From Candidatus Roseilinea sp. (GTDB taxonomy: Bacteria; Chloroflexota; Anaerolineae; J036; Brachytrichaceae), in assembly GCA_026003755.1 (NCBI GenBank), contig BPHV01000001.1, forward strand, positions 186,001 to 250,000: a DNA stretch of 64,000 nt, in the 5' to 3' direction. The position numbers and the translations under genes were made by a program. The notes under the pieces are model-generated. The model had not been told where the DNA came from, ran no database searches, and worked only from the letters and a program-made list of their open reading frames with translations. Shown here one piece after another: positions 1 through 64,000 of this stretch. Positions within the stretch are counted from its first letter, which is position 1; every line of letters starts with the position of its first letter.

Positions 1-895
1 CCAGCAACGTGTCGTGGGCGCGGATGATTTCATCCGGCGAAGGGGCGAGCACAGTCTGGCCGTTGCGCAACACGGCCATGACGCTCATGCCGTATTGCTT
101 GCCGATGCCGCTGTCGACGATGCGCTGGTTGACCAAACTGGAGGTGGGCGGAATGCGCACCCGGTTCAGGCGCTGAAAGAGTTCATACGACTCGGTCAGC
201 ACATGGCTGTTGGCGCGCGCCGGATCGAGCGCCGCCGGGTCACGCGTCGGCAGCAGCCGCCGGCCGAGCGTGAGCATGAAGAGTATGCCGGCGAAGGTAA
301 CCGGCACGCCGACCGGTGCGAAGTCGAGCAGACCGTAGCCGCGCTGTCCACTGACCGTGAGCGCCTCGGAAACGACGATGTTGGCGGTGGTGAGCAGTGT
401 CGCCATGCCGCCGAGCGATGTCGCGAACGCCATCGGCATCATGATCTTTGAAGGGATCAACTTGCGGCGCTTTACGGCGTCCACTGCGCCCGGCAACAGC
501 ACGGCGGCGGCGGCGATGTTGTTCATGAACAGCGAGAGACAGGCGCCGCTGCTCATCACCAGCGCGATCATGCCGCGTTCGCCGCCCCGGTTGGCCTGGG
601 CTAAAACTCGCCCAAATGCGCGCGTGACGCCGGTGCGCTGCAACCCTTGCGCCAGGATGAAGATGCCGATGATGGTGACGACCGCCGAGCTGCTGAAGCC
701 GATGAAGACTTCGTGCGGTTCGATGATGCCGGTCAGGCCGAGCGACAACGCGACGCCGATGGCGACCAGGTCCGGTCGCAGGCGATCGGTTAGCATGAGC
801 GCGAACGCAATCACAAGGATCACGGTCAGCGCTACAACCGGCGAGATGGACGTCAACACAGGCAAGCTGAGGCTATTTGTCCAATTGACTGCCAT
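1..895 (-). CDS. SLC13-type permease with TrkA-C (RCK_C) domain, 3' end cut by window edge
   Basis: I translated the minus strand from an ATG at 895; the frame stays open to the window edge, giving 298 residues. The N-terminal half has several hydrophobic segments and a short MNN-containing hairpin typical of DASS/SLC13 and ArsB-like anion permeases. Around residues 240-298 a soluble stretch (SSLVNQRIVDSGIGKQYGM, then VLRNG) looks like an RCK_C/TrkA-C domain, which many bacterial SLC13 relatives carry between membrane halves. The second membrane half lies outside the window. The start is 15 bases after the PIG-L stop, with a weak GGGAAG ribosome site, so co-transcription is likely. The substrate (sulfate, dicarboxylate or another anion) cannot be decided from this fragment. 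Confidence 0.75.
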   Translation of the reverse strand, partial: MAVNWTNSLSLPVLTSISPVVALTVILVIAFALMLTDRLRPDLVAIGVALSLGLTGIIEPHEVFIGFSSSAVVTIIGIFILAQGLQRTGVTRAFGRVLAQANRGGERGMIALVMSSGACLSLFMNNIAAAAVLLPGAVDAVKRRKLIPSKIMMPMAFATSLGGMATLLTTANIVVSEALTVSGQRGYGLLDFAPVGVPVTFAGILFMLTLGRRLLPTRDPAALDPARANSHVLTESYELFQRLNRVRIPPTSSLVNQRIVDSGIGKQYGMSVMAVLRNGQTVLAPSPDEIIRAHDTLL

Positions 896-910
896 CTTGA
901 GCTTCCCGGC

Positions 911-1666
911 TCAGGCACCCAGGGTCAGGGTTGCTGCCTGGCCATCGGGCGCCTTGCTCTCGCGGGCCGGCGGGTCGCGTTTCTCCAGGAAGATGACCTT
1001 GAACGCTTCTGCCGGCGCCAATCCCTTGCCTTCCTGGAGCGCCCAGTCGCGGATGCGCTGCGCTATCTCTTCGCCGACCTGGCTTTTGTGTTGCAGCAAC
1101 GCGCGCACCTTCAGCTCGAGCGTGTCGCTGATGTCCACCCACGTGTCGGGGTCGTCCACCCATTGGATCCACACTTCGCGCACTTTGTGCGCCGGGCCGA
1201 GTTCGGGATACATCAGCGGCATGGCCGCGACCGGCGCGATGGCATCTAACGTGGCGATGCCGACCGCGCGATGATCGGGATGGTTGATGTACTCCTTGCC
1301 GCTGTACATGCGCGTGGGGTCCATGGCGATCACCACCTCAGGCTTGTGCTTGCGAATCATGCGCACGAGGTCTTTGCGCAGCTCAAGCGTGGGCATCACC
1401 TCGCCGTCGTTGTAGCGCAGGAACTCGACTTCGTGCACGCCGCAGATCTCGGCGGCGGCGCGCTGCTCGCGCTCGCGTATCTCGGCGATCGTCTCGCGGG
1501 TGAGCGTGGCATTGTGCGTGCCGCCGTTGCCGCTGGTGACCAGGACGTAGATAATTCGCGCGCCGCGCTTGGCCCACTTAGCGCAGGTGCCGGCGCAGCC
1601 GAATTCGATGTCGTCGGGATGAGCCGCGATGACCATCGCCGAGGTCGGGATGAACTCGTCGTGCAT
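911..1666 (-). CDS. PIG-L/LmbE family N-acetylglucosamine deacetylase-like protein
   Basis: The protein has 251 residues, normal for the family. The zinc site is intact: AHPDDIE at residues 15-21 and HPDH at 129-132. Family members remove the acetyl group from N-acetylglucosaminyl substrates (MshB and BshB in thiol synthesis, Dac in archaeal chitin breakdown). It is cytoplasmic, with no signal peptide. Once the frameshift in the preceding SIS gene is corrected, that gene ends 30 bases before this start, so the two are probably co-transcribed. The pairing of a SIS sugar-phosphate enzyme with a PIG-L deacetylase suggests amino-sugar catabolism, but mycothiol/bacillithiol-like roles or general detoxification are not excluded. 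The last 25 or so residues are low-complexity. Confidence 0.88.
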   Translation of the reverse strand: MHDEFIPTSAMVIAAHPDDIEFGCAGTCAKWAKRGARIIYVLVTSGNGGTHNATLTRETIAEIREREQRAAAEICGVHEVEFLRYNDGEVMPTLELRKDLVRMIRKHKPEVVIAMDPTRMYSGKEYINHPDHRAVGIATLDAIAPVAAMPLMYPELGPAHKVREVWIQWVDDPDTWVDISDTLELKVRALLQHKSQVGEEIAQRIRDWALQEGKGLAPAEAFKVIFLEKRDPPARESKAPDGQAATLTLGA

Positions 1667-1696
1667 ACCGCAGCGGCGATTCTACAACTTGCTTGT

Positions 1697-2759
1697 CTAC
1701 TTCGTCACGGTCACCTTGCTGACCCCGCGCGATTGATCTGGGTTGTGGCCTAGTTGCAAGGAGAGGTTTAAGGCAAGCAACTGCCCAACGGCGATAAATG
1801 CGATGGGGGCTGAGCAAGCTGGATGGCGCATCCACCACCAGCGCGTTGAGCATGGGATGATCGGGAAGCGCTGCTGCGGCGGGCGAAGTGGCCAAGCAGA
1901 AGATCCGTCCGCCCCGTTCGAGGATGCGCGCGATGACCTGGACCGTCGTCGCTTGCGTCTCGTCGTGATTGAGCAGGATGATGACCGGATACCCCGGCTC
2001 GATCAACGCCAGCGGGCCGTGCAGGAAGTCGGCAGCGGAGTATGCGTGCGCGCTGATGAAGCAAGTCTCTTTCAGTTTAAGGGCAATCTCGTGCGCTGCG
2101 CCGTATGCGTAGCCGCGTCCGATGACCGCCAAGCGCTTCTCCCTGAGGAGGGAGGGGACCCAGGCGGTGAGTAGCGGTTCCCGCGACAGTGCGTTGCGCA
2201 CGTAGTGGGGCAGGCAGTGCAGGTGTTGTTTTAGCGCGGCGTCGTCTTGCATCGCAGCAACCAACCCAGCGTAGGCAGCGCACTGTGCTGTGACGGTCTT
2301 GGTGGCGGCCAACGCGCGCTCGGGGCCGACGTCGAGGAGGAGCACATGCTCAGCAGCCGCAGTGATGGGGGAGCCGGGCGTGTTGGTGATGGCAAGGGTC
2401 ACTGCGCCCTGGCGACGCCCGGCTTCAAGCACGGCGGTAACATCCGCGCCAGCGCCGCTCTGCGAGACGCCGACGACCAGCGCGTCGGCCAGCCGCGGCG
2501 GCGTGCCGTATAGGGTGTAGAGCGAAGGCGCGGCCAGCGCAGTCGGCATGCGCGCTTGCCCTTCGAGCAGATACTTGCCGTAGATGGAGGCGTTGTCGCT
2601 GCTGCCCCGCGCTGCAAGGACGGCGAAAGTGCATGTGCGCGCGGCGTCGGCAATCGGTGGGAGTGCCGCATCGGCGCGCGCAAGCAAGCGCGCGAGCGCC
2701 TCGGGCTGCTCGTAGATTTCGGCGCGCATGTGTGCGCCGGGCGCGTAGGGTTGAGTCAT
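1697..2759 (-). CDS. Double SIS-domain sugar-phosphate isomerase/deaminase (GlmS/GlmD/AgaS-like), frameshifted near 3' end
   Basis: The protein starts with an HMRAEIYEQPEAL segment and has two SIS domains with phosphate-sugar binding motifs (ARGSSDNAS near residue 50, VSQSGAGADV near 98). This is the isomerase half of GlmS without the glutaminase domain, as in GlmD/NagB-II or AgaS. The uninterrupted frame runs to 1578 and overlaps the next gene with an unrelated Arg-rich tail. Removing one G from the five-G run at 1805-1809 (plus strand) restores the family ending, HNPDQSRGVSKVTVTK followed by TAG at 1697-1699. The corrected product is 353 residues, normal for the family, and the overlap becomes a 30-base gap. 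Either the gene is recently broken or the base is a sequencing or assembly error. It follows mrpG by 43 bases. Confidence 0.85.
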
Positions 2760-2802
2760 GCGGTCAACTCGGCAGTGGGTGGTGTGAAGAGGTTGCCGAG
2801 GG

Positions 2803-3177
2803 TCATTCTGCCGGCTCGGCCTGCGCAGGCTGGGGCTGGCGCGCCGAGGCCTGGATGCGTTTGCCGGCCAGATCGTCGCGCATGGCTTGTTTCATTGGAA
2901 TGCCCAGCCGGTAAGACGCTGAGCTGATGGCATGCGAGACCACCGGACCGGCCAGGATCAGTAGCGCGATCAACACCAGCGCCTTGCTCCAAGCCAGCGG
3001 CGTGGCGAACACAGCGGCTACAGTGAGCAACACCACGCCAAATGTCGAGACTTTGCCGGTGGCGTGCATGCGCGCATATACGTCTGGCAGCCGAACCAAA
3101 CCAATGATGCCGATGATCGAAAAGAACGTGCCGATCAGAATGGCGACGGTGGCGATCAGGTAGCCGAAATCTTCCAT
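2803..3177 (-). CDS. mrpG: Mrp Na+/H+ antiporter subunit G
   Basis: The 124-residue membrane protein has three hydrophobic segments and the MrpG/PhaG core GLVRLPDVYARMHATGK at about residues 26-42. MrpG is a small subunit of the multisubunit cation/proton antiporter in the cytoplasmic membrane. It is the last mrp gene of the operon. The C-terminal 35 residues are polar and extend beyond the usual family core. The ATG at 3177 is only three bases from a heptamer repeat array, so no Shine-Dalgarno sequence precedes it. Translation may be weak or coupled to upstream reading. Confidence 0.93.
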   Translation of the reverse strand: MEDFGYLIATVAILIGTFFSIIGIIGLVRLPDVYARMHATGKVSTFGVVLLTVAAVFATPLAWSKALVLIALLILAGPVVSHAISSASYRLGIPMKQAMRDDLAGKRIQASARQPQPAQAEPAE

Positions 3178-3180
3178 AGC

Positions 3181-3284
3181 AGAAGTCAGAGGTCAGAAGT
3201 CAGAAGTCAGAAGTCAGATGCAGGACGCAAGACGCGAGATGCAAAACGCAAAACGTAAAGCTCATAGCCCGCAGCTCACAGCTC
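3181..3284. repeat. Degenerate heptamer tandem array, 15 units
   Basis: Read on the plus strand, the units are AGAAGTC, AGAGGTC, AGAAGTC three times, a six-base AGATGC, AGGACGC, AAGACGC, GAGATGC, AAAACGC, AAAACGT, AAAGCTC, ATAGCCC, GCAGCTC and ACAGCTC. All but one are exactly seven bases, and the unit drifts stepwise from one sequence to another. The array fills the whole gap between the mrpG start (3177) and the mrpF stop (3284-3286); its last base is the first base of the plus-strand complement of that stop. It resembles the heptanucleotide STRR-type repeats described in cyanobacteria. That comparison comes from memory, not from a search. Confidence 0.9.
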
Positions 3285-3559
3285 TAAAACATCTGCCGGT
3301 TGGCGATGTAGCGCACCAAGGCAATTGTGCCAACGTAGCTGATGGCCGATGCGCCGAGCGCTAGATCCATGTAACGCGCATTATCGTTGAGCAAGGTCAG
3401 CAGCACGAAGATGGCCAGCACTAACGTTGCGATGACGTCGGCGGCCACGATGCGATCCATCACCGTCTCGCCGCGCCAAACGCGCTGCACGGCGATGAAG
3501 ATCATCGCCACATGAATCACCAGCGACACAATGGCGACGAGCATGAAGGTCTCTCGCAT
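3284..3559 (-). CDS. mrpF: Mrp Na+/H+ antiporter subunit F
   Basis: The 91-residue protein has three transmembrane segments and the MrpF/PhaF centre GETVMDRIVAADVIATL at about residues 30-46. It is a small membrane subunit of the Mrp antiporter. The ATG at 3559 is preceded by GGAGG seven bases upstream. It lies 21 bases after mrpE and directly before the heptamer array. Length and order are normal for the family. Confidence 0.93.
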   Translation of the reverse strand: MRETFMLVAIVSLVIHVAMIFIAVQRVWRGETVMDRIVAADVIATLVLAIFVLLTLLNDNARYMDLALGASAISYVGTIALVRYIANRQMF

Positions 3560-3580
3560 ATTCCATCCTCCAGCCTGGGG

Positions 3581-4063
3581 TTACTCGAAGATGCTCTGCA
3601 ACATCGCCCGGCGTTTGCGCTGCGCCTCTTCGGCGCCCTCGGCGCTGGTCACTACATCCAGGCAATGCGTGTACATCACGCCGTCGTCGCCGATCTCCAC
3701 AACTTGCTCGCCGGGCGTGACGGTGATGGCGTGCGCGCTGAGCGCGACGCCGAGTTCGCTTTTCATACCGGCTTGGATGGCGATGATGCCCGGGCGGATG
3801 GGCAGCTTGGGGTCGAGCACGATGCGCGCCACGCGGATGCCGTTGCGAATGATGTCTACGCCCAGCCACAACGTGTACCGGGCGAGGTTGAGCAGCGCCA
3901 ACGGCAATCGGCTGAGCGACATGGGCTGGCTGACCGGCCTCAGGATCACGGCAATGGCGCCGCCGATCAGCAACCCAATAACGAGGTTTGATGGCTCAAT
4001 GTTGGCCGTAATGGCCAGATAGATCAGCCAACAGATGAGGGTGAGTCTCAAATATGCGAGCAT
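3581..4063 (-). CDS. mrpE: Mrp Na+/H+ antiporter subunit E
   Basis: The 160-residue protein matches MrpE/PhaE: an N-terminal hydrophobic hairpin (residues 1-45), then a cytoplasmic part with the conserved SELGVALSAHAITVTPGE segment near residues 101-118. MrpE is needed for assembly or activity of the antiporter complex in characterised systems. A GGAG site lies about 11 bases before the ATG at 4063, and the start is 34 bases after the mrpD stop. The C-terminal 25 residues (EGAEEAQRKRRAML) form a charged tail. Confidence 0.93.
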   Translation of the reverse strand: MLAYLRLTLICWLIYLAITANIEPSNLVIGLLIGGAIAVILRPVSQPMSLSRLPLALLNLARYTLWLGVDIIRNGIRVARIVLDPKLPIRPGIIAIQAGMKSELGVALSAHAITVTPGEQVVEIGDDGVMYTHCLDVVTSAEGAEEAQRKRRAMLQSIFE

Positions 4064-4097
4064 CGTTCTGATTGATCTCCTTGATCCATCGAATGAT

Positions 4098-5642
4098 TCA
4101 TGGGGCGCGGCCTGTCCTTTCGCCCAGCACGGCTTGCACGTACGCTTGCGGCTGGCGAATCCATGCGCTGGTATCTTGCGACAGTTGCAATAACGGCTGC
4201 GCCCAGATACCCAGCAAGAGGCATGTCGTAATCATCAGGCCGGGCGCGAGCAGGCTATCGCCGGAGGGCTTCACTTTGGCATCCGATGAATCCGGCTTGA
4301 ACGGCTCCCACCAGATCTTCATTAATGCGCGAAAGACGTAGACCAGGGTGATGATGCTGGAGACGCCGAGCAGCAACAGCGGCACCCAGTAGGTCAGCGT
4401 TTCGTTCACGTCGCCGCTTTGGGCCGCCTGCACGCCGCTCTGAAACAGGGTTAGCTTGCTGATGAAGCCGTTGGTCGGCGGTACGCCGGCCAGCGCCATA
4501 CCGCCGATGAAGAACAACACGCCGGCCAACGGCGCATACTTGCCTGTGCCACGCAAGACGCCAAACGATGCCGTCTTCACCGGCGCGCGGCTGGCCAGAT
4601 AGCCGCTGAGCATCAACATTGTGCTCTTGACGAGCGCATGATTGAAAGTAAACAGGACGGCCGCTGCCAACGACAGCGGCGTGGCCCAGCCCACGCCGAC
4701 GTGGATGAAACCGATCTGCGCCAGCGTCGAATAGGCGAACATGCGCTTAGCATTGTGTGTGCCGGCTGCGCCTAACCCGCCGAACACGATGCCCACAATG
4801 CCCAGTGCGATGAGCAACGTGCGAGGCCAATCAGCATGCGGCATCAGCAACGTGGTCAGGCGCAGGAAGCCATACACGCCGATCTTCACTACGACCGACG
4901 ATAGCATGGCCGAGACTGGCGTTGGCGAAGCTGTGTGGAAGTCGGGCTGCCAGAAGTGAAAGGGGACGACGGCGCTCTTGATCATGAACGTGACGGCCAG
5001 GAAGACGATGGCTGCCGGCAACAAGGCCGGCGTTTGGTCGGTGGCAATGCGCGCTGCCAGGTCGGCCATGTTCAGCGTGCCGTAGCTGATATACAGGCAG
5101 CCGACGCCGAACAGCAGACAGAACGAGGCCACAGTGCTGATCAGGAAATACTTATAGGCCGCCTCGGGGCCGTAGCGGTCGTCGCTCATGGCGGTGAGCA
5201 CCGTGCCGCTGATCACGATCAGCTCGACCATGACGAACAGGTTGAAGATGTCCCCGGTGAGCATGCCGCCGGTAAGGCCGGTGACCAGGCACAGGAAGAG
5301 CGGGTAGAACGTGGAATGGTGCACTGCCCTGTCCTTGGCCCCAAGTGCATAGATGAAGCCGAACACGAACACGAGCTGCACCATCACGGCCATCGTTGCC
5401 GAGAGCAAGTCGGCGACGATGGTAATGCCGAAAGGCGCCGGCCAATGCCCCATTTGATATACGACCGGCCGGCCGGTGGACCACACCGTCCACAACAGAT
5501 AAGCGCTCGACCCAAACGCGGTGAGCATTGCGCCGAAGGCCCAGGCGGCTTGTAGCCGAAAGTTGCGCCGCAGGAGCAGCGCCACTGCCGCAGCCGTCAG
5601 CGGAATGACGATCGGCAGAATGGCAAGTGAAGATGACATCAT
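4098..5642 (-). CDS. mrpD: Mrp Na+/H+ antiporter subunit D
   Basis: The 514-residue polytopic protein (about 14 transmembrane segments) belongs to the NuoL/M/N-related proton_antipo_M family. It carries the conserved KSAVVPFHFWQPDFHTASPTP stretch near residue 222 and a TFNHALVKSTMLMLSGY segment further on. MrpD is one of the two large antiporter-like channel subunits. Two adjacent ATG codons (5642 and 5639) could start it. It sits between mrpC and mrpE in the usual order. The C-terminal region after residue 440 is a soluble linker followed by one last helix. Confidence 0.95.
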   Translation of the reverse strand: MMSSSLAILPIVIPLTAAAVALLLRRNFRLQAAWAFGAMLTAFGSSAYLLWTVWSTGRPVVYQMGHWPAPFGITIVADLLSATMAVMVQLVFVFGFIYALGAKDRAVHHSTFYPLFLCLVTGLTGGMLTGDIFNLFVMVELIVISGTVLTAMSDDRYGPEAAYKYFLISTVASFCLLFGVGCLYISYGTLNMADLAARIATDQTPALLPAAIVFLAVTFMIKSAVVPFHFWQPDFHTASPTPVSAMLSSVVVKIGVYGFLRLTTLLMPHADWPRTLLIALGIVGIVFGGLGAAGTHNAKRMFAYSTLAQIGFIHVGVGWATPLSLAAAVLFTFNHALVKSTMLMLSGYLASRAPVKTASFGVLRGTGKYAPLAGVLFFIGGMALAGVPPTNGFISKLTLFQSGVQAAQSGDVNETLTYWVPLLLLGVSSIITLVYVFRALMKIWWEPFKPDSSDAKVKPSGDSLLAPGLMITTCLLLGIWAQPLLQLSQDTSAWIRQPQAYVQAVLGERTGRAP

Positions 5643-5677
5643 GCCTCAGGACTCGATCGCTTGCCGCAAGGGCGGTT

Positions 5678-6010
5678 CTAATGGCTCAGCCCTTTGACTT
5701 CATCGTTGTCTCCTGTGCGGTAGCGCGCCGCGATGACGTAGAGCAGCGCCAACACGAAGGCGAAGCCGCCCAGGCTGATCACGATGGCGGTGAGTATGAG
5801 CGCCTGCGGCAGCGCATCGCTGCGCTGGCCGGCTGCCTTCGCATATGCCTCGACCACGCCGTCGTAGGCGCCGATGGAAAGCAAAAACAAGTTCACCGCA
5901 TTCGAGAGGATGACCAAGCCGATGGCTGAACGAATGACGTTGCGGCGCAACAACTGATACAGCCCGATGCCGAACAGCGCGCCGATCGAAAGCGCTTTGA
6001 TGATTTCCAT
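5678..6010 (-). CDS. mrpC: Mrp Na+/H+ antiporter subunit C
   Basis: The 110-residue protein has three transmembrane segments and resembles NuoK, as expected for MrpC/MnhC: GLYQLLRRNVIRSAIGLVIL near residues 16-35, then a PQALILTAIVISLGGFAF segment near 69-86. It is a membrane subunit of the Mrp complex. The start at 6010 is 34 bases after the mrpAB stop, and the stop is 35 bases before mrpD. Confidence 0.95.
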   Translation of the reverse strand: MEIIKALSIGALFGIGLYQLLRRNVIRSAIGLVILSNAVNLFLLSIGAYDGVVEAYAKAAGQRSDALPQALILTAIVISLGGFAFVLALLYVIAARYRTGDNDEVKGLSH

Positions 6011-6044
6011 AGCTCAACTGGTGATTGGTAATTTGGTCACGGGT

Positions 6045-9000
6045 TCACTCCAGGTCACGCTCTGGATGGCCCAGCGTGTCAATGATGAAGATGGCCGCGC
6101 CGAGGACGACCAGACAGATGGCGACCTCGAACAGGAACGACGTGCTGATGTAGAAACCCTTGGGTAAGGGCAACCCCAGCGCCGCGCCGAAGTCGAAGGG
6201 TGAGAAGAATCCGCCGCCTAGGAACACCGGCGCGATTGAGCCGGCCATCACCGTGAGGATGCCGGCGCCGATCAGCAGCCCGGGCCGAAGGAAGCGCAGG
6301 CGACTCCTGGTCTCGTCATAGCCGAAGACGACGTACCAGAAGCCCACGCCCAAACTAAGCGTGACGCCAGCGGTGAAGCCATCGCCCGGCTGGTCGTGGC
6401 CGTAGACCATCTGCACCACAGCCAGCATGAACGCTAATGGCAGCACGATGTAGGCAAGCGCATGGATGAAGGGCGACGTGCGGGCGCCGTCAATGCCGGT
6501 GATCGTGGGCGGCAGCGGCCGTTGCAACAGGGCAACTAAATCCGGCTCAATTTCGCCTTCGGTCGGCAGGCCCGCCGTTTCGCGCCTTTTCATTGCGTAG
6601 CGCAGCAGCGAGAACACGCCGACGCCGGCCATGCTGAACACGGTGATCTCGATCAAAGTATCGAAGCCGCGGAAATCCACCACAATTGCGCCGACGATGT
6701 CGGCAGCGCCGGTGAGCGGCTTGGCATTTTGCTCGTAGTAGGGCGTGACCAGCGAAGTGCGTGGGCGCGAAGCGAAGGCGTAGAGGCACAGCACCGTCAC
6801 CATCGCGCCGCCGGCGACGGCAATGAACGCGTTGCGCATCTGAACGCCGGTGCCGTTCAACCTCTCGGCCCGCTCGCGCTGCGCGCGTGGCAACCGCGAG
6901 AGTGCCAGCACCAGCACCACCAGCGTCAGTGTGTCTACCACCGCCTGAACCAGCGCCACGTCCGGCGACGGTTCGAGGGCGATGACGACGGCCACGGCCA
7001 ACCCCGATGAGCCGAGCGCGATGATGGCCAATAGATCGCGCCGGATGACGATGGAAACGAACGACGCTGCTACGGCCAGCAACAGACCGAAGGCGCGCAG
7101 GGCTGTCTGGGCGTTGAGAGGTTCATTGAAGAGGCGTGCCCACAGAAGATCGGGTAGTGCTGTGCCATCGAACACGCGCCATAAGCCGCCGAACATGATC
7201 ACGAGGGCGAACAGCGCCGTGAGGATCACCGCCAAATAGACGCGGATGCGGCCGGCCTGCGTGCGCGTGATGATGTCGGCTGCGCGGTCCAGGCTGCGCA
7301 GCACGCCGTCGTAGATCAGATTCATGTTCAACGCCGACACGCCCGGGATAGCGCGGATGGGGCTGCGCAGGGTAAACAGGACGATACCCAGCGTGATCGC
7401 GATGCCGCTCAGGATCAGCGGCAGGTTGATCCCGTGAAACAGTTCCAGTGACACCTTGACCTTTGTCCCATAGGCGGCAGTGGCTGCGCTGGCCAGCAAT
7501 TGGGCGATCGCCTCCGGCTGCAGCGCGCCGATGATGAGCGACAATCCGGCCAGGATCGCCGGCCCGAGCAACATGCCGGCCGGTGCTTCGTGGGCGTGCA
7601 CATCGGAGGTGTCGTGTGCGTCGGTGACGTTGAGGCACGGCCACCCCGCTCCCGGCCTGGTCACGAATGTGTCTAGGGTGAACGTCGCGGCTTGAGCCAG
7701 CATCAAGGCGCCGGTGAACACAATAACGGCGGGCAGCGCAGCGCGCAACAAATCCGGCAGAGCGTCCTCCAAGCCTGCGGCCAGGAGCGTCTCCTTGGCC
7801 AGAAAGCCGAATAACGGCGGCAAGCCGGCCATGGAGAGCGCTGCGATGCTGCAAACGACGAACGTCCGGGGCATGACGCGCCAGAGATGACCCAGCCGGC
7901 GCAGGTCGCGCACGCCGGCCTCGTGATCCACGATGCCGGCGATCATGAACAGCGCGCCCTTGTAGAGCGCGTGCGCCAAGACGCCGATCGCCAGCGCCTT
8001 GAACGCCGACGGCGCTTCTTTGCCGATCAACATCATCAATACGCCGAGCTGGCTGACGGTGGAGTAGGCCAGCACGCTCTTCAGATCGCTCTGGCGCAGG
8101 CCGATGATCGCGCCCAGCAGCATGGTGGCGCCGCCGGTCACGATCAGCAGCCAGAACCACATCGGCGTGTTCCCCAGCGCGGGATGCAGACGCGCCATGA
8201 GGTAGATGCCGGCCTTGACCATCGTGGCCGAGTGCAGATAGGCGCTGGCCGGCGTGGGCGCCGTCATTGCCTTGGGCAGCCAGAAGTGGAAGGGCGCCTG
8301 GGCGCTCTTCGTGAATGCACCGAAGGCGATCAGCCCGAGCATGACGGGATACCACGCATCGTTGCGCAAGGCGTCGCCGCTGCGCAGAATCGTCGCCAGG
8401 TCGGTGCTGCCGCTGATGGCCGAGGCAAACAGCAGCCCGGCCAGCAGGGCGATGCCGCCGCCGCCGGTGATGAAAAGCGCCTTGAACGCGCCGCTGCGCG
8501 CCTCTTCGTCTTTGGTCTTGTAGGCGATGAGCAAAAACGACGTGATGCTGGTGCCTTCCCAGAACAGGAAGAGCGTGATCACATCGCCGGCCAGCACCAG
8601 CCCCAACATGCTGGTCATGAACAGGAGGACATACAGGAAGAAGCGCGCGTCGGTGTTGGGGAGTAGAGACTCGGATGTCGGAGGCGCGTGTGACCCCCGC
8701 GCTCTCGTCTCGACTGCTGACCTTTCATCCGCGCGCTTCGGCGTGAAGTAGTAACCGGCGTAGATCAGCACCAGTGCCCCAATGCCGGTGATAATCAACC
8801 CGAACAGCGCGCTCAGGCCATCCAGATAGAACGCGAACTCGACGCCGAGCGCCGGTAGCCAGGGCATGCGCCAGGTCCAGGCATCGCCGGCGGCCATGCG
8901 GGGGAACTGCGACGCGATGGCGATGAAGGCGGTCGCCGGAGCGATGGCCAGCAGCCATCCCAGCGCGCGGGTAGGGATGCGCGCTCCGAATGCCGTTGCC

Positions 9001-9068
9001 GTCAACAGCCCGGCGATGGCTGCGCCGATGGCGCAAGCGACGAGTGGGATCAAGAGCGCGTCGTTCAT
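6045..9068 (-). CDS. mrpA: Fused Mrp Na+/H+ antiporter subunits A and B
   Basis: At 1007 residues this is longer than a stand-alone MrpA. The first 500 residues are a NuoL-like antiporter unit with KSAQAPFHFWLPKAMTAPTP near residue 254. Residues of about 500-800 are the MrpA C-terminal membrane region, including the MrpA_C/B-like segment (GFDTLIEITVFSMAGVGVFS). The last 140 residues match MrpB/MnhB (VYGHDQPGDGFTAG, then FGAALGLPLPKGFYISTSF). No separate mrpB exists in the operon, so the fusion supplies it. The ATG at 9068 is 16 bases after the CaCA exchanger stop, so both cation exchangers are probably on one transcript. No strong ribosome site is visible. Confidence 0.93.
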   Translation of the reverse strand: MNDALLIPLVACAIGAAIAGLLTATAFGARIPTRALGWLLAIAPATAFIAIASQFPRMAAGDAWTWRMPWLPALGVEFAFYLDGLSALFGLIITGIGALVLIYAGYYFTPKRADERSAVETRARGSHAPPTSESLLPNTDARFFLYVLLFMTSMLGLVLAGDVITLFLFWEGTSITSFLLIAYKTKDEEARSGAFKALFITGGGGIALLAGLLFASAISGSTDLATILRSGDALRNDAWYPVMLGLIAFGAFTKSAQAPFHFWLPKAMTAPTPASAYLHSATMVKAGIYLMARLHPALGNTPMWFWLLIVTGGATMLLGAIIGLRQSDLKSVLAYSTVSQLGVLMMLIGKEAPSAFKALAIGVLAHALYKGALFMIAGIVDHEAGVRDLRRLGHLWRVMPRTFVVCSIAALSMAGLPPLFGFLAKETLLAAGLEDALPDLLRAALPAVIVFTGALMLAQAATFTLDTFVTRPGAGWPCLNVTDAHDTSDVHAHEAPAGMLLGPAILAGLSLIIGALQPEAIAQLLASAATAAYGTKVKVSLELFHGINLPLILSGIAITLGIVLFTLRSPIRAIPGVSALNMNLIYDGVLRSLDRAADIITRTQAGRIRVYLAVILTALFALVIMFGGLWRVFDGTALPDLLWARLFNEPLNAQTALRAFGLLLAVAASFVSIVIRRDLLAIIALGSSGLAVAVVIALEPSPDVALVQAVVDTLTLVVLVLALSRLPRAQRERAERLNGTGVQMRNAFIAVAGGAMVTVLCLYAFASRPRTSLVTPYYEQNAKPLTGAADIVGAIVVDFRGFDTLIEITVFSMAGVGVFSLLRYAMKRRETAGLPTEGEIEPDLVALLQRPLPPTITGIDGARTSPFIHALAYIVLPLAFMLAVVQMVYGHDQPGDGFTAGVTLSLGVGFWYVVFGYDETRSRLRFLRPGLLIGAGILTVMAGSIAPVFLGGGFFSPFDFGAALGLPLPKGFYISTSFLFEVAICLVVLGAAIFIIDTLGHPERDLE

Positions 9069-9084
9069 CGGCAGTGATGTGGCC

Positions 9085-10188
9085 TTAGGGTTGCGCAGCC
9101 GCTTGTCGCCGGCGCGCCCTGAATTCCCGGTAGACTGTGACGGCCAGCGTAATCACCGTAAGTGGAATGACGAACAGCAGCATCACGCTGCTGAACGCCG
9201 GCAGGGCGTCATGCTGGGTGGCGGCGAGGATGAGATAGACGAGGTAGGCCACGTAGTAGCCGACGAACATCGCTCCTTCCCAGCGCGAGATTTCGTAACC
9301 CGTGAAGAATACCGGCAGACATGCGATGGCAACGGCCAGCATTACCCACATGTCAAAGTTGACCGCTGCGGGTGCAACAGAGATGCCGGATGGCGATACG
9401 ATGCCGGTCAGCGCCAGCACGGACAACAGGTTGAAAATGTTGCTGCCCACGGCGTTGCCGACGGCGATGTCGCGCTCGCCCTTGATGGCCGCGACGAGCG
9501 ACGTGGCCACCTCCGGCAGCGATGTGCCTGCCGCGACGATCGTCAACCCGATCACCAACTCGCTCACGCCGATAGCGCGTGCGATCGCTACCGCGCCATC
9601 TACCAGCCAACGCGAGCCGATCACGAGCATGACAAGGCCAACCGCGACGAATGCAAGGTTGAGCACGATTTGCACCGGCCCGCGCGGACGTTCGCCGAAC
9701 TCTTGCTCGTACTCTTGCTGAACTGCAGCGTTGGTCTCGCGCCGGCTCTGCACAAACAGGAAGGCCGTGTAGATCACCAGGCCGGCGAACAGCAAGACGC
9801 CCTCCAGGCGCCCGATTTTCAGGTCTTGTGCAAGCAGCGTGGTCAGCACCGTCACACCGATCATGACCGGCACGTCGAGCCGCACCAGTTGCTGCGACAC
9901 GACCAACGGCGTGATGAGCGCCGAAAGCCCAATGATGACCAGGATGTTGAAGATGTTACTGCCGACGACGTTGCCAAAGGCGATGTCGGCTTGTCCGGCC
10001 AGCGCCGACTGAACGCTCACGGCCAGCTCCGGCGAGCTGGTGCCAAACGCGACCACCGTGAGGCCGATCACCAACGGTGAGACGCCGACCGCGGCCGCCA
10101 GCCGCGCCGCACCACGCACCAGCAACTCGGCGCCGGCGATCAGCAAGACCAAACCGACGACAAATAGGATCAAAACAAGAACGTTCAA
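9085..10188 (-). CDS. CaCA-family Ca2+/Na+ (or K+) exchanger, YrbG-like
   Basis: This is a 367-residue polytopic protein with the two inverted alpha-repeats of the family: GTSSPELAVS with GNVVGSNIFN in the first half, and GTSLPEVATS with GNAVGSNIFN in the second. The acidic residues in the two GTSxPE motifs bind the transported cation. I chose the TTG at 10188 because AAGGAG (10197-10203) lies eight bases upstream; TTG codons at 10206 and 10212 are in frame but lack this spacing. It is the first gene of the mrp transcription unit, which suggests a joint role in Na+, Ca2+ and pH homeostasis. The exchanged ions are inferred only from the family. Confidence 0.9.
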   Translation of the reverse strand: MNVLVLILFVVGLVLLIAGAELLVRGAARLAAAVGVSPLVIGLTVVAFGTSSPELAVSVQSALAGQADIAFGNVVGSNIFNILVIIGLSALITPLVVSQQLVRLDVPVMIGVTVLTTLLAQDLKIGRLEGVLLFAGLVIYTAFLFVQSRRETNAAVQQEYEQEFGERPRGPVQIVLNLAFVAVGLVMLVIGSRWLVDGAVAIARAIGVSELVIGLTIVAAGTSLPEVATSLVAAIKGERDIAVGNAVGSNIFNLLSVLALTGIVSPSGISVAPAAVNFDMWVMLAVAIACLPVFFTGYEISRWEGAMFVGYYVAYLVYLILAATQHDALPAFSSVMLLFVIPLTVITLAVTVYREFRARRRQAAAQP

Positions 10189-10617
10189 GCTCGTCGCTCC
10201 TTTCAAGCACAACTACAACACAACGAGACCGCCGTAGTGTCGTCTATCCTGTAGTGATCTCTCCTATCCCGCATCGAAGGCGCTTACGCCCCGCAGGGGC
10301 TGTTGGACCCGCATTGACCTGCTCGCAACCCCATCGCAGCCGCTCTTTTGCCCATTGTATGCGACATGAAATGTATGCGATGACTAAAAGGCGCTACGGC
10401 TGTCAAGGGGTACGCTTCCGCGCGCCAAGCCAGAGCACGGTCGCGCCCCGCTCTGGCCAAGCGTCGCGTGCGAGGACAAGGATCAGCGTTCGCCTGGGTG
10501 GGCGCTGATGTCGAACGGCGCGCAGCGCAGGCGTAAGCGGATCCGGCAGACGCGCTGAAAGACCGCTGTCCAGATGATCGCCTTCTCACCAAGCGTCTGC
10601 GGACTTTTGAACAAGGC
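10189..10617. other. Intergenic region between icd and the CaCA exchanger
   Basis: No convincing gene is seen in these 429 bases; the one reading frame here is Arg/Ser-rich and has no recognisable motif. One inverted repeat stands out: GCCAGAGC at 10429-10436 and GCTCTGGC at 10450-10457 with a 13-base loop. It has no T-run on either side, so it is not a classical terminator. A second short repeat (ATCAGCG and CGCTGAT) lies near 10485-10511. The promoter of the exchanger-mrp operon must be here or further upstream, but I cannot place it. Confidence 0.5.
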
Positions 10618-12069
10618 TCAGTCCTCCCCCTGCGCTTTGGTGAAGGCATCCTGGCCGTCGAATACTTGCAACTTCTCCAGATGCATCCAGCGATGCCGGC
10701 CGGCGATCCGCGAGACCAGGCTGAGCAGTTGATCGTCGCTCAGTTCTTCAGCGGTATTGCGAAGCACGAAGCGGCAACGCCAGTGGTCGACGTTATCGGT
10801 CATGGCCCCCATTGAGGGATACACCTTGGTGCCTCGATTGGAGATCATCTTGAGGCGAAGGGGCGTGTCCGCGGCGAGTTGCTCGAGGCTGCGTCCCAAC
10901 TCCTCGGTGGCGAGATCGGATTCTATGAAGACGTCGACGCCCACCACGCGGCGCGATGTGGGCAGGACGGTGGTCGTTGGTTCTGTTGGCATGCGGATGG
11001 GCCGATAGCTACGTACCGGCGTGTGCTTTGGCGCTCGCCCAAGGTTAGCGATGATGGCGTCGGTGAAGGCTGTCGTTGATGCGCCGCGGTCGTAGCCGAC
11101 CACGTCACCAGTGCGCACGCGCCCTTCTTCAAGCGTCACGAGCAGGGCTTGTTCGATGCGCATGGCGGCCTCAAACTCGCCGATGTGACGGAGCATCATC
11201 ACACCGGATAGGAGCACAGCCGTGGGATTGATGACGTTTTTACCCGCATATTTGGGCGCTGAGCCATGGACTGCCTCAAAGATGGCCACCTCGTTCCCCA
11301 AATTGGCCGACGGCGCGAAGCCCAACCCACCGACCAGGGCCGAGGTCAGATCGCTGAGGATATCGCCGTTCATGTTGGTGGTGACGATGACCTCGAACTG
11401 TTCCGGCTTTTTGACGAGCTGATGGGCGCAGTTGTCGACAATGATGTGCCACGACTCCAGGTCGGGATATTCCTTGGCGATTTCCTCGAAGGTGCGCTTC
11501 ATCATCCCCTCGGTCAGCTTCATGATGTTGGATTTGGTGGCGCAGGCAACCTTCTTGCGACCTTCGGCCCGGGCCAGCTCGAAAGCGAGGCGGACGACCT
11601 TTTCGCAACCTTTGCGGGAAATAAGCTTCAGGCACTGGGCCACGCTGGGCGTCTGCATATGTTCGATACCGGCGTAGAGGTCCTCGACGTTTTCGCGGAC
11701 CACCACCAAGTCAATGCCCCGCCCGCTGTATGGGGTCGGCACACCGGGCAACTCCCGAATCGGGCGAATGTTGGCGTAGGTTTCGAAGAGCTTGCGGAGC
11801 GTCACGTTGGCGCTCTTCTCACCAAAACCAACGGGCGTTTCCAACGGCCCTTTGAGAACAACGCGGGTGCGGCTGATTGACTCGATGGTGTCGGCCGGCA
11901 CGCCGGAAGCGACGCCTTGCTTGAAGACGCTGGCGCCGGCGTGGCGCTCTTCCCAGCATACCGCAGCGCCCGCCGCTTCGATGATGCGCTGCGTCGCGCG
12001 AACGCACTCAGGGCCGATACCATCGCCGGGAATCACTGTCACTAAGCGTTTGCCGTTTACTGTGACCAT
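10618..12069 (-). CDS. icd: NADP-type isocitrate dehydrogenase (Thermus/Rickettsia type, with C-terminal extension)
   Basis: The 483-residue protein opens with VTVIPGDGIGPECVRATQRI and contains the catalytic-site segments NVTLRKLFETYANIRPIREL, LVVVRENVEDLYAGIEH and the metal-binding TNMNGDILSDLTSALVGGLG. The adenine-binding segment is FEAVHGSAPKYAGKNVINPT. After about residue 335 there is an extra 140-residue domain, as in the long Thermus thermophilus-type enzymes. It converts isocitrate to 2-oxoglutarate in the citric acid cycle; the cofactor was not deduced from individual residues. The ATG at 12069 has an excellent AAGGAGG eight bases upstream; a TTG at 12072 is in frame but less well placed. 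A long untranslated region precedes the gene. Confidence 0.92.
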   Translation of the reverse strand: MVTVNGKRLVTVIPGDGIGPECVRATQRIIEAAGAAVCWEERHAGASVFKQGVASGVPADTIESISRTRVVLKGPLETPVGFGEKSANVTLRKLFETYANIRPIRELPGVPTPYSGRGIDLVVVRENVEDLYAGIEHMQTPSVAQCLKLISRKGCEKVVRLAFELARAEGRKKVACATKSNIMKLTEGMMKRTFEEIAKEYPDLESWHIIVDNCAHQLVKKPEQFEVIVTTNMNGDILSDLTSALVGGLGFAPSANLGNEVAIFEAVHGSAPKYAGKNVINPTAVLLSGVMMLRHIGEFEAAMRIEQALLVTLEEGRVRTGDVVGYDRGASTTAFTDAIIANLGRAPKHTPVRSYRPIRMPTEPTTTVLPTSRRVVGVDVFIESDLATEELGRSLEQLAADTPLRLKMISNRGTKVYPSMGAMTDNVDHWRCRFVLRNTAEELSDDQLLSLVSRIAGRHRWMHLEKLQVFDGQDAFTKAQGED

Positions 12070-12645
12070 CAAAAAAACCTCCTTGTGAGAGCGGGAAAGA
12101 AAGCTGAAACAACCTCAGGAAGAGAGTCTCGTTCCGGTACAGGTCGAATCGCGCGTTGCCTACGCCGCCCAACGGCTGGCGCTTATCTGCGCCGCAACCC
12201 GATGGGCGAGTGGTTGACGCGCTGTCTGTCCGCTGCGCGTAGGACTTGAGCGACCGACCGCTGTCACCGCTCCCGGCCTGGCGCTCGTGAGACGGACAAC
12301 CCAACCGTCCCTCTCTTCTCGCCTTGCACGGCCCTTGACCGCCGTTTGTCCACCGAAGCCCGTCTGCGCGGTGCGCGGAGCGTGTCAGCGCGCAGTGGGA
12401 GGCAGCTCTCTCTCCGGCGATTCTTGTCCGGTGGGGCGCCCGGCTGCGGATTGCTCGCCTGGCTCCGCACACCCCCTGAGAGACGGATAGACCCGACCCA
12501 TAAACCATAAGTGCGACGAAGCTGTATTGTTGTTGTGGCTAGTATAGCAAGAGACCCTCTCGTGGGTTCACGATGTCGCGCGCCGGTAGGGCAGGGCAAT
12601 CCAGATCGGCGGTGCTTGGGTGACCTGTGCCGGATTCGCGCCCCC
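12070..12645 (-). other. Long leader or intergenic region upstream of icd, possible structured 5' UTR
   Basis: About 575 bases separate the DUF368 stop from the icd start. I see no coding signal: the overlapping frames are Arg-rich without motifs. On the minus strand a TATACT hexamer (12541-12546) could be a -10 element, though no good -35 is visible; it would give a leader of about 460 bases. The leader is rich in local inverted repeats, for example CTGCGCG at 12364-12370 with CGCGCAG at 12389-12395. I compared it by eye with tmRNA, RNase P RNA and common riboswitch cores and recognised none. Confidence 0.35.
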
Positions 12646-13647
12646 TCAGCTCGTCGCTTGCCAGTCTTGTTGCCGAGGTTGCTGGGCGCGGCCCTGCCTC
12701 CACCCCAACCGCCGCATCACTGGGTTCGCCCCGGTTTGCAGTTGGTCAATTGCATTGAGTAAGAAGAAGCCAATCGTTGCAATGATCAGCGCCAGCCAAA
12801 ACTCCGGCGCCGCGATGTCGGGGAGGATGTTCTGCTCGCGGATGGGGATGGCTTTGCCGTGGCGATCCAGCGCCGTCTCGACTACTTCCTTCCATGGCCA
12901 AATCTTTCGCAGTGAGCCGACCATGAATCCCATGAGCGCAGCCACAGCGACGTCGTGATAGTTTCGCATCAACCAGCTTAACAGGCGAACGAAGCCGGCC
13001 AGGCCTACCACTGCGCCCAGCGCGACTGGAACGATGGGCAAGGGATTCAAATCGGCTACAGCGTCCAGCACGTAAGCGTATTGCCCCAGGATAAGCAGGA
13101 TGAACGACCCGGAGATGCCAGGAAGGATCATCGCCATTATCGCGACCGCCCCGCTGAAGAAGAGCGTGATCGGGTCGTGCGGCATTTTCAGCGGCACTAG
13201 CCCCACGATGAAGTAGGCCGCGATTGCGCCGACGACCAGCGCCGCTGCTGTGCCGCGCGACCATTTGACGGTCGCGCCTACCGTGAGGATCGAGGCGACG
13301 ATGAGTCCGAAGAAGAACGCAAAGAGATAGACCGTTTGATGCTCTAGCAGGTAGCGCATCACCTGTGCCATGCTGAGCACGGCCGCACCGATGCCGGCGC
13401 CCAGCGGGATGAGGAAGCCCCACGGGATGGAGCTCAGCGCCGCGCCCCAGCGCCTCTGGCCGAGCAGGCGTAGCATATTGAGGTTGAATGCCTTGATGGC
13501 GGATAGCAGGTGCTCGTAGATGCCCATGATGAAGGCCATCGTGCCGCCGGATACGCCGGGGATCAGGTCAGCGATGCCCATCACGATGCCGGTGAGGAAG
13601 AGCCGGAACGCCGAAAATGGCCGCGTCGGAGTGTTTGGTTTTTGCAT
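12646..13647 (-). CDS. DUF368 membrane protein, candidate polyprenyl-phosphate transporter (PopT-like)
   Basis: The 333-residue polytopic protein carries the DUF368 signature in two copies: ADLIPGVSGGTMAFIMGIYE at residues 26-45, and the related ILPGISGSFILLILGQY from residue 174. This is the internal repeat expected of the family. DUF368 proteins have been proposed and tested as translocases that return undecaprenyl phosphate across the membrane for envelope synthesis. I chose the ATG at 13647 because the longer frame (to 13710) adds only polar, non-conserved residues before the first helix; neither start has a clear ribosome site. The C-terminal 25 residues are Arg/Gln-rich. Confidence 0.88.
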   Translation of the reverse strand: MQKPNTPTRPFSAFRLFLTGIVMGIADLIPGVSGGTMAFIMGIYEHLLSAIKAFNLNMLRLLGQRRWGAALSSIPWGFLIPLGAGIGAAVLSMAQVMRYLLEHQTVYLFAFFFGLIVASILTVGATVKWSRGTAAALVVGAIAAYFIVGLVPLKMPHDPITLFFSGAVAIMAMILPGISGSFILLILGQYAYVLDAVADLNPLPIVPVALGAVVGLAGFVRLLSWLMRNYHDVAVAALMGFMVGSLRKIWPWKEVVETALDRHGKAIPIREQNILPDIAAPEFWLALIIATIGFFLLNAIDQLQTGANPVMRRLGWRQGRAQQPRQQDWQATS

Positions 13648-13719
13648 GGCTCGAGCTTTGCGGTTGACAAAGTGCCCCTTATGATTTCGGGCTACAGCAT
13701 ACCACCTCAACGGTCCGGT

Positions 13720-14358
13720 TCATTCCGTGAATCCGGTCCATTGTGCTAGCGTGCGGCGCAAGTCCTCACTCGTTGTGAAGCGTATGCCGCGTAGGCCCAA
13801 CGTCTGCGCGGCGGCCACATTTTCCGCCATATCGTCCACGAAGATGCTCTCCTCAGGGCGTGCGCCTAGCCGCGCCAGCGCGCGCCGGAATATCTCTGGG
13901 TCGGGCTTCTTCACGCCCTCTTCGCCGCTGAACACGAGCACGTCGAATAGGTCGCGGTTGAGCTTATCAGCGAACATCTGTCGGGCGTCGGGCATGGCGT
14001 TGCTGATCAAGCCGGTCTTGTAGCGCCGATGCAGCGAGCGGATCAGTGCCAATAGCGACTCGTCGAACGTGTCGCCGCGCCAAAAGTCCGCTTGAAGTTG
14101 GCGCAGTGTGTCGGCGGCGAGGCCAAGCGTTGCAGCGACGTGTGCCCAGGCGTCGTCCGTTGTTGCCCGGCCGATTTGGGCGGCTTGCCCGACCGGGCTG
14201 TTGAAGAAGAGGTCTTGCAGCGCCCAGTCGGGCATACCGAAGCGCTGTTCCCACTTGCGGCGTGGTGCGAGGTCGCTCGTGCGCACCAGTACGCCGCCTA
14301 AGTCGAAGAATATGGCGGTGATCGGCAGGGACGCAGGTTCCACTAGGGTATTTCGCAT
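13720..14358 (-). CDS. HAD-superfamily hydrolase (YihX-like phosphatase)
   Basis: The 212-residue protein has HAD motif I as FFDLGGVLV, with the nucleophile Asp19 and Gly in place of the second Asp, as in the YihX/epoxide-hydrolase-like subfamily. Motif II is LISNAMPD, and motifs III and IV are KKPDPEIF and IFVDDMAENV. A helical cap lies between motifs I and II. Such enzymes dephosphorylate sugar phosphates such as glucose 1-phosphate, but the substrate cannot be read from the sequence. The start is ATG 14358 or GTG 14364, and no ribosome site decides. It begins 19 bases after the sugar kinase stop and may be co-transcribed with it. Confidence 0.88.
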   Translation of the reverse strand: MRNTLVEPASLPITAIFFDLGGVLVRTSDLAPRRKWEQRFGMPDWALQDLFFNSPVGQAAQIGRATTDDAWAHVAATLGLAADTLRQLQADFWRGDTFDESLLALIRSLHRRYKTGLISNAMPDARQMFADKLNRDLFDVLVFSGEEGVKKPDPEIFRRALARLGARPEESIFVDDMAENVAAAQTLGLRGIRFTTSEDLRRTLAQWTGFTE

Positions 14359-14376
14359 AGGCACTTGTTTTTTGCT

Positions 14377-15348
14377 TTATCGAATGCTAACAGCAGAATG
14401 ACCCGCAACTAGCTGATCCAGCTCGTCCCTGCCAAATAGGGCAAGATCGCCAGGCAGAGTAAGCTTAAGCGCACTCATAGCATGGGCATAGTGAAGAGAC
14501 ACCTCCAGAGAAAAGCCCCAGGCACGTGCAGCCATAAAGCCAGCATCAAAAGCATCGCCAGCACCAATGCGATCCACAATCTGCGGCACCTTAAAAGGCT
14601 GAGAAACCTCAACCTGATGCGACTCCGTCTGAGCAATCGCGCCCGCCTCAGCGAGAGTCATTACCAAGACATCACATCCAAAGCGAAGGCGCAGCACCTC
14701 AGCAGCCCGGCGCGGCGCTTCCGGCGCAGCGAACAAGGTCATAGCATCGCGGTGCGCCACAAAGACGTAGTGACATAGAGGCATCAGCGGCTCCAGCACA
14801 CGCCCGGCCTCTTGCGCAGACCACAACAACGCTCGATAGTTCACATCGAAGGAGACAATCAGGCCATGGTCGCGCGCGAAGCGCATCACATCGGCCGTCA
14901 TAGCTCGGCATGATGCGCTCAGCGCCGGCGTGATGCCGGTCATGTGAAGCCAGCGCGCCTGCGTGATGCGATCAAAGTCCACATCGGCGCTCGTCATCTG
15001 GCTGGCAGCAGAGCCGGCGCGGTCGTAGATCACCCGATTAGGCCGCGGCGGCGTCGCCAGCTCGATGAAGTACACCCCAACGCGTCCGCCAGGGACAAAG
15101 CGCACGCCCGATGTGTCCACTCCATGCGAGGCGATCTGTGAAACAACCCGGCGGCCTAGAGGGTTATCCGGCATGCGCGAGAGCCAAGCGGTCTTGAAGC
15201 CCAGCCAGGCCAAGTTAATAGCCACGTTAGATTCCGCGCCGCCGATCTGAAAGTCGAACGATTGAGCCTGGGCAATGCGCTGAAAACCCGGCGGCGATAG
15301 GCGCACCATCGTCTCGCCGAGCGTGATGAAGTCAAATTGTTCCGGCAT
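14377..15348 (-). CDS. kdgK: PfkB-family sugar kinase, 2-keto-3-deoxygluconate kinase-like
   Basis: The 323-residue protein has both PfkB signatures: GGAESNVAINLAWLG at residues 36-50, and DRIGAGDAFDAGF near 259-271 with the catalytic base Asp265. The N-terminal LGETMVRLSPPG and the RVGVYFIELATPPRPNRVIYDR segment resemble KDG kinases more than ribokinase or fructokinase. The predicted reaction is phosphorylation of 2-keto-3-deoxygluconate, feeding the lower Entner-Doudoroff route. The gene follows the sugar ABC operon, separated from it by a strong terminator, so it is probably transcribed independently. Other PfkB substrates remain possible. Confidence 0.8.
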   Translation of the reverse strand: MPEQFDFITLGETMVRLSPPGFQRIAQAQSFDFQIGGAESNVAINLAWLGFKTAWLSRMPDNPLGRRVVSQIASHGVDTSGVRFVPGGRVGVYFIELATPPRPNRVIYDRAGSAASQMTSADVDFDRITQARWLHMTGITPALSASCRAMTADVMRFARDHGLIVSFDVNYRALLWSAQEAGRVLEPLMPLCHYVFVAHRDAMTLFAAPEAPRRAAEVLRLRFGCDVLVMTLAEAGAIAQTESHQVEVSQPFKVPQIVDRIGAGDAFDAGFMAARAWGFSLEVSLHYAHAMSALKLTLPGDLALFGRDELDQLVAGHSAVSIR

Positions 15349-15399
15349 GCGCCGAGTTTAAGCGCAGGGTAGGGGAGGGCGCAAAATGGGGCGAAAAGA

Positions 15400-15430
15400 C
15401 CGGTCAGACCGCTTCAGGCGGTCTGACCGG
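15400..15430 (-). terminator. Rho-independent terminator of the RhaS-like ABC operon
   Basis: There is a perfect 13-base-pair stem, CCGGTCAGACCGC (15400-15412) with GCGGTCTGACCGG (15418-15430), and a five-base loop. On the minus strand it is followed by TCTTTTC, a short U-rich tract. It lies 12 bases after the stop of the substrate-binding protein gene, so it ends the minus-strand ABC operon and insulates the kinase gene. On the plus strand it is followed by CAAGAG, so it is unlikely to terminate in that direction. Confidence 0.88.
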
Positions 15431-15441
15431 CAAGAGAACTT

Positions 15442-16542
15442 TCAGAAATCGAAGTTGTCAATGTTGTCCTTGTTGAAAATGAAAGGCGGGCCGAGCAGGA
15501 TCTCGCTGCCGTTGATCTTCAGCTCACCCAGGCGCCCAGCTTTGAGAGAAGTCGCGCCGGGTTTCAGCTCGCCATCGGCAATCGCCCGCGCGGCGTACAC
15601 GGCAGCGTAGCCGAGATCAATCGGGTTCCACAACACCACGCTCTTGACGCAGCCCTCCTTCACGAACGGGCGCATCTGGTTCGGCGTAGAGAGACCAACC
15701 ACGGCAATCTGGCCACACTTGCCGGCTTGCTTCACTGCATCCGCAGCACCAGGGAAGGCCACCGAGGACAGGCCGAAGACCCCCTTAACATTCGGGTAGG
15801 TCTTCATGATGTCCTGCGTCGCCTTGAATGCCAGCTGCTGGTCTTCTTCTGAAGGCAGAATGGTGACGATGTTCAGCTTTGGATACTTGGACGAGGCGTA
15901 CTTCTTCATCTCCTCGATCCAGCGATTCTGGTTCGGCGCCGTCAGCGAGCTAGTAACGATGGCTACCTCGGCATCCTCACCCACCTGCGACACCATGTCC
16001 TCAATCAGCGCCTGGCCGATGGCTTCGAAGGTAGCCTGATTAACGAAGAACTGCCGCGCGTCTTCCTGTGCATCGGCGTCGTAGCCGACGACGATGATGC
16101 CTTGGTCAAGCGCCTTCCTTAGCACGGGAGCGATCGCCACCGGATCATTGGACGCAAAGAGAATGACGTCCACACCTTGTGTGATGAAGTTGTCAATGAA
16201 CTCGATTTGCTTCTCGATCTTGGCCTCGGTCGGCGCATCGGTCTTAAAGTCTATGTTGCCGAGTTCCTTGGCAGCCTCCTCCATGCCCTTTGTCGTGGCA
16301 GCAAAGTAACCGATGCCGATCAGCTTGGGCACATCGCGGATAACCAGCTTTTTGCCCTTGCGATCCGGCGCGTTCTTCGGGATACCAGCCTTCCAACCTG
16401 CGGGCAATTGGCTCTCGGCTAACGGTTGTGGTTGCGCTGGCGCAGCCGGCTGTGCAGCGGGCGGTGGTGCAGCGCACGCAGCCAACAATAGACCGGTCAG
16501 AGCAAGCAACGATAACGAGCGAGTGAGTAGGGCTTTCTTCAT
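15442..16542 (-). CDS. Sugar ABC transporter substrate-binding lipoprotein (RhaS/LsrB-like)
   Basis: The 366-residue protein has a lipoprotein signal peptide (LLLAAC, Cys23), then a Pro/Ala linker (residues 24-45) and a type I periplasmic-binding fold. RhaS-like signatures include FVNQATFEAIGQALIEDM, VTSSLTAPNQNRWIEEMKKY and VGLSTPNQMRPFVKEG, followed by LWNPIDLGYAAVYAA. This family binds rhamnose, autoinducer-2 or related sugars. The ATG at 16542 has an AGGAGGAG ribosome site eight bases upstream. It is the last gene of the ATPase-permease-permease-binding protein operon; 87 bases separate it from the permease, which often allows higher expression of the binding protein. Confidence 0.9.
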   Translation of the reverse strand: MKKALLTRSLSLLALTGLLLAACAAPPPAAQPAAPAQPQPLAESQLPAGWKAGIPKNAPDRKGKKLVIRDVPKLIGIGYFAATTKGMEEAAKELGNIDFKTDAPTEAKIEKQIEFIDNFITQGVDVILFASNDPVAIAPVLRKALDQGIIVVGYDADAQEDARQFFVNQATFEAIGQALIEDMVSQVGEDAEVAIVTSSLTAPNQNRWIEEMKKYASSKYPKLNIVTILPSEEDQQLAFKATQDIMKTYPNVKGVFGLSSVAFPGAADAVKQAGKCGQIAVVGLSTPNQMRPFVKEGCVKSVVLWNPIDLGYAAVYAARAIADGELKPGATSLKAGRLGELKINGSEILLGPPFIFNKDNIDNFDF

Positions 16543-16629
16543 GGAAGTACTCCTCCTGTGTCACTTCAGTTACTCAAAGAGGCAAGTTGCATGAACGAAG
16601 ACGAGCAATATGTATCACTTCAATGCACA

Positions 16630-17601
16630 TCACCTCCTTCTGACAAGATTGTTGATTAGTACAGCTAGGATCAGCACCAGGCCGATCACCATGAACGTAG
16701 CATCGCCTTTGACACCTGTGAGCAGCAGTCCATTACGCAGCAGCGTGATAATGAGCAAGCCCAATACTGTGCCGATGATGCTTCCGCTGCCACCGAAGAT
16801 ACTTGTGCCGCCGAGCACGACGGCAGCAATCACATCTAGCTCCAGACCAGTCGCTGCATCGGCTCGCGTGGTGGTGACGCGCGAGGTAAAGATGAAGGCA
16901 GCTAGGCCGGCCATCAATCCACTGGCCGTGTAGAGCGTAAACTTCACCTGCTCGACCGGAATACCCGAGTAGCGCGCAGCGACCTCATTGTTACCGATAG
17001 CATACACCCAGCGCCCAAAACCCGTGCGCGAGAGCGCCAAATGAGCAATTGCGATCAGCACAACTAAGATGATGAATTGGGTAGGGAAGGGGCCGATCTG
17101 CCCTTGCCCCCAGAAGGCAAACTCCTCAGGGAAGCCACGCGCGGAGCGTGCCTGGCTGATGCCGAACGAGAACCCCCGGTAGATTGCCAGCGTGGCCAAC
17201 GTCGCGATTAGCGGCGGGACGCGCACATAGGCAACCAGCAAACCGTTGACCGCCCCACCCAACAACCCCGTTAGCAGACAGATCAGAACAGCGAGTGGCA
17301 ACGGCAAACCGACTAACTGCCAGGAAAAGCCGAGCATCACCGCGCTCCACGCCAGCATTGAGCCGACAGAGAGGTCAATACCGCCGCTGATGATAATGAG
17401 CGTCATCGGCAGCGCCAGCAACGCCGTCTCGGTGAACAAGCGCGTTTGGTTGAGCAGGTTATTCACCGTGAGAAAACGGTCGGAGAGTAGCGAGAGACCG
17501 ACGATGATCACAAACAAAACAATGAATAGCACGCCCTCCTGAGTACGCAGTAAATTGGTAAGGTGCTTGCGCTCCGGCGCCACAGCAGTCGTCTCAGTCA
17601 T
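16630..17601 (-). CDS. Sugar ABC transporter permease (RbsC/RhaP family)
   Basis: The 323-residue polytopic protein is of the BPD_transp_2 family. Its hallmark segments are IIISGGIDLSVGSMLAWSAV near residue 70, GGAVNGLLVAYVRVPPLIATL near 110, and the cytoplasmic loop YAIGNNEVAARYSGIPVEQVK. The ATG at 17601 overlaps the stop of the upstream permease gene as ATGA, so translation is probably coupled; the longer open frame to 17676 is not needed. It forms the membrane channel together with the neighbouring permease. Confidence 0.93.
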   Translation of the reverse strand: MTETTAVAPERKHLTNLLRTQEGVLFIVLFVIIVGLSLLSDRFLTVNNLLNQTRLFTETALLALPMTLIIISGGIDLSVGSMLAWSAVMLGFSWQLVGLPLPLAVLICLLTGLLGGAVNGLLVAYVRVPPLIATLATLAIYRGFSFGISQARSARGFPEEFAFWGQGQIGPFPTQFIILVVLIAIAHLALSRTGFGRWVYAIGNNEVAARYSGIPVEQVKFTLYTASGLMAGLAAFIFTSRVTTTRADAATGLELDVIAAVVLGGTSIFGGSGSIIGTVLGLLIITLLRNGLLLTGVKGDATFMVIGLVLILAVLINNLVRRR

Positions 17602-18569
17602 GTCTGTCGCCTTCGTCGAACCACATCTACTAGCACAGTCAGCAAAATCAATCCACCCTGAACGGCTTGCAGCCAAAACGGCGACACTTTCAAGAAGATA
17701 GAAGCAGTGCCGATCAGACTAATGAGCAGCGAGCCAAGCAGCGCCCCGACCACGGTGCCTGTGCCTCCCAGGATGCTCACGCCACCGACCACAGCACCGC
17801 TGATGACGGCCAGCTCAAAGCCCTGTCCGGCGTTGGACTGAATGGCTGTGAACCGGCTGGCATACAGCACTGCCGCCAATCCGACGAGCAGGCCGTTCAT
17901 CACGAAGACGAAGATATGCACCCGCCGCGGATCAATGCCAGCCAGACGTGCCGCCTCAGCATTGCCGCCTACAGCGTAGATGGCACGGCCAAAGCGGTGA
18001 TACCTCATGAATAGCCCGACCAAGATGGTCACCCCAATCATCACCCAGATTGGATTGGGGATACTGAGTGTGCTGCGCTGGCTGAAGAAGAATTCCTCCG
18101 GTAGGCTCTCGATCCATCGGCCTTGCGTCACCAGGATCAGCCCGCCGCGCAGAATACTCAACATTCCCAGCGTGACAACAATGGCGGGAATGCGCGCATA
18201 GGCGACCAGCACGCCGTTGATTGCACCCATCAATCCACCAGCGACGATGGCCACCAGGAAGGCGATCACTATCGGCGTGCCGTTGCGCGCCAGTTCACCA
18301 GCGATCGTGGCACACACGCCCAGCATCGAGCCGACCGAGATATCAATGTTGCCGCTCACGATCACCATCGTCATGCCAGCTGCAGCGACGGCGATATAGG
18401 CGGTATTCACAGCAATGTCAAGCAGATTCGTCGCGCTGAAGAAATCGGGGTTAGCCAACGATACGACGAAGGTCAAAGCAAAGATAGCTGCTGCGATAAC
18501 AGCCTCTTGCTGAGCTAACTGCCTACGTCCCCGGGGAGGGTGTGTCAATCGTCTGACCTGCGTCGCCAT
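17598..18569 (-). CDS. Sugar ABC transporter permease (RbsC/RhaQ family)
   Basis: The 323-residue protein resembles its neighbour: VIVSGNIDISVGSMLGVCAT near residue 70, MGAINGVLVAYARIPAIVVTL near 115, and YAVGGNAEAARLAGIDPRRV. About ten transmembrane segments are expected. Two related but distinct permeases next to each other indicate a heterodimeric channel, as in rhamnose and autoinducer-2 importers. It starts 15 bases after the ATPase stop and ends in an ATGA overlap with the next permease. Confidence 0.93.
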   Translation of the reverse strand: MATQVRRLTHPPRGRRQLAQQEAVIAAAIFALTFVVSLANPDFFSATNLLDIAVNTAYIAVAAAGMTMVIVSGNIDISVGSMLGVCATIAGELARNGTPIVIAFLVAIVAGGLMGAINGVLVAYARIPAIVVTLGMLSILRGGLILVTQGRWIESLPEEFFFSQRSTLSIPNPIWVMIGVTILVGLFMRYHRFGRAIYAVGGNAEAARLAGIDPRRVHIFVFVMNGLLVGLAAVLYASRFTAIQSNAGQGFELAVISGAVVGGVSILGGTGTVVGALLGSLLISLIGTASIFLKVSPFWLQAVQGGLILLTVLVDVVRRRRQT

Positions 18570-18584
18570 TGGGCTCCTTCTGGC

Positions 18585-20108
18585 TTATGAAGCTAGCACC
18601 GGTTCACTGCGCAGGTCGTCTGCGCCCATCGCCGCGGCAATGACGGCCTCCTGAGTAGCATGCGCGCGATCCAATTCGGCGACGATCTCGCCCCGGCGCA
18701 TCACCAGCACACGGTCACTCATACCTAGGATTTCAGGCAGCTCGGACGAGATCATTAGGATGGCGAGGCCCTGTTGGGCAAGCATACTCATCAGCCGGTG
18801 AATCTCTGCCTTCGCGCCTACGTCAATTCCACGCGTCGGCTCATCCAGGATCAGCACGCGTGGCTTAGACGCCAGCCACTTTGCTACGACGACCTTCTGC
18901 TGGTTACCGCCGGAAAGGTTGCCTACCCGCTGCGCGAATGATGGCGTGCGAATGCGCAGTAGATCCACATATTCTTGCGTCAAGCGCGCCTCACGGTCGT
19001 AATCAACGAAGCCGTGACGCAGGAGCCAGCGCAGCACAGCCAACGTGACGTTCTCGCGCACATTCATCTGCACCAGCAGCCCCTGATTCTTGCGGTCCTC
19101 AGGCACATAGGCGATGCCGAGCCCCATCGCGTCGCGCGGGTTGTTAATGCGTACTGCACGCCCCTCGATACGCACTTCGCCCGACTGGGCAGGCGTGATA
19201 CCGAAAAGCACCTGTGCCAGTTCGGAGCGACCTGCACCGACCAACCCAGCTAACCCAACGATTTCACCACGACGCAAAGTAAAGCTGACGTTGCGTATCT
19301 TCCCGCCGTAGCCCAGATTGCATACATCGAGTACGACGTCTCCGGGTTGCACATCCTCCTTAGGATAGAGTGTGTCCAGCGTACGGCCTACCATCATGCG
19401 GATCAGCTCTGCCTGGTTGGTCTTCGACACTGTCATCGTCTCACCCACCACCTGCCCATCGCGCAGCACGGTCACACGATCGGCGAGCAAAAACACTTCC
19501 TCCAGGCGATGGCTGATGTAGATGATGGCAACGCCACGCTCGCGCAAACGCCGGACGATCTCAAAAAGCCGATCCACGTCGTGCTTGGTCAAAGCCGCCG
19601 TCGGCTCATCCATGATCAGGATGCGTGCATTCTGTGAAAGTGCCTTAGCGATCTCGATACGTTGCTGATTGCCTACACTCAGCCCGCGCACAGGCTGTGT
19701 TACATCGAGGTCGCTAGCGTCTAATTCCTGCAAGATGGCACGCGCCTGCTCCTCCATGCGCTGCCAGTTCACCAGCCAGCGTGCCCCAGGCTGGTGGCCC
19801 ATGAAGATGTTCTCGGCTATGGTCAAGTCTGGATAGAGGCTCAGCTCTTGATAAATGGCAGCGATGCCCAGCGATAGGCCATGGCGCGTGTCGGGAATGC
19901 GGATAGGCTGTCCACGCAGGAGAATCTCGCCGCTGTCAGGTTGGTATGCGCCGGTGAGGATCTTGATCAACGTAGACTTCCCTGCACCATTTTCGCCGAG
20001 TAATGCATGCACTTCGCCCTCTCGCACGGCGAAGCTGACTCGATCGAGCGCGCGCACACCGGGGAATTGCTTACTGATCTCACGAAGCTCGATAATTGGC
20101 GTGGTCAT
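18585..20108 (-). CDS. Sugar ABC transporter ATPase with two nucleotide-binding domains (RbsA/MglA type)
   Basis: The 507-residue protein contains two fused ABC domains. The first has Walker A GENGAGKST (near residue 38), signature LSVGNQQRIEIAKAL and Walker B ILIMDEPTAAL. The second has a degenerate Walker A (GLVGAGRSELAQVLFG) with signature LSGGNQQKVVVAKWL and ILDEPTRGIDVG, the usual asymmetry of this subfamily. It powers import of a monosaccharide. The ATG at 20108 fits the family start (MTTPIIELREISKQFPGV); the open frame extends to 20123 with no added motif. It is the first gene of the operon. Confidence 0.95.
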   Translation of the reverse strand: MTTPIIELREISKQFPGVRALDRVSFAVREGEVHALLGENGAGKSTLIKILTGAYQPDSGEILLRGQPIRIPDTRHGLSLGIAAIYQELSLYPDLTIAENIFMGHQPGARWLVNWQRMEEQARAILQELDASDLDVTQPVRGLSVGNQQRIEIAKALSQNARILIMDEPTAALTKHDVDRLFEIVRRLRERGVAIIYISHRLEEVFLLADRVTVLRDGQVVGETMTVSKTNQAELIRMMVGRTLDTLYPKEDVQPGDVVLDVCNLGYGGKIRNVSFTLRRGEIVGLAGLVGAGRSELAQVLFGITPAQSGEVRIEGRAVRINNPRDAMGLGIAYVPEDRKNQGLLVQMNVRENVTLAVLRWLLRHGFVDYDREARLTQEYVDLLRIRTPSFAQRVGNLSGGNQQKVVVAKWLASKPRVLILDEPTRGIDVGAKAEIHRLMSMLAQQGLAILMISSELPEILGMSDRVLVMRRGEIVAELDRAHATQEAVIAAAMGADDLRSEPVLAS

Positions 20109-20253
20109 TCGGCGACGCTGCAAAGTTTATTCGCAAGCCGGGGTTCGAGCAAGTTTGTCATTTCATGTTGGGCAAGAGCTACTGACTGCACCCGCCGTTA
20201 GAATCCTGGCTACTGCTGGGAGCAGTCCGACCGGCTCGGTCGAGATCGCATTC

Positions 20254-20267
20254 GTCCGGCGCCGGAC
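20254..20267. promoter_or_regulatory. Perfect 14-base palindrome in the divergent ABC/pullulanase intergenic region
   Basis: GTCCGGCGCCGGAC is self-complementary over all 14 bases and lies 18 bases upstream of the pullulanase ATG. The region 20109-20285 must hold promoters for both the sugar ABC operon (leftward) and the pullulanase gene (rightward). The palindrome could be a repressor operator or a small hairpin; the sequence alone does not decide. No clear -35/-10 pair was seen nearby. Confidence 0.3.
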
Positions 20268-20285
20268 CGCACAGGTGATGAGCAC

Positions 20286-23200
20286 ATGAAGAAACTCCTG
20301 CCCCTCCTACTCTGTCTAGCTCTGGGCATCGCACACCGGCCGACAATGCCTACGGCTGCTCAGACCAAACAGCCCCGCACCGTCACCATCCCCGGCACCA
20401 TCCAAAGCAAATTGGGCTGCCCGGGCGACTGGCAACCGAGCTGCTCGAAGACCTTCCTCACCCTAGACCCCGTCTCAGGCTTGTGGGTGGGCGAATTCGC
20501 GCTGCCTCCCGGCGACTACGAGTACAAGGTCGCCATTGACGGTTCATGGGACGAGAACTACGGCGGGAAGGCCGATCGCAACGGCCCCAACGTGCTGCTG
20601 CGGCTATCTCAGCCGGTCAAGGTGCGCTTCTACTATGACCACACAACGCACTTGGTCGTGGATAGCGTAAACGGTATGCTGCCCGTTGTTGTAGGCAACT
20701 TTCAGCGCGCGCTCGGCTGCGCCCAAGATGACGATGCGACCTGCCTGGCCGGCTTCATGCTCGACCCAGAGTTTGACGGCACCTACAGCTTCATCACGCG
20801 CAAGCTCCCGCCCGGGCGCTACGAAGCGCGCGTGGCCATTGATAGCCGCCCTGGTAAGTTCTACGGCGATGCCCAGGGCAAGCCGGTGCGCTTCGTCGTG
20901 CGCGCAGCAGGCGAAGAAGTGTTCTTCGGCTTCGATCCGGCGGCCAAGCAGCTCACGGTGAGCACCGAAGGCGCGCCCAAGGGCAACATCAGCCGCCAAC
21001 GCGCGCACTGGGTGAGCCGTGACGTCATCCTGTGGGACGTGCCCTTCACCCCAAACAACGTGTATTTGCTGCACAGCAGCGCCAGGGCCGGCTTGCGCCT
21101 AACGCCGCGCGGCATCACCGGTGCAACGCAAACGATCACGCTGACCCGCAGCACCGCGACTGATGATCGCATCTTTGAGCGCTTCCCCCACCTGATCGGC
21201 CTGACCTCGCTGCGCATTGCGCCAAGCGATCTGCCGAAGATTGCCGAGATGCTGCGCGGCCAGGTTGCGGTCGAAGCGCGCGACGGGAGCGGCCGCATGA
21301 TTGACAGCACCGGCCTGCAAATCCCCGGCGTGCTCGACGACCTCTACGCCGAGCGCGCCCGTGCCGCCTCGCTCGGCCCAACTTTCAAGAATGGACGGCC
21401 CACGCTGTCCGTCTGGGCGCCCACTGCCCGCAGCGTCAAACTACACCTCTTCGCCGACGCCACTGGTGACGCCAGGCAAATCATCCCCATGACACTCGAT
21501 CCGGCCAGCGGCGTCTGGACGGTCACCGGCGCGCCTGCATGGAAGAATCGCTTCTACCTCTACGAAGTTGAGGTGTTCGCGCCGTCCACCGGTCGCATCG
21601 AGAAAAACCTCGTCACGGATCCATACTCGGTCAGCCTCTCGACCAACAGCAAGCGCAGTCAGATCGTGGACCTGAACGACCCGGCGCTGCAGCCAGCAGG
21701 GTGGGGCAGCCTGAAGAAGCCCTCATTAGACGCGCCCGAAGATGCCGTAATCTATGAGCTGCACGTGCGCGACTTCAGCGCGCGCGACCCGAGCATACCG
21801 GAGCAACTGCGGGGCACATTCGCCGCATTCACGCTGGCCGACTCGAACGGCATGCGTCACCTGCGCGCGCTAGCTCAGGCCGGGCTTACGCACATCCATC
21901 TACTGCCGGCCTTCGATTGCGCCACCATCAACGAAGACAAATCACAGTGGAAGCAAGCCGACTTCACTGCGCTGGCCAAGCTGCCCCCCGACTCCGAGGG
22001 GCAGCAAGCTGCCATCACCGCTATCGCCGACGCCGACCCGTTTAACTGGTGCTATGACCCGTTCCACTACAACGTCCCGGAGGGGAGCTATGCAACCGTC
22101 CCCAACGGCCCACGGCGCATCCTCGAATTCCGGCAGATGGTGCAGGCGCTGAACACCACCGGCTTGCGCGTGGTCATGGACGTGGTGTTCAACCACACCA
22201 GCCAATCCGGCCAAAGCGAGAAGTCGGTGCTGGACAAAGTGGTGCCCGGCTATTACTACCGCCTCAACCGCGACGGCGCCGTGGAGCGCAGCACGTGCTG
22301 CGAGAATACGGCCACCGAACACGCCATGATGGAGAAGCTGATGCTCGACTCGGTGCGCCTGTGGGCCACAGCCTATAAGGTGGATGGTTTCCGCTTCGAC
22401 CTAATGGGCCATCACATGCTGCGCAACATGCAGGCCGTGCGCGCCATGCTGGATGCGCTGACGCCCAAGCGCGACGGCGTGGATGGCAAAGCCATCATCG
22501 TTTATGGCGAGGGGTGGGACTTCGGCGAGGTGGCCAACAACCGGCGCGGCATCAACGCCAGCCAGCTCAACCTGGCCGGCACGGGCATCGGCTCATTCAA
22601 CGACCGGCTGCGCGACGCCGCGCGCGGTGGCAACCCGTTCGACGATCGCCGGTTGCAAGGCTTCATCACCGGCCTGGGCACTGCGCCGAACAACGCGCCG
22701 GGCCTGGCACAGGGCGACCTGGCTACCCAACGCAGCAAGTTGATCAGCCAAGCGCGTTGGATTCGTCTTGGGTTGGCCGGCAACCTGCGCGACTACGAAC
22801 TGGTCGAAGGCAACCGCAAGACCCGCGGCGATGCGGTCATCTACAACGGCAAGCCAGCCGGCTACACCGCCGACCCACAGGAGAACGTGCTCTACGTCTC
22901 GGCGCATGACAACGAGACGCTGTTCGACAAGATTCAGTGGGCCGCACCCATCAGCGCCACGATGGCCGAGCGCGTGCGCATGAACAACCTCGGGATTGCC
23001 CTGGTCATGTTGGGGCAGGGCATACCTTTCTTCCATGCCGGCGATGACCTGCTGCGCTCCAAATCGCTCGACCGTGATAGCTATAACTCCGGCGACTGGT
23101 TCAACTGGCTCGACTTCACCTATCAAGCGAACAACTGGGGCGCCGGCCTGCCGCTGGCCGGGCCGAATCGAGAGCGCTGGTCACTCATGCGCCCGCTGTT

Positions 23201-23618
23201 GGCTAATCCCGCCCTACGCGCTTCCCCGGCCGACATTGCGTTTGCCCGCGATTACTTTCGCGACATGTTGCGCATCCGCCGCAGCTCGCCGCTCTTCCGG
23301 CTGAGAACCGCTGATCAGGTCAAAGCCCGCGTGGCCTTCTACAATGCCGGACTCGACCAAATCCCCGGCTTGATCGTGATGCAGATCTCCGACCCGGCAA
23401 GCGACGAACTGGATGCACAGTTCACCCGCGTCATCGTCCTGTTCAATGCTGCGCCAAGCGAGGTGACCTTCACCGAGCCGGCGCTGCGCGGGCTGAGGCT
23501 GGCGCTGCACCCGATCCAAGCTGCCGGCAGCGATCCGCTCGTCAAACGCGCGCGTTACGACGCCGCCTCTGGCACGTTCACCATTCCAGGACGCACGACG
23601 GTAGTATTTGTGGAGTAG
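20286..23618 (+). CDS. pulA: Secreted pullulanase-type alpha-1,6-glucosidase (GH13)
   Basis: The 1110-residue protein has a signal peptide (MKKLLPLLLCLALGIAH). Two X25-like modules follow (residues of about 30-130, with LGCPGDWQPSC, and 130-240). Next come an N-terminal pullulanase beta domain, a CBM48-like module (PTLSVWAPTARSVKLHLF, near 380) and the GH13 barrel. Catalytic residues are Asp705 in DGFRFD, Glu742 in YGEGWDF and Asp875 in SAHDNE; the YELHVRDF motif is present. A DUF3372-like C-terminal domain closes the protein. It hydrolyses alpha-1,6 branches of pullulan, starch or glycogen outside the cytoplasm. The start has an AGGTGATG site. A kinase gene follows after two bases. Confidence 0.93.
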   Translation: MKKLLPLLLCLALGIAHRPTMPTAAQTKQPRTVTIPGTIQSKLGCPGDWQPSCSKTFLTLDPVSGLWVGEFALPPGDYEYKVAIDGSWDENYGGKADRNGPNVLLRLSQPVKVRFYYDHTTHLVVDSVNGMLPVVVGNFQRALGCAQDDDATCLAGFMLDPEFDGTYSFITRKLPPGRYEARVAIDSRPGKFYGDAQGKPVRFVVRAAGEEVFFGFDPAAKQLTVSTEGAPKGNISRQRAHWVSRDVILWDVPFTPNNVYLLHSSARAGLRLTPRGITGATQTITLTRSTATDDRIFERFPHLIGLTSLRIAPSDLPKIAEMLRGQVAVEARDGSGRMIDSTGLQIPGVLDDLYAERARAASLGPTFKNGRPTLSVWAPTARSVKLHLFADATGDARQIIPMTLDPASGVWTVTGAPAWKNRFYLYEVEVFAPSTGRIEKNLVTDPYSVSLSTNSKRSQIVDLNDPALQPAGWGSLKKPSLDAPEDAVIYELHVRDFSARDPSIPEQLRGTFAAFTLADSNGMRHLRALAQAGLTHIHLLPAFDCATINEDKSQWKQADFTALAKLPPDSEGQQAAITAIADADPFNWCYDPFHYNVPEGSYATVPNGPRRILEFRQMVQALNTTGLRVVMDVVFNHTSQSGQSEKSVLDKVVPGYYYRLNRDGAVERSTCCENTATEHAMMEKLMLDSVRLWATAYKVDGFRFDLMGHHMLRNMQAVRAMLDALTPKRDGVDGKAIIVYGEGWDFGEVANNRRGINASQLNLAGTGIGSFNDRLRDAARGGNPFDDRRLQGFITGLGTAPNNAPGLAQGDLATQRSKLISQARWIRLGLAGNLRDYELVEGNRKTRGDAVIYNGKPAGYTADPQENVLYVSAHDNETLFDKIQWAAPISATMAERVRMNNLGIALVMLGQGIPFFHAGDDLLRSKSLDRDSYNSGDWFNWLDFTYQANNWGAGLPLAGPNRERWSLMRPLLANPALRASPADIAFARDYFRDMLRIRRSSPLFRLRTADQVKARVAFYNAGLDQIPGLIVMQISDPASDELDAQFTRVIVLFNAAPSEVTFTEPALRGLRLALHPIQAAGSDPLVKRARYDAASGTFTIPGRTTVVFVE

Positions 23619-23620
23619 TG

Positions 23621-25021
23621 ATGTTAGCGTCGCCCGGTGCCAACATGCTCTCCCTCGGCCTCGATATCGGCACGACGACCATCGCCGCCCTCGCCTTCGA
23701 CGTGGCAGCGATGCGCATCGTCGCGCACGCTTCCGCATTGAACGATGCTACCTGCACGCCTGCGGATAAACGCGCCGAGGGTTGGGCCGAGCTCGACCTG
23801 AATCGCACATTCGATGTTGTTCTCCATGCGCTGGAACGGGTCGTAGCCGATCTCGGGCCACACGCCGGCCGGGTGCACACGATCGGCGTGACCGGCCAGA
23901 TGCACGGCGTGGCATTTCTGGGGCGTGATCTGCGTCCCGTTCGGCCGGCAATCACTTGGCAGGATCATCGAGCGCAAGACATGATCCCTGAGTTCATCGT
24001 CCGCGCAGGTGGGGAAGGGGCATTCGCGAATATGGGCTGCCTGCCCGCTGCCGGCTATCTGGGGCCGACGCTCTATTGGCTGCGCCGGCGCGATGCCTTG
24101 CCCGACGCATACGCCTGCTGCATCCCCGATGCCATCGCTGCCATGCTGGTAGCGCAGCCGCCGGTCAGTGACCCAACGATGGCTGCCTCAACCGGCCTGT
24201 TCGACATCCTGCATCAACGATGGGACGAGGCGCTCCTGAACGCGCTCGAGATGCCGGCGCACCTACTTCCGCCGGTCGTTGAGTCCGGGGCACGGGTGGG
24301 GCACCTGCAGACCGGCCTGGCGCAGCGCCTCGGCCTGCCGGATCACGTTGTGGTCGGCGCAGCGCTGGGCGATCATCAAGCCAGCCTCATCGGCAGCCGG
24401 TGCGACGTCCCCGGCCAGCTTCATATCAACATCGGGACGAGCGGCCAGGTCTCGCTGGTCGTCAACCACTTCGCACCGGCCATGGCGGAACATGGAATCG
24501 AGACGCGCCCGTTCCCGGGGCGACGCTTCATCTTGACCGGCGCGGCATTGTGCGGCGGCGACGCGCTGGCGCTCCTGCGGCGTTTCTTCGCCGATGCGCT
24601 CGTCATCTTCGGCGCACACGTGCCGGACGGTGACACGATGTTCGCGGCGATGCTTACCGCAGCGGCCGGCATTCCCCCCGGCGCAGATGGGCTGCGCCTC
24701 TGGCCGACCTTCGACGGCGCGCGCCATCGCCCGGGGTCGAGCGCCGCGTTCACTGGCCTGCGCCGCGCCAACTTCACGCCGGCGCATGTCATCCATGCCA
24801 CCATCGAGGGCATCGCAGACGAACTCGGCGCGTTCTATGACGCAATGCGCGAAGCCGGTTTCGCGGGCCAGTCACTGGCCGGAGCAGGCAACGCCCTCAG
24901 GCGCAACATGCTGCTGCGCCGGGCCGTCGAGCGGCGCTTCGGGATGCCGCTGCACATGCCGCCGTGGGAAGCGGAGGCGGCCGTCGGTGCGGCGATCTTA
25001 GCTGCTCAGCTCAACCCCTGA
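23621..25021 (+). CDS. FGGY-family carbohydrate kinase, sedoheptulokinase/xylulokinase-like
   Basis: The 466-residue protein begins LSLGLDIGTTTIAALAFD, the FGGY ATP-binding entry. It carries IGVTGQMHGVAFLG and AITWQDHRA near residues 90-120, and in the C-terminal half INIGTSGQVSLVV and LAGAGNALRRN. The GQMHG motif is shared by xylulokinases and sedoheptulokinases; the sequence between motifs looks closer to the latter, but I would not fix the substrate. I chose the ATG at 23621 because GGAG lies at 23612-23615; GTG 23618 and ATG 23645 are alternatives. It is almost contiguous with the pullulanase gene and overlaps the convergent acylphosphatase gene by 11 bases. Confidence 0.85.
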   Translation: MLASPGANMLSLGLDIGTTTIAALAFDVAAMRIVAHASALNDATCTPADKRAEGWAELDLNRTFDVVLHALERVVADLGPHAGRVHTIGVTGQMHGVAFLGRDLRPVRPAITWQDHRAQDMIPEFIVRAGGEGAFANMGCLPAAGYLGPTLYWLRRRDALPDAYACCIPDAIAAMLVAQPPVSDPTMAASTGLFDILHQRWDEALLNALEMPAHLLPPVVESGARVGHLQTGLAQRLGLPDHVVVGAALGDHQASLIGSRCDVPGQLHINIGTSGQVSLVVNHFAPAMAEHGIETRPFPGRRFILTGAALCGGDALALLRRFFADALVIFGAHVPDGDTMFAAMLTAAAGIPPGADGLRLWPTFDGARHRPGSSAAFTGLRRANFTPAHVIHATIEGIADELGAFYDAMREAGFAGQSLAGAGNALRRNMLLRRAVERRFGMPLHMPPWEAEAAVGAAILAAQLNP

Positions 25022-25292
25022 TCTCGAACGCGGTGAACTCGCCGGTAGCCGGCTGCCAGGTTGCCTCGACACCAATGACGTGTGCCATGGGCGGGCCGGA
25101 ATGCAGGAAGTCGAGCAAACGTTCGAGCTGTGCACGTGTCCCCTCGGCGACGACTTCGACGGCGCCGTCTAGCCGGTTACGTACCCAGCCGGTCAAGAGC
25201 AGACGCTGTGCTTTGCGCTGGGTGTAGTAGCGAAAATTCACGCCCTGCACCCTGCCGCGCACGATTGCGTGGAGACGCATTTGATCTTCCAT
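25011..25292 (-). CDS. acyP: Acylphosphatase
   Basis: The 93-residue protein is of normal family length. The signature VRGRVQGVNFRYYTQRKA holds the phosphate-binding Arg21, and GWVRNRLDG holds the catalytic Asn39. It hydrolyses acyl phosphates such as 1,3-bisphosphoglycerate and carbamoyl phosphate. Its 3' end overlaps the end of the FGGY gene by 11 bases in convergent orientation. Its ATG lies within a CATG shared with a possible start of the divergent membrane protein gene. Confidence 0.95.
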   Translation of the reverse strand: MEDQMRLHAIVRGRVQGVNFRYYTQRKAQRLLLTGWVRNRLDGAVEVVAEGTRAQLERLLDFLHSGPPMAHVIGVEATWQPATGEFTAFEIRG

Positions 25293-25311
25293 GCCGATTT
25301 ACACTATACGC

Positions 25312-25788
25312 ATGATTGATGCGGTTGCTTTTCTCATCAAGGGTGCGCTGATCGGTGGATTGGGTGGGCTGATCTTGCCGACTGTGTGGGTCTCGCTGTT
25401 CTTTGGCCTACGCCCGTTCTTGCAGCAGTTCACCGACGGTAGCGGCATCCTGCAAATCCTCGCCAGCCTGATCGCTATCCCGTTCGGTGCATTCTTCATC
25501 GGCCTGCTTGAGGGTGGGTTGATTGTAACGACGCTGTTTGGCGCGGCTAGCGGCGCCGGCGTCGCGATGCTGGTGTTGGCCTTACGCCGTTTCGTCAGCC
25601 GCCTAGCCATCGCCGGAATTGCGGGTGCGTTGGCTGCGATGGCAGCAGTCTTTCTCATGTACACGCGATCGTCCGAAGTCACGCTGGCCACCGGCCTGGC
25701 CGGACCGGGCCTCTGGTCGCTGCTGGCGACCTATGTTGCCGTTGTGATCTGGTTGGGTTGGCGATTGCAGATCAGCGCAGCGGCATGA
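25312..25788 (+). CDS. Small integral membrane protein of unknown function
   Basis: I do not recognise this 158-residue protein. It has four or five hydrophobic segments (residues of about 5-30, 40-65, 68-90, 100-118 and 130-150) joined by short loops; Gly and Ala are abundant. No enzymatic motif is visible. I chose the ATG at 25312: a TACACT element ends seven bases before it, which would allow a leaderless transcript. An in-frame ATG at 25291 would extend the protein by seven polar residues but coincides with the acylphosphatase start. The gene ends about 100 bases before the recombinase gene. Confidence 0.7.
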   Translation: MIDAVAFLIKGALIGGLGGLILPTVWVSLFFGLRPFLQQFTDGSGILQILASLIAIPFGAFFIGLLEGGLIVTTLFGAASGAGVAMLVLALRRFVSRLAIAGIAGALAAMAAVFLMYTRSSEVTLATGLAGPGLWSLLATYVAVVIWLGWRLQISAAA

Positions 25789-25837
25789 GTGGTGCTTTGA
25801 GTGCTGGTGGGGGCTGGGTGAAGGGGCGTCTGATTTG

Positions 25838-25865
25838 ATGTTACACAATGTTGATTAAGTAACAT
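25838..25865. promoter_or_regulatory. Inverted repeat overlapping the recombinase promoter
   Basis: ATGTTAC (25838-25844) and GTAACAT (25859-25865) are perfect seven-base inverted arms separated by 14 bases. The right arm lies in the spacer of the predicted recombinase promoter. This arrangement suits a repressor operator; a recombinase binding site is an alternative, since Xer-type core sites also consist of short inverted arms. Confidence 0.4.
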
Positions 25866-25878
25866 TTTTTGATAAAAT
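25851..25878 (+). promoter_or_regulatory. Sigma-70-like promoter of the tyrosine recombinase gene
   Basis: TTGATT (25851-25856) and TAAAAT (25873-25878) are separated by 16 bases. The -10 element ends only six bases before the GTG start at 25885, so the transcript is probably leaderless. The local AT richness is striking against the GC-rich surroundings. Confidence 0.6.
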
Positions 25879-25884
25879 GCGGAC

Positions 25885-26859
25885 GTGACGCCCGATAACC
25901 CGTCACCCACCACCGTGAGCGACGCGCTCGCGCAGGCCTTCCTCGCTGCGCTGCACGACGCCAGTGACAACACGCGCGCGGCATATAAAGCCGGCCTATC
26001 GCTGGCGGTCGAGGCAAAGCTCGAACTGAACGAAGCAATATTGCAGCGCTTCAGCGCGTTCCTCGCCAAGCGCAAGTTTGCCCAGGCCACGCGCCGCTTG
26101 TATCTCTCTTCGCTGCGCCGACTGTTGCAGTGGATGGACGCGAACGACATGCTGCCGGCCGGCTTCAACCGCGCCAAGGCCGAGGCGAAGCTGCGCGTCT
26201 CGCGCGGCGACGTGCGGGCCGGCTACCGCCACCGCGCCGTTGATCCCGACCTGCCGCGCATCATTGCCTACTACGACGCACAGCCGCTGCCTGAGGTGGA
26301 CAACCAATCGAACAAACGTTCTAAGACGAAGCGCCTCGAGCTGTTGCGCGATCGGGCGATCATGCACACGCTCTACGCTTCTGCCGGCCGCGTGAGCGAA
26401 GTGGCCTCGCTGACCCGCGCGCAACTTGCCGACGGCCGATCAAGCGAAGCGCTGATCACCGGCAAGGGTAATAAACAACGTATGCTCTTCCTCACCCCAG
26501 AGGCGCAGGCAGCGATTCGGGCTTACTGCGACGAACGCGACGATCCCTACCCTGCCCTGTTCATCAGCCATCGCCGCAACAAAGGTCAGCCGCTAACCCG
26601 CATGAGCATCTGGCGGGTTGTGAAGCGTGCAGCCAAGGCGCTCGGCCTGAGCAGGGCCGCGTCGCCGCATGCTTTTCGACACTATCGGGCTACCCAACTG
26701 CTCAACGAAGGCATGCCCTTGGAGAGCGTGCAAGCGTATCTCGGCCACGCTTCGCCGGAGACGACGCGCGTCGTCTATGCCCACACCCGAACTGCCGTGC
26801 TGCGTGACCAGCTTGATACTTACGGCCTGAGCGCGAAGGAGGCTATTGGGCGGGAGTAG
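25885..26859 (+). CDS. Tyrosine recombinase/integrase (XerC/XerD-like)
   Basis: The 324-residue protein has an N-terminal SAM-like core-binding domain (residues of about 10-110) and a C-terminal catalytic domain with the complete active site: Arg169 (ASAGRVSEV), Lys194 or Lys197 (GKGNKQ), His262 and Arg265 (PHAFRHYRAT), His288 (YLGHAS) and the nucleophile Tyr298 (RVVYAHT). It cleaves and rejoins DNA at specific sites. No phage or transposon genes flank it. The closest functional guess is chromosome-dimer resolution or a solitary integrase. A short Gln/Asn/Lys-rich insert (PEVDNQSNKRSKTKR, residues of about 136-150) is unusual. The start is GTG. Confidence 0.92.
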   Translation: MTPDNPSPTTVSDALAQAFLAALHDASDNTRAAYKAGLSLAVEAKLELNEAILQRFSAFLAKRKFAQATRRLYLSSLRRLLQWMDANDMLPAGFNRAKAEAKLRVSRGDVRAGYRHRAVDPDLPRIIAYYDAQPLPEVDNQSNKRSKTKRLELLRDRAIMHTLYASAGRVSEVASLTRAQLADGRSSEALITGKGNKQRMLFLTPEAQAAIRAYCDERDDPYPALFISHRRNKGQPLTRMSIWRVVKRAAKALGLSRAASPHAFRHYRATQLLNEGMPLESVQAYLGHASPETTRVVYAHTRTAVLRDQLDTYGLSAKEAIGRE

Positions 26860-26904
26860 AGGTGTGGCGCATTTGTATGCGTGAAGGCCGGTCGGGGCGG
26901 ATCG

Positions 26905-27555
26905 CTATCGCGACACTTCGATCAGCGCGTTGCCGGCGATGGCGTAGATGCGGTCGTCTGGCCCTGGCCGGATCGTTGTCGTCCCTGTGAAGCTGCCGAA
27001 AGCTGGCAGGATCATGACTTCCGGCCTCACGACGAAACAAGCGAGCTTTTCGCGTAGCCCTGCCCTGCTACGCATTCTGATCGCCGGGTGTATATGGCCG
27101 GCTAGCACGTAGTGTGCTGCGGGTTTCGTAGGTGTGTGTTGGAGTGCGAATGGTGGGTCGATGAAGGGTTCATCCGTGCAGCTCATTTGCCATTCTGCGG
27201 GTGGGTTTCCTGCTTGTTTGTCGTGGTTACCCTTAACTACCAAAAACTGCCTATGCGAATACTGCGCGCGCCAAGCTGCCACGCCTGTAACCACAGCAGC
27301 CGTTCGCCCCTGACGCGCATGTAGCACGTCGCCCAGGAAAACTACGCGCGCGGCATCGGTGGCCGCGATCAACTGCGACAAACGCTTCAGGTCGTCTGCC
27401 AGCCCTCCCTCCGGCACGGGAATGCCGGCGCCGCGAAAAGCCGCTGCCTTGCCAAAGTGAACATCCGCCACAAACAGCGTGCCGCGCCGCGGCCAGAAAA
27501 CGGCCCGCTCCGGCCAAAGCTGTAGCACCTCGCCGGCCGCTATGATCGTCACCAT
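26905..27555 (-). CDS. pdeM: Ligase-associated DNA damage response metallophosphoesterase PdeM
   Basis: This 216-residue calcineurin-like phosphoesterase has ligands Asp31 and His33 (FVADVHFGK), Asp76 (FLGDVLHAR), Asn110 and His111 (VVKGNHDKQ), and His154/His156 (AGHIHPA). The LWPERAVFWPRRGTLFVADVH opening is typical of the PdeM type found beside ligase and helicase genes. I took the ATG at 27555, 22 bases after the helicase stop; the longer frame to 27660 overlaps the helicase gene and adds an Arg/Ser/Cys-rich extension without motifs. It is predicted to act on DNA ends or nucleotides in repair together with its neighbours. Confidence 0.9.
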   Translation of the reverse strand: MVTIIAAGEVLQLWPERAVFWPRRGTLFVADVHFGKAAAFRGAGIPVPEGGLADDLKRLSQLIAATDAARVVFLGDVLHARQGRTAAVVTGVAAWRAQYSHRQFLVVKGNHDKQAGNPPAEWQMSCTDEPFIDPPFALQHTPTKPAAHYVLAGHIHPAIRMRSRAGLREKLACFVVRPEVMILPAFGSFTGTTTIRPGPDDRIYAIAGNALIEVSR

Positions 27556-27577
27556 CGCCCCTGCCACGCTCCGCCGC

Positions 27578-30103
27578 TCATCCTTCCGCGAACTGTGCCT
27601 GCATCTTGCGCACGCGATCGAGCAGCGCCTCGCTGCTGAGCTGCTCGCGCAACCGATCAACCATCAGCGGGAATGCCAGCGGTGTTGGATGGACCACATC
27701 AATCAACGTAATCCGCCCGCGCGAGATGCGCTGCAAGGCACCCATCAGCCGGCTCTCCTCGAGCTGACGCTCCAGCACCTCGCGCTGCGCCTGCGCCAGG
27801 AGAAGGTTGCCGGGATCATACTTGCTGAAGACTTCGTAGAACAGCGAGCTGGACGCCTGGAGCTGCCGGCCCGGCTTGCGCCGGCCAGGCAACCCCTCGA
27901 AGACCAGGCCGGCGATGCGCGCGATCTCGCGGAACTGCCGCCGCGCTAGCTCCGCGGCATTCAAGCTGGCAGCCAAGTCGGCCGCCAGATCGTCTGGGCT
28001 GAACAGCGCGCGGAGGCGCGAAACATCCGCCGCATCCAAGTCCATAGGGTCGGGCGAGAGCAGCTCGAAGCCATAGTCGTTAATGGCGAACGAAAATGAA
28101 ATTGGACGCAGGCGCGATAGGCGGTAAGCCACCAAGGCTGCCAAGCCCTCATTCACCGCTCGCCCGTCGAGGGGAAAGAAGAACAGGTGATGGCCCTCGC
28201 GCGTTTGAGCGCGCTCGATTAACAATTCGTCTGGCTCGGGCAACTTGGAGCGCCGCGCTTGTAGCTCCAGCAGGGGGCGCACGGCGGCCATCTCCTCATC
28301 GTCGTATCGCCCCAGGCGCGCCTGATCGAGCTTTTCGCGCAGTATGTGCGACAGCTCGGTGGAGAGAGGCATGCGGCCGCCCATCCAGCGCGGCACGATA
28401 GGTCGCTTGCCGGCCGCGCGGCGCACCCATGCCGTGTCATCTTGCAAACGCACGAACTCCAACAGCTTGCCGGCAAACAGGAAGCATTCGCCGGCCTTCA
28501 ACCAGCTCACGAATGTCTCCTCCACCGCGCCCAGTCGCTTGCCCTTCAGGTATTGCACACTGATGGCCGCCTCGCCCACGATCGTGCCGATGGACAGGCG
28601 ATGGCGCTGCGCGATGTCGTCGCCGGCCACGCGGTACACCCCATCCTCACACACCACGCGCCGGAACTCCGGATAGGCGTTCAACGCGCGCCCGCCGCGC
28701 GTCACGAAGTCGAGCAGCCATCCCCATTCGTCATCGCTGAGGTTGCGATAGGCGTATGCTGTGCGCACCTCGGCGAGCAGCTCATCGCTGCGAAAGCCGC
28801 CGCCGGCTGCGACCGTGACCACGTGCTGCGCCAAAACATCCAACGGCTTGTTCAGCGGTAGGCGCGCCTCGATATACCCTCGGCGGATAGCATCGCGCGC
28901 GGCTGCAAATTCGACCAGCTCCAGCGCGTGGGTCGGCACGCAGACCACCCGGCTGGGTCGGCCAGGGGCATGGCCGCTGCGGCCGGCGCGCTGCAACAAT
29001 CGCGCAACGCCTTTGGGGCTGCCCACCTGCAACACACAATCCACGGGCGAGAAGTCCACGCCGAGATCGAGCGAGGACGTGCACACAACCGCGCGCAGCC
29101 GCCCCGTCTTCAACCCCCGTTCCACGAATTCGCGTTCGGCCCTGTCCAACGATCCGTGATGCAACGCGATCTGGCCGGCCCACTCCGGCCGCGCCTCAAG
29201 GATGGCCTGATACCATATCTCGGTCTGCGAACGGGTGTTGGTGAAGATAAGCGTCGTCGCATTGGCCGCGATCGTCTCAAGCACGCGCGGCAGCATCACC
29301 AATCCCAGGTGGCCGGCCCAGGGGAAGCGTTCCATCCGCTCCGGCAAGAGCGACTCGATGACGATCGTTTTGGGCAAGTCGGCGCGGATGAGCACGGCGT
29401 CGGCTGCATTCATCCCCACCAGCGCCTGCAACGCCACGTCGAGGTTGCCCAAGGTCGCGCTCAACCCCCACACGCGCAGATTCGGCTGCCAGCAGCGCAG
29501 CCGCGCCAGCGCCAGTTCGGTCTGCGCGCCGCGTTTCGTGCCGAGCAATTCGTGCCACTCATCCACGATCACGCAGCGCAAGCCGAGAAAGCGTTCACGC
29601 GCGTCGGGCCAGCTCAGCATGAGCGAAAGGCTTTCCGGCGTGGTGATCAGCGCGGTGGGCAAGCGCGCTTTTTGCTTGGCGCGCAGCGATGTCGTGGTGT
29701 CGCCGGTTCGGCGCTCGACCGTCCAGTTCAGCCCCAGCCACTCGACCGGCTCGCGCAGCGATTGCTCGGTATCAGCCGCCAGCGCCCGCAGCGGCGTGAC
29801 CCATAACACGCGCAGCGGAGGCGCATCATCGCGCCGCGTCCGGTGCGACGATGAAGCGTCGGCTTCATGGCGCCCGCCCACCTGTTCGGCCAGCGCCTCG
29901 GCCAACACGCCGAGCCATGCGGCACAGGTCTTGCCGGCGCCGGTGGACGCATGAATCAGGCCGCTGCGACCTTGCAGATAAGCGCGCCAGGCCTGGCGTT
30001 GAAAGTCGAACGGCTGCCAGCCTTGCGCGGCAAACCAGCTTTCGACGCGCGACAGGGCGGCTTCTCGCGCTGCGCTCAATGCGCCTTCCGGATCACCGGC
30101 CAT
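27578..30103 (-). CDS. Ligase-associated DEXH-box helicase (Lhr-like)
   Basis: The 841-residue superfamily 2 helicase has Walker A ASTGAGKT at residues 52-59, DEWH at 181-184, motif III GLSATLGN and motif VI LLQRAGRSGHAPGRPSR. The long C-terminal part matches the Lhr-type winged-helix/DUF4 region. This is the shorter, ligase-associated class rather than the 1500-residue Lhr of E. coli. It starts three bases after the ligase stop, so the two are almost certainly co-translated. Its partners are the ligase, the PdeM phosphoesterase and the exonuclease. Confidence 0.93.
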   Translation of the reverse strand: MAGDPEGALSAAREAALSRVESWFAAQGWQPFDFQRQAWRAYLQGRSGLIHASTGAGKTCAAWLGVLAEALAEQVGGRHEADASSSHRTRRDDAPPLRVLWVTPLRALAADTEQSLREPVEWLGLNWTVERRTGDTTTSLRAKQKARLPTALITTPESLSLMLSWPDARERFLGLRCVIVDEWHELLGTKRGAQTELALARLRCWQPNLRVWGLSATLGNLDVALQALVGMNAADAVLIRADLPKTIVIESLLPERMERFPWAGHLGLVMLPRVLETIAANATTLIFTNTRSQTEIWYQAILEARPEWAGQIALHHGSLDRAEREFVERGLKTGRLRAVVCTSSLDLGVDFSPVDCVLQVGSPKGVARLLQRAGRSGHAPGRPSRVVCVPTHALELVEFAAARDAIRRGYIEARLPLNKPLDVLAQHVVTVAAGGGFRSDELLAEVRTAYAYRNLSDDEWGWLLDFVTRGGRALNAYPEFRRVVCEDGVYRVAGDDIAQRHRLSIGTIVGEAAISVQYLKGKRLGAVEETFVSWLKAGECFLFAGKLLEFVRLQDDTAWVRRAAGKRPIVPRWMGGRMPLSTELSHILREKLDQARLGRYDDEEMAAVRPLLELQARRSKLPEPDELLIERAQTREGHHLFFFPLDGRAVNEGLAALVAYRLSRLRPISFSFAINDYGFELLSPDPMDLDAADVSRLRALFSPDDLAADLAASLNAAELARRQFREIARIAGLVFEGLPGRRKPGRQLQASSSLFYEVFSKYDPGNLLLAQAQREVLERQLEESRLMGALQRISRGRITLIDVVHPTPLAFPLMVDRLREQLSSEALLDRVRKMQAQFAEG

Positions 30104-30106
30104 GGG

Positions 30107-31816
30107 TCACGCTTCGGGTTCGATGGGCAACAGGGCGCGGATCGCTTCGAGGGTGTCGGCATCCTCGATGCGCTTGTCGTCGCGCAAGCGCAGGATGCGC
30201 GGGAAGCGCACCGCGACGCCGCTTTTGTGGCGCGCGGAGCGCTGGATGCCTTCGAAGCCCAACTCGAATACAAGCTGAGGTTTCACGGTGCGCACCGGCC
30301 CAAACTTCTCCAACGTGTTGGCGCGGATGAACGCATCCACGCGGCGCATTTCGGCATCGGTCAGGCCGGAATAGGCCTTGGCGAACGGCACCAGCCGGCC
30401 GCCGTTGCGCGGGTCGCCGTCCCAGACGGCGAAGGTGTAATCGGTGAACAGGCCGGCGCGACGGCCGTGGCCGGCCTGGGCGTAAATCAACACGGCGTCC
30501 GCCGTGTAGGGGGCGACCTTCCACTTCCACCAGTCGCCGACGATGCGCCCCACCCCATAGCTGCTGTCCAGCCGCTTGAGCATCAGCCCCTCGGCGTCGT
30601 GCGCGCGGCTGCACTGCTGACGCCGCCCTAGCGCTTCCCAGGACTCGGCGGCCACAATCGGCGAGAGTTTCAGCGTGGGCAAGTGACATGCTTCCACCAA
30701 CTGTGCCAACTGTGCGCGACGCCAGCGCAACGGCCGGCCGCGCACATCCTGACCGTCCAGCTCCAGCAAATCGTAGGCGAATAGGACAACCGGCGCCTCG
30801 GCCAGGATCTTCTTGGTGAGCGTCTTGCGCCCGATGCGGGTTTGCAGACGGCCAAACGGCAAGACGCGCCCATCCTTGAACGGCAGAATCTCTCCATCGA
30901 GCACAACGCCATCCGGCAGCGCCGCGCCGATTGCGGCGATCTCCGGGAAGCGCGCGGTGATCAGCTCTTCGCCGCGCGACCAGAGGAAGGTCTGTCCGCG
31001 CCGGCGGATAAGCTGAGCGCGGATGCCGTCCCATTTCCACTCCACTTGCCAATCCGATAGGTCGCCCAGCGCGGCCTGCAACGACTCGGCAAAGGCGACC
31101 GGATCGGCGTCGAACAAGCGTCCGCGCGCGTCGGTGGGAAGTTTGCTCTCCAGCGCATAGGCCAGGCAGAATGGATACGGGCGGCTGATGTCGGCATCAG
31201 CCGTCTCGGGCGCGATGAGCTGCGCGAAGAAGTCGGCGCTAGGTTGCCACTCGCCCATCAGGCGGTGCGACAAAGTCGCCTCATCCACTCCGCTCACCTC
31301 GGCCAGCGCGCGCACAACGAGCTTTTGCGAGACGCCCACGCGAAAGGCGCCGGTGATCAGCTTGTTCCAAACCAAGCGCTCGCGGGAATCGAGCGAGGCC
31401 CAAGCGCGAAGCACGGCGCGCTTTTTATCCGGCTCATCCATCTCTCGCAAGGGCAACAGCACGCCCTCGACCCATTCGCTCAGCGAATGTGAGGCGCTGC
31501 TCGACGCGCGCACGTCGAGCAGCGCCATGGTCTCGGCGAGGTCCCCCACAGCGGCATAGCACTCCTCGAACAGCCAATCGGCGATGCCGGCGGCTTCGGC
31601 CGCCCAGGCGCGCAGGTGGGTCGTGGAGATGGCCTGACGGGGCCGGCGGCCGATGAGGAAGTAAATCGCCCAGGCAGCATCGGCCGGGGGCGCGCTGCGC
31701 AGATAGCGCACCATCGCCGCGACCTTCTCGTTGGTCTTGTTGGTCGCGTCCAATTCGGCGTAGAGCAAAGCGAAGTCTTGCACGGCTGCCTGGGCAAGGA
31801 TCATACGCGAGCGCAT
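30107..31816 (-). CDS. ATP-dependent DNA ligase of the ligase-associated repair cluster
   Basis: The 569-residue protein has the N-terminal helical ligase domain (residues of about 1-210), the adenylation domain with motif I EWKWDGIRAQ (nucleophilic Lys near 260), motif III GVVLDGEI, motif IV AEGLMLKR and motif V DWWKWKV, then an OB-fold domain. It seals DNA nicks using ATP. It is a bacterial accessory ligase, not the essential NAD-dependent LigA. ATG 31816 and ATG 31804 are both possible; the family usually starts close to ILAQAAVQDFALLY, which favours 31804 slightly. It is divergent from the P450 gene, with 48 bases between the starts. Confidence 0.93.
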   Translation of the reverse strand: MRSRMILAQAAVQDFALLYAELDATNKTNEKVAAMVRYLRSAPPADAAWAIYFLIGRRPRQAISTTHLRAWAAEAAGIADWLFEECYAAVGDLAETMALLDVRASSSASHSLSEWVEGVLLPLREMDEPDKKRAVLRAWASLDSRERLVWNKLITGAFRVGVSQKLVVRALAEVSGVDEATLSHRLMGEWQPSADFFAQLIAPETADADISRPYPFCLAYALESKLPTDARGRLFDADPVAFAESLQAALGDLSDWQVEWKWDGIRAQLIRRRGQTFLWSRGEELITARFPEIAAIGAALPDGVVLDGEILPFKDGRVLPFGRLQTRIGRKTLTKKILAEAPVVLFAYDLLELDGQDVRGRPLRWRRAQLAQLVEACHLPTLKLSPIVAAESWEALGRRQQCSRAHDAEGLMLKRLDSSYGVGRIVGDWWKWKVAPYTADAVLIYAQAGHGRRAGLFTDYTFAVWDGDPRNGGRLVPFAKAYSGLTDAEMRRVDAFIRANTLEKFGPVRTVKPQLVFELGFEGIQRSARHKSGVAVRFPRILRLRDDKRIEDADTLEAIRALLPIEPEA

Positions 31817-31864
31817 GAGCGCAGCTCGAGAGGAGTCGGCCGGTGTGAGACAATCGGCGCCGGC

Positions 31865-33226
31865 ATGAACTCGCTATCACCCACTTTGAGACAAGCACAA
31901 AGTGCGCCGGGCCCGGTGGGCCTGATCGACGGCCTGCGCAACTTGCGCGCCTTTCAAACGGACATCCTCGGCTTTCTGACGCGCCTCGCGCGCGAGCACG
32001 GCGACTTCACCCAGTTCAGCTTCGGCCCGTTTCGCACGTACTTGGTCAACCATCCCGGCCTCATTCATCAGGTCCTGGTGGAAGACGCAGCCCAGTATTA
32101 CAAGACGGAGCTCACCAAGACCCTGCTGCGCCCCTCGCTGGGCGACGGGTTGTTGATCAGCGACGGCGATTTGTGGAAGCGCCAACGCAAGCTGATCCAG
32201 CCGGCCTTTCACGCCGCGCGCATCGCCGCCTACGCCGATACCATGACCGCCTACACGCAACAGGCGATCGCCGAATGGCAGCCCGGCCAGACGCGCGACA
32301 TCAGCCACGACATGATGGCGCTCACGCTCGACATCGTGATCAAGACGTTGTTCGGCGAGCAGCTCACGCCGCAGGAACGCGAGGACATCGGGCGCGCCGT
32401 GGACATCGGACAGCAGCAGGTTGGCCAGGCGTTCAAGACGATCTTCCGCGCGCCGGACTGGCTGCCCACGCCGGCCCGACGCAAGAGCGAATGGGCGACG
32501 CAGACGGTCAACGCCGTCATTGCGCGTTTCATCGCCCGCTACCGGCAAACCGGCCAGGATCGCGGCGACCTGCTTTCGATGATGCTGGCATCGGTGGACG
32601 AATCGGGCGGCATGAGCGACGCACTGGCGCGCGACGAGGCGTTCACGCTGATCGTGGCCGGCCACGAGACCACGGCGAACACACTCACGTGGGCATGGTA
32701 TCTGTTGTCGCAACATCCGCAGGTCGAAGCGGCGCTGCACGCCGAGCTGGATGCGGCGCTGGGCGGACGCGCGCCTTCCTTTGATGACTTGTCGCGCTTG
32801 CCGTTCACCGAGGCGGTGGTGAAAGAGACCTTACGCCTGTATCCGGCGGCCTATGTCACCGCGCGCGAACCGCAGGCAGACGTGCGCATCGGCGACCATC
32901 GGGTGCCGAAGGGCAGCACGGTGCTGATCTCACCCCACGTCACGCAGCGCGACCCGCGTTGGTTCGACGCGCCGGAGCAGTTCAAACCGGAGCGCTGGCT
33001 AGGCGACTTGGAGAAACGCCTGCCGAAGTTCGCCTACTTCCCCTTCGGCGGCGGGCCGCGCATTTGCATCGGCAACGCATTTGCGCTCATGGAAGCGCGG
33101 CTCATCCTGGCCACGATCGCGCAGCGCTTCCGGTTGACGCTGTCGCCGGGGCATCGCGTGACGGTAGATCCGCTGGTGACGCTACGCCCGAAGCACGGCA
33201 TGCACATGGTCATACAGGCGCGCTGA
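31865..33226 (+). CDS. Cytochrome P450
   Basis: The 453-residue protein has the I-helix oxygen-binding motif AGHETT (265-270), the K-helix ETLR (Glu321, Arg324), the PERW segment (375-378) and the heme loop FGGGPRICIG with axial Cys401. It is full length and soluble; no N-terminal membrane anchor is evident. It resembles the CYP102-heme/CYP4-like bacterial group that often hydroxylates fatty acids or alkanes, but the substrate is unknown and no ferredoxin or reductase gene is adjacent. It lies in the opposite direction inside the ligase-associated repair cluster, between the ligase and exonuclease genes, and converges on the exonuclease gene with 37 bases between stops. Confidence 0.93.
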   Translation: MNSLSPTLRQAQSAPGPVGLIDGLRNLRAFQTDILGFLTRLAREHGDFTQFSFGPFRTYLVNHPGLIHQVLVEDAAQYYKTELTKTLLRPSLGDGLLISDGDLWKRQRKLIQPAFHAARIAAYADTMTAYTQQAIAEWQPGQTRDISHDMMALTLDIVIKTLFGEQLTPQEREDIGRAVDIGQQQVGQAFKTIFRAPDWLPTPARRKSEWATQTVNAVIARFIARYRQTGQDRGDLLSMMLASVDESGGMSDALARDEAFTLIVAGHETTANTLTWAWYLLSQHPQVEAALHAELDAALGGRAPSFDDLSRLPFTEAVVKETLRLYPAAYVTAREPQADVRIGDHRVPKGSTVLISPHVTQRDPRWFDAPEQFKPERWLGDLEKRLPKFAYFPFGGGPRICIGNAFALMEARLILATIAQRFRLTLSPGHRVTVDPLVTLRPKHGMHMVIQAR

Positions 33227-33263
33227 CGTGCTGCCGTTGCCCCGACTCGGCGCGGCGCCGGGA

Positions 33264-34283
33264 TCACGCTTTGTCGGCTATCGCGTCAATGTCATCTGCG
33301 TCACCGACAAACCGCGTGGACAACACATCGGCTTGCAAACCGCGTTCCTGAAGGTATCGGGCGACGACGGCCGTGTAGCCATGCGTCAAAAGCACACGCG
33401 CGGCGCCGGTCGCTTCGATCGTCCGCATCAGTTCGTCCCAATCCACATGATCGGACAATACAAAGCCGCGATCCACCGCCCTTCGCCGGCGCATGCCCCG
33501 CACTTGCATCCAGCCGCTGGCGATCGCCGTGGCGCAATCGCCGAACCTGCGCACCCAGGGCGCGCCGTGGGCCGACGGCGGCGCGATGATGAGCGCTTGG
33601 CGATAGCGCGCCCTATCGGCCACCCCACCCACGTATTCGGTGGCCGGCAGGGCAACGCCTGATTCACGGTAGGCCGCGTTCACGCGTTCCACCGCGCCAT
33701 GCGTGAGCACAGGGCCGGCCGATGCATCCACGCCGGCCAAGATGCGCTGCGCCTTGCCCAGCGCGTAACCGTAGATCACGCTGGCGCGACCGGCGGCCGC
33801 GTTCGCTTGCCACCACGCGTGAATCTGCGCAAAGACCGTCCGCGGATCAGGCCAGTGGTAGATCGGCAAGCCGAAGGTGCATTCGCTGACGAAGACGTGA
33901 CATCGCACCAACTCGAACGGGGCGCAAGTTGGATCTGGGGTCGTCTTGTAGTCGCCGGTAACCACCCATACCTCGCCCTTGTGCTCAACGCGAATCTGCG
34001 CCGACCCCAGAATGTGCCCGGCCGGGTGCAGGCTCACGCGAACGCCGTTCATGAAGACAGGTTGACCGTAGGGCACCGCTTCGATGAGGGCATCGGGGCC
34101 GAGGCGTAAGCGCAACACGTGGCGGCCTTCGCTGCTGGTCAGATATGCCTTGCTGCCCGGGCGGGCATGGTCGGCATGGGCATGGGTAATCACCGCCCGG
34201 CGCACGGGTCGCCACGGGTCAATCCAAAAGTCGCCCGCTTCACAATACAGGCCATCATCGGTGAGTCGCAGGAGGTCGGACAT
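33264..34283 (-). CDS. Ligase-associated DNA exonuclease (metallo-beta-lactamase fold)
   Basis: The 339-residue protein has the MBL zinc motif THAHADHA (His34, His36, Asp38, His39) and further ligand segments HPAGHILGSAQI and VVTGDYKTTPDPTCAPFE. Its C-terminal half has a beta-CASP-like LSDHVDWDELMRTIEATGA segment, as in Artemis/SNM1-type nucleases. It is the fourth member of the ligase-associated set. Normally it abuts the ligase gene; here the P450 gene separates them, so it is likely on its own transcript. Confidence 0.92.
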   Translation of the reverse strand: MSDLLRLTDDGLYCEAGDFWIDPWRPVRRAVITHAHADHARPGSKAYLTSSEGRHVLRLRLGPDALIEAVPYGQPVFMNGVRVSLHPAGHILGSAQIRVEHKGEVWVVTGDYKTTPDPTCAPFELVRCHVFVSECTFGLPIYHWPDPRTVFAQIHAWWQANAAAGRASVIYGYALGKAQRILAGVDASAGPVLTHGAVERVNAAYRESGVALPATEYVGGVADRARYRQALIIAPPSAHGAPWVRRFGDCATAIASGWMQVRGMRRRRAVDRGFVLSDHVDWDELMRTIEATGAARVLLTHGYTAVVARYLQERGLQADVLSTRFVGDADDIDAIADKA

Positions 34284-34327
34284 GGCGAAGGCAGGAATCC
34301 CAGGGACGGATGATAAAAGATAGCGGC

Positions 34328-34354
34328 TTAGGCCAAGGCAATGCCTTCGCCTAA
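34328..34354. promoter_or_regulatory. Interrupted hairpin in the exonuclease/lutA divergent region
   Basis: TTAGGC (34328-34333) pairs with GCCTAA (34349-34354), and AGGC (34336-34339) pairs with GCCT (34343-34346), leaving two-base mismatches and a three-base loop. It lies 42 bases upstream of lutA between two divergent genes. An operator for a lut regulator or a small RNA hairpin are both possible. Confidence 0.3.
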
Positions 34355-34396
34355 ATCATGCCCCCTCACAGAGCGAGAGCGTGCTAGCATCGCGGC

Positions 34397-35125
34397 ATGC
34401 CAAAAGTGGCCTTGTTCGTGACGTGCATCGTGGATATGCTGTTCCCAGAGGTCGGGGAAGCCACGTTGGATATCCTGGAGCGGCAAGGGCTGACCGTCGA
34501 ATTTCCCGAAGCGCAAACCTGCTGCGGTCAACCGGCGTTCAACGCGGGATTTCACGCCGATGCGCGGCCGGTGGCCGAGCACTTTTTGGACGTCTTCGGC
34601 GCTTACGACGCCATCGTGACGCCGAGCGGGAGCTGCGCCAGCATGGTTCGACATTACTACCCGGAGCTTTTCAAAGGGCACGCCCGCTTCGCCGAAGCCG
34701 AAGCGATTGCGACCAAGACCTGGGAGCTGACGCAGTACTTGGTGGACGCGCTCGGTGTGACCGACCTGGGCATATCGCTCGCCAAGCCCACCCGCGCAGC
34801 GATTCATGACGCCTGCCACGGCTATCGCGGCCTGGGGATTGCCCGGCAGCCGCGCGCGCTGCTGGCCAACGTAGGCAACCTCTCGCTCGTCGAGATGGCC
34901 GGCCACGACCAATGCTGTGGCTTCGGCGGATTGTTCGCGATAAAGATGGCCGAGATCAGCGCGGCGATGCTAAACGACAAGCTGGCACACATCCGCGCTG
35001 CCGACTGCGACATCATCATCACCGGTGATGCCAGTTGCGCAATGCACATGAACGGCGGACTTTCGCGCCACCGTTCCGCCAAGCGCGTGGTTCACGTGGC
35101 AGAGGTGCTGGCAGGCAGGGTGTGA
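34397..35125 (+). CDS. lutA: Lactate utilisation protein A, (Fe-S)-binding CCG-domain subunit
   Basis: The 242-residue protein has two CCG-type cysteine-rich motifs: QTCCGQPAFNAG (near residue 41) with SGSCASM (near 77), and HDACHGYRG (near 137) with HDQCCGFGGLF and GDASCAMHM. These match LutA/LldE, one of three cytoplasmic subunits that oxidise L-lactate to pyruvate through iron-sulfur centres. It begins a run lutA-lutB-lutC; 25 bases separate it from lutB. It may be regulated from the intergenic region shared with the exonuclease gene. Confidence 0.94.
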   Translation: MPKVALFVTCIVDMLFPEVGEATLDILERQGLTVEFPEAQTCCGQPAFNAGFHADARPVAEHFLDVFGAYDAIVTPSGSCASMVRHYYPELFKGHARFAEAEAIATKTWELTQYLVDALGVTDLGISLAKPTRAAIHDACHGYRGLGIARQPRALLANVGNLSLVEMAGHDQCCGFGGLFAIKMAEISAAMLNDKLAHIRAADCDIIITGDASCAMHMNGGLSRHRSAKRVVHVAEVLAGRV

Positions 35126-35150
35126 ACCGAAAGTGTATTGTTGACCGGCT

Positions 35151-36581
35151 ATGTCGAGGACAGATCAATTCTCCCGGTCCGTCACCGTCGCCCTGAGCGA
35201 TATTCAACTGCAAACGGCGCTGGACCGCGGCACCACGCGCGGGGTGAACGCCCGCATCGCGGCCATGGGCGAAACCACCGACGCCGACGCGCTCCGCCGC
35301 CAGGCGCGACTGGCCCGCGAACACGCCCTGAACCATCTGCCCGACCTGCTCGAGCAGCTTGAGCGGAATGTGATCGCCAACGGCGGTCACGTGCTGTGGG
35401 CGCGCGACGCCGCCGAACTGAACCAGGCCATCCTCGACCTCTGCCGAAAGCACGGCGTCCGGCGTGTGACCAAGGGCAAGAGCATGGTCACCGAAGAAAG
35501 TGAATTGAACCACGCACTGGAAGCGCACGGCGTCGAAGTGACGGAGAGTGACCTGGGCGAGTACATCATTCAACTCGCCGGCGAAACACCCAGCCATATC
35601 GTCTTCCCCATGCTGCACAAGACCAAGGAGGCAACCGCGCAGCTCCTGCACGACAAGCTGGGTATGCCGATGACCGACCGGCCGGAGGAGATGACGCGCT
35701 TCGTGCGCGGCGTGATGCGGCGGAAGTATCTCGAAGCCGATATGGGCATCAGCGGCGTCAACTTCGCCATCGCCGAGACCGGCACGATCGCCACGGTCGA
35801 GAACGAAGGCAACAACCGCCTCTCCACCAGCGCGCCACGGGTGCACGTCGCCGTGATGGGCGTCGAAAAGGTGATCGCCACCTGGGAGGACTACGCTATC
35901 CTGGTGCAACTGCTCGCCCGCAGCGCCACCGGTCAGCGTTTGTCGGTCTACAACAACCTGATGAGCGGCCCGCGCCGACCGGACGAGCCGGACGGGCCCG
36001 AGGAGTTCTACCTGATCATCATGGACAACGGCCGCTCGCGCATCCTGGGCAGCGAATACGCCGAGAGCCTGGCGTGCATTCGCTGCGGCGCCTGTTTGAA
36101 CGCCTGCCCGGTCTATCAGAACATCGGCGGACATGCCTACGGCTGGGTGTACCCCGGGCCGATCGGCTCGATCGTCTCGCCGTTGCTGCTCGGCCCCACC
36201 CACGCGCCCAAGCTGCCCTATGCCAGCAGCCTGTGCGGCGCGTGTCAGGCCGCCTGCCCGGTGGCGATCAACATCCCCGACATGCTGCTCAAGCTGCGGC
36301 GCGACTTGGTGCAAGCCGGCGATGCGACGCTTGCCTGGCGCGCGAGCATGCGCCTGTGGCGGCAGGCGATGCTATCGCCGACGCTGTATCGCAGCGGAGG
36401 CTGGCTAGCCCGCCTCGCTACGCAGATGCTGGCCAACGCCGATGGCAAGATCGAGTCGCTGCCGCCTCCGCTGAAGGCTTGGACGGACAGCCGGGACTTC
36501 CCGGCGTTTGCCAAACAACCCTTCCGCGAGCGGTTGAAGCAGCGCAGGCGCAGCCAAGCAAGGCCAGGCGTCAGCGGATAG
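35151..36581 (+). CDS. lutB: Lactate utilisation protein B, 4Fe-4S subunit
   Basis: The 476-residue protein matches LutB/LldF: an N-terminal LUD domain with VTKGKSMVTEE (near residue 105) and NFAIAETGTIATVENEGNNR (near 205), then two ferredoxin-type clusters, CIRCGACLNACPVYQ and CGACQAACPVAIN. The last 70 residues are less conserved. It works with LutA and LutC in lactate oxidation. It ends 10 bases before lutC. Confidence 0.95.
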   Translation: MSRTDQFSRSVTVALSDIQLQTALDRGTTRGVNARIAAMGETTDADALRRQARLAREHALNHLPDLLEQLERNVIANGGHVLWARDAAELNQAILDLCRKHGVRRVTKGKSMVTEESELNHALEAHGVEVTESDLGEYIIQLAGETPSHIVFPMLHKTKEATAQLLHDKLGMPMTDRPEEMTRFVRGVMRRKYLEADMGISGVNFAIAETGTIATVENEGNNRLSTSAPRVHVAVMGVEKVIATWEDYAILVQLLARSATGQRLSVYNNLMSGPRRPDEPDGPEEFYLIIMDNGRSRILGSEYAESLACIRCGACLNACPVYQNIGGHAYGWVYPGPIGSIVSPLLLGPTHAPKLPYASSLCGACQAACPVAINIPDMLLKLRRDLVQAGDATLAWRASMRLWRQAMLSPTLYRSGGWLARLATQMLANADGKIESLPPPLKAWTDSRDFPAFAKQPFRERLKQRRRSQARPGVSG

Positions 36582-36591
36582 AATTGCTCAC

Positions 36592-37269
36592 GTGTCATCC
36601 GCCCGCGAAGACATCCTCGGCCGGCTGCGCCGAGCGCTCGCCCAACAGCCGCCCTTTCCTCATCAGCCGCGCGCATCCTATCTGCCGGTCACTCGGCTAT
36701 CGCCCGACGAAGACCTGAAGGCGCGCTTCATCGCCGAGTGCGAGCGCGTCAAGGGCATCGTGCGCCGCGCGCCGGATGAGGCAGCCGCGCGGGATGCGCT
36801 GCGCGATCTGTTGGCCGGCCGCAACGTCCGGCGCGTCACCATGTGGGATGAGGCGCACATCCCGTTGTCCGGCATTGCGGCGCTGTTGCAAGCTCTGGGC
36901 ATCGCGCGCGTCCAGGGCGAGCATGCCGATGTCGCCACTGCCGACGTCGGCATCACCGGCGCCGATTGGGCGATCGCCGCGACCGGCACGCTGGTGCTGT
37001 CGTCTGGCCCCGGCAAACCGCGCATGGCCTCGCTGTTGCCGCCGATCCACATCGCCGTGCTCACCGAAGATCGCATCGTGCCGCGCCTGGAGGACTACAT
37101 CGCTGCGCAACGCGCCCGGCAGCTCGGCGCATTCCGCCGCAGCAGCAACATCACGCTGATCACCGGCAGCAGCCGCACCAGCGACATCGAGATGCACCCG
37201 GTCTTCGGTGTGCACGGGCCGCTGGAACTGCATATCATCTTGATCGAAAATTTATCAGAGAGGCGTTGA
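36592..37269 (+). CDS. lutC: Lactate utilisation protein C (LUD domain)
   Basis: The 225-residue protein is of the LUD/YkgG type with the conserved segments GITGADWAIAATGTLVLSS and RMASLLPPIHIAVL near residues 120-155, then the ending TSDIEMHPVFGVHGPLELHI. It starts with GTG 36592. It completes the lutABC set and lies four bases before the flavin monooxygenase gene, so that gene is very likely in the same transcript. Confidence 0.93.
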   Translation: MSSAREDILGRLRRALAQQPPFPHQPRASYLPVTRLSPDEDLKARFIAECERVKGIVRRAPDEAAARDALRDLLAGRNVRRVTMWDEAHIPLSGIAALLQALGIARVQGEHADVATADVGITGADWAIAATGTLVLSSGPGKPRMASLLPPIHIAVLTEDRIVPRLEDYIAAQRARQLGAFRRSSNITLITGSSRTSDIEMHPVFGVHGPLELHIILIENLSERR

Positions 37270-37273
37270 CAAG

Positions 37274-38581
37274 ATGGACTACGCACATCGTTACTGCATC
37301 GTTGGCGCCGGTACATCGGGCCTGGCCGCCGCAAAGAACCTCAAGCAACATGGCATCCCCTGCGATGTGTTCGAAAAGCTCGATGACGTGGGCGGCAACT
37401 GGTACTACGGCAAGCCCGGCAGCAGCGTTTATAAATCCACCCACCTGATCTCGTCCAAGCCTGGCACGGAATACACCGACTTCCCGATGCCGAAGGAGTA
37501 TCCCGACTACCCCAGCCACTGGCAAGCGCACGAGTACATCAAGAGCTACGCCCGCCACTTTGGCCTCTATGACCTGATCACCTTCAATACGAGCGTCGAG
37601 CGCATCGTCCCGACCGACGAGCACGCCGCCAGCCCGCTGTGGGATGTGACGCTCAGCACCGGCGAGACGCGGCGCTACGGCGGGGTGATCATCTGCAACG
37701 GGCACAACTGGGATCCGAAATGGCCGGACTATCCCGGCCACTTCGACGGCCTGGTGCTGCACTCGTGCCAATACAAGACGCCCGATGTGCTCGTGGACAA
37801 GCGCGTGCTCGTCGTCGGCGCCGGCAACAGCGGCTGCGACATCGCCGTCGAGAGCGCGCAGAACGCCAAGGTCACCTTCCACTCTACACGGCGTGGCTAT
37901 TACTACAACCCCAAATACACCTTCGGCAAGCCCTCGGATCAGGTAAACGAATTCCTGCTCCGGCTGCGCGTGCCGCTCACGCTGCAACGCTGGCTGTACT
38001 CGATCATCCTCAAGCTGCTCGTCGGCCTACCACAAGACTACGGCTTGCCCAAGCCCGACCACAAGTTCTTCGAGACGCACCCCATCGTCAACCAGTTGAT
38101 CCTCTACTACGTCGGCCAGGGAGACATCAAGGTCAAGCCGGACGTGGCCGAGCTGCGCGGCGACCGCGTGATGTTCAAAGACGGCAGCGAAGAGCAAATT
38201 GACGTGATCATCTACGCCACCGGCTTCAAGATCACCTTCCCCTTCATCGAGAAACGCTACTTGAATTGGAAGGACGGCAAGCCGGCGTTGTATTGGCACG
38301 TCTTCCATCCACACTACGACAACTTGTTCGTCATCGGCCTGATCCAGCCGGACAGCGGCCAATGGGGACTCGTGGACTACCAAGCGCAGGCCGTGGCGAA
38401 GTTCATCTGCGCACAGAAGCACAACCCGGCCAAAGCGGAGATCATGCGCCGGCTGAAGGCCACCGCCCAGCAACCGCGCAATCGCGGCATCAAATACAAG
38501 GACTCCACGCGGCACTACGTGGAAGTGGAACATTTCAGTTACCGCGAACACCTCAAGAAGTTGATCAAAAAGATGGCGTAA
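37274..38581 (+). CDS. Flavin-containing monooxygenase (FMO-like)
   Basis: The 435-residue protein has FAD-binding GAGTSG (11-16), the FMO identifying motif FxGxxxHxxxY as FDGLVLHSCQY (157-167), NADPH-binding GAGNSG (182-187) and the ATG motif IYATGFK. It would oxygenate a soft nucleophile (amine or sulfide) or a ketone using NADPH and O2. It is soluble by appearance. It follows lutC by four bases and precedes the ALDH16-type gene by 12 bases, an unusual operon partner for lactate oxidation genes. Confidence 0.92.
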   Translation: MDYAHRYCIVGAGTSGLAAAKNLKQHGIPCDVFEKLDDVGGNWYYGKPGSSVYKSTHLISSKPGTEYTDFPMPKEYPDYPSHWQAHEYIKSYARHFGLYDLITFNTSVERIVPTDEHAASPLWDVTLSTGETRRYGGVIICNGHNWDPKWPDYPGHFDGLVLHSCQYKTPDVLVDKRVLVVGAGNSGCDIAVESAQNAKVTFHSTRRGYYYNPKYTFGKPSDQVNEFLLRLRVPLTLQRWLYSIILKLLVGLPQDYGLPKPDHKFFETHPIVNQLILYYVGQGDIKVKPDVAELRGDRVMFKDGSEEQIDVIIYATGFKITFPFIEKRYLNWKDGKPALYWHVFHPHYDNLFVIGLIQPDSGQWGLVDYQAQAVAKFICAQKHNPAKAEIMRRLKATAQQPRNRGIKYKDSTRHYVEVEHFSYREHLKKLIKKMA

Positions 38582-38593
38582 GGTGCGTCTGAC

Positions 38594-41017
38594 ATGATGC
38601 CCCCTCAAATCGCAGAGATCTTCCAGACGATGGCCTACGGCCCGGCGCCGGAGAGCGCCAAGCCGGCGCTCGCCTGGCTGAATGCGCGCGGTCGCACCTT
38701 CGGCCAGTTCATCGCCGGCCGCTGGACGCAGCCCGACCCCAGCCGCCTGTTCGACAGCGTGAACCCGGCCACCGGTCAGCCCTTGGCCCGCATCACCCAA
38801 GCGACTCAAGACGAAGTGGATGCCGCGGTCGCCGCGGCGCGCAAAGCGTTCACGTCGTGGTCGCGCACCCCCGGCCACATACGCGCACGCTATCTCTACG
38901 CCATGGCGCGTCACATCCAGAAACATGCGCGGCTGTTCGCCGTCCTCGAATCGCTGGACAACGGCAAGCCCATCCGCGAGACGCGCGACATTGACATCCC
39001 GCTGGTTGCGCGCCACTTCTACCATCATGCCGGCTGGGCGCAGTTGATGGACGCCGAGCTGGCCGACTACGCACCGCTGGGCGTGATCGGGCAGATCATC
39101 CCGTGGAACTTCCCACTGCTCATGCTGGCGTGGAAGATCGCGCCGGCGCTGGCGATGGGCAACACCGTGGTGCTCAAACCCGCCGAGTGGACGCCGCTTA
39201 CCGCGCTGCGCTTCGCCGAGGTGTGCGAAGCCATTCACCTGCCGCCCGGCGTGGTCAACATCGTCACCGGCGATGGTCAGGTGGGCGAGATGATCGTCAA
39301 CCACCCCGGCGTGGACAAGATCGCCTTCACCGGCTCGACCGAAGTGGGCAAGAAGATCCGGGCTGCAACCGCCGGCAGCGGCAAGAAACTCTCGCTCGAG
39401 CTGGGCGGCAAATCGCCTTTCATCGTGTTCGACGACGCCGACCTGGACAGCGCAATCGAGGGCGTGGTGGACGCGATTTGGTTCAACCAAGGGCAGGTGT
39501 GCTGCGCCGGCTCGCGCCTACTGGTGCAAGAAGGCATCGCGCCCAGGTTCTACGACAAGCTGCGCGCGCGGATGGAGAAGCTGCGCGTCGGCGACCCGTT
39601 GGACAAGGCGATAGACATTGGGGCGATCATCGCGCCGCCGCAGTTGCAAAAGATCACCCGGCTGGTCGAACAAGGCATAGCCGAAGGCGCAACGATTTGG
39701 CAGCCGAGCTGGGCCTGTCCGACCGAGGGGTACTTTTATCCCCCCACCCTGTTCACCGACGTATCGCCTGCGGCGACCATCGCTCAGGTGGAGATCTTCG
39801 GGCCGGTGTTGGTGGCGATGACCTTCCGCACGCCCGCAGAGGCTGTTGCATTGGCCAACAACACGCGCTACGGCCTGGCCGCCAGCGTGTGGAGCGAAGA
39901 CATCAACCTGGCGCTCGACGTGGCCGGCAAGATCAAAGCCGGCGTGGTGTGGATCAACTGCACGAACCTGTTCGATGCGGCGTCCGGCTTCGGCGGCTAC
40001 CGCGAGAGTGGCTTTGGGCGCGAAGGCGGTAAAGAGGGGCTCTATGAGTACGTCAAAGTCAAAGAACCGCCGAGGGTGGAGAACGCACAACCGAGAAAGC
40101 GAGGACGACCTGCTAAGGCCCAGGTCCACCCCATATCCTCGATGCCTGCCGCGGTGCTCAATCTCCAGAATGGGATTGACCGCACGCCAAAACTCTACAT
40201 CGGCGGCAAGCAAGCGCGGCCCGATTCCGGTTACAGCCGCACGATCTACGGCGCGGATGGGAGCGCGATCGGCGAAGTCGGCGCGGGTAACCGCAAGGAC
40301 ATTCGCAACGCTGTGGAGGCAGCGCGAGCTGCTTCGAGTTGGGGCGAGCACACAGCACACGCCCGCGCGCAGGTCTTGTATTACATCGCCGAGAACCTGA
40401 GCGCGCGCCGAGCAGAATTTGCCGCGCGGCTGATCCAACAAACCGGATGCAGCACAAGCGCCGCCGAGGGTGAAGTGGATGCTGCTATGAACCGGCTATT
40501 CACCTTCGCGGCATGGGCGGATAAGCATGACGGCGCATTGCGCCGCACCCCCTTCCGCGCGCTCACATTGGCCCTCAACGAGCCGGTCGGCGTGATCGGC
40601 ATCGCCTGCCCGGACGAAGCGCCCCTACTGGCACCGGTCACGCTGATGGCGGCAGCGATCGGCGTGGGCAACACGATCGTGTTGATCCCCTCAGAACGAC
40701 ATCCGCTGTCGGCGACCGATTTGTATCAGGTGCTCGACACCAGCGACGTGCCAGGCGGGGTGGTCAATATCATCACCGGCGCGCGCGATGAGCTGGCTCA
40801 GGTGCTGGCCGAACACGCCGATGTGGACGCGATGTGGTACTTCGGGAGCGCAGAGGGCAGCGCGATGATCGAGCGCGCCTCGGCGAACAACCTGAAGCGT
40901 ACGTGGGTGAACTACGGCCAACCGCGCGACTGGTCCACGCTCACCGCCGCGCAGCAGGCCGAGATGCTGCGCCAGGCGACGCAGGTGAAGAACATCTGGG
41001 CGCCCTATGGGGCCTGA
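38594..41017 (+). CDS. Two-domain aldehyde dehydrogenase of the ALDH16 type
   Basis: The 807-residue protein is two ALDH units in tandem. The first (about 25-500) is complete: [39 protein letters not shown] with the general base Glu, and [12 protein letters not shown] with catalytic Cys at about 303. The second (about 540-800) keeps the cofactor-side segments ([29 protein letters not shown]) but ends after [12 protein letters not shown] and has no catalytic Cys region. This is the layout of ALDH16. The linker carries PRKRGRPAK, an AT-hook-like basic motif. It probably oxidises an aldehyde, perhaps made by the adjacent monooxygenase. Confidence 0.9.
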
Positions 41018-41081
41018 GCCCGCAGGAGAGAGTCGGGGGGCCACAGCGCGCGATGAGCACAGCGCTAATTCCTCACTAACG

Positions 41082-41110
41082 CTCACCGGCTAAGCTGATG
41101 CGCCGGTGAG
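41082..41110. promoter_or_regulatory. Hairpin just upstream of the HtrA-like protease gene
   Basis: CTCACCGGC (41082-41090) and GCCGGTGAG (41102-41110) form a perfect nine-pair stem with an 11-base loop. Its right arm overlaps the GAGGTG ribosome site of the protease gene (ATG at 41118), so folding could limit translation. There is no T-run, so it is not a standard terminator for the upstream ALDH gene. Confidence 0.45.
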
Positions 41111-41117
41111 GTGAGCG

Positions 41118-42278
41118 ATGAACAATCCGGTCATGCGACGCCTCTTCGGTTGTATAACGGCGGCGATGTTGTTGGTGGGCTGTGCGGCCCCGCCGCGGGT
41201 GATCGTGGTGACGGCTACGCCCGAGCCATCGCCTACAGCCACACCGGCTGCCCTTCCGTCGCGCTCTGAGCTGGGCGCGATCGAGTTGCCGGCCGAGCAG
41301 CTCTTCGTCGCGCTCTACGAGCGCGCCAGCCCATCGGTCGTGCACATCACCACCCGCACGCAAGTGTTCGACTTCTTCCGCGGCGTGGTGCCGAACGAGG
41401 GCACCGGCTCCGGCTTCTTCTTCGACGACCTCGGCCACATCGTCACCAACTACCACGTGGTGGAGGGCGCCGATGAAATCGAGGTCGTGCTGGCCGACGG
41501 CACGCGCGTCGGCGCCCGCGTGATCGGCGCCGACGCATACTCGGATCTCGCCGTGCTGCGCGCAGATGGCCTTTCGCCCGAGCAGATCAAGCCGCTGCCG
41601 ATAGGTACAACCAAAAATCTGAAGGTGGGCATGCATGTCATCGCCATCGGCAACCCGTTCGGCTTGGATCGCACGATGACGACCGGCGTGATCAGTGCGC
41701 TGGGCCGCACCATCGAGCGCGAGGATCAGGCGGCGCTGGGTGAGGTGATCCAAACCGACGCGGCGATCAACCCGGGCAACTCCGGCGGCCCGCTGCTCAA
41801 CCTGCGCGGCGAAGTGATCGGCGTGAACACGGCGATCCGCAGCCCCAGCGGCGGGTCAGTCGGCATTGGCTTCGCCGTACCCGCCGACACCGTCACGCGC
41901 ATCGTCCCCGAGCTGATCGCCAGAGGCCGCTACGACCACCCTTGGCTTGGGCTGACGGCCTACGAGATCACACCCGACCTGGCGCGCGCGTTGCAGTTGC
42001 CGGTCAATCGCGGCCTGCTGGTCGCGCAGCTACAGCCCGGTGGGGCAGCCGACCGCGCCGGCGTGCGCGGCGCAACGCGTCAACTGCGCGTGCGCGGCGG
42101 CTACTTGCTGATCGGCGGCGATATCCTCACTGCCGTGGACGGCCGCCCAATCGCCACGCGCGATCAATTGACCATCTACCTGGAGAACAACAAGCGCGTG
42201 GGCGAGGCGGTGACGCTCTCACTTATCCGCGACGGTCAGCCGATCACGCTCACGGCGACGCTGACGGCTCGGCCATAA
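41118..42278 (+). CDS. HtrA/DegP-like S1C serine protease, lipoprotein
   Basis: The 386-residue protein has a lipobox LLVGC (Cys22), a Thr/Pro linker (31-50), then a trypsin-like domain with catalytic His113 (TNYHVVEG), Asp143 (YSDLAVL) and Ser222 (NPGNSGGP). A single PDZ domain follows (residues of about 275-380, GRPIATRDQLTIYLENNKRVGE). It is predicted to be anchored on the outside of the membrane and to degrade or refold damaged envelope proteins. It begins 100 bases after the ALDH16 gene, which leaves room for its own promoter. Confidence 0.94.
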   Translation: MNNPVMRRLFGCITAAMLLVGCAAPPRVIVVTATPEPSPTATPAALPSRSELGAIELPAEQLFVALYERASPSVVHITTRTQVFDFFRGVVPNEGTGSGFFFDDLGHIVTNYHVVEGADEIEVVLADGTRVGARVIGADAYSDLAVLRADGLSPEQIKPLPIGTTKNLKVGMHVIAIGNPFGLDRTMTTGVISALGRTIEREDQAALGEVIQTDAAINPGNSGGPLLNLRGEVIGVNTAIRSPSGGSVGIGFAVPADTVTRIVPELIARGRYDHPWLGLTAYEITPDLARALQLPVNRGLLVAQLQPGGAADRAGVRGATRQLRVRGGYLLIGGDILTAVDGRPIATRDQLTIYLENNKRVGEAVTLSLIRDGQPITLTATLTARP

Positions 42279-42354
42279 GCCCACGCGGCTGCGCGCCGAT
42301 CGTGATGATAGTCGCCAAACGCGCTGCCTGCGCACGGGTTCGCCAGGCCCCCAG

Positions 42355-42484
42355 GCTCGGCGCGCCGCACGCTCACCCGAACGTCGCCGCCGCCCAGGCC
42401 GCAATTTCCCCCGCCCGATAGTGGGCACCTGGGCCAGCGCCGCCTCCGCCAGCCAGCGCGCAGATTCCCCCTCGCCCCGCGCAT
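42355..42484 (-). pseudogene. Truncated, frameshifted copy of the 3' end of the STAND ATPase gene
   Basis: This stretch aligns by eye with 48748-48889, the 3' end of the STAND gene plus its downstream flank, in the same orientation. The first 65 or so bases are nearly identical (one difference, TTTCCC against TCTCCC). About 10 bases are then missing and a few substitutions follow. Read on the minus strand it encodes HARGEGESARWLAEAALAQV and then loses frame, whereas the intact gene continues to HYRAGEIAAWAAATFG. No upstream part of the gene is present, so it is a non-functional fragment. Confidence 0.88.
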
Positions 42485-42525
42485 GAAAGGGGGACATCGC
42501 GAGGATCGGTTTTGCAGCACAGACA

Positions 42526-42558
42526 AAACGGGGCGGATGTCTCTCATCCGCCCCGTTT
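42526..42558. terminator. Bidirectional terminator between the HtrA-like gene and the giant protein gene
   Basis: AAACGGGGCGGATG (42526-42539) and CATCCGCCCCGTTT (42545-42558) form a perfect 14-pair stem with a TCTCT loop. The A-run on the left and T-run on the right give short U tracts in both directions. It lies 24 bases beyond the stop of the minus-strand giant gene and also downstream of the plus-strand protease gene. Confidence 0.88.
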
Positions 42559-42582
42559 GGTGAGCGCGCACAAGGCGCGCCG

Positions 42583-45500
42583 CTACGGTTTCATCACGAT
42601 CGGCACATAGGCATACTTCAGCGCAATCGGCACGTTCTGGAACGCCTTGCCGAAGTTCACCGTCGTCGCCTGCCCGTCGCTCACCGTCGCAGCCACGCTG
42701 TTCGGCGTGGTGTTGGTGTAGCCGGCCGGGTTCGTCGAGGCCACCGTCTGGCTGCCCGTCGGCACGCACGCGAACGCATACATCCAGTTCGTGTGCTGCG
42801 TCTGGCTGCCCAGCGTCACCGCCGCCTGCGTCAGCGTCGGCCCGTCCACCCCGATCAAGAACTGACCATTCGTCAAGGTATCCGAGTACACATACCCGTT
42901 CACCACGCCAAACCCGCTGCCACACACCGTGCTGCTGATCACCCCAAAGTCCACCCGCACGTACCCGCCTTCTGGCGCGCTCACCCCCACGCTCTGCGGC
43001 GTGAGCATCAGCGTCCCTGCCGGCGGGTTCGGCAGGCTGACTTCTACCAGCCCAACCGGCACATCGAAGAAATACAGGCCGCTGGCGTCCGTCGTGTCGG
43101 TGTAGACCCCTAGGTCGCCCCACACCTCAACCAGCGCCAGCCCTTGGTCGTCCACGCCCTTCAGGCCGTCCGGCGCATTCAGGGTCGCATCCGCGTCCCG
43201 ATACACGTACCCGTAGATGCGCGCATACCCATCCGGCACCGGGTCGCACAGCGGCGAGCCGGGCAGACACTGCCAGTCGCCAAAGTTCACCTCATGCGCC
43301 CCTTGCGACGCCACCGTCAGCGCCACTACATCCGGCGTGGTGGACACCCAGCCCACCAGGTTCGTCTGCGTCAGCGTCCGCCCGCCGGCCGGCAGGAGGA
43401 AGTAGTAGCTCCCATCCCCGTTCGTCGCCATGCTCTGCCCGTCGCTCGCCGACACCATCACATTCGCCAACCCCACCTCGGAGAAGATGTTCCGCAATCC
43501 ATCCCCGTTCGCATCGTTGAACACCACGCCGCGCACCCAGCCATACCCCGCCGGCGCCTGCGCCGCGTTCCGGAACACCACCTCATACACGCCTCCGCTC
43601 GTCACACCCACCACCCCAACCGGGTTCGGCGTCAGGTTGACGTAGCCGGACGGCACGATCTGGAACACCGCGTAGTTCGTCGGCGTCGCCAGCGCGTCCA
43701 CCAGCAGGTTGGCATACCCGCTCGCGTTCGTGTTCGCCGTGGCCGTCGCCAGGCCGGCCGCGCTCACCTGCACCCCGCTCATCGGCGTCGCCCCGCTCGG
43801 CCCCAGATACACATACGCCCGGATCAGCGCCTTCCCAGCCGGCACATTCACCGCCGTCAACGCTACGTCCGTGTCGTAGTCGCTCACCCCGTCATACGAC
43901 GACGCCACGTTTACCACCGGCGCGCCAACCTCCGCCCCCGCTTCCACCTTCACCCGCCACGTGATGTACGTCGGCCCCGTGATATACACCGGCCCGCTCC
44001 ACTCCAACCGCTGCGCCAGGCCGTTGTAGCTCACCGACCCCACGTTCGCCGCAGCCGACCCCGCCACGTAGCTCGTCCCGCTCGGCAGCGCGTCCGTCAA
44101 CACCGCGCCTGTCGCCACGCTGTTCCCTGTGTTCTCCAAGCGCAGCACATACGTGATCTCCTCCCCTACATCCACGCTCGCCGGCTCCGCATACTTCTCC
44201 AGGTTCAGCGACGGCGCCGTGCCCACCACCACCTCGCGCGTCAGCGTATACACCCGCGCGCTCGTCACGTCCGTCACCACCGCCCGGTTCACCATCACCC
44301 CATCGCTGCGGTTCAGGTTCCCCACAATCCGCACCTGCAGCACATCCCCAGGTGCAAGGCTCCCGCTCCACGTCACCCGGTTGCTCGTGTAGCTCAGCGT
44401 CCCCACGCTTGGCAGCGCACCGGCCGTCTGCACCGTCACCCCCGCCGGCATGTCGTCCCGCATCTGCACCGTCGCCGCCTGCGTCCCGCTGTTCGCCAGC
44501 GTCACGGTATACACGATCGTGTCCGTCGTGCTGTACACCGCCCGATCCGACGTCTTCGCCGACCCCACCAGCGACGGCCCGCCGCTGCCTACCACCGTCC
44601 GCGCGCACCGCTCGAACGTCCCGTTCACCACATCCGTGAAGCGCGCGCAGTTGTCCACAACCCCGTTCGCCACATTCACCTGAACCCGGAAGCGCACTTC
44701 CAGCACCTGCCCAGGCCCCAGGCTGCCGTTCCACGTCACCCGATTTAACACGTTGCTGTACGCCGCGCTGCCGCTGCCGCCGGTGGCGCTCAGGCTGCCC
44801 GCCACATAGCTCACCCCCGCCGGCAACGGGTCGTTCACCAGCACCCCGCTCGCCGTCAGCGTCCCCGTATTCGTCACCCGCAGCGTGTAGGTCAGCACAT
44901 CCCCCAGCAGCGCCTGCCCCTTGCTCACTTCCTTCACCGCGCTGCTCAGGTTCGACGCCCCTACCGACGCCGCCGCGCTGCGCTGGATGATCAACCCGCT
45001 GCTCAGGTTCACGATCTGCGCCGTGTTCTGGATCAGCCCCCCGCTAAACCCGCTCGCCACCTGCGTCTGGAACGTGATCGTCGCCGCCTGACCCGCCGCC
45101 AGGTTCCCGCTCCACTCAACCCGGTTCTGCCCCGCGTTGTAGCTCACGCTGCCAAACGTCGCGCTCGCCGAGCCGGGCACATACGTCGTGTTCATCGGGA
45201 TCGGGTCGAACACCTGCGCCTCCGACGCCGCCGCCGTGCTGTTGCGCACCACCACCTGCCACGTCAGCGTCCCGCCCGGCGTCGTCGTCTCCGGCGTCAC
45301 CGCCTTCGTGCTCCCCTCCAGGCTGCCAAAGTTCGCCACCAGAATGCTATCCGTGAACGTCGGCCCGGAGGCGTTCGCTCCCTTGTAGCTGATCACCTCC
45401 AGGAAATACCGCCGCCCCGGAATCAAGTTCGTCACCAGCCGCCGCTGCGGGTTGGGGTCGTTCGCGCACAGCGTCACCCCCATCACCGTCGCCCCCGGCG

Positions 45501-48500
45501 TGTGCGCCACGTCCAGATAGCCGTCGGTCATCAGCGCGCCGCCCTCGTCGCGCAGCGCAACCCGATACCCCGCCGGCTGGCCCAGGAACGGATCGTTCGT
45601 CGCCCGCCAGTGGCCGGTGTAACACGCCTGCGACACCTGCACGTCGGCGTCGTCGTTGACCACCGGGCTGGGGCCGTCCCACGCGCTCTGCGGCTTGGCA
45701 AAGCTCTGCTGCTCCAGCGCATACAAAAAGCCGTCCGCCACGCTCACCAGCACCTCGAGCTGCGGATCGGTGTCCACGTTGGCGGCGATCACCCGATTCA
45801 CCGGATAATAGAAGTTGTAGGCCCAGCGCAGCGAGCCGTTCTCGGCGTTCAGCGCATACAGATAGCCGTTCTCTGAAGCGGCCAGGATTTCGTCCTGGTT
45901 GTCGCCGTCCACGTCTGCCACCGCCAGGTCGCGGATCGTGCCGAAGCGACCCGCCCCAGGGCACAGCGCCTCCAACGTGGCAAGCTGCGTGCCCAGGTAG
46001 GATGCCGGCGTGTTGATGTCGGTCTGGCAGGTGACGGTGTTGAACGCCATCCCCAGCGCGCGGGTGTAAATGTCGTTGCCGTTCACGCCCGACATTGCCC
46101 CCAGCACCCCGCCGACGCGATACACGATCTCCAAGCCCCCTTCGCTCAGGCTGGCGTCGGCTAGAGCAGCAGCACCATGTGAATCTGCTATCTGGCGAGT
46201 GAAGGCGATTGGAAAGGCCGGGGTGTATTCGGCCACACGGAAGGAGCCATCAGCGCTTGCTGCATAGATCGCCTCGATCGTTAGGTCGCCGTCCACATCC
46301 CCCAGCATGGGCTGATGCACCCAGGTCATGCTACTGTTGGCGATCAGCCCGCCGGTATTGCCCTTGACGATGGCGCTGCTGAAGCCGTTTGCGCCCCAGG
46401 CAATGTCATCCAGGCTGTCGCCATCGGCATCTCCCACTGCTCCTGGGTTGGTGGCATTGGCTTGCAACGTCGCGCTCACGCCCCACAGCGGGCTGAGCGT
46501 CGTCCCGCTGCGGCGCAGCATCACTGTGGGTCCTTGGGGGTACCATCCCAGCGAAACAAACATCTCCTGGCCGGCGGCGGCGGAGAAGTCGCCCACTGCC
46601 TGCAACCACGGAACGGCAGGGGCGTTAGGGATCGTCCCACTGGCCAGCACCGTCTCCGCCCCCCCGATCGGGTCTTTGCTCAGCAAGACCAGCGTGTAGG
46701 TTGGCGCCGCGCTCGCGTCCACCAGTGGATACTCCCACAAGCCAGCTCCGTCTACATTGAGCGGATGCCAGTAAGGGATCACGTCGCTGCCCCTCGACCA
46801 GTTCACCTTGGGCGCGGCGGCCTGGGTGGCGGTGTAGGGGTCGAGGTTTTGCAACAGCCCCTGCGCCGTCACCAGCACCACCTCGTTTTTGGCGTCCCCG
46901 TTGGTGTCCACCACGTAGGGCCACACGACGCCGCTGGCCGCATACATGCGGCGCTGCACCTGGAAGGCGCTGTCCAGGTAATAGGCATAGCCATCGTTGC
47001 AGCTCAGCAACAGCTCGGCTGCGCCGGCGTTGCCCACCCCGCCGACATAGGCCACGCTGCAACCGGTGTTTGGCGGCGGGGTGAAGCGGCGCACTTCAGC
47101 GCCGGTGTCGCCCTGCCGCGCCACAATTTCCCCGTTGGTCTCTTGCATGAGCACATCAGGCATCCCGTTGCCGTCAAAGTCGGCCGTGAAGCGCGGTTGT
47201 CTCATCGTTCGATCGGGCCGGTCGGAAGGCAACGCCTGCCCGACCAGAGTTACGGGGACCGGCGTGCTCCACTTCAGGCTTAGGCTGCCCGCGCTCCAGT
47301 CGTACACCCGCACCAGGGTGGCCGCTGCGGTATCCTGCCCCGAGCGGTCGCACAGCAACAGCTCGTCATACGCATCACCGTCCACATTCGCAACAGCATA
47401 AAAATATCCGAGCCACTCTGCAAACATTATCGCGCCCGAATGACACAAGGCCTGGCCGGTGAGAGTCTGCGACACCGCGCCGGTCGCGCCGTTGATGACT
47501 TGAGTCTTCCACTGCGCTGCGACATTGTCATAATACGACCAGATCAGCTCACGCACGCCGCCGTCCAGGTCGGCCACCACCGCTTCTGAGGCAAAACTGG
47601 CCAAATTGGTGCGCGTCAGCACCCACACCGGGGTGATGACATACCCAGGCGCCGGGCCGACTTGGTGCAACGCCAGGAGGGCGCTATCTGCATGATGTGT
47701 CCACTGCGACACAATCTCGGCGCCGGGGGAGGCCGGCAGCACGTCGGCCAGAAGGGTGGTGGGATACAATCCCTCCGCGACGGCGATCGACTGCGTCGTG
47801 GAGGTCCAGCCGGTGTTCACCACGAACAGCGCCTTGCTGCCGCCCTCACGGGCATACACTGCCTCGCGCTGGCCGTCGCCGTTGACATCGCCCACCGCCG
47901 GCCTGCGCGCTGGTGATCCTCCAAAGTCCAGCGTCGCCGCCGGTTGCGGCGCGGTCGCGCCGGCCGCATACGTGAAGACGCTGGGCGTGATACCAGAAGC
48001 ATAGCCCGACTCGAACATCTCTATCTTGCCATCGCCGTTCATATCTGTAACGAGGGACAGAGAAGCATCACTGGGTGGTTCCTGAATCACGGACAGAATC
48101 TGACCGCCGGCGCCGGACAGGGCATATACCCGCCAGTGGGTGGCCTGGCGCGCCCAAGCCAGCACTTCGACGTCGCCGTCTGCATCCACATCGCCGGCAA
48201 ATAGCAGGTCTGCCAAGCCCGGGAGCAAATCGCTCATCCACAGCAGTTGGGCGGTGCGTGGATCGAAGGCGCGCACGCGCCCGCCGGCCCAGGCGATCAC
48301 CTCCGGCTGGCCGTCGGGCAAGCCGCCCGGGCCGGTGATGTCCTCCACCCAAGCACTCGGCGCGCCGCCCACCGGATACGACCACTTGATCGCCGGCTGT
48401 GTGATGTTCGCGCTCGCCACCGCCGGCGGCACGCGGTTGGTGCGCTGCATGTCGTAGCGGAAGAACGGCCAGCTCCCGGCCGGGGGGGCCGGCGCGGCCT

Positions 48501-48588
48501 GGGCCGGCCGGGCCGGCATCGCGCCCCACACACTGGCCAGCAGCACCCCGCCGGCCGCCACCAAACCCAATCGCCGTCGCACTTGCAT
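42583..48588 (-). CDS. Giant secreted protein: FG-GAP/VCBS propeller region, DUF11 repeats, SdrB-like repeats
   Basis: The 2001-residue protein has a signal peptide (GLVAAGGVLLASVWG, then AQAAPAP). Residues of about 40-1000 are full of FG-GAP/VCBS-type DxDGDxxxE calcium-loop repeats (FAGDVDADGDVEVLAW, VGDVNGDGQREAVY, VADVDGDNQDEILAA). A fibronectin-like stretch follows. Four DUF11-type repeats span about 1093-1574 (DPLPAGVSYVAGS, DALPSGTSYVAGS). Four Cna-B/SdrD-like modules then run to about 1985 (VFNDANGDGLRN, VYRDADATLN). It ends in a short tail, YAYVPIVMKP. The ATG at 48588 has AAGGAGG eight bases upstream; the open frame to 48678 is longer. It is predicted to be an extracellular surface or matrix protein. 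Confidence 0.9.
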   Translation of the reverse strand: MQVRRRLGLVAAGGVLLASVWGAMPARPAQAAPAPPAGSWPFFRYDMQRTNRVPPAVASANITQPAIKWSYPVGGAPSAWVEDITGPGGLPDGQPEVIAWAGGRVRAFDPRTAQLLWMSDLLPGLADLLFAGDVDADGDVEVLAWARQATHWRVYALSGAGGQILSVIQEPPSDASLSLVTDMNGDGKIEMFESGYASGITPSVFTYAAGATAPQPAATLDFGGSPARRPAVGDVNGDGQREAVYAREGGSKALFVVNTGWTSTTQSIAVAEGLYPTTLLADVLPASPGAEIVSQWTHHADSALLALHQVGPAPGYVITPVWVLTRTNLASFASEAVVADLDGGVRELIWSYYDNVAAQWKTQVINGATGAVSQTLTGQALCHSGAIMFAEWLGYFYAVANVDGDAYDELLLCDRSGQDTAAATLVRVYDWSAGSLSLKWSTPVPVTLVGQALPSDRPDRTMRQPRFTADFDGNGMPDVLMQETNGEIVARQGDTGAEVRRFTPPPNTGCSVAYVGGVGNAGAAELLLSCNDGYAYYLDSAFQVQRRMYAASGVVWPYVVDTNGDAKNEVVLVTAQGLLQNLDPYTATQAAAPKVNWSRGSDVIPYWHPLNVDGAGLWEYPLVDASAAPTYTLVLLSKDPIGGAETVLASGTIPNAPAVPWLQAVGDFSAAAGQEMFVSLGWYPQGPTVMLRRSGTTLSPLWGVSATLQANATNPGAVGDADGDSLDDIAWGANGFSSAIVKGNTGGLIANSSMTWVHQPMLGDVDGDLTIEAIYAASADGSFRVAEYTPAFPIAFTRQIADSHGAAALADASLSEGGLEIVYRVGGVLGAMSGVNGNDIYTRALGMAFNTVTCQTDINTPASYLGTQLATLEALCPGAGRFGTIRDLAVADVDGDNQDEILAASENGYLYALNAENGSLRWAYNFYYPVNRVIAANVDTDPQLEVLVSVADGFLYALEQQSFAKPQSAWDGPSPVVNDDADVQVSQACYTGHWRATNDPFLGQPAGYRVALRDEGGALMTDGYLDVAHTPGATVMGVTLCANDPNPQRRLVTNLIPGRRYFLEVISYKGANASGPTFTDSILVANFGSLEGSTKAVTPETTTPGGTLTWQVVVRNSTAAASEAQVFDPIPMNTTYVPGSASATFGSVSYNAGQNRVEWSGNLAAGQAATITFQTQVASGFSGGLIQNTAQIVNLSSGLIIQRSAAASVGASNLSSAVKEVSKGQALLGDVLTYTLRVTNTGTLTASGVLVNDPLPAGVSYVAGSLSATGGSGSAAYSNVLNRVTWNGSLGPGQVLEVRFRVQVNVANGVVDNCARFTDVVNGTFERCARTVVGSGGPSLVGSAKTSDRAVYSTTDTIVYTVTLANSGTQAATVQMRDDMPAGVTVQTAGALPSVGTLSYTSNRVTWSGSLAPGDVLQVRIVGNLNRSDGVMVNRAVVTDVTSARVYTLTREVVVGTAPSLNLEKYAEPASVDVGEEITYVLRLENTGNSVATGAVLTDALPSGTSYVAGSAAANVGSVSYNGLAQRLEWSGPVYITGPTYITWRVKVEAGAEVGAPVVNVASSYDGVSDYDTDVALTAVNVPAGKALIRAYVYLGPSGATPMSGVQVSAAGLATATANTNASGYANLLVDALATPTNYAVFQIVPSGYVNLTPNPVGVVGVTSGGVYEVVFRNAAQAPAGYGWVRGVVFNDANGDGLRNIFSEVGLANVMVSASDGQSMATNGDGSYYFLLPAGGRTLTQTNLVGWVSTTPDVVALTVASQGAHEVNFGDWQCLPGSPLCDPVPDGYARIYGYVYRDADATLNAPDGLKGVDDQGLALVEVWGDLGVYTDTTDASGLYFFDVPVGLVEVSLPNPPAGTLMLTPQSVGVSAPEGGYVRVDFGVISSTVCGSGFGVVNGYVYSDTLTNGQFLIGVDGPTLTQAAVTLGSQTQHTNWMYAFACVPTGSQTVASTNPAGYTNTTPNSVAATVSDGQATTVNFGKAFQNVPIALKYAYVPIVMKP

Positions 48589-48684
48589 CGCTTTTACCTC
48601 CTTGGGCATATCTAGCCCCTTCTCAGCAGCGCAACCGCTGCGCATCTTTGAGCAACGGCGCGCCCAAGCAGCCATCACGCGGTG

Positions 48685-48713
48685 ATCCTAGCACTTCAGG
48701 CGTCGCAGCGCAA
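48685..48713 (-). promoter_or_regulatory. Candidate promoter of the giant protein gene
   Basis: On the minus strand, TTGCGC (plus-strand 48708-48713) and TAGGAT (48685-48690) are spaced by 17 bases. They lie about 95 bases upstream of the start at 48588. Both hexamers are moderate matches to a sigma-70 consensus, and the region lies between the STAND stop and the giant gene. Confidence 0.4.
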
Positions 48714-48747
48714 GGTCACAAAGTAGGACAAAATAACGTAATACCCA

Positions 48748-48889
48748 GCTCGGCGCGCCGCACGCTCACCCGAACGTCGCCGCCGCCCAGGCCGCAATCT
48801 CCCCCGCCCGATAGTGGCCGGAGCGCTGGACCTGGGCCAGCGCCGCCTCCGCCAGCCGGCGCGCAGCTTCCCCCTCGCCCCGCGCGTGA
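48748..48889. repeat. Intact partner of the direct repeat at 42355-42484
   Basis: This 142-base segment covers the 3' end of the STAND gene and 18 bases beyond its stop. It matches 42355-42484 in the same orientation, with one substitution in the first 65 or so bases, an indel of about 10 bases and a few further changes. The two copies bracket the giant gene. The match stops within the bases before GCTCGG on one side and after GCGCGTGA on the other. Confidence 0.88.
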
Positions 48890-51408
48890 GCCGCTCGCGC
48901 CAACACATACTTCAGCAACGCAGCGAAGTCGGCGTAGCCCCCCGCCTCGGCACGCGCCAACCCCTCCCGGCACACCGCTTCAGCTTCTGCCAGCCGTCCC
49001 ATCGCCAGCAGACATTCCCCCAGCTCGATGGAGACATTGCCCGCCAACCCGCTCCAGCCTGCGGTCACACTATGAGCCAGCGCCTCGCGCAAGGCGGCCT
49101 CTGCCCGCGACCAGTCTTGCTGCCGCATCGCCAACACCCCTTGCGCGTGCCGCAAGAAGATCAGGGGATAAGGCAAGCCCAACTGCCGCGCCGGCGGCTC
49201 TGCCCGGGCAAAGCAGGCCGCAGCGCGCGCCGGCTGCCCGCGCTCGTTCGCCACGATGCCCAGCAGCGTCAAGGCGAGGACCTCCTGCTCGCTCATCTCG
49301 GCCTGCTGCGCCAGGCTCAGGCACTGCTCGACCCAAGCCTCGGCCTCTTCATAACGGCGCTGTTGACGCGCCGCAGCCGCCAGCGCATAGGTCAGCCGCG
49401 TTTGTTCCTCCAGCAGCCCATGCACCCGGGCAAGCTCCAGCGCCTGGCGCAGCACGTCCGCGCCCTCGGCATAGCGCCCCAGGTTGACCAGCGCATAACC
49501 GCGCAGGCGTATCAGGGATAGCTTGACCTCTGGTACATCCGGGTCGTGGGACAGCCCACGGTCACACACCTCCAGGGCGCCGGCCACATCTCCGCTGCTC
49601 AGCCTGACCTGAGCCTGGGCCGCCAGCGCCAACGGCAGCGACGCCGGCGCGTTGACCTCGGCCAGCGCCAACGCCTCTTCGGCCTGCGCCTTGGCCAGAC
49701 CCAACCGCCCCAGCCGCGCCAAAATGCGCGCATGGCACGCTTTCAACCGGACTGCGTCCGCATCCTGCCCGCCGCTCGATCCGCCCAAGGTCAGCAGCGC
49801 GTCGGCCATGTGCAGCCGGCCGCACGCGTCCAAAATGGGCGCGACATGCACGGCCAGGGCGCGCGCCACCGCAGCGTGGCCCTCCTCTACCACCGTGTTG
49901 ACGGCGGCCAACAGCAACGCGCGCTCATGCGGGGCAAAATCGGCGATGCGCGCCTTGCCCTCGGCCACGGCCTGCGCGATCTCCAGCAGGCGCGCTTGGC
50001 CGACCTGCCGCGCTTCGGCGGCGCGTGCATCAGCCCACATCACATCGCGCACCACCGGGTGCAGGCTGTACCACCCGCCGGCGCAGGTCAGCAGGCCGGC
50101 GTCCACCAGCGCATCGAGCGCGCGCACATCGCCGGCCAGCATGGCCAGCACAGTCGTCTCGTCGAATTCCGCCGGGCGCGGCGGCAGCGCCGCCAGGCTA
50201 TACAGCGCGCGCGCATGCGATGGGGCAAGCTGGGCGATCTGGGCCTGAACGATTTGGCCCAACTCACCCAAGGGCGCGCCCTCTGCGCCGGTAAATAAGG
50301 TTTGGCGACTGCGCGCGTCGCGAAGCTGATCTAAGACCGCGCGCAGGCGACGGGGTTGTTGGGCATGCATCACGCGCGCCAGGTAACGCCCCACCAGCAC
50401 AAGCGCCAAGGGCAGCCCGCCGCACCATTCCAAGATCGGCTCCAGCGCTTCGGCCTCCACCTCGGCCAGCGCGGGGGCCAGCGTGGTCAACAGCGCGCGC
50501 GCGTGTTCCGGGGAGAACAAAGGCACTGCAACGTGATGCACCGGAGCGAGCGCGACGGCGACCTCGACGCGCTGCGCAGCGATGAGGTAGCCACACGCCG
50601 GCCCGCCAAGCAGCAGCGCCCGCGCCCGCGCGATGTCGCCCACATCGTTCAGCACGATCAACATGCGCCGATCGGCCAAGGCGCGCTGCACCCACCCGGA
50701 GAGCATTCGCACGTCGTCGCCGAGCGCCGCCAGGTCGAACACGCTCGCGCCCAGCGCGCTGCTCCAGCTCCGCAATAGCTCGGCCGGCGTGGCCTGCGTC
50801 GGCCCCAAGTCGGCCCACAACACGCCGTCGGGGAATTGCCGGATCACCTGCGCATGATTGGCCGCGTAGGTCAACAACGCGCTCTTGCCGATGCCGGGCA
50901 TGCCCCACAGGGCGACCACCGGCGCAGGCTGGGTGAGCCAATCCACAATCTGGGTCAACAGCGCCTCGCGCCCGATGAGCAACGGATGTTGAGCCAGCGA
51001 GGGCGCCAGGTTGACGCGCAGGGCGGCCGGCGTTTCAAGCGCGCGCTGTTCCAGTTGGTTGATGGCGGCAGCCAAATCGTCCAGCGCCTCGCCCAACACG
51101 CGCCGGGCGCTGCGCTCGTTCAAGTGGAGGGCCTCGGAGACTTGCTTGAGGGGTTCGCCGCGCAGGTAATGCGCCTCAATCAACATGCGCTTGCGGCGGC
51201 CGCGCCATTCGGCCATATCGTGCGGCCAGGCCAGCTCGATCGCGCGTTCGATGAGATAGCGCAGCGCCGCCACGGCATCGCAGCCTTGCTCGGCCTGCAC
51301 AGCGGCAACCATGTGTGAGCGGGCCAGCGGATGCTGCGCCAGCGCCTGCGGGCTGGACCAGAGGCGCAGCATACCGCGCACAAGCTGAGAAGAAGCCAGG
51401 CCAGACAT
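48766..51408 (-). CDS. STAND-class NB-ARC ATPase with N-terminal sigma-like HTH and C-terminal TPR-like repeats
   Basis: The 880-residue protein has three parts. Residues of about 70-120 form a helix-turn-helix resembling sigma region 4 (MLIEAHYLRGEPLKQVSEAL, then NERSARRVLGEAL). Residues of about 140-400 are an NB-ARC-like NTPase with Walker A WGMPGIGKSAL (169-176 core), Walker B MLIVLNDV and a GLPLAL motif. From about 480 onward there are Ala/Leu-rich TPR-like helical hairpins. Such proteins act as nucleotide switches that control transcription or signal stress. It is upstream of, and in the same direction as, the giant protein gene. A broken duplicate of its 3' end lies beyond that gene. 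Confidence 0.88.
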   Translation of the reverse strand: MSGLASSQLVRGMLRLWSSPQALAQHPLARSHMVAAVQAEQGCDAVAALRYLIERAIELAWPHDMAEWRGRRKRMLIEAHYLRGEPLKQVSEALHLNERSARRVLGEALDDLAAAINQLEQRALETPAALRVNLAPSLAQHPLLIGREALLTQIVDWLTQPAPVVALWGMPGIGKSALLTYAANHAQVIRQFPDGVLWADLGPTQATPAELLRSWSSALGASVFDLAALGDDVRMLSGWVQRALADRRMLIVLNDVGDIARARALLLGGPACGYLIAAQRVEVAVALAPVHHVAVPLFSPEHARALLTTLAPALAEVEAEALEPILEWCGGLPLALVLVGRYLARVMHAQQPRRLRAVLDQLRDARSRQTLFTGAEGAPLGELGQIVQAQIAQLAPSHARALYSLAALPPRPAEFDETTVLAMLAGDVRALDALVDAGLLTCAGGWYSLHPVVRDVMWADARAAEARQVGQARLLEIAQAVAEGKARIADFAPHERALLLAAVNTVVEEGHAAVARALAVHVAPILDACGRLHMADALLTLGGSSGGQDADAVRLKACHARILARLGRLGLAKAQAEEALALAEVNAPASLPLALAAQAQVRLSSGDVAGALEVCDRGLSHDPDVPEVKLSLIRLRGYALVNLGRYAEGADVLRQALELARVHGLLEEQTRLTYALAAAARQQRRYEEAEAWVEQCLSLAQQAEMSEQEVLALTLLGIVANERGQPARAAACFARAEPPARQLGLPYPLIFLRHAQGVLAMRQQDWSRAEAALREALAHSVTAGWSGLAGNVSIELGECLLAMGRLAEAEAVCREGLARAEAGGYADFAALLKYVLARAAHARGEGEAARRLAEAALAQVQRSGHYRAGEIAAWAAATFG

Positions 51409-51472
51409 CAGCCAAGCTCATTGTAAGCCCACTGTAAACAGGCTGACGCATGACCAATGCCGAGGCAGGGGT

Positions 51473-53389
51473 TCAGCGCACAACAGCCGGCGTGGGCAGC
51501 AGCACCGAGCCGTGCAAGGAACGCGCGGGCGGCGAGGCAAACGTGGGCGGGCGCTGGCCGGTCCAATAATCGTACAAGCCGACGAAGACGGGGTATGAGC
51601 CGGGGGGCGTATCGGGCGCGATGTAGAGCGGCATCTCGTCGCGCACCACTTGGCCCAGTTGCCAGCAAGTGGTGGGGAACTGAGAGCGCATCGGCATTTC
51701 ATCGTGCTGAGCAACGCGCACTTGATCGCTCTCATCTATGGCCACATGCACAAAGCCCTTGTAGGGCACGGCGATCGGCCGCTCGGACATTCGTTGCCAA
51801 AACAAGACGATGCGTCCTTCTCTGCCGCGTTCCAGCGGCTGAAGCTGATACGCCAGCAGCGCGATATGGCCGTCCGCGCCGAAGCGCGTGTCCACTGCGA
51901 TGGCATCGGACGGCAGCTCGGCGCCGGGCAACGACTCCGGCGTGTGGCCGTAGTCCACCAACACGCGCAGCACTGCCGACTGAACGACGAGTTGCAACGC
52001 CAACAGCGCCAGCACCGCTGCACGCGCCGGACGTGATAGGTTCACCCACACCCATGCCGCCGCGGCGACGCCGAGCGGGCCGAAGTACAACCACACGCGG
52101 CCGGTCTCGGCGCGGGCCACGTGCGCCAATGAAAGCGCGACCAGCGTCATCGTGAACGCCGCAGTCAACGGCAGCGTGCGTCGCCAGCCGGCAAGCAGTG
52201 CCAGCATCCCCACCGGCAGGCCGATCATCGTCAGCATGTCCCAGGGGTGCCAAAAGACAAACGGCCAAAAGGGAAATTCGATGCCGAGGTGACTGTCGAA
52301 CACCACGCGATACAACGCGAGCGGGTCTAACCCCGCCCAGGCGTACACTGCCAACCAAATAGTGGCGCTGCCGATCAGCGCCATCGCCCCGGCCCCGGCC
52401 AGCCAGCGCACCGCCTCGTTGCTCAGGCCGTTGCGCAATTGCCACCATCGCGCCAACGTGTAGGTCGCCGCCATCAGCGCAATCGGCACTGCGCCGAAGG
52501 TCACAAACGTCGCTGCCGAGAAAGCCAACCCCGCCAGGAACGCGAAGCGCAACCGCCGCTCGACCGCCAGGCGCTCGCAGCAGTATAAGATGGTCGGCGT
52601 CGCCAGCGCCACGCCACGGTCGAACTGCGACACCCACAGGCTGAAGCCGGGCATCAACGGATAGAGCACCACCGTCCAAGCCGCCGTCCGCTCATCGGCA
52701 ATGCGGCGCACCCACGCAAAGAGCGGGATCATCACCGCCATCGCCGTGATGATCTCCACCGCCATGCCCAGCGCTGCGCCGGCCACCATCGGCGCGGGCG
52801 CGTCCACGCTCACCCAGCTCAGGCAACTGTGCGGGCGAAGCCAATCGGCGAGCGGCTGCGCAACCATGGGCCAGCGGGCGAACAGCCACGTGCCGAGTGT
52901 GAAGATCAGGGCCAGCGCAGGCGGATGGCGAGACACATGCACGGGATACGAAGGCGCGCGCTCCACGTAATGCGCGAGGAACTCGCGCACATCGGTCACG
53001 CCTGCGCCGACGGTCCAGTAGCCGCCGGTCGCCCAGGAGAACGTGCGGCGGGCGAGGCCGGCGAGCACGTCGGGCTCGGTTGCCGCCGTCACAAACCACT
53101 GCAACGCCAGGCTAACGGTGAGCACAAGCCCGGCTAACACCCATCGTCGCAGACGGCCCAAGCGTCCAGGGCGGCGCTCTAACAGCAGCCAAGCCAGGAT
53201 GAGGTATATGCCCGTGGTCAGCGCGATGGCGATTACCACGGCCGGCGCGACGCCAAAGTCGCGCTTCCACAGGATCAGCAGGTCGCGTTGGGGATACCAC
53301 AGCAGCATGCCGACGTAAATGAGCGTCGGCGCGGCGCACAGCAGCACGATGCCGATTGTCGGCGAACGCAAAGCACGCAGCGGGTTCAT
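51473..53389 (-). CDS. Polytopic membrane protein, GT-C-like glycosyltransferase candidate
   Basis: The 638-residue protein has about 11-13 transmembrane segments in its first 470 residues and a soluble C-terminal domain (about 480-638) likely on the outer face. An early extracytoplasmic loop contains YVERAPSYPVHVSRHPPALA, reminiscent of dolichol/undecaprenyl-phosphate-mannose-type GT-C enzymes, where acidic or His residues in the first loop matter. A second loop holds QFDRGVALATP. The exact family is not recognised, and a cell-wall glycan role is an inference. I took the ATG at 53389; GTG 53398 is also in frame. It is divergent from the ROK gene. Confidence 0.7.
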   Translation of the reverse strand: MNPLRALRSPTIGIVLLCAAPTLIYVGMLLWYPQRDLLILWKRDFGVAPAVVIAIALTTGIYLILAWLLLERRPGRLGRLRRWVLAGLVLTVSLALQWFVTAATEPDVLAGLARRTFSWATGGYWTVGAGVTDVREFLAHYVERAPSYPVHVSRHPPALALIFTLGTWLFARWPMVAQPLADWLRPHSCLSWVSVDAPAPMVAGAALGMAVEIITAMAVMIPLFAWVRRIADERTAAWTVVLYPLMPGFSLWVSQFDRGVALATPTILYCCERLAVERRLRFAFLAGLAFSAATFVTFGAVPIALMAATYTLARWWQLRNGLSNEAVRWLAGAGAMALIGSATIWLAVYAWAGLDPLALYRVVFDSHLGIEFPFWPFVFWHPWDMLTMIGLPVGMLALLAGWRRTLPLTAAFTMTLVALSLAHVARAETGRVWLYFGPLGVAAAAWVWVNLSRPARAAVLALLALQLVVQSAVLRVLVDYGHTPESLPGAELPSDAIAVDTRFGADGHIALLAYQLQPLERGREGRIVLFWQRMSERPIAVPYKGFVHVAIDESDQVRVAQHDEMPMRSQFPTTCWQLGQVVRDEMPLYIAPDTPPGSYPVFVGLYDYWTGQRPPTFASPPARSLHGSVLLPTPAVVR

Positions 53390-53591
53390 ATCATGCACGC
53401 AACAATGGTTGGCACATCGGGTTGCGAGTCATCCCATGTCCCCCATTCTTCATAGGCTGAGGCGGCCGGGGCCAGGAGCGGGCTGTGCCGCTGCGCGTGG
53501 CGGGATGCGGGTGACGTCTTCACGCCCCCTATTTTGCCCTCGCTGCAGAAAAGCTCGCCCACATTTCCGCGCTACACCCCCTCCGGCACAG

Positions 53592-53620
53592 TTGACATCT
53601 GCCGCGCCTGCCCTTACAAT
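53592..53620 (+). promoter_or_regulatory. Strong sigma-70-like promoter of the ROK regulator operon
   Basis: TTGACA (53592-53597) and TACAAT (53615-53620) are spaced by exactly 17 bases, nearly the full consensus. It reads toward the ROK gene (ATG 53661). The transcript would start close to the palindrome at 53629-53645. This is the best promoter match I found in the window. Confidence 0.85.
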
Positions 53621-53628
53621 CCAATTAC

Positions 53629-53645
53629 TTTCTCAACTTGAGAAA
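53629..53645. promoter_or_regulatory. Palindromic operator candidate for the ROK regulator
   Basis: TTTCTCAA-C-TTGAGAAA is a perfect 17-base palindrome around a central C. It starts nine bases after the -10 element, overlapping the expected transcription start. A repressor bound there would block initiation, so autoregulation by the encoded ROK protein is the simple reading. I did not see a second full copy elsewhere in the window. Confidence 0.75.
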
Positions 53646-53660
53646 TTATCGAGGCGCCGC

Positions 53661-54908
53661 ATGTCCAAGCCGACATTCGCTGGGAGCAACGCCAGCCAGG
53701 TGCGCGCGCACAACCTGCGCGCCGTGCTCAACCAGTTCCTCGACGCCGGCAGCGTCTCGCGCGTTCAACTCGCCGAGCACACGTCCCTCTCCAACACCAC
53801 GATCACCCATCTGATTGATGACCTGCTGGCGCAAGGCATCGTCGTGGAGGATGAAAGCGAAACCGCGCGTCACAACGGCCACCGGCGGGTGGGCCGACCG
53901 CGCACTGCGTTGCGCATCAACCCCAACGCGCGTCACGCCGTCGGCGTGCACATCGGCATCGGCATCTTGCGCGTCGCTGTGGTCAACCTGCACGCCGAGA
54001 TCATCCACAACACCATCGCCGAATTCGACGTGGGCGCGCCGGCCGCGCGCGTCTTGAGCCGGATCGCTGGGCTGGTGAAGCGCGCCATCGCCGATAGCAG
54101 CATCCAGCCCAACCGTCTGATCGGCCTGGGCATTGGCGCATCAGGGCTGGTGGACTATGAAGCCGGCGTCAACGTGTTTGCGCCCAACCTGGGCTGGCGG
54201 GACGTGCCGGTGCAGGCATGGATGCGCGACCGCCTCGGCCTGCCCACCACGGTGGATAACAACGTCCGCGCCATGGCGCTGGGCGAAGCATTGTTCGGCA
54301 GCGGGCGCGGCGCCGGCGTGTTGGCGTTCGTCTACGGCCGTGTCGGCGTGGGTGCCGGCTTTGTGGTCAACGGACGCCCTTTTCGCGGCAGCGGGGCAGG
54401 CGCCGGTGAGATCGGCCACACCGTGATGATCCCCGACGGCGGCGACCTGTGCATGTGCGGCCGGCGCGGCTGCCTGGAGACGCTGGTCTCCGAGCCGGTG
54501 ATCGTCCGCGAGGCGGAGCGGCTGGCGCGCCGACGCCCGCGCAGCGCGCTGGCGCGCGCCCTGCGGCGGGATGGCCGGGCGAAACCCATCGAACGCATCT
54601 TCGCCGCCGCCCGCGAAGGCGACGCCACAACGCTTGGGCTGCTCGAAGATCGCGCGCGTTACCTGGGCATCGCGCTGGCCAACTTGGTGAACGTGCTCAA
54701 CCCCGAGTTGATCTTGCTGGGCGGCATGTTCGCCCAGGGCAGCGAGTTCTTCCTGCCGGTGGCCGAGCGCGTCATGCGGGAGCGGGCCTTCGCCAGCCTG
54801 GGCGACCGGGTGCGCGTGCGCCCCACCCAGTTCGGCTGGCGCGCCGGCGTGATCGGCGCGGCCTCGCTGGCGCTGAGCAAGTTCTTCTACCAACTGGAGG
54901 ACGCATGA
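53661..54908 (+). CDS. ROK-family transcriptional repressor
   Basis: The 415-residue protein has an N-terminal winged helix-turn-helix (residues of about 15-80; SRVQLAEHTSLSNTTITHLIDDLL) and a C-terminal ROK sugar-kinase-like domain. That domain has GLGIGASGLVDYEAGVNVF, TVDNNVRAMALGEALFG, the EIGHTVMIPDGGDLCMCGRRG segment and the zinc motif CxCGxxGCLE. It resembles XylR/NagC, which sense a sugar and release DNA. I chose the ATG at 53661; the frame open from 53319 has no coding features. Its stop overlaps the start of the isomerase gene as ATGA, so the regulator and pathway are co-translated. Confidence 0.92.
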   Translation: MSKPTFAGSNASQVRAHNLRAVLNQFLDAGSVSRVQLAEHTSLSNTTITHLIDDLLAQGIVVEDESETARHNGHRRVGRPRTALRINPNARHAVGVHIGIGILRVAVVNLHAEIIHNTIAEFDVGAPAARVLSRIAGLVKRAIADSSIQPNRLIGLGIGASGLVDYEAGVNVFAPNLGWRDVPVQAWMRDRLGLPTTVDNNVRAMALGEALFGSGRGAGVLAFVYGRVGVGAGFVVNGRPFRGSGAGAGEIGHTVMIPDGGDLCMCGRRGCLETLVSEPVIVREAERLARRRPRSALARALRRDGRAKPIERIFAAAREGDATTLGLLEDRARYLGIALANLVNVLNPELILLGGMFAQGSEFFLPVAERVMRERAFASLGDRVRVRPTQFGWRAGVIGAASLALSKFFYQLEDA

Positions 54909-56260
54909 TCGCAGCGCACTGCGCCACAGACAAGCTGCGCGCCGGCTTCGTCGCCTACGCCCGCACGACGTTCGACCTCGCACGGGCTGAGGAAGTCATG
55001 CGCGCCGCACGGGCGGCGCTCGAACGCGCTGGGTTCGAGCTGCTCGGCGACGCGCGCCTGGCAACCGACCCGGACGCGTTGGACGCCATGGCGCGCGCGC
55101 TTGCCGATCACCCCCTCGATGTGCTGATCGGCTTCCAAGCCACCTTCACCGACAGCACATTCGCGGTGCGATTGACCGAGCGCTGCGACGCGCCGCTGCT
55201 GATGTGGGCCGTGCCCGAGGCGCGCACCGGCGGGCGATTGCGGCTGAATTCGCTATGCGGCATCAACCTGGCTGCGCACGCGCTGAGGCTGCGCGGGGTG
55301 AACTACCACTGGGTGTATGCGCCACCCGACGACGCGCAGGCGATCGCACAGATCACTGCCGTCGCCAAGGCCGGCCGCGCACGCCGCTTGCTGCGCGCGA
55401 CGCGGCTCGGCATCGTCGGCGAGCATCCGTCCGGCTTCGAGAGTTGCCGACTCGACGTCGAACGCCTACGCCGGCGACTGGGGGTGGAAGTGGCGCATTT
55501 TGAACTCACCGAGGTCTTCGCGCGCGCCCGCGCGGTCAGCGGGCAGGTCGGCGCGCTGCGCGAGCAACTTGGCGCACGCATCGCCGGCCTCGACGCGCTC
55601 CCGCGCGAACCGGTGGACGGCACGCTGGCGGTCTACGTCGCGCTCAGGCAACTGGCCGAAGCAGCGGGGTGTGACGCGCTGGCCGTGCGCTGTTGGCCGG
55701 AGTTCTTCACCGAGCTGGGCTGCGCCGCCTGCGGCGCCATGGCCCTGTTGAACACCGATTGCCTGCCGTGCGGTTGCGAGGCCGATGCGAACGGCGCACT
55801 CACCCAGCTCATTTTGCAATGGATCGGCGGCGAGCCGGCCTTCGGCACCGACCTGGTCGAGTGCAACATCCCGGAGAACAGCGCCGTCGTCTGGCACTGC
55901 GGACAAGCGCCGTTGACCATGGCCGATCCGTGCGGCGGCATGCGCGGCGGCCTGCACTCCAACCGCCGACTGCCGTTGGTCATGGAGTTCACCCTCAAAC
56001 CGGGCCGCGTAACGATTGCGCGGCTGAGCCAATCGGGCGGCGATCTACGCCTGGTCATCGGTGGAGGCGAGATGTTGGCTGCGCCGCCCAGCTTCAGCGG
56101 CACATCCGGTGTGCTGCGCTTCGACCGGCCGGTGGGCGACGTGCTCGCGACGATCATGGCGGAAGGCCTGGAACACCACATTGCCCTAGCTTATGGCGAT
56201 CACATCGCTGCGCTGCATGCGCTGGCCAGGATGCTCGACATGCCGACGCTATCGCTTTGA
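54905..56260 (+). CDS. L-fucose/arabinose isomerase-like protein (COG2407 type)
   Basis: The 451-residue protein belongs to the fucose-isomerase-like superfamily. Candidate metal and substrate residues lie in CWPEFFTELGCAACGAMALL, PCGCEADANGALTQLIL (Glu and Asp) and AVVWHCGQAPLTMADP (His), and GGLHSNRRLPLVMEFTLKPG follows. Such enzymes interconvert an aldose and a ketose. The substrate is unknown. The gene overlaps the ROK regulator stop by four bases and precedes a sugar ABC transporter, so the imported sugar is its probable substrate. It is too short for canonical FucI (about 590 residues). Confidence 0.82.
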   Translation: MIAAHCATDKLRAGFVAYARTTFDLARAEEVMRAARAALERAGFELLGDARLATDPDALDAMARALADHPLDVLIGFQATFTDSTFAVRLTERCDAPLLMWAVPEARTGGRLRLNSLCGINLAAHALRLRGVNYHWVYAPPDDAQAIAQITAVAKAGRARRLLRATRLGIVGEHPSGFESCRLDVERLRRRLGVEVAHFELTEVFARARAVSGQVGALREQLGARIAGLDALPREPVDGTLAVYVALRQLAEAAGCDALAVRCWPEFFTELGCAACGAMALLNTDCLPCGCEADANGALTQLILQWIGGEPAFGTDLVECNIPENSAVVWHCGQAPLTMADPCGGMRGGLHSNRRLPLVMEFTLKPGRVTIARLSQSGGDLRLVIGGGEMLAAPPSFSGTSGVLRFDRPVGDVLATIMAEGLEHHIALAYGDHIAALHALARMLDMPTLSL

Positions 56261-56476
56261 TGCGCAGGACGCAGGAGACGGCGGCAAAGGGCCATCTGAA
56301 AACAGACAGACGGAGAAATTTGGAGGCGCGAAGGCGCTGCCTGCGCCGACCTGACAGGCGCTAAGGAGGTGATCTTTCGAGAAAAGGAATACATGGTTGA
56401 TCCCACGCTGCGCGCTAGCGCGATTGGTCGAAGAGTTGGCTATTGCTCAAGCAGTGAATTTTCAGGAGGAAAGGAT

Positions 56477-57901
56477 ATGAACTCGAAGAAGACTTCATCC
56501 GTCCGAATTTCGCGCCGACGCTTTCTCGTCCTAGGCGCACAAGGCGCAGGGCTGGCTGCGCTGGCCGCGTGCGCTGCGCCGCCCGCCATGCCGGCCGCAC
56601 AGCCCCCTGCCCAAGCGCCATCGCAACCCGAAGCCGCGCCAACCACGGCGCCGGCCGCAGCGCCGGCCACAGTGGACTTCCTGGCCTGGGGCGACAACGC
56701 CGATATCCCGGCCTGGGAGGCGCTGGTGAAGCGCTACAAGGAAATCGCGCCCAACGTGACGGTGAACGTCACGCCGGTCGCCGAACCCAACGCGAACTTC
56801 TATCCCAAACTGCAGACCAGCATCGCCGGCGGCACGCCGCCCGGCGTGTCTTCGTTCCAGGGATGGGAATGGCAACCCTACGCCGATCAGGACGTGCTGG
56901 CGCCGATTGACGAGTTCGTGAACGCTAACCCGTACTTCAAAGACGTGTACCCCGAGGGCGTCGCGAGCATCGAGGGCACGACGATGCGCAACGGCAAGCG
57001 CTATCTCATCCCACTGCAGCGCGCCGCGATGTTGATGTTCTACGCGCGCAAGCCGTTTGAAGAAGCCGGCTTGGAATTCCCCACCGACGACTGGACGTTC
57101 GACCAGTTCATCGATCTGGCGACCAAGCTGACGAACCCCGAGAAGAAAATGTACGGCTTGCAGGCCAACGGCAACTGGTTCCGCGACATCGGTTGGATTC
57201 GCCTGACCGGCAAACAGGAGTTCGACCAGCTCTACGATCCGAAGCAGGCGATGTTCAACCAGCCGGAGATCGTGGACATTGTGCAGAAGATGGCATCGGA
57301 CGTGTATTACAAGATGAAGATCGCGCCGACGCCGGCCGACCTGCAAGGCGGCGCCAACACCATCCAGACCGGCAACGTGGCGATGAAATACGAAGGCCCG
57401 TGGTTCTTCCCCGCGCTCAACAGCCCGCAACTGCGCGAGGACAAGAAGAACGTGCCGTTCGATATCGTGCTCATGCCGAAGATCGGCGAGGGCAAACGCC
57501 GGCACCGCGGCTGGACCGAGGGCGTCGCGCTGCTCAAGGGCGATCAACTCCAAGCCGCGTGGGACTTTGCCGCGTTCATGGCCGGCGAAGAAGGCAACAA
57601 GATCTACTCGCAGATCACCGGCCGCATCCCCAACACCAGCGCGCTGATCGAAAACTTCTGGCTGCCGGTGGTGACCGAGCGCTTCGAGGTGAAGAACGGC
57701 AAGGCGCTGCTGGAGGCCTTCAACCTTTCGGAGGTGGATGTCGTGGGCGGCATCCCGCGCTCGAAGATGTGGAGCGAGGTGGTCAAACCGGTCGGCTGGG
57801 ATCCGCTCATCGGCGGGAGCGCTACGGCGGCGGAAGTGCTGCCCAAGGTGGACGCGGGCCTGCAGGCCATGCTCGACGAGTACTGGAAGTCGAAGCAGTA
57901 G
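56477..57901 (+). CDS. Sugar ABC transporter substrate-binding lipoprotein (family 1, MalE/UgpB-like), Tat-exported
   Basis: The 474-residue protein has a twin-arginine signal (SRRRFLVLG, residues 12-20) followed by a lipobox with Cys32 (ALAACAAPP), so folded export and lipid anchoring are both predicted. A Pro/Ala-rich linker (33-62) leads to a bacterial extracellular solute-binding domain (VDFLAWGDNADIPAWEALV, GGTPPGVSSFQGW, GNVAMKYEGPWFF). The ATG at 56477 has AGGAGGA upstream. It follows the isomerase gene by 216 non-coding bases, in which I see no gene. A hairpin lies between it and the first permease gene. Confidence 0.92.
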   Translation: MNSKKTSSVRISRRRFLVLGAQGAGLAALAACAAPPAMPAAQPPAQAPSQPEAAPTTAPAAAPATVDFLAWGDNADIPAWEALVKRYKEIAPNVTVNVTPVAEPNANFYPKLQTSIAGGTPPGVSSFQGWEWQPYADQDVLAPIDEFVNANPYFKDVYPEGVASIEGTTMRNGKRYLIPLQRAAMLMFYARKPFEEAGLEFPTDDWTFDQFIDLATKLTNPEKKMYGLQANGNWFRDIGWIRLTGKQEFDQLYDPKQAMFNQPEIVDIVQKMASDVYYKMKIAPTPADLQGGANTIQTGNVAMKYEGPWFFPALNSPQLREDKKNVPFDIVLMPKIGEGKRRHRGWTEGVALLKGDQLQAAWDFAAFMAGEEGNKIYSQITGRIPNTSALIENFWLPVVTERFEVKNGKALLEAFNLSEVDVVGGIPRSKMWSEVVKPVGWDPLIGGSATAAEVLPKVDAGLQAMLDEYWKSKQ

Positions 57902-57914
57902 GCATTCGCGGCGG

Positions 57915-57954
57915 GCGTATCGCGCATCGCGCGCAGGCGTGATGCGCGATACGC
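57915..57954 (+). promoter_or_regulatory. Long hairpin between binding-protein and permease genes
   Basis: A perfect 14-pair inverted repeat, GCGTATCGCGCATC (57915-57928) and GATGCGCGATACGC (57941-57954), with a 12-base loop. It lies in the 74-base gap after the binding-protein stop. No T-run follows, so it may act as an mRNA stabiliser or partial terminator that raises binding-protein levels over permease levels. Confidence 0.75.
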
Positions 57955-57975
57955 GGCTCATCACCGGAGGGCGCG

Positions 57976-58899
57976 ATGGCAGCGATCACCCAGGCGCAGG
58001 CAAAACCGCAAACGCGGCGCATCGGGCGCGCCAGGCTGCGCGATTGGCTGGATGGCTACCTGTTGACCTCGCCGTTCATCATCGGCTTCCTCGTCTTCAC
58101 GGCCTTCCCGATGCTGTACGCGATCTGGTTGTCTTTTCACAAATGGAATCTGATCGGCGCGCCGACGTTCGTCGGCCTGGACAACTACCTCAAGGCGCTC
58201 ACCCACCCGACGGCGCAGCTCAGCCTATACAACAGCGCGTTCTATACGGTCTTCGCCGTGCCGATCCAGCTCGTCATCTCGTTCACGCTGGCGCTGGCGT
58301 TGACGCAGGCGATTCGCTTTCGCGACCTGTATCGGGCCGGCTTCTACCTGCCGATCATCGTGCCGCTCGTCGCCAGCGCGGTGGTATGGCAGCGCGTGTT
58401 CCACCCCGAATTCGGCATCCTGAACGAGGCGTTGGGCTGGTTCGGCATTCCGCCGGCCAAATGGCTCTTCGACCCCGCCCTGGCCAAGCCCGCCTTCATC
58501 CTCATGTCGTTCTGGATGATCGGGCGGCAGATGGTGATTTTCATCGCCGGCCTGGGCAACATCCCGCAGTCGCTGCTGGAGGCGGCGAGCATTGACGGCG
58601 CCGGCCCGGTGCGCCGGCTGTTCAGCATCGTCCTCCCGCTCATGACGCCGCTGATCTTCTACAACTGCGTGATCGCCGTCATCAACTCGTTCCAAATCTT
58701 CGTGCCGGCGCTGATCATGACCGACGGCGGCCCGCAAAACGCCACGCTGTTCGCCGTGCTCAACATCTACCGCGAGGGCTTTCAGTTCTTCAACATGGGC
58801 TACGCCGCCGCGCTCTCGTGGGAGCTGTTCATCATCGTCATCGGCTTCACGATTGCCCAGTTCCGCCTCTCGCAGCGCTGGGTGTATTACTCGGACTAA
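57976..58899 (+). CDS. Sugar ABC transporter permease (MalF/UgpA family)
   Basis: The 307-residue protein has six transmembrane segments and the EAA loop EAASIDGAGPVRRLFSIVLP near residue 200, which contacts the ATPase. The N-terminus (LRDWLDGYLLTSPFIIGFLVF) is typical of the UgpA group. No ATPase gene follows in this operon, so a shared MsmK/UgpC-type ATPase encoded elsewhere must energise it. Its TAA overlaps the next ATG by one base. Confidence 0.94.
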   Translation: MAAITQAQAKPQTRRIGRARLRDWLDGYLLTSPFIIGFLVFTAFPMLYAIWLSFHKWNLIGAPTFVGLDNYLKALTHPTAQLSLYNSAFYTVFAVPIQLVISFTLALALTQAIRFRDLYRAGFYLPIIVPLVASAVVWQRVFHPEFGILNEALGWFGIPPAKWLFDPALAKPAFILMSFWMIGRQMVIFIAGLGNIPQSLLEAASIDGAGPVRRLFSIVLPLMTPLIFYNCVIAVINSFQIFVPALIMTDGGPQNATLFAVLNIYREGFQFFNMGYAAALSWELFIIVIGFTIAQFRLSQRWVYYSD

Positions 58900-59786
58900 T
58901 GGCAACATCCACCATGATGACCGCGCCGACGACCGGTCGGCCCAGCAGCCGGCAGCTCAGCCGCATCGCCGGCCTGGTCATCTTGCAGATCGTGATGACG
59001 GCCTGCCTGATCACCTTCCTCGCGCCGACCTTCTGGATGATCTCGTCATCGCTCAAGGCTTCGACCGAGGTCTTCCAGCACCCGATCGTGTGGATTCCGG
59101 CGTCGCCGCAATGGAGCAACTACGCGAAGGTGTTCCAGACGCTGCCCTTTGCGAAGTTTGCCTGGAACACGTTGGTCGTCGTCGCGCTGGCGGTGTTCGG
59201 CACGGTGGTCTCAACGGCGCTCGTCGCCTACGGGCTGGCGCGCGTGGAATTTCCCGGCCGGCGCATCCTCTTTGCGCTGATGGTGGCGACGATCATGCTG
59301 CCGGACATCGTCACGCTCATCCCGCGCTTCATCATGTTCCGCACCTTCCGTTGGATTGACACCTTCGCGCCGCTCACCGTGCCGTTCTGGTTCGCGCTCA
59401 CCACGCTCTACGTCTTTCTGATGTACCAGTTCATGCGCGGCATCCCGAAGGAGCTGGACGAAGCCGCGACGATTGACGGCGCCAACCGCTGGCAGATTTT
59501 GTGGCATGTGATCCTGCCCTTGTGCAAGCCGGTGATCGCCACCATCGCCGTGTTCGCCCTGATTCAGCACTACAACGAATTCCTCACCCCGCTGATCTAC
59601 CTGAACCGGCTCGACAACTGGACGCTCGCGCTCGGCGTGCGCGCCCTGAACGATTCCAATGTAGCCAACTGGGAGTTGGTGTTCGCGGCCAGCACCCTCA
59701 TGCTCATCCCCGTGCTGCTTTTGTTCATCGTCGCCCAGCGCTACTTTGTGCAAGGCATCGCGCTGACGGGGTTTGGCGGCCGCTGA
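58899..59786 (+). CDS. Sugar ABC transporter permease (MalG/UgpE family)
   Basis: The 295-residue protein has six transmembrane segments and the EAA loop DEAATIDGANRWQILWHVILP. The opening LITFLAPTFWMISSSLKASTE is characteristic of MalG-type partners. The ATG at 58899 overlaps the upstream stop (TAATG), which indicates translational coupling; the longer open frame from 58818 overlaps the other permease. It pairs with the neighbouring permease to form the channel. Confidence 0.94.
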   Translation: MATSTMMTAPTTGRPSSRQLSRIAGLVILQIVMTACLITFLAPTFWMISSSLKASTEVFQHPIVWIPASPQWSNYAKVFQTLPFAKFAWNTLVVVALAVFGTVVSTALVAYGLARVEFPGRRILFALMVATIMLPDIVTLIPRFIMFRTFRWIDTFAPLTVPFWFALTTLYVFLMYQFMRGIPKELDEAATIDGANRWQILWHVILPLCKPVIATIAVFALIQHYNEFLTPLIYLNRLDNWTLALGVRALNDSNVANWELVFAASTLMLIPVLLLFIVAQRYFVQGIALTGFGGR

Positions 59787-59853
59787 GCCCATGGCGCGAT
59801 GCCATCATTCACACGGTTCACCATGTTCACCATAGTGGAGAGTTCAAAACGCT

Positions 59854-60516
59854 ATGAAGTTCTTTCTTGACAGCGCCATCGTAGACGAAATCGCCTATGC
59901 GCTCGACCTGTGGGACATTGACGGCGTGACGACCAATCCGCGCCACATCCTCGCTTCCGGCAAGCCGATGTTGCAAGTCATCCGTGAAATCGGCGAGCTA
60001 GTCGAAGGCACGGACAAGACCGTATCGGTAGAGGTCAACCCGCACTACAAGACGGTGGATGAGTTCGTGCGCGAAGGGCGCAAGTTGGCGTCCCTGCACC
60101 CCAACTTCGTGATCAAGCTGCACTGCATCGAGCCGGCCTTCAAGGCGATTCCGATCCTGGCCAAGGACGGCATCCGCGTAAACGTCACCTTGATCTTCAA
60201 CGCCGTGCAGGCGCTGGCTGCCATGCGCGCCGGCGCGTATTACGTCTCGCCGTTCATCGGCTGGAAGGAAGCCAACGCCGAAGAGACGCACGAGCTGATC
60301 GCCGACATCGTTCAGATCCGCGACAACTACGGCTTCAAGACGGAGGTGCTGGTGGCCGCCGTGCGCAACGGGCGACAGATCGCCGACGCCGCCGTCGCCG
60401 GCGCGGACATCGTCACTGCCGCGCTGAGCGTCTATAAAGACGCCTTCGACCATCCCTACACGCGCGACGGGCTGGCCAAATTCCAGGAGTTCTGGGACAA
60501 AGGGCAATACGCGTGA
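59854..60516 (+). CDS. Transaldolase-family enzyme (fructose-6-phosphate aldolase-like)
   Basis: This 220-residue small transaldolase has MKFFLDSAIVDEIAYALDLW, the DGVTTNPRHIL loop (residues 23-33), the Schiff-base Lys88 in FVIKLHCIEP, NVTLIFNAVQALAAMRAGA, and YYVSPFIGW. It cleaves or forms ketoses through a lysine imine. Where canonical FSA/TalC proteins usually have a KIPxTxEG stretch, this one reads KLHCIEP, so the substrate pocket is changed. It belongs to the ROK-isomerase-ABC run and probably cleaves the ketose made by the isomerase. Confidence 0.88.
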   Translation: MKFFLDSAIVDEIAYALDLWDIDGVTTNPRHILASGKPMLQVIREIGELVEGTDKTVSVEVNPHYKTVDEFVREGRKLASLHPNFVIKLHCIEPAFKAIPILAKDGIRVNVTLIFNAVQALAAMRAGAYYVSPFIGWKEANAEETHELIADIVQIRDNYGFKTEVLVAAVRNGRQIADAAVAGADIVTAALSVYKDAFDHPYTRDGLAKFQEFWDKGQYA

Positions 60517-60585
60517 GCCTGCGCAACCGAGCGTTGTTCGTGTCGCACAGCGACAGCGCACACAATATAGATAGACTACCCCACT

Positions 60586-62013
60586 ATGAGTGAGCCAAAG
60601 AAGTTCCTCATCGGCGGCCAATGGCGCGCCGGTCAGACGACGTTTACAGTCCGCTTCCCCTACACCGGCGAGCCGGTCGCCGAGGTCTGCTCGCCGAGCG
60701 ACGACGACTTGGAGGCTGCCGTGCAGTCGGCGCAGCGCGGCGCGCGCGTCATGCGCAAGCTGCCGGCGCACGAGCGTTCGGCCATCCTGCGCCGACTGCA
60801 TGCCCAGATGGAGGCGCGCACCGAAGAGTTGGTCAACGCCTTGGTCATGGAAGGCGGCAAGACGAAGAAAGCCGCGCGCGGCGAAGTGGCGCGCGCGAAG
60901 CAGACCGTCTTCGTCGCATCCGAGGAGGCGCGGCGCATCCCCGGCGAGGTCGTCAACATGGATTGGACGAAAGACGGCGAGAACCGCATCGGCATCGTGC
61001 GGCGCTTCCCGCTCGGCGTCATCCTGTGCATCGCGCCGTTCAACTATCCGCTCAACTTGGCCTGCCACAAGGTGGCGCCGGCGTTGGCAGCCGGCAACGC
61101 CTTCATCCTCAAGCCGGCCAGCGCCACGCCGCTCTCGGCGCTGCTGCTGGGCGAGATGCTGCTGGAAGCCGGCGCGCCGCCCGAAGCCGTCAACGTAGTG
61201 ACGTGCAGCGGCGCGCAAGCTGAAAACCTGGTGCGCGACGAACGCATCGCCATGTTCTCCTTCACCGGCAGCAGCGAAGTGGGCTGGCACCTCAAGCGCG
61301 TGTGCGGCCGTAAACGCGCGGCGCTGGAGCTGGGCGGCAACGCGGCGGCCATCGTGCATGAAGATGCCAACGTCGGCTATGCCGCCAAGCGCATCGCTTT
61401 CGGCGGCTTCACCAACGCCGGCCAAAACTGCATCAGCGTGCAGCGCGTGCTGATCCATCGCCCGATCTACAACGAGACCGTCGAGACGCTGCTCGACGAG
61501 ATCAACGCGCTGCAGGTCGGCGATCCGCGCCTGGAAGAGACCGACGTCGGCCCGATGATCACGGAGCGCGCCGCCATGCAAGCCGAGGCATGGGTGGAAG
61601 AGGCGCTGCGCCAGGGCGCGCGCAAGCTGCTCGGCAATGGCCGGCAGGGCGCGCTGCTCCACCCCACCGTGCTGAGCGACGTGCACCGCGAGATGAAGGT
61701 GAGCTGCCAGGAGGTGTTCGCGCCGGTGATCACCCTACAACCCTACGACACCTTCGAGGAGGCCATCGCGCTGGCCAACAGCACCGACTACGGCCTGCAA
61801 GGCGGCGTGTTTACGCGCGACATGGGCCGCATCATGCAAGCCTACGAGGAGATCGAAGTCGGCGGCTTGCAGGTGAACGACGTCTCCACCTTCCGCGTGG
61901 ATCACATGCCCTACGGCGGCGTGAAGGCCAGCGGCATGGGACGCGAGGGCGTCAAGTACGCCATCGAGGAGATGACCGAGCCGAAGCTGATGGTGATCAA
62001 CCTCAACGGGTGA
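60586..62013 (+). CDS. NAD(P)-dependent aldehyde dehydrogenase
   Basis: The 475-residue protein has APFNYPLNLACHKVAPALAA, FTGSSEVGWHL, the general base Glu in LELGGNAAA and catalytic Cys in NAGQNCISVQR, with the closing segment MPYGGVKASGMGREG. The ENRIGIVRRFPLGVILCIAP segment resembles the lactaldehyde/sulfolactaldehyde/glyceraldehyde-type dehydrogenases. It follows the transaldolase gene by 69 bases, which contain a small inverted repeat (TGTCGC and GCGACA, 60541-60555). The suggested role is oxidation of the three-carbon aldehyde released by the aldol cleavage. Confidence 0.92.
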   Translation: MSEPKKFLIGGQWRAGQTTFTVRFPYTGEPVAEVCSPSDDDLEAAVQSAQRGARVMRKLPAHERSAILRRLHAQMEARTEELVNALVMEGGKTKKAARGEVARAKQTVFVASEEARRIPGEVVNMDWTKDGENRIGIVRRFPLGVILCIAPFNYPLNLACHKVAPALAAGNAFILKPASATPLSALLLGEMLLEAGAPPEAVNVVTCSGAQAENLVRDERIAMFSFTGSSEVGWHLKRVCGRKRAALELGGNAAAIVHEDANVGYAAKRIAFGGFTNAGQNCISVQRVLIHRPIYNETVETLLDEINALQVGDPRLEETDVGPMITERAAMQAEAWVEEALRQGARKLLGNGRQGALLHPTVLSDVHREMKVSCQEVFAPVITLQPYDTFEEAIALANSTDYGLQGGVFTRDMGRIMQAYEEIEVGGLQVNDVSTFRVDHMPYGGVKASGMGREGVKYAIEEMTEPKLMVINLNG

Positions 62014-62061
62014 AGGCAGCGTTCGCAGTGGGCGAACCTCAAGTTGGGACATCGCAGGCTC

Positions 62062-63288
62062 ATGCGTTCTTTTCTCTCCCATCTCGAATGCTCGTACTGC
62101 AGCGCGACGTATTCCGCCGACGAGCTTCACACAACGTGCGCGCAGTGCGGCAAGGTGCTGCTGGCGCGCTACGACTTGCAGGCCGCGCGCCAACATCTGA
62201 CGCCGGAGGCCCTTTATCGGCGACCCACGAATATGTGGCGCTGGTTCGAGATCATGCCGGTGCGCGACCCGGCTAACGTGGTGACGCTCGGCGAAGGCTG
62301 CACGCCGCTGCTGCCCGCTGGCCGGCTGGGCGAACGGCTGGGCACCGACCGGCTGTGGATCAAAGACGAGGGCCTCAATCCCACCGGCAGCTTCAAGGCG
62401 CGCGGACTATCCGCAGCCGTGTCCAAGGCCAAGGAGCTGGGGGTTAAAGCGGTCGCCATCCCCTCGGCCGGCAACGCGGCCTCGGCGCTGGCTGCCTATG
62501 GCGCGCGCGCCGGCTTGGCCGTGTATCAGTTCATGCCGCAGGATGTGCCGGAGATGATGCGCAAGGAGAGCTTCCAATACGGCGCGCGGGCCTATCTGGT
62601 GAAAGGGCTGATCAACGACGCCGGTAAGCTGGTGCGCGAGGGCACCAAGCGCAAGGGATGGTTCGACGTGTCCACGCTGCGCGAGCCGTATCGCCAAGAG
62701 GGGAAGAAAACCATGGGGCTGGAGTTGGCCGAGCAGTTCAATTGGACGTTGCCCGACGCGATCATCTACCCCACCGGCGGGGGCACCGGCATCGTCGGCA
62801 TGTGGAAGGCCTTCGACGAACTGGAACAGCTCGGCTGGATCGGCGCCAAGCGCCCCAAGATGATCGTGGTGCAGGCTGAGGGTTGCGCGCCGATCGTCCG
62901 CGCGTTCGCGGCCGGCCAGCGCCACGCCGAGCTGTTCCCCAACGCGCACACCATCGCGCCGGGCATCCGCGTGCCGGTCGCCATCGGCGATTACCTGATC
63001 CTGGACGCGGTGCGGCAGAGCGGTGGCACTGCCGTAGCAGTGAGCGATGCTGAAATCCTGCGCGACATGCGCGAGATGGCGCAATGGGCCGGCGTGTTCG
63101 CCTCGCCGGAGGGCGCAGCGACGCTCTCAGCTTACAAGCGCCTGCGCGCCGGCGGCTTCCTCTCGCCCGACGACACGACCGTGCTGTTTAGCTGCGGCAG
63201 CGCCTTCAAGAACGCGGAGCTGATCACACCGCCGCCGCTGCCGGTGCTCGATCCGCACCGACCGGATGCGCTGGATATACTCGACTGA
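62062..63288 (+). CDS. thrC: Threonine synthase (fold-type II PLP enzyme with zinc ribbon)
   Basis: The 408-residue protein has an N-terminal zinc ribbon (Cys10, Cys13, Cys26, Cys29), the PLP lysine in NPTGSFKARG (Lys112), the phosphate cup IYPTGGGTGIVG and the LGEGCTPLLPAG segment. It normally converts phosphohomoserine to threonine. The start is ATG 62062; TTG 62044 is in frame but weaker. Its position between an aldehyde dehydrogenase and a hydroxyacid dehydrogenase is unusual. The same fold includes cysteate synthase, so another activity is conceivable, but threonine synthase is the default. Confidence 0.88.
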   Translation: MRSFLSHLECSYCSATYSADELHTTCAQCGKVLLARYDLQAARQHLTPEALYRRPTNMWRWFEIMPVRDPANVVTLGEGCTPLLPAGRLGERLGTDRLWIKDEGLNPTGSFKARGLSAAVSKAKELGVKAVAIPSAGNAASALAAYGARAGLAVYQFMPQDVPEMMRKESFQYGARAYLVKGLINDAGKLVREGTKRKGWFDVSTLREPYRQEGKKTMGLELAEQFNWTLPDAIIYPTGGGTGIVGMWKAFDELEQLGWIGAKRPKMIVVQAEGCAPIVRAFAAGQRHAELFPNAHTIAPGIRVPVAIGDYLILDAVRQSGGTAVAVSDAEILRDMREMAQWAGVFASPEGAATLSAYKRLRAGGFLSPDDTTVLFSCGSAFKNAELITPPPLPVLDPHRPDALDILD

Positions 63289-63297
63289 CCCTCCGCA

Positions 63298-64000
63298 ATG
63301 CCCATCCTGATTACCGAATGGATGCCCATCGGGGTAGATCACCTGGCCACATTCGACGCCACCACCTACGACCCGCAGCTTTGGCGCGACCGCGCGCGTC
63401 TGCTGGCGCAGCTTGTGGATTGCACGGCGCTCATCGTGCGCAACCAGACGCGCGTGGATGCGGCGCTCCTCGCCCACGCGCCGCGGCTCAGGGTCGTGGG
63501 CCGGCTGGGTGTCGGGTTGGACAATTTGGACCTGGAGGCGCTGCGCGCGCGGGGGATCACCGTCGTCACCGGAGGCAACGCCAACGCCATCGCCGTGGCC
63601 GAATACACCTTGGCCGCCATGCTGACCCTAGCGCGCAGACTGCCGGCCGCCGACCATCACACGAAGGGCGGCGGCTGGGATCGCGCTGCGTTCGGCGCCG
63701 GCTGCGAGCTGCACGGCAAGATGCTCGGCTTAATCGGCCTCGGCGACATCGGCGCGCGGGTGGCCCGCCGCGCCCTCGCCTTCGGCATGCGCGTGGCAGC
63801 GCACGACCCCCTCATCACCCCTCACCATTTCGCCGCCGCCGAACTGGGCGTGACGCTCGCCCCGCTGGATCACCTGTTGAGCGAGAGCGATTTCATCTCG
63901 CTGCACGTGCCGCTGCTGCCCACCACCCGCCACCTGATCAACGCCGACCGACTGGCGCGCATGAAGCCGACTGCCGTGCTGATCAACACCAGCCGCGGCG
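63298..64000 (+). CDS. D-isomer-specific 2-hydroxyacid dehydrogenase (SerA/sulfolactate dehydrogenase-like), cut by window edge
   Basis: The frame is open to the window edge, giving 234 residues of an enzyme that should be 310-330. It begins MPILITEWMPIGVDHLATFD, has the VVGRLGVGLDNLDLEALRARG segment (67-86), AVAEYTLAAML (100-110), the Rossmann motif GLIGLGDIG (144-152) and SLHVPLLPTTRHLIN. The catalytic Arg, Glu and His come partly after the window. The default call is phosphoglycerate dehydrogenase-like; the N-terminal pattern also resembles (S)-sulfolactate dehydrogenases. It starts nine bases after thrC, so it is in the same transcript. Confidence 0.85.
   Translation, partial: MPILITEWMPIGVDHLATFDATTYDPQLWRDRARLLAQLVDCTALIVRNQTRVDAALLAHAPRLRVVGRLGVGLDNLDLEALRARGITVVTGGNANAIAVAEYTLAAMLTLARRLPAADHHTKGGGWDRAAFGAGCELHGKMLGLIGLGDIGARVARRALAFGMRVAAHDPLITPHHFAAAELGVTLAPLDHLLSESDFISLHVPLLPTTRHLINADRLARMKPTAVLINTSRG

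Follow-up and report, generated by a model that had tools for sequence, protein, structure and literature searches.

The gap between mrpF and mrpG in a hot-spring Chloroflexota bacterium resembling Candidatus Roseilinea is filled by a composite array of seven-base repeats. Comparison of related sequences suggests that it is probably one of the many intergenic heptamer satellites found in Roseilinea and other Chloroflexota: born by slippage, exchanged by recombination and tolerated here as a spacer. The array is real and ordinary in kind, a further case of known intergenic heptamer repeats. What goes beyond routine is a mapped short exchange tract and an unexplained order of the repeat words.

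A composite heptamer array fills the mrpF-mrpG gap

We analyzed a 64-kb stretch of DNA (the window) from a 3.34-Mb assembly of five contigs, referred to as G000. Judged by MrpD, the named genomes closest to it are MAGs of Candidatus Roseilinea, Anaerolineae and Thermoflexales (89-93% protein identity). Between mrpF and mrpG, both on the minus strand, fifteen in-phase heptamers cover 105 bases (3180-3284), beginning at the final base of the mrpF stop codon (3284-3286) and ending 3 bases before the mrpG ATG at 3177 (Table 1). Across the gap, 74 of 99 positions (0.75) match the base seven positions away, compared with 0.14-0.32 at other lags up to 30 that are not multiples of 7, and this gap is the lag-7 peak of the entire window. 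In 2000 dinucleotide shuffles of the gap, the top identity over lags 3-30 never exceeded 0.51. The array thus has both the tandem 7-nt unit and the intergenic location of heptamer satellites. An earlier note on this DNA had described such an array, and its four unit types (AGAAGTC, AAGACGC, AAAACGC and ACAGCTC) are borne out: laid out in register, they keep one phase throughout. It placed the end correctly on the mrpF stop codon but the start at 3181, one base too late.

Table 1. Features of the mrpF-mrpG region (positions in the window)
Feature	Position	Strand	Evidence
Composite heptamer array, 15 units	3180..3284		Lag-7 identity, TRF, shuffles; fills mrpF-mrpG gap
AGAAGTC block, G-skewed end on + strand	3180..3218	+	TRF row, period 7, 5.6 copies
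Middle block, AGGACGC/AAGACGC/AAAACGC types	3216..3255	+	TRF rows, periods 7 and 21
ACAGCTC block, C-skewed end on + strand, runs into mrpF stop codon	3259..3284	+	TRF row; G minus C thirds of array
mrpG, downstream gene	2803..3177	-	PF03334, E 1.2e-20
mrpF, upstream gene	3284..3559	-	PF04066, E 6.6e-11
mrpE	3581..4063	-	PF01899, E 5.2e-31
mrpD	4098..5642	-	PF00361, E 3.6e-55
Recombination tract, G000 G007-like	outer 3137..3307, inner 3149-3293		Informative sites G000/G007/G002

The array belongs to a genome-wide and genus-wide family

We searched for arrays with a rule that was held fixed (at least 21 matches in 28 at lag 7). G000 contains 35 arrays in 1,187,604 bp (6, 11 and 18 in three pieces), and its congener G007 contains 72 in 0.8 Mb (44 and 28 in two 400-kb pieces). 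Control periods of 4, 5, 8, 10, 11 and 13 gave 0-2 arrays per piece in the same two genomes. With 35 arrays in 1.19 Mb and control periods near zero, G000 shows the many copies and the preference for period 7 of heptamer satellites, so the earlier proposal of a genome-wide repeat family, of which the array is one sign, holds and extends to the genus.

Individual words are less evenly spread. Three tandem copies of AGAAGTC (at most one mismatch) occur in 14 of the 99 genomes of the search of relatives (own genome counted), in 11 of the 301 genomes of a phylum sample and, patchily, in 5 of 9 genomes of the genus (this one counted). At 77 MrpD loci from other genomes, lag 7 gave 36 rows (3 of them N runs in L080, which score at every lag) and lag 8 gave 20; the heptamer habit therefore extends past the genus. 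In five distant Anaerolineae (L056, L065, L066, L070 and L087) the same mrpF-mrpG gap holds other short-period repeats with facing arms, and the gap therefore seems to have been colonised repeatedly.

Placement between genes was assessed with a purpose-built gene caller, which is crude and based on ORFs and hexamers. Among gaps of 60-350 bp, 46 of 509 between co-directional genes carry an array, versus 6 of the 227 remaining gaps (odds ratio 3.7, P = 0.0015). With these crude calls, 64 gaps held an array, for a total of 107 arrays in five segments. Arrays in co-directional gaps sit close to their neighbours (median 11 bp to the gene on the left, 8 bp on the right), so the tight fit of the focal array is common. 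Such a fit would be expected of a sequence that grows until it is stopped by coding sequence.

Orthologous sites illustrate how arrays may arise and drift. A 49-bp array at position 6925 of G001 faces a two-unit seed at the orthologous sites of G000 and G007, and an array at 16647 of G002 has clean copies where the sites of G000 and G006 are degenerate at similar total length. An 11.3-kb segment (G007:C1:2178072-2189376, G000:C2:92415-103724) is 96% identical between two genomes that elsewhere mostly share 68-91%, and looks like a recent transfer. Within it, one array is the same at 59 of 59 positions and another measures 47 bp versus 34 bp, an exception to the 7-nt steps seen at mrpF-mrpG. 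These sites fit duplication in seven-base steps plus point mutation, with some changes that are not multiples of seven. Separately, arrays at G007:C1:2154612-2154705 and G000:C2:369494-369584 carry facing arms (GAGATTG...CAATCTC), and in this pair one unit is changed on both arms in a compensating manner (GAGATTG/CAATCTC versus GAGAGTG/CACTCTG).

Relation to known heptamer repeats

The STRR heptanucleotides of heterocystous cyanobacteria are tandem heptanucleotides in intergenic DNA. They share both properties with the present arrays and differ in words and phylum, a comparison made by description only.

Among long simple-sequence repeats, the heptamer is the favoured long unit and is intergenic, according to accounts of Mrazek 2007 in PMC4692102 and PMC4679880; both also relate the suggestion, made in 2007, that the polymerase slips over a footprint of 7 nt. 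The present arrays are alike in unit length and location, but the repeats as described by these citing papers consist of a single unit, whereas ours combine several words in phase. The GGGAATC and GGGGA(C/T)T repeats of Xanthomonas and Nostoc are described in PMC4692102 as heterogeneous heptamers that are 89-93% intergenic and lie mostly between same-direction genes, with 70-75 cases of two sites in convergent orientation. The heterogeneity, intergenic location and preference for same-direction genes are shared with our arrays; the words and phyla are not, and the main feature given there is G-quadruplex potential, whereas none of AGAAGTC, AAGACGC, AAAACGC and ACAGCTC contains a run of three or more G. 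The TAACTGA direct repeats of Beggiatoaceae, Cyanobacteria and Bacteroidetes are described in PMC4679880 as intergenic heptamers near start codons, mixed with other heptamers in some species, with indels mostly in 7-nt steps and a patchy distribution among relatives. In location, indel step and patchiness they resemble the present arrays, but in BOGUAY they comprise two to six copies of one word, and TAACTGA is absent from both strands of the focal array, which places it outside that family. For Chloroflexus and Roseiflexus, PMC4060949 reports a moderate excess of mirror repeats and of purine/pyrimidine stretches.

No support for a displaced ribosome-binding site

The earlier note took the array to replace the normal ribosome-binding region of mrpG. 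The host genome is SD-poor: an SD-like core occurs at -16 to -4 in about 22% of 536 genes and in about 7-11% further upstream. Five of the six congeners without the array also lack an SD core in this gap (GAGG is present in G008 only). The array therefore displaced no normal ribosome-binding site, and that idea is not supported.

These data bear on whether the array could itself act as a translational control element, by analogy with what has been suggested for TAACTGA repeats. The mrpG leader, pyrimidine-rich and weakly folding (CTGACTTC repeats up to 3 nt before the ATG), might favour SD-independent initiation, for example via ribosomal protein S1. The SD-poor genome is in keeping with this, as is the position directly before the start codon, shared with most TAACTGA sets in BOGUAY as described in PMC4679880. 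So is the folding of the gap mRNA, which is weaker than that of shuffles (z +1.87, with 195 of 200 shuffled sequences folding equally well or better). However, the operon is kept without the array in six congeners, with gaps of 8-37 bp, and strand and position are inconsistent: at G000 C1:334149-334223, also between minus-strand genes, the mRNA reads GAGATTG and is purine-rich. We consider such a role unlikely. A stable fold of the array was rejected for both RNA (z +1.87) and DNA (z -0.60). No promoter- or terminator-like site was found in window 2600-3800, and Rfam gave a single chance match, located outside the array and below threshold (20.5 bits; gathering score 70).

Length, presence and exchange at the mrpF-mrpG site

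The site with the array measures 106 bp in G000, 99 bp in G007 and 113 bp in G001, so the lengths of relatives differ by whole heptamers. The array-less gaps are 26 bp in G002 and G003, 12 bp in G006 and G008, 37 bp in G004 and 8 bp in G005. A fixed spacer would have been suggested by a sole array, identical in all relatives; neither half of this holds, as the family is large and the site varies.

Variable length had raised the possibility of a contingency locus, in which heptamer slippage would alter spacing and switch the mrpF/mrpG ratio. The whole-heptamer differences between species agree with it, but when the arrays of G000 and G007 are aligned, 97 of 99 positions agree and a single 7-bp indel separates them, leaving them one unit and two substitutions apart, while their MrpF proteins are only 82% identical (18% different), which argues against fast, slippage-driven switching. 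The array also lies between genes, so unit changes shift no frame, and its units are degenerate; degenerate repeat units lower slippage. On these grounds a contingency locus is very unlikely. The array is not fixed, and it is not a fast switch either.

Selection on the sequence might also explain why the two arrays are nearly identical; the informative sites point to exchange. Up to 40 bp from the gene end, mrpF of G000 is 97.5% identical to that of the array-less G002. Among sites informative for G000, G007 and G002, 55 of 58 between -294 and -25 are G002-like, 9 of 10 at -10, -4 and mrpG +3 to +28 are G007-like, and from mrpG +41 to +176 there are 19 of 21 G002-like sites and 2 three-way sites. 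The simplest reading of this pattern is one double crossover of about 145-171 bp that placed a G007-like segment within G002-like surroundings. Because that tract holds the array, short-tract recombination adds or removes it: either G000 acquired the array from a donor resembling G007, or G002 lost it through exchange with a donor resembling G003. Deeper in mrpG, G007-like stretches recur in G000 (for example at about +272 to +356), mrpE of G000 and G002 is only 79.8% identical, and the trees built from either side of the array conflict (L305/L299/L301, mrp operon). Among congeners the mrp locus is thus a wider mosaic. A second, diverged mrpG match is present in 7 of 9 genus genomes (L290-L297), mostly about 6 kb from the first; G000 and G002 have one match only.

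Presence/absence polymorphism at mrpF-mrpG, together with a composite unit order common to unlinked loci, could also be expected if a MITE- or REP-like element, mobile and dispersed, had inserted in the gap. Such elements have fixed ends or a target-site duplication, but here the length is not fixed (homologues of 99-113 bp), the ends are undefined, and the exchanged piece includes flanking coding DNA on both sides, as in homologous recombination. Other orthologous gaps are likewise not clean empty sites. We therefore regard a mobile element as very unlikely.

Unit order and G-to-C skew

On either strand, the units of long arrays tend to shift from G-skewed to C-skewed. Skew was measured by subtracting G minus C of the last third from that of the first, a value that does not depend on the strand; the focal array follows the trend (+0.17, +0.06 and -0.17 by thirds). 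For arrays of at least 80 bp, positive to negative counts were 7:2 and 10:1 in the discovery pieces, 5:0 in G007b, 10:3 in G001, 13:0 in G026/27/23 and 7:1 of 9 in previously seen other Anaerolineae. The restriction to long arrays and to G minus C was chosen post hoc, once arrays of all lengths had given a null result, and cut-offs were preset only for another family, f67, which gave 10:3 (P = 0.0105). Array-free co-directional gaps of at least 80 bp gave 122:117. Across arrays of any length the first fresh segment was null for this skew (11:13). Purine polarity over all lengths was 17 positive and 8 negative of 30 in G000 and 25 and 8 of 37 in G007 in the discovery data, and null in the first fresh segment (9 and 11 of 25). 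A mean G-to-C trend is also seen in array-free divergent gaps of G000 and G007 (of 104 gaps, 67 are positive and 31 negative) and may be connected with C-rich positions -1 and -2 ahead of start codons.

Some words also recur in order. AGAAGTC-type blocks precede GCT-type blocks 5:0 and AATCTC-type blocks 13:0, at loci fetched after the idea arose, and no GAGATTG-CAATCTC pair is reversed, a self-inverse pairing that is counted up to twice. GAATTGA against AGAAGTC gave 2:1, and GAGATTG and AGAAGTC are unordered (7:5). In a test on exact words few were shared, and the two commonest pairs were inconsistent (2:3 and 2:2).

A reading built on this order, which we hold to be rather unlikely as a whole, combines G-skewed to C-skewed units on both strands and a recurring word order at unlinked loci with a two-ended origin and a trade of tracts of about 150 bp between species. 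For some words at unlinked loci, the order would be AGAAGTC, then GACGC/AAAACGC, then ACAGCTC or CAATCTC. Such arrays might be made by extending the two 3' ends of a break in heptamer steps and joining them without Ku, or alternatively by copying between hairpin arms. Ku-dependent end joining was rejected as the maker, as Ku (PF02735) was found in none of 29 genomes, including the array-rich G000, G001 and G007.

Discussion

The preferred explanation remains that of a slippage-born satellite population. Short heptamer seeds present by chance would give rise to arrays through replication slippage or through template switching in 7-nt steps, and the arrays would then change by point mutation and local re-duplication, which would keep the phase while the unit drifts. 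They may persist where neither coding sequence nor promoter is broken, and the mrpF-mrpG array would act as a weakly folding spacer that is tolerated within the operon, in an organism that is SD-poor. There is no evidence of a switch or dedicated regulator at this site, and the array is most likely non-adaptive rather than a regulatory device. Slippage alone does not explain why the same words occur in the same order at unrelated loci, nor the G-to-C skew trend of long arrays.

Our literature search of open-licence papers found no study of heptamer arrays in Chloroflexota, a phylum in which these satellites prove abundant. At mrpF-mrpG, gain or loss of an array is tied to a mapped recombination tract, and for the mrp operon the result advises caution against assigning a function to the array. 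If the order rule is true, both 5' arms are G-rich and any mechanism must yield G-skewed units on both 5' sides; the bacterial preference for seven-base repeats, and their origin, would then become testable.
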